DNA of 27,467 nucleotides, taken from positions 1-27,467 of IMG/VR virus record IMGVR_UViG_3300038309_000157; one strand, given 5' to 3'. Source of the stretch: a virus. A program made the translations under genes and the position numbers. Position 1 is the first letter of the stretch, and each line of letters starts with the position of its first letter. The notes below the pieces were generated by a model. The model ran no database searches and was not told the DNA's origin. It worked only from the letters and a program-made list of their open reading frames with translations. Shown piece after piece: positions 1 to 27,467 of this stretch.

Positions 1-488
1 ATGTCCGTAGTTGCCGCAACGAAAGTTGTATTTTCCCTGATTGCGTCAGGTTCTCCAAGCATGCATCCGGCAATTTCCTTTAGCCTGTATTCGGCAAAAA
101 CCTTGTCGCGCTCGTTTATGGTTTTGATAGTGAACCAATTGTCGAAATTCCACTCGGCCATTGTTTCATTTTCGTCAACAAACTGAGCATATCGCCGTGC
201 AATATCGAACGGGATAAGCCCGTCTATTATCCCCTCACTTATCATATGTTTATAGGAATTCTTGATAAGCCTGTTGATTCTTAATTGCTGCTTATATGGC
301 GCTATATCTTTGTTGTCGCTGATTGTGCTGTCAATAAATCTCCCGGAAGCTATGAGTTGAAGCACACGTTTCCCGCGCTTGGTTATGTTTACCGTGAAGT
401 TCACTCCATCGTAAACAATGGATAATGATATCTTATTGATTAAAAATATCTCCATCATTCCCCTTGTGCTAAGTATAAGTTTACTCAT
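1..488 (-). CDS. Uncharacterised protein, cut by window edge
   Basis: This leftward frame opens with ATG at 486-488 and stays open to base 1, giving about 162 residues and no stop, so the C-terminus lies outside the window. It begins MSKLILSTRGMMEIF and is mixed hydrophilic, with no signal peptide or membrane helix. I do not recognise a family. It starts 12 bp after the stop of the next gene upstream, in the same direction, and is probably the last visible member of the leftward small-gene operon that starts near 1880. An ATG at 10-11 residues in (MMEIF) is an alternative start. The existence of a gene is well supported by its length and packing; its function is unknown. Confidence 0.65.
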   Translation of the reverse strand, partial: MSKLILSTRGMMEIFLINKISLSIVYDGVNFTVNITKRGKRVLQLIASGRFIDSTISDNKDIAPYKQQLRINRLIKNSYKHMISEGIIDGLIPFDIARRYAQFVDENETMAEWNFDNWFTIKTINERDKVFAEYRLKEIAGCMLGEPDAIRENTTFVAATTD

Positions 489-500
489 GGTAGTTCAAAG

Positions 501-1052
501 TTATGGATTAATCCCTAATAATTCATTAATTTCCTCTTCTGCTTTCTCTCTTAGTGACTCAATGTCGCAGTCTTCAAAGATATCTCCTGATTCGTGTTGT
601 GCATGAATGACTTTATCAAACAATTTTATTTTCCATTCCTCGCTGTGTCCGTGCCAGTCGTTCAAATCTTCATATATCTCTTTCAATGTTTCAAATGAAC
701 CAAGACCATCAAAAGCTTCAACGCTTTTTTCGTAGTGCATTTTTGCAATAGCTTCACGAACATCGTCAACCGATATATATATGTAATTAGTTTGATACGT
801 GAATGCCTCAAAATTTGATTGTTCGTGATAAAAAACTTCATCATACCACTCTAAGAAATTTTCATATCCTAACAAAGCATGCTCATTTAATTTTCGCTCA
901 ATAGGTTCGCGAAGAGATTTAAACGCAGTTGCGAAATCAAATTCATTCATTCTATTAGTAACCGAGTGCATCCAAAAGTTTTTTATAATGCTGTCATATT
1001 CGTATTCATTGAAACATTCAATTTCTACGCCTAACATTTTAGCTGTTTTCAT
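501..1052 (-). CDS. Uncharacterised acidic protein, 183 aa
   Basis: An acidic, soluble-looking protein starting MKTAKMLGVEIECFNEYEYD and ending in an Asp/Glu-rich helix. Aromatic and acidic residues are frequent, and no signal peptide, membrane span or metal-binding cluster is visible. It lies 4 bp downstream of a small membrane-protein gene in the leftward operon, so the two are probably co-translated. I do not recognise the family. Small acidic proteins in phage early operons often act on host factors, but nothing in this sequence shows a particular role. Confidence 0.7.
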   Translation of the reverse strand: MKTAKMLGVEIECFNEYEYDSIIKNFWMHSVTNRMNEFDFATAFKSLREPIERKLNEHALLGYENFLEWYDEVFYHEQSNFEAFTYQTNYIYISVDDVREAIAKMHYEKSVEAFDGLGSFETLKEIYEDLNDWHGHSEEWKIKLFDKVIHAQHESGDIFEDCDIESLREKAEEEINELLGINP

Positions 1053-1056
1053 TGCA

Positions 1057-1230
1057 TTATTTTTTAGATGTTTGTAAAACTTTGACCATCAAATTAATTG
1101 TAATACTTAAAAGAATTAAGCCACCAGACAAAAGGGCGAAGCCATGGGAATATAAAACAATTGACAGCATTAAACCGATAAAGCCGGCGACCATCAAAAT
1201 AAAAAGTGAGTTTTCAATTTTTGCTTTCAT
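1057..1230 (-). CDS. Small two-helix membrane protein, 57 aa
   Basis: A 57-residue frame starting MKAKIENSLFILMVAGF. It has two hydrophobic stretches, about residues 9-27 and 31-50, separated by a short Ser-His-Gly turn, and a basic C-terminus ending in TSKK. This predicts a helical hairpin in the inner membrane. Its start is 20 bp after the stop of the upstream gene and its stop is 4 bp before the next start, which fits neatly into the operon. Function is unknown; a phage membrane modifier or superinfection-exclusion protein is possible but is only a guess. The opposite strand has an open frame here too, but it runs against the operon. Confidence 0.6.
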   Translation of the reverse strand: MKAKIENSLFILMVAGFIGLMLSIVLYSHGFALLSGGLILLSITINLMVKVLQTSKK

Positions 1231-1249
1231 AATATTTGTTTTTTATAAA

Positions 1250-1606
1250 TTATAATTCAATAACATTGTATTCTTCGCAAATTGCGAAATACTCGTTCAA
1301 TTTTTTTGCGTACTCTTCTGCTTCATCGTGGCTCATGTGGTTTTCAACGATTTTCCCAATTGTGTCAAAACGATGTGCAACAAATACGCAACTTTCACCA
1401 TCTTCCGAATGATGAGCATTCGCCCACGTTTCGCGGTTTGTAATGTCGTTAAAATTTCCCAACATCTCGGCGTAAGATGAAAATTCAAATGTGCCTTGAT
1501 CTGTCACAACTTCAATTTTTCTTTCTTGATAAAATTCTTTTGCTTTCATAATTACAGTATTTAGAATTAAATAAAGTTCTTTTTTAAGTTCTTTGATAGT
1601 TATCAT
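1250..1606 (-). CDS. Uncharacterised protein, 118 aa
   Basis: A soluble-looking protein starting MITIKELKKELYLIL. The upstream gene's TGA stop overlaps this ATG in an ATGA tetranucleotide, which supports this start by translational coupling. An internal ATG at residue 20 (MKAKEFYQERK) is possible but has no such support. The middle has a His-rich stretch (NAHHSEDGESC) and the end is a predicted amphipathic helix. I do not recognise the family. It is the second gene of the leftward operon. Confidence 0.65.
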   Translation of the reverse strand: MITIKELKKELYLILNTVIMKAKEFYQERKIEVVTDQGTFEFSSYAEMLGNFNDITNRETWANAHHSEDGESCVFVAHRFDTIGKIVENHMSHDEAEEYAKKLNEYFAICEEYNVIEL

Positions 1607-1857
1607 TCTTCGGCTTTTGCAGTACCATACAATTGCATCATATATTTTTTATCAATTTTTTGTATATCAAAATTAACAGGGCAAATCAGAGATAAGTCTT
1701 CTAAAGTTCTGCGATTTTTAGACCAAATCTGAGCATCAATATGAAACAATCCAATCATGTTTTTACCTGAATTGTCAATTACCGTTACACCCTTTTGTTT
1801 TCTTGCTTTTACTAAGAAATTGATGCCTTTTTCGTTTAATGTCATTTCTTTTTTCAT
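1603..1857 (-). CDS. Uncharacterised protein, first gene of leftward operon
   Basis: The frame is open from 1893, but I place the start at the ATG at 1855-1857 (MKKEMTLNEKGINFL, 84 residues). The longer version (MYLYSVINN...) would begin upstream of the likely transcription start, because a good Bacteroidota promoter covers 1883-1913. An A-rich stretch precedes the chosen ATG, as is usual in this phylum. The protein is basic in its first half and has no recognisable motif or membrane span. Its stop overlaps the next start (ATGA). Function unknown. Confidence 0.6.
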   Translation of the reverse strand: MKKEMTLNEKGINFLVKARKQKGVTVIDNSGKNMIGLFHIDAQIWSKNRRTLEDLSLICPVNFDIQKIDKKYMMQLYGTAKAEE

Positions 1858-1882
1858 CGTTGTTTGATTATTAATTACACTA

Positions 1883-1913
1883 TAAAGATACATATTATTA
1901 TTAATATAAACAA
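1883..1913 (-). promoter_or_regulatory. Promoter of the leftward operon
   Basis: On the minus strand, TTG (1911-1913) is followed after 20 bp by TATCTTTA (1883-1890). This is one mismatch from the Bacteroidota -7 element TAnnTTTG at the usual 19-21 bp spacing. Predicted transcription start is near 1876, giving a leader of about 20 nt to the ATG at 1857. Confidence 0.55.
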
Positions 1914-1960
1914 GTAATTAATTAATTATTTTCGCTAAAAATCAAAGAAAATTAACCTAT

Positions 1961-1995
1961 TCATTAACCATCGTTAATAAAACACTCATTAACCA
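1961..1995. promoter_or_regulatory. Possible operator in the divergent control region
   Basis: The 10-bp word TCATTAACCA occurs at 1961-1970 and again at 1986-1995. The first copy overlaps a dyad, TTAAC-catc-GTTAA (1964-1977). Both lie between the leftward and rightward promoters, where a repressor of either operon would be expected to bind. The regulator is not identified. Confidence 0.35.
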
Positions 1996-1996
1996 G

Positions 1997-2027
1997 TTTG
2001 ATTATTCACGTTTATTCACTATTATTG
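1997..2027 (+). promoter_or_regulatory. Promoter of the rightward terminase operon
   Basis: TTTG (1997-2000) is followed after 19 bp by TATTATTG (2020-2027), one mismatch from TAnnTTTG. The predicted transcription start near 2034 gives a leader of about 105 nt before the terminase gene. Confidence 0.5.
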
Positions 2028-2104
2028 TATCGATAGAAGCAAAATAAGACTTTGACCATCAAAATTATAGTCTAAACAGATTAAACAAAGTAATAACAAA
2101 CAAA

Positions 2105-2119
2105 ACGCGCGAAGCGCGT
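2105..2119 (+). other. GC hairpin in the terminase leader
   Basis: ACGCGC-GAA-GCGCGT is a perfect 6-bp stem with a 3-nt loop in an otherwise AT-rich leader, ending 20 nt before the ATG at 2140. It could affect mRNA stability or ribosome access. The A-rich stretch between hairpin and ATG probably serves as the ribosome-binding region. Confidence 0.4.
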
Positions 2120-2139
2120 AAAGAACAAACCAAAAAAAA

Positions 2140-2691
2140 ATGGGAGCTCCAAAAGAAAATCAATTCTGGAAATTAAGAAGCAAACACGGACGCGACAGAT
2201 TGTTTGATTCTCCCGAACTCCTCTGGGAAGCTGCGACTGAGTATTTTGAATGGTGTGATGAACATCCTTATTTGAAGCAAGAACAAAAAAAAGGAAATGT
2301 AATTGTACCCAAAGGAGAAAGACTAACACCTGAGGAGTTCAAAGAAACTGTAAAACCAATTGTTGAACTTCCAACCGAAAGACCTTATACAATGCAGGGT
2401 TTGTGCCTTTATCTAAATTGTGGAATAAATTATTTTAATCAGTTTGAAGAAAGTTTAAAGGGGAAAAATGACAGTCGATCAAAAGATTTTTCGTTAACAA
2501 TTACGCGCATAAGGGAGACTATCCAGGATCAGCAGGTTGGAGGTGGCTTAATTGGTGCCTATAATCCGATGTTGACTGCCAGAATCTTGGGACTCACTGA
2601 TAAACAAGATATTACAAGTAACGGCGATTCAATCGCACTCAATGTAAACGTTTCAAACTCAGGGCTATCAAAAGACCTTAACAAAGAATAA
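2140..2691 (+). CDS. Phage terminase small subunit
   Basis: 183 residues beginning MGAPKENQFWKLRSKHGRD, a very typical opening of Bacteroidota phage small terminase subunits. It continues with LLWEAATEYFEWCDEHP and RPYTMQGLCLYL, which in this family form the N-terminal helix-turn-helix region that recognises the packaging site on phage DNA. The C-terminal third would mediate oligomerisation and contact with the large subunit. Length is normal for the family. The large subunit is not downstream, as it often is; the next genes are small accessory ones. So the packaging genes are split, or the large subunit sits with the head genes beyond the right edge. The family match is from memory of the motif pattern. 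Confidence 0.85.
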   Translation: MGAPKENQFWKLRSKHGRDRLFDSPELLWEAATEYFEWCDEHPYLKQEQKKGNVIVPKGERLTPEEFKETVKPIVELPTERPYTMQGLCLYLNCGINYFNQFEESLKGKNDSRSKDFSLTITRIRETIQDQQVGGGLIGAYNPMLTARILGLTDKQDITSNGDSIALNVNVSNSGLSKDLNKE

Positions 2692-2701
2692 ATATACTTC
2701 A

Positions 2702-2716
2702 GGGCTATTCAAGCCC
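2702..2716 (+). terminator. Weak hairpin after terminase gene
   Basis: GGGCT-attca-AGCCC forms a 5-bp stem 10 nt after the terminase stop, with only a weak T-rich tail. It may be a processing hairpin or a partial terminator ahead of the stronger one at 2750. Confidence 0.3.
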
Positions 2717-2749
2717 GCTTTCATAAGTTTGGTTTAGTTAATTACAGTT

Positions 2750-2780
2750 GCCGGGGGTATTGATCTCCGGCTTTCTTTTG
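2750..2780 (+). terminator. Rho-independent terminator
   Basis: GCCGG (2750-2754) and CCGGC (2767-2771) form a stem around a 12-nt loop, followed by TTTCTTTT. It separates the terminase transcript from the promoter at 2777-2808. Confidence 0.6.
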
Positions 2781-2808
2781 CTTATTTGTGTAGAAAATTG
2801 TAGATTTG
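2777..2808 (+). promoter_or_regulatory. Consensus Bacteroidota promoter
   Basis: TTTG (2777-2780), a 20-bp spacer and TAGATTTG (2801-2808) match the TTTG / TAnnTTTG consensus exactly. Predicted start is near 2815, so the coding region should begin at the ATG at 2848 and not at the in-frame TTG at 2806, which lies inside the -7 box. Confidence 0.65.
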
Positions 2809-2847
2809 ATTAACGTTTGTTCTCGACAAATATTAAATAAGTCAAAT

Positions 2848-3063
2848 ATGAAGCACATTTTAATTAATAAGACAACTGGTCAATCGTTTATATTCTCATG
2901 CAAAAGTGACATCAGAAGATATATAAATGTTAGTTCCGTAACCATTTGGAACTGGCAACGATCGGGACCAATCAAATACTACAAAGATTATATCATTTGT
3001 TTCAATTCTACTATTGTAAAAGCATCACAAAAGTCTCATAATCAATACAATAACAGATTGTAA
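2848..3063 (+). CDS. Small NUMOD-like DNA-binding protein, 71 aa
   Basis: Starting at the ATG at 2848, the product begins MKHILINKTTGQSFIFSCKS. The segment with the pattern 'S.sDI.rYinVs..TIwnW' resembles the small helix-turn-helix modules (NUMOD1 type) that accompany phage homing endonucleases and give them DNA contact. No nuclease motif is present, so this is either a free-standing DNA-binding module or what is left of a longer endonuclease. It stands alone between a terminator and its own promoter, 292 bp before a GIY-YIG gene. The family call is tentative. Confidence 0.5.
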   Translation: MKHILINKTTGQSFIFSCKSDIRRYINVSSVTIWNWQRSGPIKYYKDYIICFNSTIVKASQKSHNQYNNRL

Positions 3064-3354
3064 GTAAAGCGGCTATCTCTGCCATTCTGTCAAAACCTGG
3101 CATTTGCTTGTATTGCCTTGTTTTAGCTTGATATAGGCATTCAATAGTTGTAACTTACATATGTAAGCGGAAAGATTGAAGTTGATCAGGATTGATGTAA
3201 GCTATCAATACGGCTTCAAAAGTGTTATAACTCTCTGATTTACTGTGAGTTCTATTTAACACAATATAAGTTATAAGAAAAGTATTAAAATGTTAATTAA
3301 TTTGGTTGTTTACTTACGATTTGATAACTTTAGGTAATTATAAATCAATATGTT
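3064..3354. other. Intergenic stretch with a 14-bp palindrome
   Basis: No convincing gene on either strand. It contains a perfect palindrome, CTTACATATGTAAG (3154-3167), which could be an operator, and further downstream the promoter at 3301-3332. I see no terminator or RNA signature in the rest. Confidence 0.4.
3301..3332 (+). promoter_or_regulatory. Promoter of the GIY-YIG gene
   Basis: TTTG (3301-3304), 20-bp spacer, TAACTTTA (3325-3332), one mismatch from consensus. Predicted start near 3339, about 16 nt before the ATG at 3355. Confidence 0.55.
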
Positions 3355-3699
3355 ATGATTATCAATAAGAAAGATATTAATGTGAAGTTAAAAAGGTTTA
3401 ATGGCGTTTACTTTGTGTATATTATTAGAATGAATGATAATATTATCTATATCGGAAGTTCAAAGAATATCTATAAACGGTTCAAGGAACACAAATATCA
3501 GAAAGTATTTGATTCAATTGAGATTATAAAATGTAATAGTTTCAGCCAGGCACTAATAAAAGAAAGAGAATTAATATTTAAACACAATCCAGAAGATAAT
3601 ACCTTTTGTATTGATCAATTGAGAATGCCCCAGGTTAAAGAGTTCAGATTAGGAATTGATAATCTTAAAGACATTCATAAGAACATATTGAATAGATAA
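3355..3699 (+). CDS. GIY-YIG endonuclease, free-standing
   Basis: 114 residues with the GIY-YIG nuclease fold in its N-terminal 90. 'GVYFVYIIRM' corresponds to the GIY strand, 'IIYIGSSKNIYKRFKEHK' supplies the YIG strand and the conserved Arg and His, and 'ALIKERELIFKHNPEDN' holds the catalytic Glu and the metal-site Asn. Such proteins cut DNA with a divalent metal and in phages are usually homing endonucleases that spread their own gene. There is no long C-terminal DNA-binding domain, so it is a minimal version. It has its own promoter and a hairpin terminator at 3799, as expected of an independently mobile gene. Confidence 0.8.
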   Translation: MIINKKDINVKLKRFNGVYFVYIIRMNDNIIYIGSSKNIYKRFKEHKYQKVFDSIEIIKCNSFSQALIKERELIFKHNPEDNTFCIDQLRMPQVKEFRLGIDNLKDIHKNILNR

Positions 3700-3798
3700 G
3701 ATTCTAAGCACCGACACCCCCACACCCCAAAAAATTCTGGCTTTTATTCCTATCGCCGCCTATCCAAATATCAAACAAATGTATTTCCTTCAACTTAC

Positions 3799-3827
3799 AA
3801 AAGGCTATTTTACATCAATCGCCTTTT
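3799..3827 (+). terminator. Hairpin terminator after the GIY-YIG gene
   Basis: AAAAGGC (3799-3805) and GCCTTTT (3821-3827) form a 7-bp stem with a 15-nt loop, with further T-rich sequence after. The rest of 3700-3898 contains no gene that I can see. Confidence 0.45.
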
Positions 3828-3864
3828 ATTATATCTATAGCTTAAAATTTTTTTCTTCTTTTGC

Positions 3865-3894
3865 TTGTTTATTAAAAATATGTGTGTAATTTTG
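3865..3894 (+). promoter_or_regulatory. Promoter of the small RHH gene
   Basis: TTG (3865-3867), 19-bp spacer, TAATTTTG (3887-3894), an exact TAnnTTTG match. The ATG at 3899 follows only 4 bp later, so the message would be leaderless or nearly so. Confidence 0.5.
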
Positions 3895-3898
3895 TAAT

Positions 3899-4060
3899 AT
3901 GAATGACACACAAAATAAAAACAGACGATTCCATTTATTTATTGAGCAAAAATGGATTGACATGCTAAAAAGAGAAATGAACTCTTACGGCTTTAAAACT
4001 GTTTCTTCGTTTGTGAGATTCATAATAATAAAGTTCTTTGATAAAAATAAAAAGCAGTAG
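3899..4060 (+). CDS. Ribbon-helix-helix-like regulator, 53 aa
   Basis: A 53-residue frame starting MNDTQNKNRRFHLFIEQKW. The pattern is that of a ribbon-helix-helix DNA-binding protein: a basic N-terminus, a short strand ('RFHLFI'), a helix ('EQKWIDMLKREMNSYG'), a 'FKTVSSFVR' turn into a second helix, and a Lys-rich tail. Such proteins bind DNA as dimers and often repress their own promoter. It sits immediately upstream of the Y RNA cluster, and the last bases of its gene (from 4049) are also the 5' strand of the terminal stem of the first Y RNA. It might therefore regulate the Ro/Y RNA module, but that is only suggested by position. Confidence 0.6.
   Translation: MNDTQNKNRRFHLFIEQKWIDMLKREMNSYGFKTVSSFVRFIIIKFFDKNKKQ
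4010..4040 (+). promoter_or_regulatory. Possible promoter for the Y RNAs
   Basis: TTTG (4010-4013), 19-bp spacer, then GTTCTTTG (4033-4040), which keeps TTTG of the -7 element but not its leading TA. The predicted start, near 4047, coincides with the 5' end of the closing stem of the first Y RNA (4049). It lies inside the RHH coding region. Confidence 0.3.
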
Positions 4061-4203
4061 CGACAAGTGGGTTACTTCGCAATAGGAGTCGTTTGTCACT
4101 GGTTCGATTCCAGTATCCCTGTCAAAATTAAAACAATATGCAGGGATTAGCTCAGCTGGTAGAGCAACGATACAGATTCCTACTTAAATTTTCTCTGCTT
4201 TTT
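4049..4203 (+). ncRNA. Y RNA 1 (YrlA type) with permuted tRNA-like module
   Basis: The ends pair perfectly: AAAAAGCAG (4049-4057) with CTGCTTTTT (4195-4203). Next comes an internal loop (UAGCGAC / AAAUUUUCU) and a second helix, AAGTGGG (4065-4071) with CCTACTT (4179-4185). This is the Ro60-binding stem organisation of Y RNAs. The apical part is a tRNA in circularly permuted order: T arm ACTGG-TTCGATT-CCAGT (4098-4114), acceptor 3' strand ATCCCTG (4115-4121), a 19-nt linker, acceptor 5' strand CAGGGAT (4141-4147), D arm (4150-4165), and AACGA (4166-4170) pairing with TCGTT (4089-4093) as the anticodon-like stem. YrlA RNAs are known to mimic tRNA while lacking a free CCA end. The Ro gene downstream supports the call. 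Confidence 0.88.
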
Positions 4204-4210
4204 AAAAATA

Positions 4211-4281
4211 TTGCAAGTGGCGATGAATGAGTTACTTCGTTTTAGATATGAAAAAATACTTATTCAATTTTTCCCTTGCAA
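4211..4281 (+). ncRNA. Y RNA 2, compact form without tRNA-like module
   Basis: A 71-nt unit closed by TTGCAAG (4211-4217) with CTTGCAA (4275-4281). A second helix, GAATGAGT (4225-4232) with ACTTATTC (4258-4265, one G-T pair), lies above an internal loop carrying GGCGA on the 5' side and a U-rich 3' side. These are the same Ro-binding features as in its two neighbours, including GTTACTTCG (4231-4239). The apical loop is short and AT-rich and no tRNA-like arms are present. It may be a Ro-binding decoy or a Y RNA tethering a different partner. Confidence 0.75.
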
Positions 4282-4286
4282 AGACA

Positions 4287-4424
4287 TTAGTGGTAGCGAA
4301 ATGTGAGTTACTTCGACTGCTAATCGAGAGGTCGCAGGTTCGATTCCTGTCAAAACGGTGTATTCAGTTTTGTAGCTCAGCTGGTTAGAGCGCTAAAATT
4401 TCTCACGTTAATTTTCTCCACTAA
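4287..4424 (+). ncRNA. Y RNA 3 (YrlA type) with permuted tRNA-like module
   Basis: The ends pair as TTAGTGG (4287-4293) with CCACTAA (4418-4424). The second helix is ATGTGAG (4301-4307) with CTCACGT (4402-4408), above the internal loop UAGCGAA / UAAUUUUCU. The apical tRNA-like module is again permuted: T arm GCAGG-TTCGATT-CCTGT (4334-4350), acceptor 3' strand CAAAAC (4351-4356), a 10-nt linker, acceptor 5' strand GTTTTG (4367-4372), and D arm (4375-4391). Helix sequences differ from Y RNA 1 while pairing is kept, so the structure is conserved by compensation. The terminator at 4434 lies just downstream. Confidence 0.86.
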
Positions 4425-4433
4425 CTTATTTGC

Positions 4434-4470
4434 AAGGGTTACATGGCTTTTAGTTGTGTAACCCTTTTTT
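4434..4470 (+). terminator. Strong terminator between Y RNAs and the Ro gene
   Basis: AAGGGTTACA (4434-4443) and TGTAACCCTT (4457-4466) form a perfect 10-bp stem with a 13-nt loop, followed by Ts to 4470. It ends the Y RNA transcript just before the Ro gene, so the RNAs and the Ro mRNA can be made in different amounts. Confidence 0.85.
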
Positions 4471-4485
4471 ATTGAACTAATTTTT
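4454..4485 (+). promoter_or_regulatory. Possible promoter of the Ro gene
   Basis: TTG (4454-4456), 21-bp spacer, TAATTTTT (4478-4485), one mismatch from TAnnTTTG. It overlaps the 3' side of the terminator hairpin and would start the Ro message only a few bases before its ATG. Read-through of the terminator is the alternative. Confidence 0.35.
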
Positions 4486-4497
4486 AAAATAATAGAT

Positions 4498-5925
4498 ATG
4501 TCAAGATTTAACACTACTTCCGAAGGTACTAAAACCGTAAATTTAGCAGGTGGACAAGCGTATAAGCAAACACCTGAATTAGAATTGGTTTCAATATTGC
4601 TTACTTCATTTGCAAATGACCAGTTTTATCGCTCATCTTCCGATACATTTGATACTTTAACGCAACTTATTTTAGTTTGTGATAAAGAGTTTGTTGCGAA
4701 AGCTGCAATTTATGCCAGGACTAAATTTGGAATGCGTTCTATATCTCATGTAGTTGCTTCTGAATTAGCAAAACATATTGTAGGCAATAAATGGGCAAAG
4801 GATTTCTACGAATCAATTGTTTACAGACCTGACGATATGATGGAAATTTTATCATATCACACCTCAAAAAATGGAAAAATACCGAATGCGATGAAAAAAG
4901 GTTTTGCAAAAGCATTCGATAAATTTGACCGTTATCAGTTAGCAAAATACAGAGGTGAAGGGAAAGGGTATAAATTGATTGATGTTGTCAATTTGGTTCA
5001 TCCTGTACCTGTCGAAAAAAATGCTGATGCAATTAACGCATTAGTTAATGGTGAATTAAAATCATTTGATACATGGGAATCTGAATTAACACGTGCTGGG
5101 CAAAATGCAACATCTGAAGAAGAAAAAGCTGATTTCAAGAAAGATGTTTGGGTAAAACTTGTAAGAGAACGTAAACTTGGATATTTTGCACTTTTGCGAA
5201 ACCTTAGAAATATTATCGAACAAGCACCTGAAGTTTTAAACGAAGCTCTTGAAATGCTGACAAATGAATCAATGATTAAAAAATCGTTGGTTTTGCCTTT
5301 TCGGTTTATTACTGCTTTTGATGAAATTCAGAAATTGAATAACGGAAGGATTGTTCGTGAAACTTTAATTGCTTTAAATAAGGCTGTTGATATTTCAATT
5401 GCAAACGTTCCCAAGTTTGACGGTGAAACATTGGTTGTTTTGGATGTTTCAGGTTCTATGTCTGGGAAACCTGCCGTAATTGGTTCTTTATTTTCTTCTG
5501 TATTGGTAAAATCAAACAATGCTGATTTTATGACATTTTCAGACATAGCGCAATACAGAAACGTTAATCCGATGGATTCTACAATTACAATTGCTAATTC
5601 ATTACGTTTTTCAATGGGTGGAACTAACTTTCAGGACATTTTCAGGGTTGCAAACAAAAAATATGACCGTATTGTGATTCTTTCGGATATGCAGGGGTGG
5701 ATAGGTCATTATTCGCCTGTAGCTGAATTTAACAATTGGAAACGAGTTACAGGAGCAAATCCTTTTGTTTATTCATTTGACCTTAATTCATACGGTAATA
5801 TGCAATTCCCAGAACAAAACGTTTTTTGTTTAGCTGGGTTATCTGATAAAGTTTTTGACATTATGAAACTTTTAGAACAAGATAAAAACGCGTTGGTTAA
5901 TGAAATTCGAAATATTTCATTTTGA
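4498..5925 (+). CDS. rsr: Ro60/Rsr protein (TROVE and vWA domains)
   Basis: 475 residues with the two Ro60 parts. About residues 10-300 form the all-helical TROVE ring that binds misfolded RNA ends in its central hole and Y RNAs on its outer face. Residues about 310-470 form a von Willebrand A domain with an intact metal site: DVSGS (Asp316, Ser318, Ser320), Thr376 in GGTNF and Asp397 in LSDMQG. In bacteria, Rsr with a Y RNA tethers the exoribonuclease PNPase and modifies RNA decay, and it is induced by stress. Three Y RNAs lie directly upstream, so a complete Ro/Y RNA unit is carried on what looks like a phage genome. Length and domain order are normal. The gene may have its own promoter at 4454. 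Confidence 0.95.
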   Translation: MSRFNTTSEGTKTVNLAGGQAYKQTPELELVSILLTSFANDQFYRSSSDTFDTLTQLILVCDKEFVAKAAIYARTKFGMRSISHVVASELAKHIVGNKWAKDFYESIVYRPDDMMEILSYHTSKNGKIPNAMKKGFAKAFDKFDRYQLAKYRGEGKGYKLIDVVNLVHPVPVEKNADAINALVNGELKSFDTWESELTRAGQNATSEEEKADFKKDVWVKLVRERKLGYFALLRNLRNIIEQAPEVLNEALEMLTNESMIKKSLVLPFRFITAFDEIQKLNNGRIVRETLIALNKAVDISIANVPKFDGETLVVLDVSGSMSGKPAVIGSLFSSVLVKSNNADFMTFSDIAQYRNVNPMDSTITIANSLRFSMGGTNFQDIFRVANKKYDRIVILSDMQGWIGHYSPVAEFNNWKRVTGANPFVYSFDLNSYGNMQFPEQNVFCLAGLSDKVFDIMKLLEQDKNALVNEIRNISF

Positions 5926-6047
5926 TTTTCCGCAAAAATTGTCTATGACGGGCTTTTTCTTGTTTTTGTAGTTTAAATGTTCTAAATTTGAATGTCACAT
6001 TACAGTTTGCGTATTTCATAAAGTTAAGAGTTTAGTTAATGTTTTTG

Positions 6048-6080
6048 AGCCGGTTATTGGGGTTTTAACCGGCTTTTTTT
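6048..6080 (+). terminator. Rho-independent terminator after the Ro region
   Basis: AGCCGGTTA (6048-6056) and TAACCGGCT (6066-6074) form a perfect 9-bp stem with a 9-nt loop, followed by seven Ts. The stretch 5926-6168 otherwise holds no gene that I can see. Confidence 0.85.
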
Positions 6081-6168
6081 GTTGATTTTCTTGAAAAAAG
6101 TTGTTCCTGATGGTCAAACATATTGAAATAATACTTATCTTAGCTAAGTAATTAATAAATCGAATGAA

Positions 6169-6237
6169 ATGAAATCAAATGAATTAAGAATCTGGAATTT
6201 AGTGAGCATTTATTATACTTCTCCAAGTGAAAAATGA
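6169..6237 (+). pseudogene. Truncated relic of an 'ELRIGN'-type phage protein
   Basis: A 22-codon frame reading MKSNELRIWNLVSIYY and then stopping. The opening 'ELRIGNLV' is common in small Bacteroidota phage proteins of unknown role, which are usually much longer. Here it stops after six more residues, overlapping the start of the next gene in another frame. The simplest reading is a fragment left when the following gene was inserted. Family recognition is from memory and tentative. Confidence 0.35.
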
Positions 6238-6676
6238 AGAAGTTTCAAGCGAATTTGATTGCTGTGATGATGAAAAATGTATTAAACAAACAAAAGCTGA
6301 TATTAGAAAACAATACGGAAAAGGCACTCATGTTGAAGAAGTATACTACGACAATAATGGAGACCATGAAAGTATTGAAATATGCTGCCAATGCGGTAAG
6401 CCGTTAAATGAGTGGTTAACTTGGTGTAATAGTGAGCTTGAATACATTGAGGAAAATAAACCCTGGACTCCTGAATTTATAAAAGAAGAAGGTTTTTTGA
6501 TTCACTGTATTTTTCAAAGTAGCCCAACAATGGATTGTAATATTTCTAACTATGCTAAAAATTATAGTGATAGATTAAAAAAAGCATTACAAAATAGAGA
6601 ACAATTTTTTCAGCGAATTGGAAATTTAGCACAATATATAATCGAAGCTGACTTTGCGTTCTTACATGGGGCATAA
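6227..6676 (+). CDS. Uncharacterised Cys-rich protein, 149 aa
   Basis: Starts at a GTG (MKNEEVSSEFDCCDDEKC); an in-frame stop lies eight codons upstream, so there is little choice. It contains CCDDEKC and ICCQCGKP, which look like a possible zinc ribbon near residues 10-65, and then an acidic helical region with further cysteines. I do not recognise a family. Its TAA stop falls inside the GCATAAC that opens the first attC-like hairpin at 6674, as is usual for integron cassette genes. No matching GTTATGC was found upstream, so the left border of this first cassette is uncertain. Confidence 0.6.
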   Translation: MKNEEVSSEFDCCDDEKCIKQTKADIRKQYGKGTHVEEVYYDNNGDHESIEICCQCGKPLNEWLTWCNSELEYIEENKPWTPEFIKEEGFLIHCIFQSSPTMDCNISNYAKNYSDRLKKALQNREQFFQRIGNLAQYIIEADFAFLHGA

Positions 6677-6764
6677 CGGGTTTCGGCTATGAAACGTAGC
6701 CAAATCACGAACTTTGAAATTTAGTAATAACCTGACATTGGATATGTTTTATGAGCCGATGTTA
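6674..6764 (+). repeat. attC-like hairpin P1
   Basis: TAAC (6674) to GTTA (6761-6764), 91 bp. The stem pairs TCGGCTATGAAACGTA with TATGTTTTATGAGCCGA; one base is unpaired on the 3' arm and two G-T pairs lie five bases apart. The 5' spacer between TAAC and stem is longer than the 3' spacer, as in the other P hairpins. It follows the stop of the 149-residue gene directly and contains no gene. Confidence 0.65.
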
Positions 6765-6779
6765 TAAACTGATAAAATT

Positions 6780-6962
6780 ATGGGGGCAAAAACGAAATTT
6801 AAAATAGATTACACTTGGAATAATAAAGAATTAGTAGATAGAGTTGAAAAACAATTATTAAATGAGGGTTGGGAAAAGACAAATTATAATTATCCTGCCG
6901 ATATTGATAATATAAAAACAGATGAAATATTTACCACTTGGTTTGAAAGAGAGTGGGAATAA
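6780..6962 (+). CDS. Cassette protein, 60 aa, unknown
   Basis: A small charged protein (MGAKTKFKIDYTWNNKELVD...), aromatic in its second half and without Cys, signal peptide or membrane span. It is not a known family to me. It fills the Q segment 6761-6979. The ends of that segment, GTTATAAACTGATAAAATTA and its near-perfect complement before 6979, fold together with a single TG/AA interruption. The ATG follows the left GTTA junction by only 16 bp, leaving no room for a promoter, so it depends on read-through transcription. Confidence 0.55.
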   Translation: MGAKTKFKIDYTWNNKELVDRVEKQLLNEGWEKTNYNYPADIDNIKTDEIFTTWFEREWE

Positions 6963-7055
6963 TTTTATTTGTTTATAACGCTTGGTGTTTGTTTAGTTTG
7001 CCAACCGAACTGAGACGAAATTAATTTGAAATACTAACATATAAATTTACGAGCT

Positions 7056-7343
7056 ATGGCTTTAAGCGAAATTGATAAATACCAAAGAAAATTAAAACGA
7101 CTTATTGAAAATGTGCCGCAAGGGTATAAAGTATGCTATGATGCGAGTGTGTGTGCGCTATATGTGGTTTCAAAAGATGCTGCATTTTTTGACACGGAAA
7201 ATTGGTCTGTATCTGTTAATTATCCTGGTGGCGGATGTCCTTTTGGTGCAACAAGTGGCATGACAAATGCAGATACAGGGAACGACAGAGACGAAATTGT
7301 TGGAGATTTTATCGAGGTAAACATGGAAGCCGCACAAAGGTAA
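7056..7343 (+). CDS. Cassette protein, 95 aa, unknown
   Basis: Begins MALSEIDKYQRKLKRLIENV, a basic amphipathic helix, followed by a strand-rich part with two cysteines (KVCYDASVCALYVV) and a Gly-rich loop (NYPGGGCPFGATSG). No family is recognised. It lies inside P segment 6976-7399, in the loop of a stem formed by 6985-7001 and 7376-7392 (17 nt, two G-T pairs). The gene is therefore enclosed by an attC-like stem; in a classical array it would lie between two such sites. Confidence 0.55.
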   Translation: MALSEIDKYQRKLKRLIENVPQGYKVCYDASVCALYVVSKDAAFFDTENWSVSVNYPGGGCPFGATSGMTNADTGNDRDEIVGDFIEVNMEAAQR

Positions 7344-7395
7344 TTGTGCGTTGGCTGTACGTTTTTTTGAAAAGCGCAAATTAAATAAACACTTT

Positions 7396-7475
7396 GTTAT
7401 GCCGCCGCAGGGTACGTTTTGCAACTGTAAAGTAATTTTTGACAGTTCAAATATCTTGCAAAAATGCGGCATAAC
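7396..7475 (+). repeat. 80-bp covarying hairpin Q4
   Basis: Exactly 80 bp, from GTTATGCCGC to GCGGCATAAC. It contains the shared block GGGTACGTTTTGC near its 5' end and GCAAAA near its 3' end, with an inner AACTGT/ACAGTT stem. It is one of three such elements (others at 8091 and 9296). It holds no gene. Its terminal variable bases TGCC/GGCA pair with each other and differ from the other two copies. Confidence 0.7.
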
Positions 7476-7574
7476 GGCCAGGTACATGCTTTCGTGGCGT
7501 TAAATTTGCACTGCCGTTTATTAATTGCTGAAAGTAGTTTTGTTTTCTTTTTTGGTGAGGGTTTTGAAAAATAA

Positions 7575-7632
7575 TTAAGTAAATACTTAAAATAATTCAC
7601 TTTTTTGATACAACATATTAAGTAAATGCTTA
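7575..7632 (+). promoter_or_regulatory. Twin dyad, likely operator of the HTH operon
   Basis: TTAAGTAAATACTTA (7575-7589, extended by one base into a 16-bp dyad) and TTAAGTAAATGCTTA (7618-7632) are near-identical symmetric words 43 bp apart, upstream of the gene at 7663. Two copies about four helical turns apart suit cooperative binding. The HTH protein encoded at 7847 is the obvious candidate ligand, by position only. Confidence 0.5.
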
Positions 7633-7662
7633 TATTTACGTATAATTTAAAACGAAAGCAAA

Positions 7663-7845
7663 ATGAACGCAACAGTACAAAATTTTCAGAACCAACAAAT
7701 TGAAAAAGCTAATTTCATAAAAGAAAAAGCAAACAAAGAAATCAAATCATTAGAAGAACAAATCAATGAATTGAAAGCACAAATTAATCAACAGAAAAAA
7801 GTGATAAAACAAGCTGAAAAAGATATTTACTATTATTCAATATAA
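7663..7845 (+). CDS. Small coiled-coil protein, 60 aa
   Basis: Nearly the whole chain is a predicted charged coiled coil, with Leu/Ile at heptad positions (KSLEEQINELKAQINQQKK). It has no cysteines and no membrane span. The stop is one base before the ATG of the next gene, which encodes an HTH protein, so the pair is co-translated. Small coiled-coil plus HTH pairs occur in toxin-antitoxin and regulatory modules, but neither protein is recognised as a specific member. The pair has its own upstream region with two dyads, and lies in the loop of P segment 7472-8094. Confidence 0.6.
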   Translation: MNATVQNFQNQQIEKANFIKEKANKEIKSLEEQINELKAQINQQKKVIKQAEKDIYYYSI

Positions 7846-7846
7846 T

Positions 7847-8059
7847 ATGACAATTAACGAACTCAAAAAAGAACTCGGCTTAACTAATACAGATTTAGCC
7901 GGGTTTTTTGGACTTTCTCCGGCTGCTTATGCCAACAGCAGCGCAAAGCCACGATATGAAGCTGCGCTGTGTAATTTTCATGCTGCCGTAAAATCCAAAA
8001 GCCAGGTATTGGCTAAGCAAAAAGAAAACAAAACGGGCAACCCCGAAACTGTTGATTAA
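7847..8059 (+). CDS. HTH (XRE-like) protein, 70 aa
   Basis: The N-terminal 50 residues read as a Cro/CI-like helix-turn-helix: 'INELKKELGLTNTDLAGFFG' followed by 'LSPAAYANSSAKPRYEAAL'. The second and third helices would give DNA contacts through the Asn/Ser/Arg-rich turn. The C-terminal tail is Lys-rich and polar. It follows the coiled-coil gene with a 1-bp gap. It may autoregulate through the dyads at 7575-7632. The HTH assignment rests on pattern only. Confidence 0.55.
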   Translation: MTINELKKELGLTNTDLAGFFGLSPAAYANSSAKPRYEAALCNFHAAVKSKSQVLAKQKENKTGNPETVD

Positions 8060-8090
8060 TTGCTATGAACAGCCATGAAGTATGTACATT

Positions 8091-8170
8091 GTTACCATGC
8101 CGAAGGGTACGTTTTGCGTACCATATTGTTGAAGCCAACAAAAAGGTTTCAACGCAAAATGCATGGTAAC
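8091..8170 (+). repeat. 80-bp covarying hairpin Q6
   Basis: Exactly 80 bp, from GTTACCATGC to GCATGGTAAC. It carries the shared block CCGAAGGGTACGTTTTGC and, near the 3' end, ACGCAAAAT. The inner stem is GTTGAA/TTTCAAC-like and unrelated in sequence to that of Q4. The terminal variable bases are CCAT/ATGG. No gene inside. Confidence 0.7.
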
Positions 8171-8214
8171 GTATGGGTATAAAAAGGCGTTTTAATGCTT
8201 TTTATACCGTGTTA
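8167..8214 (+). repeat. attC-like hairpin P4 (shortest)
   Basis: TAAC (8167) to GTTA (8211-8214), 48 bp. GGTATAAAAAG (8176-8186) pairs perfectly with CTTTTTATACC (8198-8208). It is the only P stem without the two G-T pairs. It directly precedes the methyltransferase cassette. Confidence 0.65.
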
Positions 8215-8304
8215 CCAACTGTATGAGCGACTTAAACGAACAAATGATTATTAACAGCACTGCACCTTTTTTATTTTGTGTGGTGGCAAAAATTGCGAAG
8301 CAAA

Positions 8305-9003
8305 ATGAATATAGAATTGATTAACAAAGATAGCTTTTTAGCTATAAGAGAATTAGAAGACAATAGTGTAGATTTAATTGTAACAGACCCCCCGTATGGT
8401 ATAAACTTTACTAAAGGATATAAAAGCGGAAGTAAAGAGCTTGTACACGGTGATGATGGTTTTTCTGTTATGGTTTTTGTAGATGAATTAATGCGAGAAT
8501 TTAACAGGATATTACGACCTAATGGGGCAGTTTATATATTTACAAGATTTGACGTTTACCCTTATTGGTGGCTAAAGATGAAAAACCACTTTGATACAAA
8601 AAACCAAATAATATGGTTTAAAGGCGGTGGAGGAATGGGTGACCTAAAGGGCAACTTCTCTTTTAATTACGAGAGTATAATTTACGCCACAAATGGGAAG
8701 CATAAAATAAGAGGTAAAAGAGATGGTAGCGTTTGGCAGATTGGAAAATGTAAACAAGAATACCACGAAACACAAAAACCTGTTGAACTTATTGAGAAAA
8801 TAATATTACATAGCTCTGATGAAGGAATGACAGTATTTGACCCTTTTATGGGTAGCGGAACAACTGGAATAGCTTGCCAAAGATTAAACAGAAACTTTAT
8901 AGGAATAGAAATGGTTGAATCCAATTTTGCGATAGCAAAAAAGAGGGTGGAAGAAAATAAAAAAGAATTAAATGCACCGACTTTATTTAACGCACCGAAC
9001 TAA
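8305..9003 (+). CDS. DNA adenine/cytosine-N4 methyltransferase, beta class
   Basis: From the ATG at 8305 (MNIELINKDSFLAIRELED) the protein has 232 residues. The motif order is TDPPYG (motif IV, catalytic) near residue 30, a target-recognition region, and then DPFMGSGTTG (motif I, AdoMet binding) near residue 180. This order defines the beta class of amino-methyltransferases. It would methylate DNA on adenine N6 or cytosine N4. No restriction enzyme is adjacent, so it is an orphan, probably protecting phage DNA or acting in regulation. The open frame extends to a GTG at 8278, but the ATG is the better start. A 33-codon frame (MSDLNEQMIINS, 8223-8324) overlaps the start and could be a leader. 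The gene lies in Q segment 8211-9021, whose ends are GTTACCAAC / GTTGGTAAC. Confidence 0.85.
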   Translation: MNIELINKDSFLAIRELEDNSVDLIVTDPPYGINFTKGYKSGSKELVHGDDGFSVMVFVDELMREFNRILRPNGAVYIFTRFDVYPYWWLKMKNHFDTKNQIIWFKGGGGMGDLKGNFSFNYESIIYATNGKHKIRGKRDGSVWQIGKCKQEYHETQKPVELIEKIILHSSDEGMTVFDPFMGSGTTGIACQRLNRNFIGIEMVESNFAIAKKRVEENKKELNAPTLFNAPN

Positions 9004-9017
9004 GCGAATATTGTTGG

Positions 9018-9299
9018 TAACGGGTTGGCTATGTTTAGTGCGATTTATTAACTACAAAATTTGATACGAGATGGAAAAAACAATTTTATTTAATGACTTC
9101 TGCGCAAACAAAAATTGCCCAGAATATATAGAATGGTATTTTGAAAACGGAGTATGTGAACAACCAATAGATTGTAAAAGTTGTAAACTGGTTGGACAAA
9201 GTTATGATGTAACTGAATATCCAGAAAATTGTTTGTTTTTGAATGACATACGGACTTACGAACGAGAGCAAAAGCAAGCATTAAATATAGCTGTTGTTA
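9018..9299 (+). repeat. attC-like stem P5 enclosing a gene start
   Basis: TAAC (9018-9021) to GTTA (9296-9299). GCTATGTTTAGTGC (9028-9041) pairs with GCATTAAATATAGC (9278-9291), with two G-T pairs five bases apart. The loop holds the first two-thirds of the Cys-rich gene at 9071, and the 3' arm of the stem is itself coding sequence. Confidence 0.6.
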
Positions 9300-9403
9300 G
9301 CGTGCCGAAGGGTACGGTTTTGCAACAGTCAAGTTTTCCTTTACTGTTGACGTTATTGCAAAACTGCACGCTAATGGTCGGGGTGTATGACGTGAGCACG
9401 TAG
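9071..9403 (+). CDS. Cys-rich small protein, probably zinc-binding, 110 aa
   Basis: Starts MEKTILFNDFCANKNCPEYI. Seven cysteines fall in the first 60 residues (FCANKNCP, VCEQPIDCKSCK, PENCLFL), arranged like a small zinc-binding domain. I recall similar short proteins in phage and cassette settings without a known role. From about residue 76 the frame runs through the 3' arm of stem P5 and then through the 80-bp hairpin Q10 (VPKGTVLQQSS...). The last 35 residues are therefore likely translation of a recombination element, not ancestral protein. A break or replacement of the native C-terminus is the simplest explanation. Confidence 0.55.
   Translation: MEKTILFNDFCANKNCPEYIEWYFENGVCEQPIDCKSCKLVGQSYDVTEYPENCLFLNDIRTYEREQKQALNIAVVSVPKGTVLQQSSFPLLLTLLQNCTLMVGVYDVST
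9296..9375 (+). repeat. 80-bp covarying hairpin Q10
   Basis: Exactly 80 bp, from GTTAGCGTGC to GCACGCTAAT (last base T instead of C). It has the shared block CCGAAGGGTACGGTTTTGC and the 3' TTGCAAAAC. The inner stem is AACAGT/ACTGTT. The terminal variable bases are GCGT/ACGC. It overlaps the 3' end of the Cys-rich gene. Confidence 0.7.
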
Positions 9404-9458
9404 CTTGCGGAGTGCGGAGAGTCATTCATCCAGATTGCTTGCGTTATACACCATGTTA
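9372..9458 (+). repeat. attC-like hairpin P6
   Basis: TAAT (9372) to GTTA (9455-9458), 87 bp. GGTGTATGACGTGAGCA pairs with the region before 9452 that ends CGTTATACACC, with G-T pairs five bases apart and one T-G pair. There is no gene inside. Confidence 0.6.
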
Positions 9459-9505
9459 AGGAATGTGCCGCAAGCTAATATGATTAACCTTTAATTGAAA
9501 TACAA

Positions 9506-9751
9506 ATGAAAACAGAAATTAAAAATTTTTATGAATGGCTTCAGAAAAGATGCCACATTAATTTACCAAAAGACAAAAGTTTCGATAGCTTATATAATGA
9601 ATTTTTAAATTCTGAGCAATCGGGTGAAGCCCCGACCATTAAGGAAAATGAGGACAAAAGAAAAATTTGCGACAGATACAATCATAGATGCGATGAAGCA
9701 TTTAATAAAGGAAAAGATTGCAGTACTTGTGTCTATTTTAATGAATTATAG
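9506..9751 (+). CDS. Cassette protein, 81 aa, unknown
   Basis: Begins MKTEIKNFYEWLQKRCHINL, an amphipathic helix, and ends with a Cys pattern (RCDEAFNKGKDCSTCVYF) suggestive of metal binding. There is no signal peptide. I do not recognise it. It fills Q segment 9455-9791. The ends of that segment, starting GTTAAGGAATGTGCCGC and ending GCGGCATTTTCCTTAAC, are complementary over some 20 bases with one TG/AA-type interruption. Confidence 0.55.
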   Translation: MKTEIKNFYEWLQKRCHINLPKDKSFDSLYNEFLNSEQSGEAPTIKENEDKRKICDRYNHRCDEAFNKGKDCSTCVYFNEL

Positions 9752-9787
9752 CAAATAGATTTGTCCGTCCGCTTGCGGCATTTTCCT

Positions 9788-9913
9788 TAACGTATGGCAG
9801 TATGGTTAGTTGGGGATTACGAGCCAATAACCTATCAATTTAGTACAAATTTTAAAACGAGTGAATATGCTTCAAAATACCGATAAAACCCCAATTAACT
9901 ATACTGCGTGTTG
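9788..9913 (+). repeat. attC-like hairpin P7
   Basis: TAAC (9788-9791) to GTTG (9910-9913), 126 bp. GCAGTATGGTTAGTTGGGG (9797-9815) pairs with CCCCAATTAACTATACTGC (9889-9907) along all 19 bases, with two G-T pairs five bases apart. It is the longest clean P stem without a gene in its loop. Confidence 0.7.
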
Positions 9914-9975
9914 TACGCTGGCGGACTTAACCCACCAACCTACAATCGAAGCACAAAAAATAAAAAAAGCGAAGC

Positions 9976-10716
9976 GTGGGAAAAAAAGAAACAATAGTAG
10001 TTTGGTTTAGTTGTGGCGCAGCTTCAGCAGTTGCCGCAAAAAAAACCGTTGACAAATACGGAAAGACACACAATGTTTTAATCGTAAACAATCCGATTAA
10101 AGAGGAAGACCCCGACAATATCCGATTTAAAAACGATATTGAAAAATGGATAGGGCAGCCAATAATTGAGGCTAAAAATAAAGATTACCCGAATGCTTCA
10201 ATCGTTGAGATATTTGAAAAGCGAAAATATATGTCAGGCATTTCCGGTGCTCCTTGTACGATGCTGTTGAAAAAAGAGGCACGATACCAGTTTGAACTTA
10301 CTCATGAAATTCACTGGCATGTACTTGGATTTACGGTTGACGAAATGCACCGGCACGAACGATTTGTAAGAGGAGAACGGGCAAATACTATTCCAGTGCT
10401 TATTGATGCTGGGTATACAAAAACAATGTGCTTCGATGAATTAGTAATGGCAGGAATAAAACTTCCGGCTATGTATGATAATTACGAGAATGCCAATTGC
10501 CCAGGTTGCGTAAAAGCGACCTCGCCAACTTATTGGAATACTGTGCGCCGGGTTCATCCAGAAGTTTACGAACAAAGAGCCGAACAAAGCGACAGATTAG
10601 GAGTGAAATTGGTTAGATACAAAGGCAAACGTATTTCGTTGCGAGAATTGCCGAAAAATGCCAAAGGGGGCAAAATACAAACTTATGAATGCGGAATATT
10701 TTGTGACAATTACTAA
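9976..10716 (+). CDS. PAPS reductase-like (adenine nucleotide alpha-hydrolase) protein
   Basis: 246 residues from a GTG start (MGKKETIVVWFSCGAASAVA). 'FSCGAASAV' replaces the SGGxDS-type PP-loop of the PAPS reductase / N-type ATP-pyrophosphatase fold, which binds the nucleotide phosphates. Further on are NCPGCVKAT and a C-terminal YECGIFC, so four cysteines could bind a metal or iron-sulfur cluster, as in DndC-like and tRNA-thiolation relatives. The family is common in phages and is usually annotated only as phosphoadenosine phosphosulfate reductase family; true PAPS reduction is unlikely without partner genes. The stop lies inside CTAACGG. The gene occupies Q segment 9910-10812 (ends GTTGTACGC / GCGTACAAC). 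Confidence 0.7.
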   Translation: MGKKETIVVWFSCGAASAVAAKKTVDKYGKTHNVLIVNNPIKEEDPDNIRFKNDIEKWIGQPIIEAKNKDYPNASIVEIFEKRKYMSGISGAPCTMLLKKEARYQFELTHEIHWHVLGFTVDEMHRHERFVRGERANTIPVLIDAGYTKTMCFDELVMAGIKLPAMYDNYENANCPGCVKATSPTYWNTVRRVHPEVYEQRAEQSDRLGVKLVRYKGKRISLRELPKNAKGGKIQTYECGIFCDNY

Positions 10717-10808
10717 CGGTTTTGAAAAAACCGATGCGGGCGGGGCTTTTTTTATTTTTCATCAAATTACCGATGAACTATCAACGAAGCACGAACCCCG
10801 CTTGCGTA

Positions 10809-11005
10809 CAACGGGATTCGGGTATGGTTTGATTTTTAACGGATTAAAAGCAATAAACTTATGAGTATTAACAAAAATGAATTAGCAAAAGCATTAGAGA
10901 TTCCTAAGCATTATTGGGAAGACCAATATTGGGATATGGTTGATAGCGAAAAACTTCTTGATTTTGTAAATCAGGTAGTTAAAAATTTAACTATACCCGA
11001 TGTTA
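10809..11005 (+). repeat. attC-like stem P8, arms partly coding
   Basis: CAAC (10809) to GTTA (11002-11005). The 5' arm reads TCGGGTATGGTTTGATTTTT after 10817, and the 3' arm ends CTATACCCGATGTTA, with about 20 of 23 positions paired, two G-T pairs and one T-T mismatch. The start of the gene at 10861 is in the loop and the 3' arm is inside that gene. Confidence 0.65.
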
Positions 11006-11163
11006 GCGGTTCGGTTTTATATAAAGGCTATAAAATTACTGAATCGCTGCAAGGATTTGACGTAAACGTGTATGACGGTGAAGAATGGAGACTTCTGTTT
11101 ACAAAGCCAGATGTAGATAAATGCAAGGACTTTATAGATAGGTTTCTGAAAACTGACCGCTAA
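10861..11163 (+). CDS. Cassette protein, 100 aa, apparent fusion across a junction
   Basis: The first 47 residues (MSINKNELAKALEIPKHYWE...) form helices and read like one small phage-type protein. The last 50 (YKGYKITESLQGFDVNVYDG...) read like the strand-rich part of another. The P8/Q16 junction GTTAGCGG (11002) lies exactly between them, at PDVSGS. The frame is open across the junction, so the two segments seem to have been joined in frame. The stop (TAA at 11161) is inside the next TAAC junction. No known family. The chimera reading is an inference; a native gene with a recombination site inside it would look the same. Confidence 0.55.
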   Translation: MSINKNELAKALEIPKHYWEDQYWDMVDSEKLLDFVNQVVKNLTIPDVSGSVLYKGYKITESLQGFDVNVYDGEEWRLLFTKPDVDKCKDFIDRFLKTDR

Positions 11164-11355
11164 CGGTTTAGGTATGTTTTGAAATTTTAACGGATAAATA
11201 GAACGAAATGAAAACAAACTTTGATAAATATAAGGAAATACTTGAATCAGCGATTTATGAAAATTGCGGGAATTATTACATTGGCGGTAAAGCATTACAG
11301 AAAGTTTTGGATATGCACAAAAGGCAGTTAAAATTTTTAAATATACCTTTTGTTA
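11161..11355 (+). repeat. attC-like stem P9, arms partly coding
   Basis: TAAC (11161-11164) to GTTA (11352-11355). AGGTATGTTTTGAAATTTT in the 5' arm pairs with AAAATTTTTAAATATACCT in the 3' arm, with two G-T pairs and one T-T mismatch at the same positions as in P8. The start of the next gene is in the loop. Confidence 0.65.
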
Positions 11356-11525
11356 ACACCCGTAATTGCCGCCTTGTGATGCTGCATGATTACAATGTAG
11401 TTAAATTGGAATGGAAAAGACCGCATACTTACATACGCTGTTTAATAGGCGGTTTTATATGGCGTTTTATGCCCGACCTAACATTTAAACACCGAAGATT
11501 CATGATTGTTGATTATGGGTGTTAA
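11208..11525 (+). CDS. Cassette protein, 105 aa, unknown, crosses a junction
   Basis: Begins MKTNFDKYKEILESAIYENC. The first 47 residues look like a normal soluble helix-rich protein. After the GTTAAC junction at 11352 the sequence turns basic and aromatic (KLEWKRPHTYIRCLIGGFIWR), and composition changes. As with the previous gene, the frame stays open across the P9/Q18 junction, and the TAA stop is inside the closing GGGTGTTAAC (11517-11526). It could be an in-frame fusion, or the second part may be fortuitous. No family recognised. Confidence 0.45.
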   Translation: MKTNFDKYKEILESAIYENCGNYYIGGKALQKVLDMHKRQLKFLNIPFVNTRNCRLVMLHDYNVVKLEWKRPHTYIRCLIGGFIWRFMPDLTFKHRRFMIVDYGC

Positions 11526-11576
11526 CTTGTAATTAAAGACAATAACTGTAATTAACTAATACTAAACTTATTAAAA

Positions 11577-12410
11577 ATGAATTTGACAGAATTAATTGAA
11601 CTTTATGTCACGGAACTAAATAATATTCCATCAATAAAATCAGATCAGACAACTAAAGGATACATTAGTGTCGTTCGCAAGTTTTACAGAGACAATAACA
11701 GAATATATCGAATGACGGAAGGTGATATCAAAAAATACATGTCACATATTAGAAAAGAATATTCTGATAGTTATTATAATGTAATTGGTTCTGCCGTTAA
11801 AATATTGTTTGAAAAAGTTCTAAAACAACCAAGAAAAATGATGTGGTTTTCTCCGATAAGAACTACTAAAAAATTCCACAACATCATAAGTTATTCTGAT
11901 TTTGTGCTTATGGGTAAATCATGTAAAAATTCGAAGCACAAACTAATTCTTGTATTACTATATTCTACCGGGATTAGGAGGCAGGAATTAATCGATATTA
12001 AATTAAAAGACATTGATTTTGTCAACAAGAGAATATTTATTCATTCTGCCAAAGGCGGCAAGAACAGGTTTGTAAGACTACATGACATTGCAGAAAAATA
12101 CTTGCTAAAATACCTAAAAGAATATCACCCATCAGAATACCTATTAAATGGACAAAAATCATTGAAATATTCAGGATCGAGTGTTTTTAATGTCATTAAG
12201 GATATTTCCGATAATAGATATCATCCACATGATATACGTCATACCTTTTTGACAAATTTAATCGAGCATGAAAATGTATTTGCAGCCCAGGATTATGCTG
12301 GACACAATTGTCTTAAATCTACTTTACATTATTATCACATTTCTTCGGATAAACTTAGAGAGATGTATAATCCATTAGACAAAATGATCTCCTCGAAAAG
12401 AATAGCATAA
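11577..12410 (+). CDS. Tyrosine recombinase (XerC/D-like integrase)
   Basis: 277 residues with a SAM-like N-terminal core-binding domain (about 1-90) and a catalytic domain with all active residues: Arg134 in GIRRQE, Lys near 159-162 in KGGKNR, His218 and Arg221 in HDIRH, His243 in AGH, and nucleophile Tyr252. It would cut and rejoin DNA strands via a 3'-phosphotyrosine. Only about 54 residues separate the Lys hairpin from HDIR, so the extra helix and ALER motif of integron integrases are absent. It could serve phage integration, or act on the cassette array that ends 50 bp upstream, or both. The 11526-11560 interval carries two copies of TGTAATTAA that could be arm-type sites. Confidence 0.85.
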   Translation: MNLTELIELYVTELNNIPSIKSDQTTKGYISVVRKFYRDNNRIYRMTEGDIKKYMSHIRKEYSDSYYNVIGSAVKILFEKVLKQPRKMMWFSPIRTTKKFHNIISYSDFVLMGKSCKNSKHKLILVLLYSTGIRRQELIDIKLKDIDFVNKRIFIHSAKGGKNRFVRLHDIAEKYLLKYLKEYHPSEYLLNGQKSLKYSGSSVFNVIKDISDNRYHPHDIRHTFLTNLIEHENVFAAQDYAGHNCLKSTLHYYHISSDKLREMYNPLDKMISSKRIA

Positions 12411-12413
12411 AAA

Positions 12414-12443
12414 TCCCGGGGCAAAATTGGACGCACCCCGGGA
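12414..12443 (-). terminator. Terminator between convergent operons
   Basis: TCCCGGGG (12414-12421) and CCCCGGGA (12436-12443) form a perfect 8-bp GC stem with a 14-nt loop. Read leftward it is followed by five Ts, so it mainly ends the long tail and lysis transcript. It also lies 3 bp after the recombinase stop. Confidence 0.75.
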
Positions 12444-12467
12444 TAAACTGGTCTTTAAAAATAAGGG

Positions 12468-12854
12468 CTATGAGCGGTCTGTTTTTTTAGTCTTTTCAAT
12501 CAATGCTTTTATATTTAATACAAGAGCATAGCTATTAGCATACCAAACACCATATTCCTGAGTTTCATCCATATTTGGAAGATTGATTAATTTATTTTCC
12601 GCATTGGCAATTGCAGCAACAGCAGCATCAAATTGTCCTTCATTGAATTTAACAATTGATTCATTGATATAAATGTCAATTTCATCTGGGATAACTTTGT
12701 CTCCTTTATCGTTTAAATAATTAATTAAAAATCTTATCCCAACCTTAAGTATCCCAAATAATCTTACCCATTTTGGAAGCCTGTCTTTTGCTTTTTGATA
12801 GATAAATTCTACCAAAATATCTTTTGTTTTATCGGTCAATAATTTTCCATCCAT
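12468..12854 (-). CDS. Uncharacterised protein at the end of the lysis operon, 128 aa
   Basis: Starts MDGKLLTDKTKDILVEFIYQ. It is mostly helical, with an amphipathic 'WVRLFGILKVGIRFLINYLN' segment (about residues 29-48) that could lie on a membrane, then an acidic region and a Lys-rich C-terminus. It begins 2 bp after the stop of the small membrane-protein gene and is the last gene before the terminator. No family recognised. Its position suggests an accessory role in lysis or in host membrane contact, which the sequence itself does not prove. Confidence 0.6.
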   Translation of the reverse strand: MDGKLLTDKTKDILVEFIYQKAKDRLPKWVRLFGILKVGIRFLINYLNDKGDKVIPDEIDIYINESIVKFNEGQFDAAVAAIANAENKLINLPNMDETQEYGVWYANSYALVLNIKALIEKTKKTDRS

Positions 12855-12856
12855 AA

Positions 12857-13090
12857 TTATTTTAGTTTAAAAGTGTTTCTAATTTTTTCTCCTTTTTCTG
12901 ATTTGACATATTTTCTTATTTTATCTCCAATACCAACCCCTGTTAGTACAAATATGATTCCATGCCCCCTCAGTTGCATATCGGAGTTAATTTCGGCGTT
13001 AATCCACATATAATAGATAAACCATGCCAAATGAAGCAGGCCTCCTAAAATCGTCTTAAAACCGCTTATATGCTTTAACAGATTATTCAA
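12857..13090 (-). CDS. Small membrane protein, holin candidate, 77 aa
   Basis: Starts at a TTG two bases after the upstream stop (MNNLLKHISGFKTILGGLL). Two hydrophobic stretches, about residues 12-30 and 44-56, flank a short loop, and the C-terminus is strongly basic (DKIRKYVKSEKGEKIRNTFKLK). Size, two helices and a basic tail are typical of phage holins, which open the inner membrane to release the endolysin. The endolysin is three genes upstream in the same operon. Another membrane role is possible, and other small membrane proteins here (13487, 14946) are rival holin candidates. Confidence 0.55.
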   Translation of the reverse strand: MNNLLKHISGFKTILGGLLHLAWFIYYMWINAEINSDMQLRGHGIIFVLTGVGIGDKIRKYVKSEKGEKIRNTFKLK

Positions 13091-13092
13091 TT

Positions 13093-13503
13093 CTATGCAG
13101 CTTTTTTAATGTTAATATCATAATACATTTTAGCTTCTTTAGCCGAAGCAATAGGATCGAGCATGTCGCCCGATAAATGACTGGCTATTTCTCCGGCAAT
13201 TCCTGAGGTAAATTCTGCCCACTTTTCGCCGGTAAGTTCATTTAGTGCATCCTGTGTAATTTCAAGTTTTTCGCACCACACCGGAATCCGTTTTTTAAGG
13301 AAGGTAACAACCTTTTCAATAATAATATCGTCAACATCTCCAGGTATCAGCGACTTTAGCACACCGGCAGTTATATCAAGGTTGCCGTTCTCTATTGCCT
13401 TTTTAATTCCCTGTACAATTGTTACTGCAAGCGGAATGTACTTTTTGCTCAGTCCGGTAATAAAAGCCCAAACTGATTTCAATAAACTAATTATCTTTTT
13501 CAT
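13093..13503 (-). CDS. Uncharacterised lysis-operon protein, 136 aa
   Basis: I place the start at the ATG at 13501-13503 (MKKIISLLKSVWAFITG); the open frame extends 14 residues further to 13545. The shorter form begins inside the tail of the overlapping 34-residue gene, consistent with translational coupling. The first 30 residues are hydrophobic and basic and could insert in a membrane. The middle is helical (DVDDIIIEKVVTFLKKRIP), and the end carries Ser/Ala-rich helices. No family is known to me. Its neighbours are all lysis-related, so a role there is likely but unproven. Confidence 0.55.
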   Translation of the reverse strand: MKKIISLLKSVWAFITGLSKKYIPLAVTIVQGIKKAIENGNLDITAGVLKSLIPGDVDDIIIEKVVTFLKKRIPVWCEKLEITQDALNELTGEKWAEFTSGIAGEIASHLSGDMLDPIASAKEAKMYYDINIKKAA

Positions 13504-13591
13504 TTTTTTTGAGTTGATTATAAATTCGTATATAAACACCTGCACAAAGCAGGATTAAAATTGATAAGTATGTAAGTAGAATCGTTGTCAT
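13487..13591 (-). CDS. Single-helix membrane peptide, 34 aa
   Basis: A 34-residue frame, MTTILLTYLSILILLCAGVY and then a basic, polar tail (IRIYNQLKKNEKDN). Residues about 3-20 form one membrane helix, with the charged C-terminus outside or in the cytoplasm. Its ATG overlaps the TGA stop of the endolysin gene (ATGA), and its own end overlaps the next start by 17 bp. Such tight coupling is strong evidence for a real gene despite its size. It could be a small holin, antiholin or spanin-like component. The endolysin has no signal peptide, so some membrane protein must release it. Confidence 0.55.
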   Translation of the reverse strand: MTTILLTYLSILILLCAGVYIRIYNQLKKNEKDN

Positions 13592-14949
13592 ATCTTTCTT
13601 AATTTTCGATAACCTAAAACATTTAAACTGTCATATAGCGAGATTTTAACCTCGTTGCTTTGATTTCCACCAAGTACATAGATAAGATCTGTTTTTCCGT
13701 GTTCAACTGTCAATGGAGCGATATAAATTGCCACGTGCCCGCTCCATGTATTATTTCCACGTTTGAAAATTACAATGTCGCCAGTTTGTGGGTTATCCGT
13801 TTTTTCGCCCACATCGAGCCAGCTTCGAGCGTTTGCTTTATGTGTTCGTTCAACTCCGGCTTTCATGGCACACCAATCCATAAAAATAGAACAGTTGCCT
13901 GTTTGATATATTGTTCCATTAAGATCTCTAACAACTATTTTTCCAGAAGGAACAGTTAAACAATAAAGGACATCATTATATTTAACATTTTCAATTCCTT
14001 TTTTAGTTATATATCTATTTTTATTTTTAGAAATATACACACTATGAAGATATTCTATTTTTGTATTTTTACTTACCTGTTTTGTGGAATATTGAGAGCT
14101 TTTATACCCGGCCATAGTCGCCACATAATGTAAAATCTCTTGTGTTTCTTTCCATTGTGAATATACTTCATTAATACCATTCCCATCAAATAGTAAATAT
14201 GTATCAATAAACAATTTACATTGTCTTTGTGATAATTTCATAATAAAATCCCATTTTGGAATTTTATTCTCCAATAATATATTATCAAAAATGATGGGAT
14301 ATCTAAATGAATACCTGGTTCTTAATTTTCTATTTCCCCATGTTTTTGAATCTTCCTTAATTTTTAATGTATCCATTTTATTCATAAAATTTTTCTTTCT
14401 TTCTTTGGATACACCCACATATATTAGATTAAACTGTTTTCTTCCGTCTGAAATATAAATAGCTAATAATTTCAATAATTCATCAGATATATCAAAGTCT
14501 GATTGCGATGATTTAATTGGAGGAATGCCAATGCCTGAATTTGTAATATCTTTAATTTTCTTCTTTTTGAACCTATAACTTCCGTCACATTTTCCATAAA
14601 ACTCATGATCTGGATCACAAATAATATTCATATTGCCACTTGTGATTTTTTTAGCAATTCCATTATATGATTTTTCAACAATACCAAATATATTAGTAAA
14701 TTGAACAAATTCATTCGAATCCACCATTGCAACTTTTGATGGTATCTTTTTAGAAATTTCATTTAATTTAATAAATCCATCAGACGTAAGCACTTCAATA
14801 TTGCCGTCAAGGCACCAAGGGGTTTCATCATCGTTTACCCAAGTATGACCCGCTTCTTTAGCATATCCTACAATTGTCTGATTGTCGTTCTCACCGGCAA
14901 TCTCTTTTACTCCATATTGGCTTAATGCAATTTCTACCAAATTACTCAT
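13588..14949 (-). CDS. Cysteine peptidase/amidase endolysin (TIGR02594-like) with intein
   Basis: The 453-residue precursor has an N-terminal extein (1-45), an intein (46-352) and a C-terminal extein (353-453). The joined 146-residue product resembles the TIGR02594 group of NlpC/P60- or CHAP-like peptidoglycan hydrolases. It contains DETPWC with catalytic Cys (residue 353 of the precursor), WCAMKAG, ARSW, PQTGDIVIFKR, SGHVAIYI with catalytic His405, and VLGGNQSN with polar residue Asn429. It would cut host peptidoglycan peptides or the amide bond at lysis. Until the intein is removed the active site is split, so the enzyme should be inactive. The gene overlaps its neighbours on both sides by ATGA, between a membrane/coiled-coil protein and a small membrane peptide. 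Confidence 0.85.
   Translation of the reverse strand: MSNLVEIALSQYGVKEIAGENDNQTIVGYAKEAGHTWVNDDETPWCLDGNIEVLTSDGFIKLNEISKKIPSKVAMVDSNEFVQFTNIFGIVEKSYNGIAKKITSGNMNIICDPDHEFYGKCDGSYRFKKKKIKDITNSGIGIPPIKSSQSDFDISDELLKLLAIYISDGRKQFNLIYVGVSKERKKNFMNKMDTLKIKEDSKTWGNRKLRTRYSFRYPIIFDNILLENKIPKWDFIMKLSQRQCKLFIDTYLLFDGNGINEVYSQWKETQEILHYVATMAGYKSSQYSTKQVSKNTKIEYLHSVYISKNKNRYITKKGIENVKYNDVLYCLTVPSGKIVVRDLNGTIYQTGNCSIFMDWCAMKAGVERTHKANARSWLDVGEKTDNPQTGDIVIFKRGNNTWSGHVAIYIAPLTVEHGKTDLIYVLGGNQSNEVKISLYDSLNVLGYRKLRKI
13894..14814 (-). mobile_element. Intein with LAGLIDADG-type endonuclease
   Basis: 307 residues, from Cys46 to Asn352 of the precursor. It starts CLDGNIEVLTSDG (block A) and has CDPDHEFYG (block B, residues 111-119). 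Two endonuclease-like motifs follow: LLAIYISDG (161-169) and KLFIDTYLLFDG (245-256). It ends VLYCLTVPSGKIVV...GTIYQTGN (blocks F and G) before Cys353. The penultimate residue is Gly, where His is usual, which may slow Asn cyclisation. The first LAGLIDADG motif keeps its acidic Asp168; the second has Asp255. The endonuclease would spread the intein into empty lysin alleles. Confidence 0.88.
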
Positions 14950-15281
14950 GACCTTTTTCTTGAAGGTGGGTTTTGAATTAAAATGTCTTTAATCTCATCA
15001 ATTCGCTTAAACATTAGATTGTGTTCCTCCCGATTTTCTTTTCTGTTCTTTTCCACTTCTAACATGCTTGCCTCTTGAAATCCTTTAAATGCTTCTTCCA
15101 TTTGTTCAAATTTTTCGTCATACTGCTCAAACTTCTTATCGTTTAAACGGAACTTATTGTCAATTTTTCCTTTATCAATGCCAAATTTGATATAGGCTGT
15201 TACCATAGTTCCAATCACACCTCCAATAGAAATTAAAGCAATAATCCATTCTGTTTTAATTTGTCTTAATAAATCAATCAT
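14946..15281 (-). CDS. Membrane-anchored coiled-coil protein, holin-like, 111 aa
   Basis: MIDLLRQIKTEWIIALISIG opens a single membrane helix (about residues 12-33, through GGVIGTMVTAYI). A long charged coiled coil follows (about 45-100: EQYDEKFEQMEEAFKGFQEA...), then a basic C-terminus (PPSRKRS). This topology resembles haemolysin XhlA-like or spanin-like lysis proteins, although XhlA carries its helix at the other end. It directly precedes the endolysin gene with an ATGA overlap. It may be the holin, a holin partner or a tether; I cannot choose among these. Confidence 0.6.
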   Translation of the reverse strand: MIDLLRQIKTEWIIALISIGGVIGTMVTAYIKFGIDKGKIDNKFRLNDKKFEQYDEKFEQMEEAFKGFQEASMLEVEKNRKENREEHNLMFKRIDEIKDILIQNPPSRKRS

Positions 15282-15338
15282 TTTATCACAACTTTATCGA
15301 GTTTGTAAATTATCAATTATCTTTTCTCAGCCCCTCAT

Positions 15339-15479
15339 TTATCTTTTTTTATCTTTTTTTCTTTTAAATATTTTCCTAAATGTTTTTTTAATTTTCCAAA
15401 AAGGAATTTTAGCTTTTATCTCGAACTTCTTGTCAGATTCAAATTCTTTTTCCGTTTTATTTTTATACGGTTCAGCCAT
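15339..15479 (-). CDS. Short, very basic protein, 46 aa
   Basis: 46 residues starting MAEPYKNKTEKEFESDKKFE and ending in a run of Lys and Arg (KKTFRKIFKRKKDKKR). The ATG overlaps the upstream stop within ATGGCTGA, so it is translationally coupled, which supports its reality. About 40% of the residues are Lys, Arg or acidic, and it has no hydrophobic segment. It may bind nucleic acid or the membrane. Alternatively it could be a short spacer peptide without function. Confidence 0.45.
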   Translation of the reverse strand: MAEPYKNKTEKEFESDKKFEIKAKIPFWKIKKTFRKIFKRKKDKKR

Positions 15480-16104
15480 TTTTCAACTGATAAAATTTAA
15501 GATCAGGAATTACACCATGCAACATACTTACAGTAGTTATTTTACTGGCTTCCTCATCTATCCAGTTTCTTCGTGCCCACTTCCACAGTAACATAGAAGC
15601 CTCAAAACAAAAGAATTTATCGTTGGCCTTATTCCCCTTTGGAGAAAGGTCTATTTTACCTTTAGAATAGATATACGGAACCCACCACAGGAAATTAGTA
15701 AACTCGTACTTAATGTTTTTAGCGTCATAAAATTCAGCACGGTCAATCAAAAATTCTTTTTCATCATCGGTAAATTCATCCGCAGGCCGGGCAACGATCA
15801 TCCTGTTAATATCATCTTCATCGTAATATTTCTCAATCGGGTGAAGATTATAACCACTTGCGATAGCTTCTCCGATCGTATGCCTGTCGCTATCTATCCA
15901 TGTAGCTGTATGATTGAAATAAGCAAACATTTCTTCTTTGTACCACAAATGACTTTGAACTTTCATAAAATGCTGAATCTTTTCAGCAAGAAATCTGTCA
16001 CCGTGAGTCATTAAAATATCACCAACCTGAAGTTCTTCGGTTGTTAATGTCATTTCCGGTGCTGATATATATTCGTACTTGCTCATTAATTGATTATCTT
16101 TCAA
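15472..16104 (-). CDS. Permuted papain-fold protein (YiiX/YebB-like NlpC/P60)
   Basis: 210 residues from a TTG start that overlaps the upstream stop (TTGA); an ATG at 16086 (MSKYEYISAPEM) is an alternative. 'LQVGDILMTHGDRF' is followed by 'FNHTATWI' (His65), 'GEAIASG' (Glu79) and, 100 residues later, 'FFCFEAS' (Cys166). In ordinary NlpC/P60 enzymes the Cys comes first; His before Cys is the circularly permuted arrangement of the YiiX/YebB and LRAT group. Members act as peptidases, amidases or acyltransferases, some on cell-wall material. It lies between fibre-like and lysis genes, so it may act on the host envelope. It has no signal peptide. The superfamily is fairly sure; the substrate is unknown. 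Confidence 0.65.
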   Translation of the reverse strand: MKDNQLMSKYEYISAPEMTLTTEELQVGDILMTHGDRFLAEKIQHFMKVQSHLWYKEEMFAYFNHTATWIDSDRHTIGEAIASGYNLHPIEKYYDEDDINRMIVARPADEFTDDEKEFLIDRAEFYDAKNIKYEFTNFLWWVPYIYSKGKIDLSPKGNKANDKFFCFEASMLLWKWARRNWIDEEASKITTVSMLHGVIPDLKFYQLKNG

Positions 16105-16487
16105 ATTCTATTTCTGTTTTGTTTTTCATTCCATTTATTAAATCCTTCAAAACTTGGAATTACCTTAATTTGTATAGCTGTTAAGCTGTCGATTGGTGCA
16201 AAAAACGGGTTTAAAAATTCGTAATAATCACACTTTGTAAGCGGTATGCTATCTGGGATGTATTCAACTGCCGGGGCTAATTCCTTGTAGCATTCGGCAA
16301 TAAACGGCATCGACAAAACCGCGCTTCCTTCCGACACCCAGCATTTGTATCCTATGATGATCTCCGATTGCTGCCTGCACCATTCCTGGTAAGCCTGAAC
16401 ATCGTTATACGTGCCTGTTTTTTTTGCATCCTGCGAATAAGTTACCAAAAACGTCAAAATCAATCCTATTGTAAACAGTGCTTTCAT
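16101..16487 (-). CDS. Secreted small protein, 128 aa, unknown
   Basis: Begins with a clear Sec signal peptide, MKALFTIGLILTFLVTYSQ, probably cleaved near residue 19. The mature part has three or four cysteines and no recognisable domain (YQEWCRQQSEIIIGYKCWV). It starts 2 bp after the stop of the CBM-bearing gene and overlaps the next gene, within the tail-fibre part of the operon. A periplasmic or surface protein is predicted. It may be a fibre accessory or a lysogeny-expressed surface factor, which the sequence does not settle. Confidence 0.6.
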   Translation of the reverse strand: MKALFTIGLILTFLVTYSQDAKKTGTYNDVQAYQEWCRQQSEIIIGYKCWVSEGSAVLSMPFIAECYKELAPAVEYIPDSIPLTKCDYYEFLNPFFAPIDSLTAIQIKVIPSFEGFNKWNEKQNRNRI

Positions 16488-16489
16488 AG

Positions 16490-17242
16490 TTATTTAATCA
16501 ACTGCCACCCTTGCGGATATGCCGTAGGCGACCATACATTGGCATCTATCGTACTTTCATAAATATGGCCTTCAAATCTCACTCTGTCACCTGTATTATA
16601 GGCATCCTGTGAACCCGTTGGCTGAACCCAGTCTGATATTTGTCCGGGTGGTGTATAGGGTGTATACAACGCTTCTTCCTGATCAGGCAGCCAATCGGCT
16701 TGTGAAGTGTGCGGCTGAACTACTTTGTAAAGTATTGAATCATACACAAACACTTCGCCGGTCTCATAATACTTACCTACCCGGTACTGGTTATAAATGC
16801 CTGTCAGCACTTCAAGCTCTGTTGATGTTATGCTGTCGCTTTCGAACAGTGGTTTCGAGAGCAAGCGCAGCAGGGCTTTTATTTGTGCGTAATCGAAATT
16901 ATCGTCGAGGCTTTGCAGCAGGTCTTCCTTACGCTGCGCCAGTTCTGCTTCTGTTAAATCGATCACCTGGCGGGTAACATAGTCCATGCCGACGTTGTAG
17001 TACAGGTTGCCGAGGCGTTGTGTTTCGCTGTCCCATTCTGGCATTACTTCAATGCGCCATCCATCGGCACGATGAACACTCTCTGAAAGGTTTTTATACC
17101 CGTAAACTGTTGAACCATCAGGGCGGTTAAAAGTATTCTTCATTCCCGATTCAACGATCTGACCGTTAACTACACGGTGGTATCTTTGCCCATTTGTTGC
17201 AAGAGATAAAAGAAGAATTGATATAAAGAGTAGTTTTTTCAT
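16490..17242 (-). CDS. Secreted fibre-like protein with two CBM5/12-type domains
   Basis: 250 residues. Signal peptide MKKLLFISILLLSLATNGQ, then a helical region (about 95-155, TEAELAQRKEDLLQSL...), and two carbohydrate-binding-type modules. The first (about 159-194) reads like the CBM5/12 pattern: YETGEVFVYDSILYKVVQ, then HTSQADWLPD. The second (about 204-249) has AYNTGDRVRFEGHIYES and ends in a Trp-rich strand. CBM5/12 modules bind chitin-like or other glycans; in phage tails they are common in proteins that contact the host surface. The signal peptide is unusual for a virion part. It lies between the repeat protein and the small secreted gene, all overlapping or spaced by 2 bp. Confidence 0.7.
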   Translation of the reverse strand: MKKLLFISILLLSLATNGQRYHRVVNGQIVESGMKNTFNRPDGSTVYGYKNLSESVHRADGWRIEVMPEWDSETQRLGNLYYNVGMDYVTRQVIDLTEAELAQRKEDLLQSLDDNFDYAQIKALLRLLSKPLFESDSITSTELEVLTGIYNQYRVGKYYETGEVFVYDSILYKVVQPHTSQADWLPDQEEALYTPYTPPGQISDWVQPTGSQDAYNTGDRVRFEGHIYESTIDANVWSPTAYPQGWQLIK

Positions 17243-17244
17243 TG

Positions 17245-18144
17245 TTATTCTGCTAAATATCCGTAAAATAGACCATCTTGTTCTCCAGTAACCAAATAAT
17301 AGTCAGTATCTATAAGGAAAACAGTGGGTGCTGAAAGTTGACCAACATCCCCTAAGCCGGAAATGATTGTTGCGTTAGATGTCCAACCGCTTCCATTCCA
17401 TATATAACCGTTAAAATTACCCGCATTCTCTCCTGCAATCAGATAATAGTCTGAGCCTAACTGAAACATACACGGCCTTGAATTATCACCAACATCAGGT
17501 AACCCTGAAATAATAGTACTGTTGGAAGTCCAACCACTTCCGTTCCATATATAACCAAAGAAAACTCCGGTAAATTCCCCTGAAATTAAATAATAATCAG
17601 AACCAATAAGGATAACTGAAGGGCCACAATTAGTTCCAACATCCCCTAAGCCGGAAATGATTGTTGCGTTAGATGTCCAACCGCTTCCATTCCATATATA
17701 ACCGTTAAAATTACCCGCATTCTCTCCTGCAATCAGATAATAGTCTGAGCCTAACTGAAATACGCATGGCGTTGAATTAAAACCAACATCAGGTAACCCT
17801 GAAATAATAGTACTGTTGGAAGTCCAACCACTTCCATTCCATATATAACCGTCAAACTTACCATCATTCCTACCTGCAATCAGATAATAGTCTGAGCCTA
17901 ACTGAAAACCATGTGGAGCTGAAAAAGTGCCGGCATCAACTAATTCTGAAATAATAGTAGAATTTGAAGTCCAATCATGAAAAATAAAACCTGTAATGCT
18001 TGTTAAGGTTGGTTTCTGCATCCCCCCAATGCCAGGTACCTGCCCGTCACAAAAAAAGGCAAAAGTGAAAAGGCAAAAGGTAAAAAATACCTTTAATGCG
18101 TAAATGCGTAAATGCGTAAATGCTTTTAATTTAATGTTTTTCAT
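17245..18144 (-). CDS. Secreted repeat protein, five 49-residue beta repeats
   Basis: 299 residues. The N-terminus (MKNIKLKAFTHLRIYALKVF) is basic and leads into a hydrophobic segment ending FFCDGQ, so a signal peptide is likely. From Trp58 there are five repeats of 49 residues built on 'WTSNSTIISGLPDVG', 'FQLGSDYYLIAGE' and 'GYIWNGSG'. These look like the blades of a small beta-propeller. The order is A, A', B, A', B, with units 2-3 and 4-5 forming a doubled pair whose DNA is identical over 125 bp. An imperfect 8-bp tandem repeat lies in the signal region and could switch the reading frame. It is probably a host-binding or surface-displayed protein. Confidence 0.7.
   Translation of the reverse strand: MKNIKLKAFTHLRIYALKVFFTFCLFTFAFFCDGQVPGIGGMQKPTLTSITGFIFHDWTSNSTIISELVDAGTFSAPHGFQLGSDYYLIAGRNDGKFDGYIWNGSGWTSNSTIISGLPDVGFNSTPCVFQLGSDYYLIAGENAGNFNGYIWNGSGWTSNATIISGLGDVGTNCGPSVILIGSDYYLISGEFTGVFFGYIWNGSGWTSNSTIISGLPDVGDNSRPCMFQLGSDYYLIAGENAGNFNGYIWNGSGWTSNATIISGLGDVGQLSAPTVFLIDTDYYLVTGEQDGLFYGYLAE
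17248..17973 (-). repeat. 147-bp coding repeats with 294-bp duplication
   Basis: Five units of 147 bp encode the 49-residue repeats. The segments 17342-17466 and 17636-17760 (125 bp each, 294 bp apart) are identical, which shows a recent duplication of a two-unit block or gene conversion between units. Confidence 0.8.
18095..18123. repeat. 8-bp tandem repeat in a signal-peptide region
   Basis: AATGCGTA occurs three times in a row (18095-18118), plus AATGC. It is within the N-terminal codons of the repeat-protein gene. Eight is not a multiple of three, so gain or loss of one unit shifts the frame. Confidence 0.7.
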
Positions 18145-18155
18145 ATTTTAATTTT

Positions 18156-21077
18156 TTATGTTGCTGCCTGTGTTACACTCATTGTAAATAAATTAGTGCC
18201 TATACAGTGGATGTACAGGTAAAAAGTGCCATCGGCAAAGTCGGCTGAACCTGCCAGTTTTATAATGTTTGCGGGTACGGTTAAACTTGTAAACGACGAG
18301 ATGGTCATCACCACACAAATGGTTTTATTAACCTGTGCATTACTAATGGCCATTGTTCCTATCGCGCCTGATACAGATGAATAAATAATACCGTGTGCCG
18401 ACATATCCCACGAAACATCATTATCTACAATGGTATCTTTCAGCGTTTCGTCAACATTTGCATAATCAATAACGTTGTCGGTAACTGTTGTTGAAATAGA
18501 TGTTGTCCCGCTTCCTGTAACTTCCCCGCTTAATGTGATTGTTTCGTTGCCAGAATGATTAGCTATAAATTCCTCAAAATTTGTGGTATTTATATCAGTT
18601 GGTAAAGTATCAATTAATACTTTTGGAATAGTATCAGTTACCCATTGCCCGGATTTTTGATCATATAATGAATCAATACCAGTTGTTTTATACCCGGCAT
18701 CGTTAGTAAAGCCTGATACATTTATGCTCGATTGATTTACCCATGTCGGGGTAGTTGCTGAGCCCTGACCCATATAAAATTGTCCTAATGCCCCTAAACT
18801 CCCTGATTTATGAGTATCTAATAGAAGTGATGATCCGTTTAAAGCATAAGAATTAAAATCAGCATCCAATAATGTACCTGAGCCGTCAATATCTTTAAGT
18901 CTCAACACATCAGTTGGATTAACTGGCGCATCTGCCACTGTTGCGCCTGCTGACATGGTTACGTCGCTTGTAATTCCTACCGTCCCAGTAACATATAATT
19001 GGTGTGGGAGCGCGTATCTGTTTAACCCACTTCCAATACCTACTTTTCCCTCAAATGTTGAATTATTACTTCCCCCTCCAATGCTAAGTGTCACAGTAGC
19101 ATCATTATCAATGCTTATAACATTTTGATTATTACTGTTATTTGTAATTCTATATTTATTTGCTTGTGTTCCAGCTGAAAATGTAGCTCCACTTGTTTGA
19201 AATTTTTGAATCGCATATGTGCCTGCTAGTATTTTATTTTCAACAGCGGTACTTGTTGAAACTCCATTTGTCTGACCCAACGTAGAAGTGTTAGAAACGT
19301 GTAACACAGAATCTAATCCCCAATTTTGAATTAATTGCATATTTCCTGCGATGTCGCTTGTATTTAGTGTTATCTGCTGTCCTGCTTCTTGTAGAGCATC
19401 TTCAACATTAGTCCCTGTAAAATAATCTCCGGCATCGGAAATTGACACATCTACTGCATTTGCCGTTCCAATGTCTTCTAAACTCGCTGCTGCAAAATCA
19501 TTTGCCCAATCAAGCGATGTATATATATTGCCAAGTAGGTAATTTATATCTGATCTTAGCCCAACAGTTGTGTCTTGTAGTTCAAGTGTATTAAGATAGT
19601 TTTGGGTTATGTCAATTCGATGTTCTCCCAAGCTGTCATAGTTGTTGATTATGTACTGCCTGTTGGCTGCTATTGAATCCCACGCAACTGCAAGACTGTT
19701 TGTATTCTGATTTATGTCTGTTCTTAATTCGGGTATTGAGTCTGCTGTATTATTCCATAAATTAAAATCTTGACCCCAAAGCGCAGTTCCTGACGAACCC
19801 CCATAATAAAGCACATTTCCATCAGCCCCCCCAGAAGGTATGTGTTTATATCCTGCATTAGTGGAATGATTTATAGTAATTTTATTTGTACTGTAAGATA
19901 GATTTATAGGATTTACGACATCGAATTGCACGAAAGAAGGAGAATTAGATAAGTATAATCGATTACTAACTGAATATAAACGCTGTATTTCATTTGTTGA
20001 ATCCTTGTCAAAGTCTGTTATCTCCTGTAATCCAAGTCCATCAATCTGTCCTTGCAAACTTGCTGAACTGTCAATTATTGCTTGTTGGTTGGTGGAGATG
20101 TCGGTTGTATTCTGGTTGATGTCAGGACGTAAATTGTTGTTAATGCTGTCTATTGCCACCGGGTCGGTTTCAGAAGTTAAAAATCCACTCACATCCGGTA
20201 TTTCACTTCGAACCTGTGCTGTGGAATCACTCAATGCTATTTTAGTGGCAAAACCGGATATATCTGGTATGTCGGGGATGTCCGCGCGGATTTGACTTGC
20301 CGTGTCTTTTATAGCTTGGGTGTTTGCGTTTATTGACCCCAAGTGTGATTCGAGAGTATCTCGCAAATGCTCTATGCTATTAATCCCCAAAAACCCTACA
20401 TCAAAATAGGAACTATCTCCGTCCCAAAATATAGTCTGCCCTGTGGAATCAGCTTCCTTGTTAGCAACATTTATTAGGCCTTGCAATTTTCCCCACTCAT
20501 ATATTTCCCTGTTCTTCAATACTGTTTTAACCGTGCTATCCGAAGAGTCCCAATAGCTTGTTCCTTCCGGCTCTGTTCCAGTTGGGATGTATCCGGTGTA
20601 TAATCGTGTAGAATCAAAAGGAATAGTCTGTCCTTTTTCGTAGGCTATTCTTAAATCAATGGCATTTCTGTAATCTGAGTTTGTTGGATCTAATCTCTCC
20701 CCATAAAATGTACCAAGTCCACTTGGGAAAGATCCGTCTGGAGTTTCGACAACAAATCCTGATAATCCTTGGAATGGTGCAGCACCGGACTTAAATACAT
20801 CTACTACGGTTATCAAAATTCCATCAGGCAAAATAGAATTATTAATTATTTTGTAGCCTCTTTGCTTATTATCAAAAAGAAAATTACCCACTGTTTTGTC
20901 GAATGCGCCAATATCATTCAAGTCAAGTGGATTAACTTTTACTGTAAATGTGTCAGTGCTTTGATATACCACGGAGTCAACTATAGTTCTCCAAGCTACT
21001 TCCGGCAAAAAAACGGTATATTCCTGAGATAAGGAAATAAAAGGTATTAATACAAATAAAAATAATATCTTTCTCAT
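18156..21077 (-). CDS. Long tail-fibre-like protein with signal peptide, 973 aa
   Basis: I start at the ATG at 21077 (MRKILFLFVLIPFISLSQ); the upstream HNH stop overlaps it as ATGA, and GGAGG lies 7 nt before it, a rare Shine-Dalgarno match. A longer frame from 21089 adds MEDN. After the signal peptide, about residues 230-560 are rich in coiled-coil or fibrous repeats (DINQNTTDIST, ADIPDIPDISG, TDINQNTNSL). A Gly/Ser/Thr-rich beta region follows (VTMSAGATVADAPVNP...), then a C-terminal segment with hydrophobic strands. This is the composition of long trimeric fibres that bind host surface glycans. No intramolecular chaperone motif is seen. It lies between an HNH gene and the repeat protein. 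Confidence 0.75.
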   Translation of the reverse strand: MRKILFLFVLIPFISLSQEYTVFLPEVAWRTIVDSVVYQSTDTFTVKVNPLDLNDIGAFDKTVGNFLFDNKQRGYKIINNSILPDGILITVVDVFKSGAAPFQGLSGFVVETPDGSFPSGLGTFYGERLDPTNSDYRNAIDLRIAYEKGQTIPFDSTRLYTGYIPTGTEPEGTSYWDSSDSTVKTVLKNREIYEWGKLQGLINVANKEADSTGQTIFWDGDSSYFDVGFLGINSIEHLRDTLESHLGSINANTQAIKDTASQIRADIPDIPDISGFATKIALSDSTAQVRSEIPDVSGFLTSETDPVAIDSINNNLRPDINQNTTDISTNQQAIIDSSASLQGQIDGLGLQEITDFDKDSTNEIQRLYSVSNRLYLSNSPSFVQFDVVNPINLSYSTNKITINHSTNAGYKHIPSGGADGNVLYYGGSSGTALWGQDFNLWNNTADSIPELRTDINQNTNSLAVAWDSIAANRQYIINNYDSLGEHRIDITQNYLNTLELQDTTVGLRSDINYLLGNIYTSLDWANDFAAASLEDIGTANAVDVSISDAGDYFTGTNVEDALQEAGQQITLNTSDIAGNMQLIQNWGLDSVLHVSNTSTLGQTNGVSTSTAVENKILAGTYAIQKFQTSGATFSAGTQANKYRITNNSNNQNVISIDNDATVTLSIGGGSNNSTFEGKVGIGSGLNRYALPHQLYVTGTVGITSDVTMSAGATVADAPVNPTDVLRLKDIDGSGTLLDADFNSYALNGSSLLLDTHKSGSLGALGQFYMGQGSATTPTWVNQSSINVSGFTNDAGYKTTGIDSLYDQKSGQWVTDTIPKVLIDTLPTDINTTNFEEFIANHSGNETITLSGEVTGSGTTSISTTVTDNVIDYANVDETLKDTIVDNDVSWDMSAHGIIYSSVSGAIGTMAISNAQVNKTICVVMTISSFTSLTVPANIIKLAGSADFADGTFYLYIHCIGTNLFTMSVTQAAT

Positions 21078-21739
21078 ATTGTCCTCCATTTAAAACCATG
21101 TGCAGTTTTGCTTTTTCCTCTACAACAATTTGAAATTGACTTGTTGCTGCCTTTTATTGATTTTGCTGCATCTGATTGAGATTTGTATTTTTTTATTATT
21201 TCATCTGTGTTTGAGTCAATTTGTAAGACCTCTTTTTCGTTAGATGAATATAATCCGCTATTGAATGCATGTCTCATGTTCTCCAATCTACTCACCCATT
21301 CTAAATTAACTGACCTATTATCTGTTTTTATTCCATTTATGTGATTTACCTGTGGCTTGTTGTGTGGGTTGTTAATGAAAGCTGATGCAACTAATCTGTG
21401 AATTTTTAATGTTTTTGTGATAGAATTAGAGCTTGCTTTGAATTTCAAATATCCATGACTATCAGACTCCGTCGTTAATATTTTTCCTTTAAATTTTTTT
21501 ATTTGTTCGTCTGATCTGATTATTACCCTATCAACACTTCTAACTCGCCCATAATTGCTTACTTGATACTTTCCTTCATACCCATCAATGTATTTCCAAA
21601 TTTCTTTTTTATTCATTGCGACTGAATTTAAATTTTGCGACTGAAAAAAGATAAGGGCAGGTGCAGTCGCTTCACCTTTCATTTTAGCCGCTAAACTAAA
21701 ACTAAGCCCTATACCAAATATAATCAAAATAATCCTCAT
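21074..21739 (-). CDS. HNH homing endonuclease with fused secretory leader
   Basis: Residues 42-221 are a normal HNH homing endonuclease: NUMOD4 (WKYIDGYEGKYQVSNYGR), then an HNH domain (KIHRLVASAF, QVNHINGIKTDNR, NLEWVS) with metal-binding His and Asn residues, and a C-terminal NUMOD1-like DNA-binding part (DEIIKKYKSQSDAAKSI). It would cut intronless or uninterrupted alleles. Residues 1-41 (MRIILIIFGIGLSFSLAA...) look like a signal peptide plus spacer, the front end of a small secreted protein. The first ATG is coupled to the previous gene by TAATG. The nuclease probably uses Met42 (21616, MNKKEIW), and the leader is a remnant of the gene it invaded. Confidence 0.85.
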   Translation of the reverse strand: MRIILIIFGIGLSFSLAAKMKGEATAPALIFFQSQNLNSVAMNKKEIWKYIDGYEGKYQVSNYGRVRSVDRVIIRSDEQIKKFKGKILTTESDSHGYLKFKASSNSITKTLKIHRLVASAFINNPHNKPQVNHINGIKTDNRSVNLEWVSRLENMRHAFNSGLYSSNEKEVLQIDSNTDEIIKKYKSQSDAAKSIKGSNKSISNCCRGKSKTAHGFKWRTI

Positions 21740-22476
21740 TAGTCAAAAGTTAAATGAACTTTCAAGGCATATTGAGTGAAGTAATTTGAAATAGAAATAA
21801 TCTGAGCGTTATTCAAGTCGTTATCTTGAAAGGTATTAAACGCTGTTTGATATGGTACTAAACTCCTGTAAATAGTCCCAGATTGGTTGTATTTAACCCC
21901 TACGTTGGCTAAACTCCTATTCAAATTGTGCTCTATTAATAAATTAGTGCCTGATGCTGTTAATGTCCAACCGTCCGGCAAATCAGAAACTAAAGCAATA
22001 CTTTGAGCTAAAGTTCCGGCTACTGGTAATGTAAAAGTATATATATTTTTCACTGTATTGTTTATTAATTGATCTGTTTGATTTTTATTGTAGAATGTTA
22101 TTCCAGAGTCAGCTACCGATATAAACTTTGAGCTATCTGTGAGTAAAATATAAGTCCCTTTTGTGTCAAGGCTATCAGATATGCTTCCTGAAATCCACCA
22201 ATGTATTATCCCGTTATTTCCCCATGTTAATGAATCAACACTTGCTGAACCTTCCCCTCCTGAGCCGTTTGTCCAAACTCCTGCAATTCTTTTTATAACT
22301 TGACCATCAGTGGCCGTTGTAGTATCAATAGATAATTTTGCTCCATTCAGATACAAAACAGTATCAATTCTTGCTTCTTGCCTTACACGTAAAGTATATG
22401 TATCTTCTTGTGAAAAAGATATGAACGACATCATTAGCAGAACCGATATAACAGATATTTTTTTTATAGCCATCAT
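21739..22476 (-). CDS. Secreted tail-fibre-like protein, 245 aa
   Basis: Signal peptide (M)MAIKKISVISVLLMMSFISFSQ, then a Thr/Ser/Gly-rich strand-forming chain (LRVRQEARIDTVLYLNGAKL, GSGGEGSASVDSLTWGNNG). Its composition resembles that of fibre and neck-like proteins of Bacteroidota phages. No catalytic motif, and no family that I can name. It starts 3 bp after the stop of the upstream tail protein, and its stop overlaps the HNH leader as TAATG. The two adjacent Met codons leave the exact start open. Probably part of the adsorption apparatus. Confidence 0.6.
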   Translation of the reverse strand: MMAIKKISVISVLLMMSFISFSQEDTYTLRVRQEARIDTVLYLNGAKLSIDTTTATDGQVIKRIAGVWTNGSGGEGSASVDSLTWGNNGIIHWWISGSISDSLDTKGTYILLTDSSKFISVADSGITFYNKNQTDQLINNTVKNIYTFTLPVAGTLAQSIALVSDLPDGWTLTASGTNLLIEHNLNRSLANVGVKYNQSGTIYRSLVPYQTAFNTFQDNDLNNAQIISISNYFTQYALKVHLTFD

Positions 22477-22479
22477 AGA

Positions 22480-22893
22480 TTATAATATAAATAAAAATTC
22501 AACAATAATTCCAGTCAGACTTTCATCATCATCAATGTAAAATGAAAATCCATCAGTAGTCACGGTTAATCCATAGATAGGTATTGTTAAATCTATCGTT
22601 TTTCCTCCTCCTAAATCTTGAATGCGGTAAACATGTAAATTCTTTCTTCCTATTGGAATATCGGAGAAAGATGATCCAAATGATTCTTCAACAAAATTAC
22701 TACTTAGCCCGGTCAATCTTCCAGTTTCGATTTGCGATGTTCCACCTCCTCCACTTGCAACACCAATTGATTCAAGGGCATACCTTTTAGGTCTTGACCA
22801 TCCGCTAAAATCAACAACAATCATAACATTTGAAGGATCAAGGCTTCCATCATATAAGGATTCTTCGTATGGTCTTGTTTGTTTTATTGCCAT
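22480..22893 (-). CDS. Uncharacterised tail-region protein, 137 aa
   Basis: Starts MAIKQTRPYEESLYDGSLDP. It has a Gly-rich loop (IGVASGGGGTSQIE), several short strands and a hydrophobic last strand (TGIIVEFLFIL). There is no signal peptide, unlike the next three genes. It sits 6 bp after the tail-tip gene and before the fibre genes, as a small baseplate, tip or fibre-connector protein would. Family not recognised; the call is by position and composition. Confidence 0.55.
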   Translation of the reverse strand: MAIKQTRPYEESLYDGSLDPSNVMIVVDFSGWSRPKRYALESIGVASGGGGTSQIETGRLTGLSSNFVEESFGSSFSDIPIGRKNLHVYRIQDLGGGKTIDLTIPIYGLTVTTDGFSFYIDDDESLTGIIVEFLFIL

Positions 22894-22899
22894 GTCTTT

Positions 22900-25581
22900 C
22901 TATGTTAAAACGTCTGCATAACTTACTTCCATTTCGATAAAATCATCTGTATCTGCCACCTGATAAAAGTCTATATGCATGTAAATGGGAGTACAAATTG
23001 TTTCCTCATTTTCATAGTCATATTTTTTTTCTTTTATCAGGGCAACTCCAATATCGGTAAAAAGATAATTTTCTGAAATAATACCTTTTAACTTAATATC
23101 AACACCTAATTTACAATATTGTGAGAAATTATAGGTAACATTTTCACTATCAATGATACCTTCATGCCATGTTCCTATGTAACGTCCAAATTCTTTTAGT
23201 AAATAAGAAGTTGCCATTACTCCATTAGGGACGGAGTTTCCGGTTATTTGTCCGGGGCCATAAAGAATTTCGTTATCGCCAGAACCATTTATAAAATAAG
23301 CAACCAAAACTATTCCGTTATTTAAGTCTGACGGATTCTCTAAGGCTCCTGTAATATCAGCCGAAATAATAGTTGTAGCAAGTTCTTTTCGGTTGTCTTT
23401 GCGTCTTTTATTGGTAGTTATTCTTTTAAATTTTTCTTCACTTTTTTTGAAATCTTTATAATAAGAATTAACATCCTCACGAGTAATATTGCCATACAAT
23501 TTAGAAGTATCAAATTGATAAGATTTGTATTCATTAATATATCCTAAATCTCTTATATCGACATATTCTCTTATCCTGTGCAAAAATCGTATATGTTCAA
23601 AATGCAAATTCAAATCCTGATCGATAAACCAAATTATCTGCGGAAATTTAATAAGCATATCATCAAACAGTTTTTTAAAGCTCATCTTTAATTCCGAAGA
23701 CGAATACGATGAGTCTGATATTTGTTTGATGGCCGACGTGTGAATTGCTGCAATATAATTCAGGAAATTTTGTTTCATATTGTAATAATTCAACCCACTT
23801 TCAATATCAAAGAAATCTGAATAAGGAGAATCGTTCCAGAAGAACATTGAATAAACTTCCTTTCCTGCTCTTGATTGATGTGTTGAACGATAAATATTCC
23901 TACAAATATCCCTGAAATCAATTCCGGTAGTTATTGATACAGAAGATGAACCTATTGGATAATCCTTTTTTGAATGTAAACTATCGTGATAATTTAATCC
24001 GGTAATTGAATCTGTACCAGAACCTGTTTTTGTATCCTGAGTCCAACTGTATTCAGCCCCGTTAAATGGTTTTCTTATCCATAATCTTTTCCCTGAAGAT
24101 GCGTCCTTGTCAAATGACACCCAACCACTATCTGCCTCTGGTGGAATTAAATCATCACCATCATATTCATCTTCTTTAAGGTATTCTTCCCTTGCATAGA
24201 TTGCATATCCGTAATAATTCCGATATGTTTTAAACCATTGAGTATAATAATTTCCCTGGAATACGGTAAGCTCACACATTTCCCAACCATACTTATCCTG
24301 CCCCTGATTTTTATCATCAAATTCTTCCTGCCAATCAGAATATGAAAAATCCCGATCATCGTGAAGACGTGTTTTTCCATTGTCTAATATTGCTGAGTTT
24401 GGTGCACCACTATCAAAATAATCCTCAAGATCAGGATATAATGGATCACTGGATGCCCTTTTTATTTTGCTATAAAGAAATTTGTCATCCACAAGAACAG
24501 ATTCTCCACCCGAATTGACCATTATTTCAATTTGGGTTTTGTATTTTATATTTTCGGATGGTAGGCTAACAGATAGATCAATATATGACATTTCAGAAGC
24601 AATAAAACTTACTCCCTGAACATATAAATAAGGTTTTTCATCTGTCGTTCCGTAAGAATGGCTTGTTGTTTCGTCAAACTGAAATTCAACTGTTAATATT
24701 CCGGCAATAGGAGTAATATCAGCAACAATCGAATAATAAGTAAAGTCGGTTATTGATGAAATAGGGATAGGTGAAGCATTGTTTTTAAATGTTATGGATG
24801 CTGCACTTCCCCATGATCCGTCAGCATGTAAATAATAAACGGGAGTTGATATTTCGGACTCTTTTAGGGTAATTACGAATTTCAAATTATATCGATAAGA
24901 TACATCTCCTGACAAAGCATAAAAAAATGAGAATAAAGCAGATTGATCTTTTGCTATTGAAAATTTTTGCCTAAGAAGTGAAGATAATAATATATAATGG
25001 TCAGGTGGTCCAACTACAAAACTATAATCTCCCATTTTGGCACAATCCTTATCAAGTAATGTTTCCTGATTATAATTAGATCCTGACCAATAATCTGGAT
25101 CACCTCCCGTCCACACTTCAAAATCACCGTTTCGGATGAGATTCTTGCCACCAAATATATCTACTTCTTCCTCGTAATTCTCTATAAAATCAGTGTATTG
25201 ATCGACAACTGTTGGTTTTATTGTTACAAGCGATCTGTCTTCATTTATATCGCAATCAACTTCACCGAAATATCCATAAACAGTTTGTGAGCCATAAACA
25301 GATTTAATGAAAAAGGTTGTTGTTGTAGGATTATCAAGTATTAAATCGTATAATTTATTCTTGTTGGATGAATCAGATTTATAAGCTAATGGATGATTTT
25401 TTATAAAAACTTCCTCCCATATTTTTCTTGGAACAGGCATTTCATCAATAAGTTCTTCTCCAAGATAACGAGCATCATCCGGTTCCACCTCAAAATAAGT
25501 TGCTGATTTGGCTAAATTGTACAAATCTGCCTTTTCTGAAAGTTCTCCTGCTATACTGATATATAAACTATAATTATACAC
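22900..25581 (-). CDS. Tail-tip/baseplate protein, 893 aa
   Basis: Starts at a GTG (MYNYSLYISIAGELSEKADL). Its N-terminal part contains 'YGYFGEVDCDINEDRSLVTI', a pattern I know from large proteins next to the tape measure in Bacteroidota siphophages; the analogous position in other phages is the tail hub or tail-associated lysin. The middle has a beta-sandwich-like region with Trp and Tyr (NGDFEVWTGGDPDYWSG), which looks like a carbohydrate-binding module. Later parts are strand-rich, with 'WFIDQDLNLHFEH'. No peptidase motif is evident. It starts 35 bp after the stop of the 265-residue gene, so a structural role at the tail tip is likely. The precise function is not proved. Confidence 0.6.
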   Translation of the reverse strand: MYNYSLYISIAGELSEKADLYNLAKSATYFEVEPDDARYLGEELIDEMPVPRKIWEEVFIKNHPLAYKSDSSNKNKLYDLILDNPTTTTFFIKSVYGSQTVYGYFGEVDCDINEDRSLVTIKPTVVDQYTDFIENYEEEVDIFGGKNLIRNGDFEVWTGGDPDYWSGSNYNQETLLDKDCAKMGDYSFVVGPPDHYILLSSLLRQKFSIAKDQSALFSFFYALSGDVSYRYNLKFVITLKESEISTPVYYLHADGSWGSAASITFKNNASPIPISSITDFTYYSIVADITPIAGILTVEFQFDETTSHSYGTTDEKPYLYVQGVSFIASEMSYIDLSVSLPSENIKYKTQIEIMVNSGGESVLVDDKFLYSKIKRASSDPLYPDLEDYFDSGAPNSAILDNGKTRLHDDRDFSYSDWQEEFDDKNQGQDKYGWEMCELTVFQGNYYTQWFKTYRNYYGYAIYAREEYLKEDEYDGDDLIPPEADSGWVSFDKDASSGKRLWIRKPFNGAEYSWTQDTKTGSGTDSITGLNYHDSLHSKKDYPIGSSSVSITTGIDFRDICRNIYRSTHQSRAGKEVYSMFFWNDSPYSDFFDIESGLNYYNMKQNFLNYIAAIHTSAIKQISDSSYSSSELKMSFKKLFDDMLIKFPQIIWFIDQDLNLHFEHIRFLHRIREYVDIRDLGYINEYKSYQFDTSKLYGNITREDVNSYYKDFKKSEEKFKRITTNKRRKDNRKELATTIISADITGALENPSDLNNGIVLVAYFINGSGDNEILYGPGQITGNSVPNGVMATSYLLKEFGRYIGTWHEGIIDSENVTYNFSQYCKLGVDIKLKGIISENYLFTDIGVALIKEKKYDYENEETICTPIYMHIDFYQVADTDDFIEMEVSYADVLT

Positions 25582-25616
25582 AAACCAAATTTATTAAATA
25601 TTATTTTAACATCATA

Positions 25617-26414
25617 TTAATTAGTTTCGTTATAGACACTTATTAATTCACTATGATCTACAAATGTTAATTTCATCATAAAAGCAACATCGGTAAGAAC
25701 ATCTTCTGTTTTTTCTACTGCAATGTCATTTGCTGTAAATGATATTCCTCCGTGTGTGATGGTCACAGTTCCGTTTGATTCAAGTATTCTTAACCCTGTA
25801 AGAAACCGTTGCATGTACTCATTACCCCAAACATTAAATTCATGTCTGGAAGCAAATGAACCATAAAGTATGTTCGTCGAACCAAATCTTTCTGAAATGT
25901 CTTCCTGAATATCTGGTGTTAATCCCAAATACTCAGCATTTATATAACATTCAAATGTGAAACCCGTTAAGTTCATAAAATAACTTTTCCCAAGTCTTAT
26001 ATTGGAAGAAACGGCACTTATTTTCGTCAATTCAGCTAAATAATCACTATTGCTTGTCCATCCAAAAACATCAGAGTAATAATTTGTCGATCCGTCAATA
26101 GTTATTTTCAGACTATAATCCCCATCATCATTTGAAGATAAAGTAGTTCCTAAATAGATCAGTCGTTTTCCACCAGTGAAACTTTCGACAGTCATAGATA
26201 AAGGACTTCCTACCGCCACATCATTTGAATCAAGTAAAGTTAAAGTAGCCGAAGTTGCAGAACTAACCAATAATTCAACTGCCGGAATATGATTTGTCTC
26301 AAGAAATATTCTGAACGGTTCTTCTTCAACATCCAAAGCAATTTGCCGGTTCCAGGTTCTCGCTGAAATGGAACTGTAAAAACCAAAAATGTTATATTGT
26401 CCGAGTATGCTCAT
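25617..26414 (-). CDS. Tail protein, Dit-like by position, 265 aa
   Basis: Starts MSILGQYNIFGFYSSISART. It is strand-rich throughout, with alternating polar and hydrophobic residues and a Ser/Thr-rich Ig-like segment (SSATSATLTLLDSNDVAVG). No signal peptide and no catalytic motif. Its ATG overlaps the tape-measure stop (ATGA). In siphophages the gene after the tape measure is usually the distal tail protein (Dit), which links tube and tip; this fits in order and size. I see no direct sequence signature of Dit. Confidence 0.6.
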   Translation of the reverse strand: MSILGQYNIFGFYSSISARTWNRQIALDVEEEPFRIFLETNHIPAVELLVSSATSATLTLLDSNDVAVGSPLSMTVESFTGGKRLIYLGTTLSSNDDGDYSLKITIDGSTNYYSDVFGWTSNSDYLAELTKISAVSSNIRLGKSYFMNLTGFTFECYINAEYLGLTPDIQEDISERFGSTNILYGSFASRHEFNVWGNEYMQRFLTGLRILESNGTVTITHGGISFTANDIAVEKTEDVLTDVAFMMKLTFVDHSELISVYNETN

Positions 26415-27467
26415 ACTATTCTTGATAAAATATGACCGCGTTGTCTGAATCGTTGACCATTGCGTTCAAAATATTCAATTCTATTTTTTGTGTTATTTGC
26501 TATATCTTTAAGATGTTTATTCGATTCTGACATATCAATCATATCATAACTTTGACTTACAGCGTAGTTAGCGAGCCATTTTTGAGTTTCATCATGTGGA
26601 ATAAATTCACCAGGAGGCATAAAAGATATTGTTTCACTATCTGGTGTTAATATTGCACTTCCTCCGTTATCAGGGATAAATATTTCTTGTTTTCCACCCT
26701 CCGAATATTTGGCTAAACCTCCCTTATGTTTTCCTCCTTTTTTAAATTCAGGAATAGGTTGAGAAGCAACAACTGCTAATTGTGCAGCTCCTAAAGCACC
26801 AATAATAACTGATAGAACTACATTTGGCAAAGCTTCTACAATTGCTGATGCAGTATTTATTATTATTGAAAACATAGTTTGTGCTTTTTCAGCAATAGCC
26901 TGTTTCCGTTGAATTTTGGCTTTTTCCTTCTGATACTTTCTTTCGGCAATCAATCGTTTTTCAACGCTACTTCCTGCTGCCGCTATTTCATAATCATGCA
27001 ACTGTTCTATTCGTGCCATTTGATTGGCATAGATGCCGTTGATAATATCAAATGATTGTCCAGCTATCTGGGCAGCGTCTCTTACAACATTATTGATACT
27101 TTCTTTTAATGATTTATTAGTATTTTCAGCAATATCCAGATTTCCTTCTGCTATTGCTCTTAAAATATCTAAAATCCTGTTTTTTAGCCTTTCCTCATCG
27201 TCTCCTATAATTTCATTTCCATCAATAGCCGCCTGAACTTGTTCTTTCTCTATGTTTAAAAGATCAATGGTAAGTTTGTTTTTAATGTCCTTTATCTTTT
27301 TGGCGTTACCGGCTGCGCTTTTTACTTCTTCGGCTGCACTGTTTATTCTTTCAGTTTGCGCCTTAACAATATTATCATAGAGCGCATCGTAAGCTATTCC
27401 AGATTGTTCTTTAAGTTTTCTTTCATTTTCCTTTCTTTGATTTTCCAATTCTTTTTCACGGCGTTTT
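26411..27467 (-). CDS. Tape-measure protein, C-terminal part, cut by window edge
   Basis: The frame is open to the right end of the window, so only the last 350 or so residues are here; the N-terminus lies beyond base 27467. It begins as a charged coiled coil (KENERKLKEQSGIAYDALYD...) and then has a hydrophobic, Ala/Gly/Val-rich stretch (IIINTASAIVEALPNVVLS, IIGALGAAQLAVV) likely to be membrane-active. It ends with the glycine-rich 'FKKGGKHKGGLAKYSEGG' and 'IPDNGG...ILTPDSETISF'. These features, in this order, are typical of phage tape-measure C-termini. The protein sets tail length and enters the host membrane during DNA delivery. It is the first visible gene of the leftward tail operon. Confidence 0.75.
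   Translation of the reverse strand, partial: KRREKELENQRKENERKLKEQSGIAYDALYDNIVKAQTERINSAAEEVKSAAGNAKKIKDIKNKLTIDLLNIEKEQVQAAIDGNEIIGDDEERLKNRILDILRAIAEGNLDIAENTNKSLKESINNVVRDAAQIAGQSFDIINGIYANQMARIEQLHDYEIAAAGSSVEKRLIAERKYQKEKAKIQRKQAIAEKAQTMFSIIINTASAIVEALPNVVLSVIIGALGAAQLAVVASQPIPEFKKGGKHKGGLAKYSEGGKQEIFIPDNGGSAILTPDSETISFMPPGEFIPHDETQKWLANYAVSQSYDMIDMSESNKHLKDIANNTKNRIEYFERNGQRFRQRGHILSRIV

Follow-up and report, generated by a model that had tools for sequence, protein, structure and literature searches.

The region upstream of a tyrosine recombinase gene in a 27-kb viral IMG/VR fragment (34% GC; the entire fragment is referred to as the window) raises the question of whether a phage may harbour an integron-like cassette array and, if so, to which recombinase such an array belongs. 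The analysis described below makes it very probable that this region belongs to a separate, integron-like type of cassette platform present in Bacteroidota as well as in their phages, its last segment, Q9, facing an attI-like site and the platform's own recombinase gene.

An alternating-chain search covering the whole window recovers, on the plus strand, 18 alternating segments designated P and Q, which form nine P+Q cassettes between positions 6674 and 11526. All eighteen abutting segments proposed by the sequence-only reading are present with the boundaries it had assigned, solely the start of the array being 6674 instead of 6671. Summed over the 18 segments the chain score amounts to about 248, compared to 65 (with 7 elements) for the best of 60 dinucleotide shuffles and 64 for the reverse strand of the window in the same search. 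Two weak additional links past 11523 were dismissed as they look like chance. Most junctions consist of TAAC or GTTA, as had been claimed for all of them, while three differ (TAAT at 9372, GTTG at 9910 and CAAC at 10809). The proposal that the P segments are attC-like sites and the Q ends partners in the manner of R' and R'' is borne out: within the window each Q end matches its own partner at at least 8 positions, and over all arrays the match to the own partner extends to 8.75 of 9 positions versus 5.7 for the end of the next cassette. Q stems longer than 7 bp had been taken as a departure from the textbook but also occur in IntI integrons of Bacteroidota and hence are nothing out of the ordinary.

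To describe the individual segments we refer to the chain as well as to R1, a covariance model of the P hairpins built de novo without window sequences. P1 (6674-6764), an attC-like hairpin recovered by the chain and by R1 (43.7 bits, E 4.7e-08), represents the distal end of the array, since a partner for its end GGGGCATAAC was looked for to the left of P1 and none was found. Complementary ends enclose a gene in Q1 (6761-6979; ORF 6780-6962; 21-nt ends, 90% complementary) and in Q6 (9455-9791; ORF 9506-9751; complementary 21-nt ends, in the chain). Q4 (8211-9021, in the chain) carries the gene of an N6/N4 DNA methyltransferase (ORF 8278-9003) and Q7 (9910-10812) that of a PAPS-reductase-like protein (ORF 9976-10716); the ends of Q7 are common to a cassette of the related locus L009, whose cargo is a DNA methyltransferase. 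Three further Q segments are hairpins without an ORF, namely Q2 (7396-7475, motif CCGCAGGGTACGTTTTGC) and Q5 (9296-9375, motif CCGAAGGGTACG, right end TAAT), both found in the chain, and Q3 (8091-8170), which is common to L009 and L011 with different segments following it. A later chain in L011 was dismissed as chance. Further attC-like hairpins are formed by P4 (8167-8214), which comprises only 48 nt (R1 34 bits, E 8.6e-06), P6 (9372-9458; R1 23.6 bits, E 0.0023) and P7 (9788-9913), a typical attC-like site of 126 nt (R1 95.4 bits, E 4.3e-20).

The presence of genes within P loops, which the sequence-only reading had noted, holds for three segments: P2 (6976-7399; in the chain, with a weak R1 match from 6976, E 0.84) encloses a 95-aa ORF (7056-7343), P3 (7472-8094, in the chain) the small ORFs 7663-7845 and 7847-8059, and in the loop of P5 (9018-9299; in the chain, R1 match from 9018, E 0.07) ORF 9071-9403 starts. 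A P segment with small ORFs placed much like those of P3 is present in L009. Two more genes span P and Q. ORF 10861-11163 begins in the loop of P8 (10809-11005; R1 24.5 bits, E 0.0014) and continues through Q8 (11002-11164, in the chain), where its TAA stop coincides with the TAAC boundary; ORF 11208-11525 begins in the loop of P9 (11161-11355; R1 18.9 bits, E 0.029) and extends into Q9 (11352-11526; 15-nt ends, 93% complementary), the recombinase-proximal arc of the last cassette. All plausible cassette ORFs lie on the plus strand, as had been stated. Relatives of them were sought in the compared loci and none was found except for the methyltransferase. Cassette cargo is mostly unassigned, with 13 Pfam families among 150 ORFs, DNA methyltransferases foremost.

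Altogether, R1 recovers eight of the nine window P hairpins on the plus strand, six of them (P7, P1, P4, P8, P6 and P9) at E<0.03 and the starts of P5 and P2 weakly; a de novo model hence scores far above background, its best E value being 4e-20. Within the P stems 17 of 19 pairs covary and one G.T wobble is invariant (46 of 46). Fixed in the P and Q stems are only YAAC/GTTR, one T-A pair and one G.T pair, the remaining sequence being variable and covarying, which is unlike the short fixed double-stranded sites of XerCD-dif and pdif modules.

Downstream of Q9 a putative attI-like insertion site with leader (TAACTTGTAATTAAAGACAATAACTGTAATTAAC.., 11523-11576, plus strand) is followed, 50 bp past the array, by the gene of a tyrosine recombinase of 277 aa (11577-12410, plus strand). 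Its catalytic set R134, K159, H218, R221, H243 and Y252 (R-K-H-R-H-Y) is invariant across 42 sequences. The earlier classification of this enzyme as non-IntI is confirmed. It lacks the IntI-specific insert, the stretch between aligned blocks measuring 59 residues in IntI4 (2a3v) but about 17 in the L169 member of the family, and it aligns with IntI4 over residues 24-181 only. The IntI profile TIGR02249 yields 85.7 bits (cut-off 265), while the best profile match is NF040815 (“site-specific tyrosine recombinase/integron integrase”; score 130, cut-off 220) and XerA (5hxy) shows the best E value among the closest folds. The substrate of XerA consists of double-stranded dif sites; in contrast, the present recombinase family is associated with arrays of hairpin cassettes. 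In a phylogenetic tree 11 IntI sequences form one clade (100/99) and 22 phage recombinases including that of the window another (96/84). The root of this tree is unusable because the branch of L186, included as Xer outgroup, is extreme, probably owing to reading in a wrong frame or strand. The window recombinase resides on a long branch and shares 27-36% identity with the rest. As a consequence of this divergence a scan of viral contigs using its sequence retrieved no relatives, and the route to them led via the hairpin motif to L009. Six of ten motif matches (L002, L004, L005, L007, L008 and L010) look like chance matches within genes.

Among 46 distinct viral loci offering at least 2 kb of upstream sequence, an array lies directly 5' of the recombinase relative, with P on the strand of the gene, in 40, an array being called if it exceeded every control (other side, other strand, shuffle) more than 1.5-fold; the remaining six show no clear array at this threshold. 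In bacterial loci, mostly of Bacteroidota, the array is found 3' of the recombinase and on the other strand (19 of 30 loci for which 3 kb or more of downstream sequence is available), and a second bacterial set repeats this arrangement (e.g. L263, L264, L273, L275, L296 and L299). A recombinase relative is present in 120 of 395 sampled Bacteroidota genomes; the majority of the inspected relatives adjoin an array, and many of the chromosomal ones lack it. In the cultured Polaribacter phage Leef_1 the P sites reach up to its integrase, and Polaribacter phage P12002L possesses the same P sites according to R1 and an array of the window's type. With its default filters R1 missed the sites of both phages, which appear with filters off. 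In gammaproteobacterial IntI loci R1 yielded little. Since terminase profiles match only some of the viral contigs, the designation “phage” rests partly on the IMG/VR classification and on the cultured phages.

This linkage bears on the resemblance to a CALIN, an attC cluster lacking an integron integrase, suggested by the sequence-only reading. Accordingly, ordinary IntI cassettes would have been taken up by the phage and be served by a host IntI, with the adjacent recombinase being unrelated. The P ends do resemble canonical attC (YAACG...TGTTR), R1 recognises a small number of IntI attC sites from Bacteroidota (best E 1e-05), 104 of 390 Bacteroidota genomes encode IntI, and one attC of P12002L (attC2), possibly one of the R1 sites (such as L305:7208-7266), has been recombined with IntI1 (PMC9892861). 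We nevertheless consider this explanation improbable and the array not to be a CALIN, because array and neighbouring recombinase occur together in a conserved manner across dozens of contigs. Furthermore, R2, a covariance model derived from 17 IntI attC sites of Bacteroidota, detects gammaproteobacterial attC with E values down to 4e-06 but yields two marginal matches in the window, at exactly P4 (15.2 bits, E 0.06) and P1 (E 0.5), both on the plus strand. In Flavobacterium saccharophilum (G006) an array is present, and no TIGR02249 match at E up to 1e-70 was obtained. The core GTTRRRY fits none of the nine window Q starts and, at about chance frequency, 32 of 328 phage and 9 of 149 chromosomal ones; it is, however, a weak criterion in Bacteroidota as only 10 of 49 fit it in IntI arrays there. 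Phage CALINs were described in 2023 (Qi et al., PMC9892861), with attC-like sites in the genomes of phages, P12002L among them, and methyltransferases as cargo, so that the earlier statement that no standard description of such arrays in phages exists stands only in part: they are read there as clusters without an integrase, whereas the present array lies next to a non-IntI recombinase of its own.

Comparison of related contigs reveals that whole P+Q units move. Identical or near-identical units occur between unrelated flanks (e.g. L035/L058/L059, L048/L090 and L051/L087), the homology beginning at the YAAC of P and stopping at that of Q with no break inside the common sequence, and further copies are found within single loci (L052, L099, L154 and L169). 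In none of the relatives did hairpins move independently of genes. These examples of exchangeable units joined at a core site all derive from relatives, as the window itself shows only partial homology, to L009 cassettes. In L052, L099, L154, L058 and L296 one copy of the unit is recombinase-proximal. A leader, TAACTAnTATATATA, is conserved beside the recombinase in about 40 related phages, several chromosomes carrying a short inverted repeat in its place, and cassette copies terminate exactly at its TAAC. Conserved leader and proximal duplicates together point to an attI-like site of insertion adjacent to the gene of the recombinase. The leader of the window takes the same position, yet its sequence diverges from the TAACTAnTATATATA consensus; because of this and the long branch of the recombinase, the window's own copy of the system could be degenerate.

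Alternatively, the recombinase might be a mere lysogeny integrase with an adjacent attP, the array being a variable gene region whose hairpins have another role. Consistent with this, the relatives in Leef_1 and Ingeline are annotated as integrase, which has been interpreted in print as an indication that these phages are temperate, the conserved leader occupies a possible attP position, and Ingeline_1 has a related integrase but no clear array. The exact ends of the cassette copies at the TAAC of the leader, as well as the occurrence of the same recombinase family beside arrays in bacterial chromosomes, render this explanation improbable, though lysogenic integration and cassette function could coexist.

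The orientation of the cassette genes distinguishes phages from chromosomes: the genes point towards the recombinase in phages (215:3) and away from it in chromosomes (129:6). The asymmetry of the P strand is unchanged, genes running with it in phages and against it in chromosomes, and this independence of gene direction favours a DNA over an RNA structure. RNA hairpins, such as terminators, attenuators or intergenic processing sites, in units spread by homologous recombination, would fit the phage P hairpins, which are located on the coding strand, either inside genes or between them. Such hairpins are nonetheless a very unlikely explanation, as the chromosomal P strand is antisense to the genes, so that transcripts would bear C.A mismatches where G.T pairs are conserved; moreover, breaks occur at the 4-nt YAAC and none within common sequence, and a search of the window returned no Rfam family. 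Chance palindromes in an AT-rich phage are a negligible option, for even though 34% GC makes short inverted repeats frequent, the chain score of 248 versus at most 65 in shuffles and the R1 E value of 4e-20 refute it.

For the favoured cassette platform the following mechanism may be envisaged. A cassette would exist as a transient circle whose two arcs meet at a long imperfect hairpin. Since the hairpin divides the circle into two arcs, a gene may occupy either of them, which would explain the genes in the attC-like loops. The P strand would fold as single-stranded DNA, and the recombinase would read the folded stem via its end boxes (YAACG...TGTTR) and the fixed G.T wobbles, cut at a position presumably within the YAAC box and attach the cassette at the attI-like site adjoining its gene. 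New cassettes entering there would push older ones away. This recombinase probably catalyses the movement of the cassettes, and the window's own copy may be active.

Like IntI integrons (TIGR02249, including the sedentary chromosomal ones of Bacteroidota), the platform combines a unidirectional array, attC-like hairpins on one strand with YAACG...TGTTR ends, mutually complementary Q ends and a terminal recombinase accompanied by an attI-like site, insertion being recombinase-proximal. It differs in the recombinase, which lacks the IntI-specific insert and falls outside the IntI clade, in the missing GTTRRRY core, in P loops that can hold genes, in phage genes facing the recombinase, and in the invariant G.T wobbles of P, which take the place of the unpaired bases near GTCC in the IntI attC sites of Bacteroidota. 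In Treponema integrons intI is transcribed towards attI (PMC3607928), an orientation as in the chromosomal Bacteroidota version, albeit with a true IntI; the phage version shows the usual divergent recombinase placement with the genes reversed.

Taken further, it appears rather likely that a second, IntI-free integron-like system is widespread in Bacteroidota and their phages which reads folded DNA by invariant G.T wobbles instead of unpaired bases, and that phages have reversed gene polarity so that cassettes, with genes in either arc, are read with the phage operon towards the recombinase. By the prevailing view, integrons require IntI together with its additional domain. Complete integrons have been called rare in Bacteroidetes. 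With G.T wobbles versus unpaired bases and reversed gene polarity, the system offers a natural contrast for questions of strand choice, and cultured material carrying it exists in Leef_1, P12002L and Flavobacterium saccharophilum DSM 1811. If a simple Xer-like recombinase indeed serves a parallel platform, cassette capture would not be tied to IntI, many clusters of small “hypothetical” genes in Bacteroidota and their phages would be accounted for, and phages would gain a store of exchangeable genes, DNA methyltransferases included.

All eighteen segments claimed in the sequence-only reading are present at 6674-11526 of the window, attC-like hairpin segments (P) alternating with arcs with complementary ends (Q). 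A search for the best alternating series, with P edges of the form TAAC..GTTA (inner stem, longer left spacer) and Q edges of the form GTTA..TAAC (complementary ends), returned exactly the same segments. The chain sum amounts to about 248, compared with 64 on the other strand and at best 65 among 60 dinucleotide shuffles, and, across all arrays, a Q end matches its own partner at 8.75 of 9 positions versus 5.7 of 9 for the end of a neighbour. Since no upstream partner was found for the left end of P1, the array consists of nine P+Q units, henceforth cassettes, running from P1 at the distal end to Q9; 50 bp separate the end of Q9 from a tyrosine recombinase gene (11577-12410, plus strand). At several boundaries the TAA of TAAC also terminates an ORF, either in a cassette or in the flank: that of ORF 10861-11163 lies at 11161-11163, and further cases are at 6674-6676 and elsewhere.

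The window is a complete IMG/VR record of 27,467 bases. In addition to the tyrosine recombinase it encodes a DNA methyltransferase, a PAPS-reductase-like protein and tail proteins (tape measure, baseplate hub/tail lysozyme). The tail lysozyme/baseplate hub protein (13588-14949, minus strand) contains a CHAP domain; its residues 61-335 give a weak intein-splicing match under the Pfam cut-off. A TROVE (Ro60-like) RNA-binding protein is encoded at 4498-5925 on the plus strand (Pfam E 3e-19). No Rfam family matched the window and, hence, a known Y-RNA-like partner of this protein is not seen.

Array and recombinase belong together. The Q hairpins at 7396-7475, 8091-8170 and 9296-9375 (Q2, Q3 and Q5) are devoid of an ORF and have the motifs CCGMAGGGTACG and TTTTGC/GCAAAA in common, as do hairpins of the compared contigs L003, L009 and L011; in the respective cassettes of the window the gene sits in the P arc. 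Via this motif we reached L009, in which a similar array with a convincing stretch of about ten or more segments precedes a recombinase of this kind, arranged identically, and L003, which shows the same order. A contig search with the L009 recombinase as query yielded 80 viral loci, an array being called where the upstream same-strand chain exceeded every control (other strand, other side, shuffles) more than 1.5-fold. Such an array is present upstream of the recombinase in 40 of the 46 distinct loci having at least 2 kb of upstream sequence, mostly with 33-100 bp between the last Q and the recombinase. Relatives of the recombinase (E up to 1e-38) also occur in 120 of 395 sampled Bacteroidota genomes. 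In bacteria, most of them Bacteroidota, the array is found on the opposite side of the recombinase gene and on the opposite strand (19 of 30 loci with sufficient sequence), a placement which recurs in a second bacterial sample and corresponds to the recombinase orientation in Treponema integrons (PMC3607928). Chromosomal examples are Flavobacterium saccharophilum DSM 1811, with 17 segments in 10 kb, Gillisia limnaea and Maribacter. The array end facing the recombinase is the same in phages and chromosomes.

All-against-all comparison of the arrays revealed cassette copies beside unrelated neighbours. Nucleotide homology of these copies extends from the YAAC box at the start of P to that at the end of Q, P and Q staying joined: the cassettes move as whole P+Q units. 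In three contigs (L052, L099, L154) one copy is internal while the other occupies the recombinase-proximal position; a similar picture is seen in L058 and L296, which harbour a proximal copy, matched against other contigs. Beyond the proximal YAAC no further P site follows; the sequence there reads TAACTAnTATATATA in about 40 phages and starts with a short inverted repeat in several chromosomes. Proximal copies followed by non-P sequence are as predicted by insertion at an attI site. The evidence for exchange is weaker for the window itself than for its relatives: the P3-Q3 and P7-Q7 regions are 73-80% similar to portions of L009 cassettes. Cassette 7 (Q7 arc at 9910-10812) shares its ends and P site with an L009 cassette (about 5185-4305, minus strand), yet its gene is PAPS-reductase-like and that of L009 encodes a DNA methyltransferase, as though new cargo had been put into a common frame.

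An alignment of 46 P sites, all from contigs other than the window, reveals a stem of 19 pairs, 17 of which show changes on both sides, while one G.T and one T-A pair are the same in every one of the 46. The covariance model built from it (R1) matches P7 (E 4e-20), P1, P4, P8, P6 and P9 on the plus strand of the window and, weakly, the starts of P5 and P2. At least one left-arm G faces a right-arm T in 405 of 412 P sites; eight of the nine in the window have two or more G.T pairs, mostly five positions apart, and P4 has one. Cassette genes lie on the P strand in 215 of 218 clear phage cases and on the opposite strand in 129 of 135 chromosomal cases. As the strand asymmetry of P is thus independent of the direction of transcription, folding of the hairpins as DNA would explain it better than folding as RNA.

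IntI attC sites of Bacteroidota share the YAACG...GTTA ends with P but contain a GTCC motif with unpaired bases where P has G.T pairs, and their arrays are mostly located 5' of intI. R1 matches a few of them (best E 1e-05). A model of 17 such attC sites (R2) recognises gammaproteobacterial attC with E down to 4e-06; the window yields just two matches, P4 (E 0.06) and P1 (E 0.5), and related arrays sporadic weak ones. Judged from these partial cross-matches and the motif differences, P appears attC-like in design and distinguishable from IntI attC, the two perhaps being of common descent. The recombinase family has no counterpart of the IntI insert, the additional domain held to be a defining trait (Ghaly et al. 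2022, PMC9668308). It scores under the TIGR02249 cut-off and forms a clade separate from IntI, and the predicted structure has the two domains of a simple tyrosine recombinase; by E-value XerA ranks first and IntI4 follows closely. We infer that the neighbouring recombinase catalyses recombination at the P sites. True IntI (TIGR02249 above cut-off) was found in 104 of 390 sampled Bacteroidota genomes, far above published complete-genome surveys; according to IntegronFinder 2.0 (PMC9024848), a complete integron within Bacteroidetes proper occurs only in Salinibacter ruber.

CALINs, attC clusters lacking an integron integrase, have been described in phages by Qi et al. 2023 (PMC9892861), who found IntI1 to recombine phage attC sites, one of them from Polaribacter phage P12002L (KR136259). 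In this phage R1 matches at least six sites (E up to 0.002), all of them on one strand and in the surroundings of several genes for DNA methyltransferases, whereas Qi et al. report attC in divergent directions. Searches of the open-access literature, subscription papers and preprints being outside their scope, gave no description of such an array with a recombinase other than IntI, and priority is not established. The region behaves as an integron in every comparative test applied but does not pass those which define an IntI integron. The cultured phage Leef_1, whose P sites extend to its integrase, is a natural test system.
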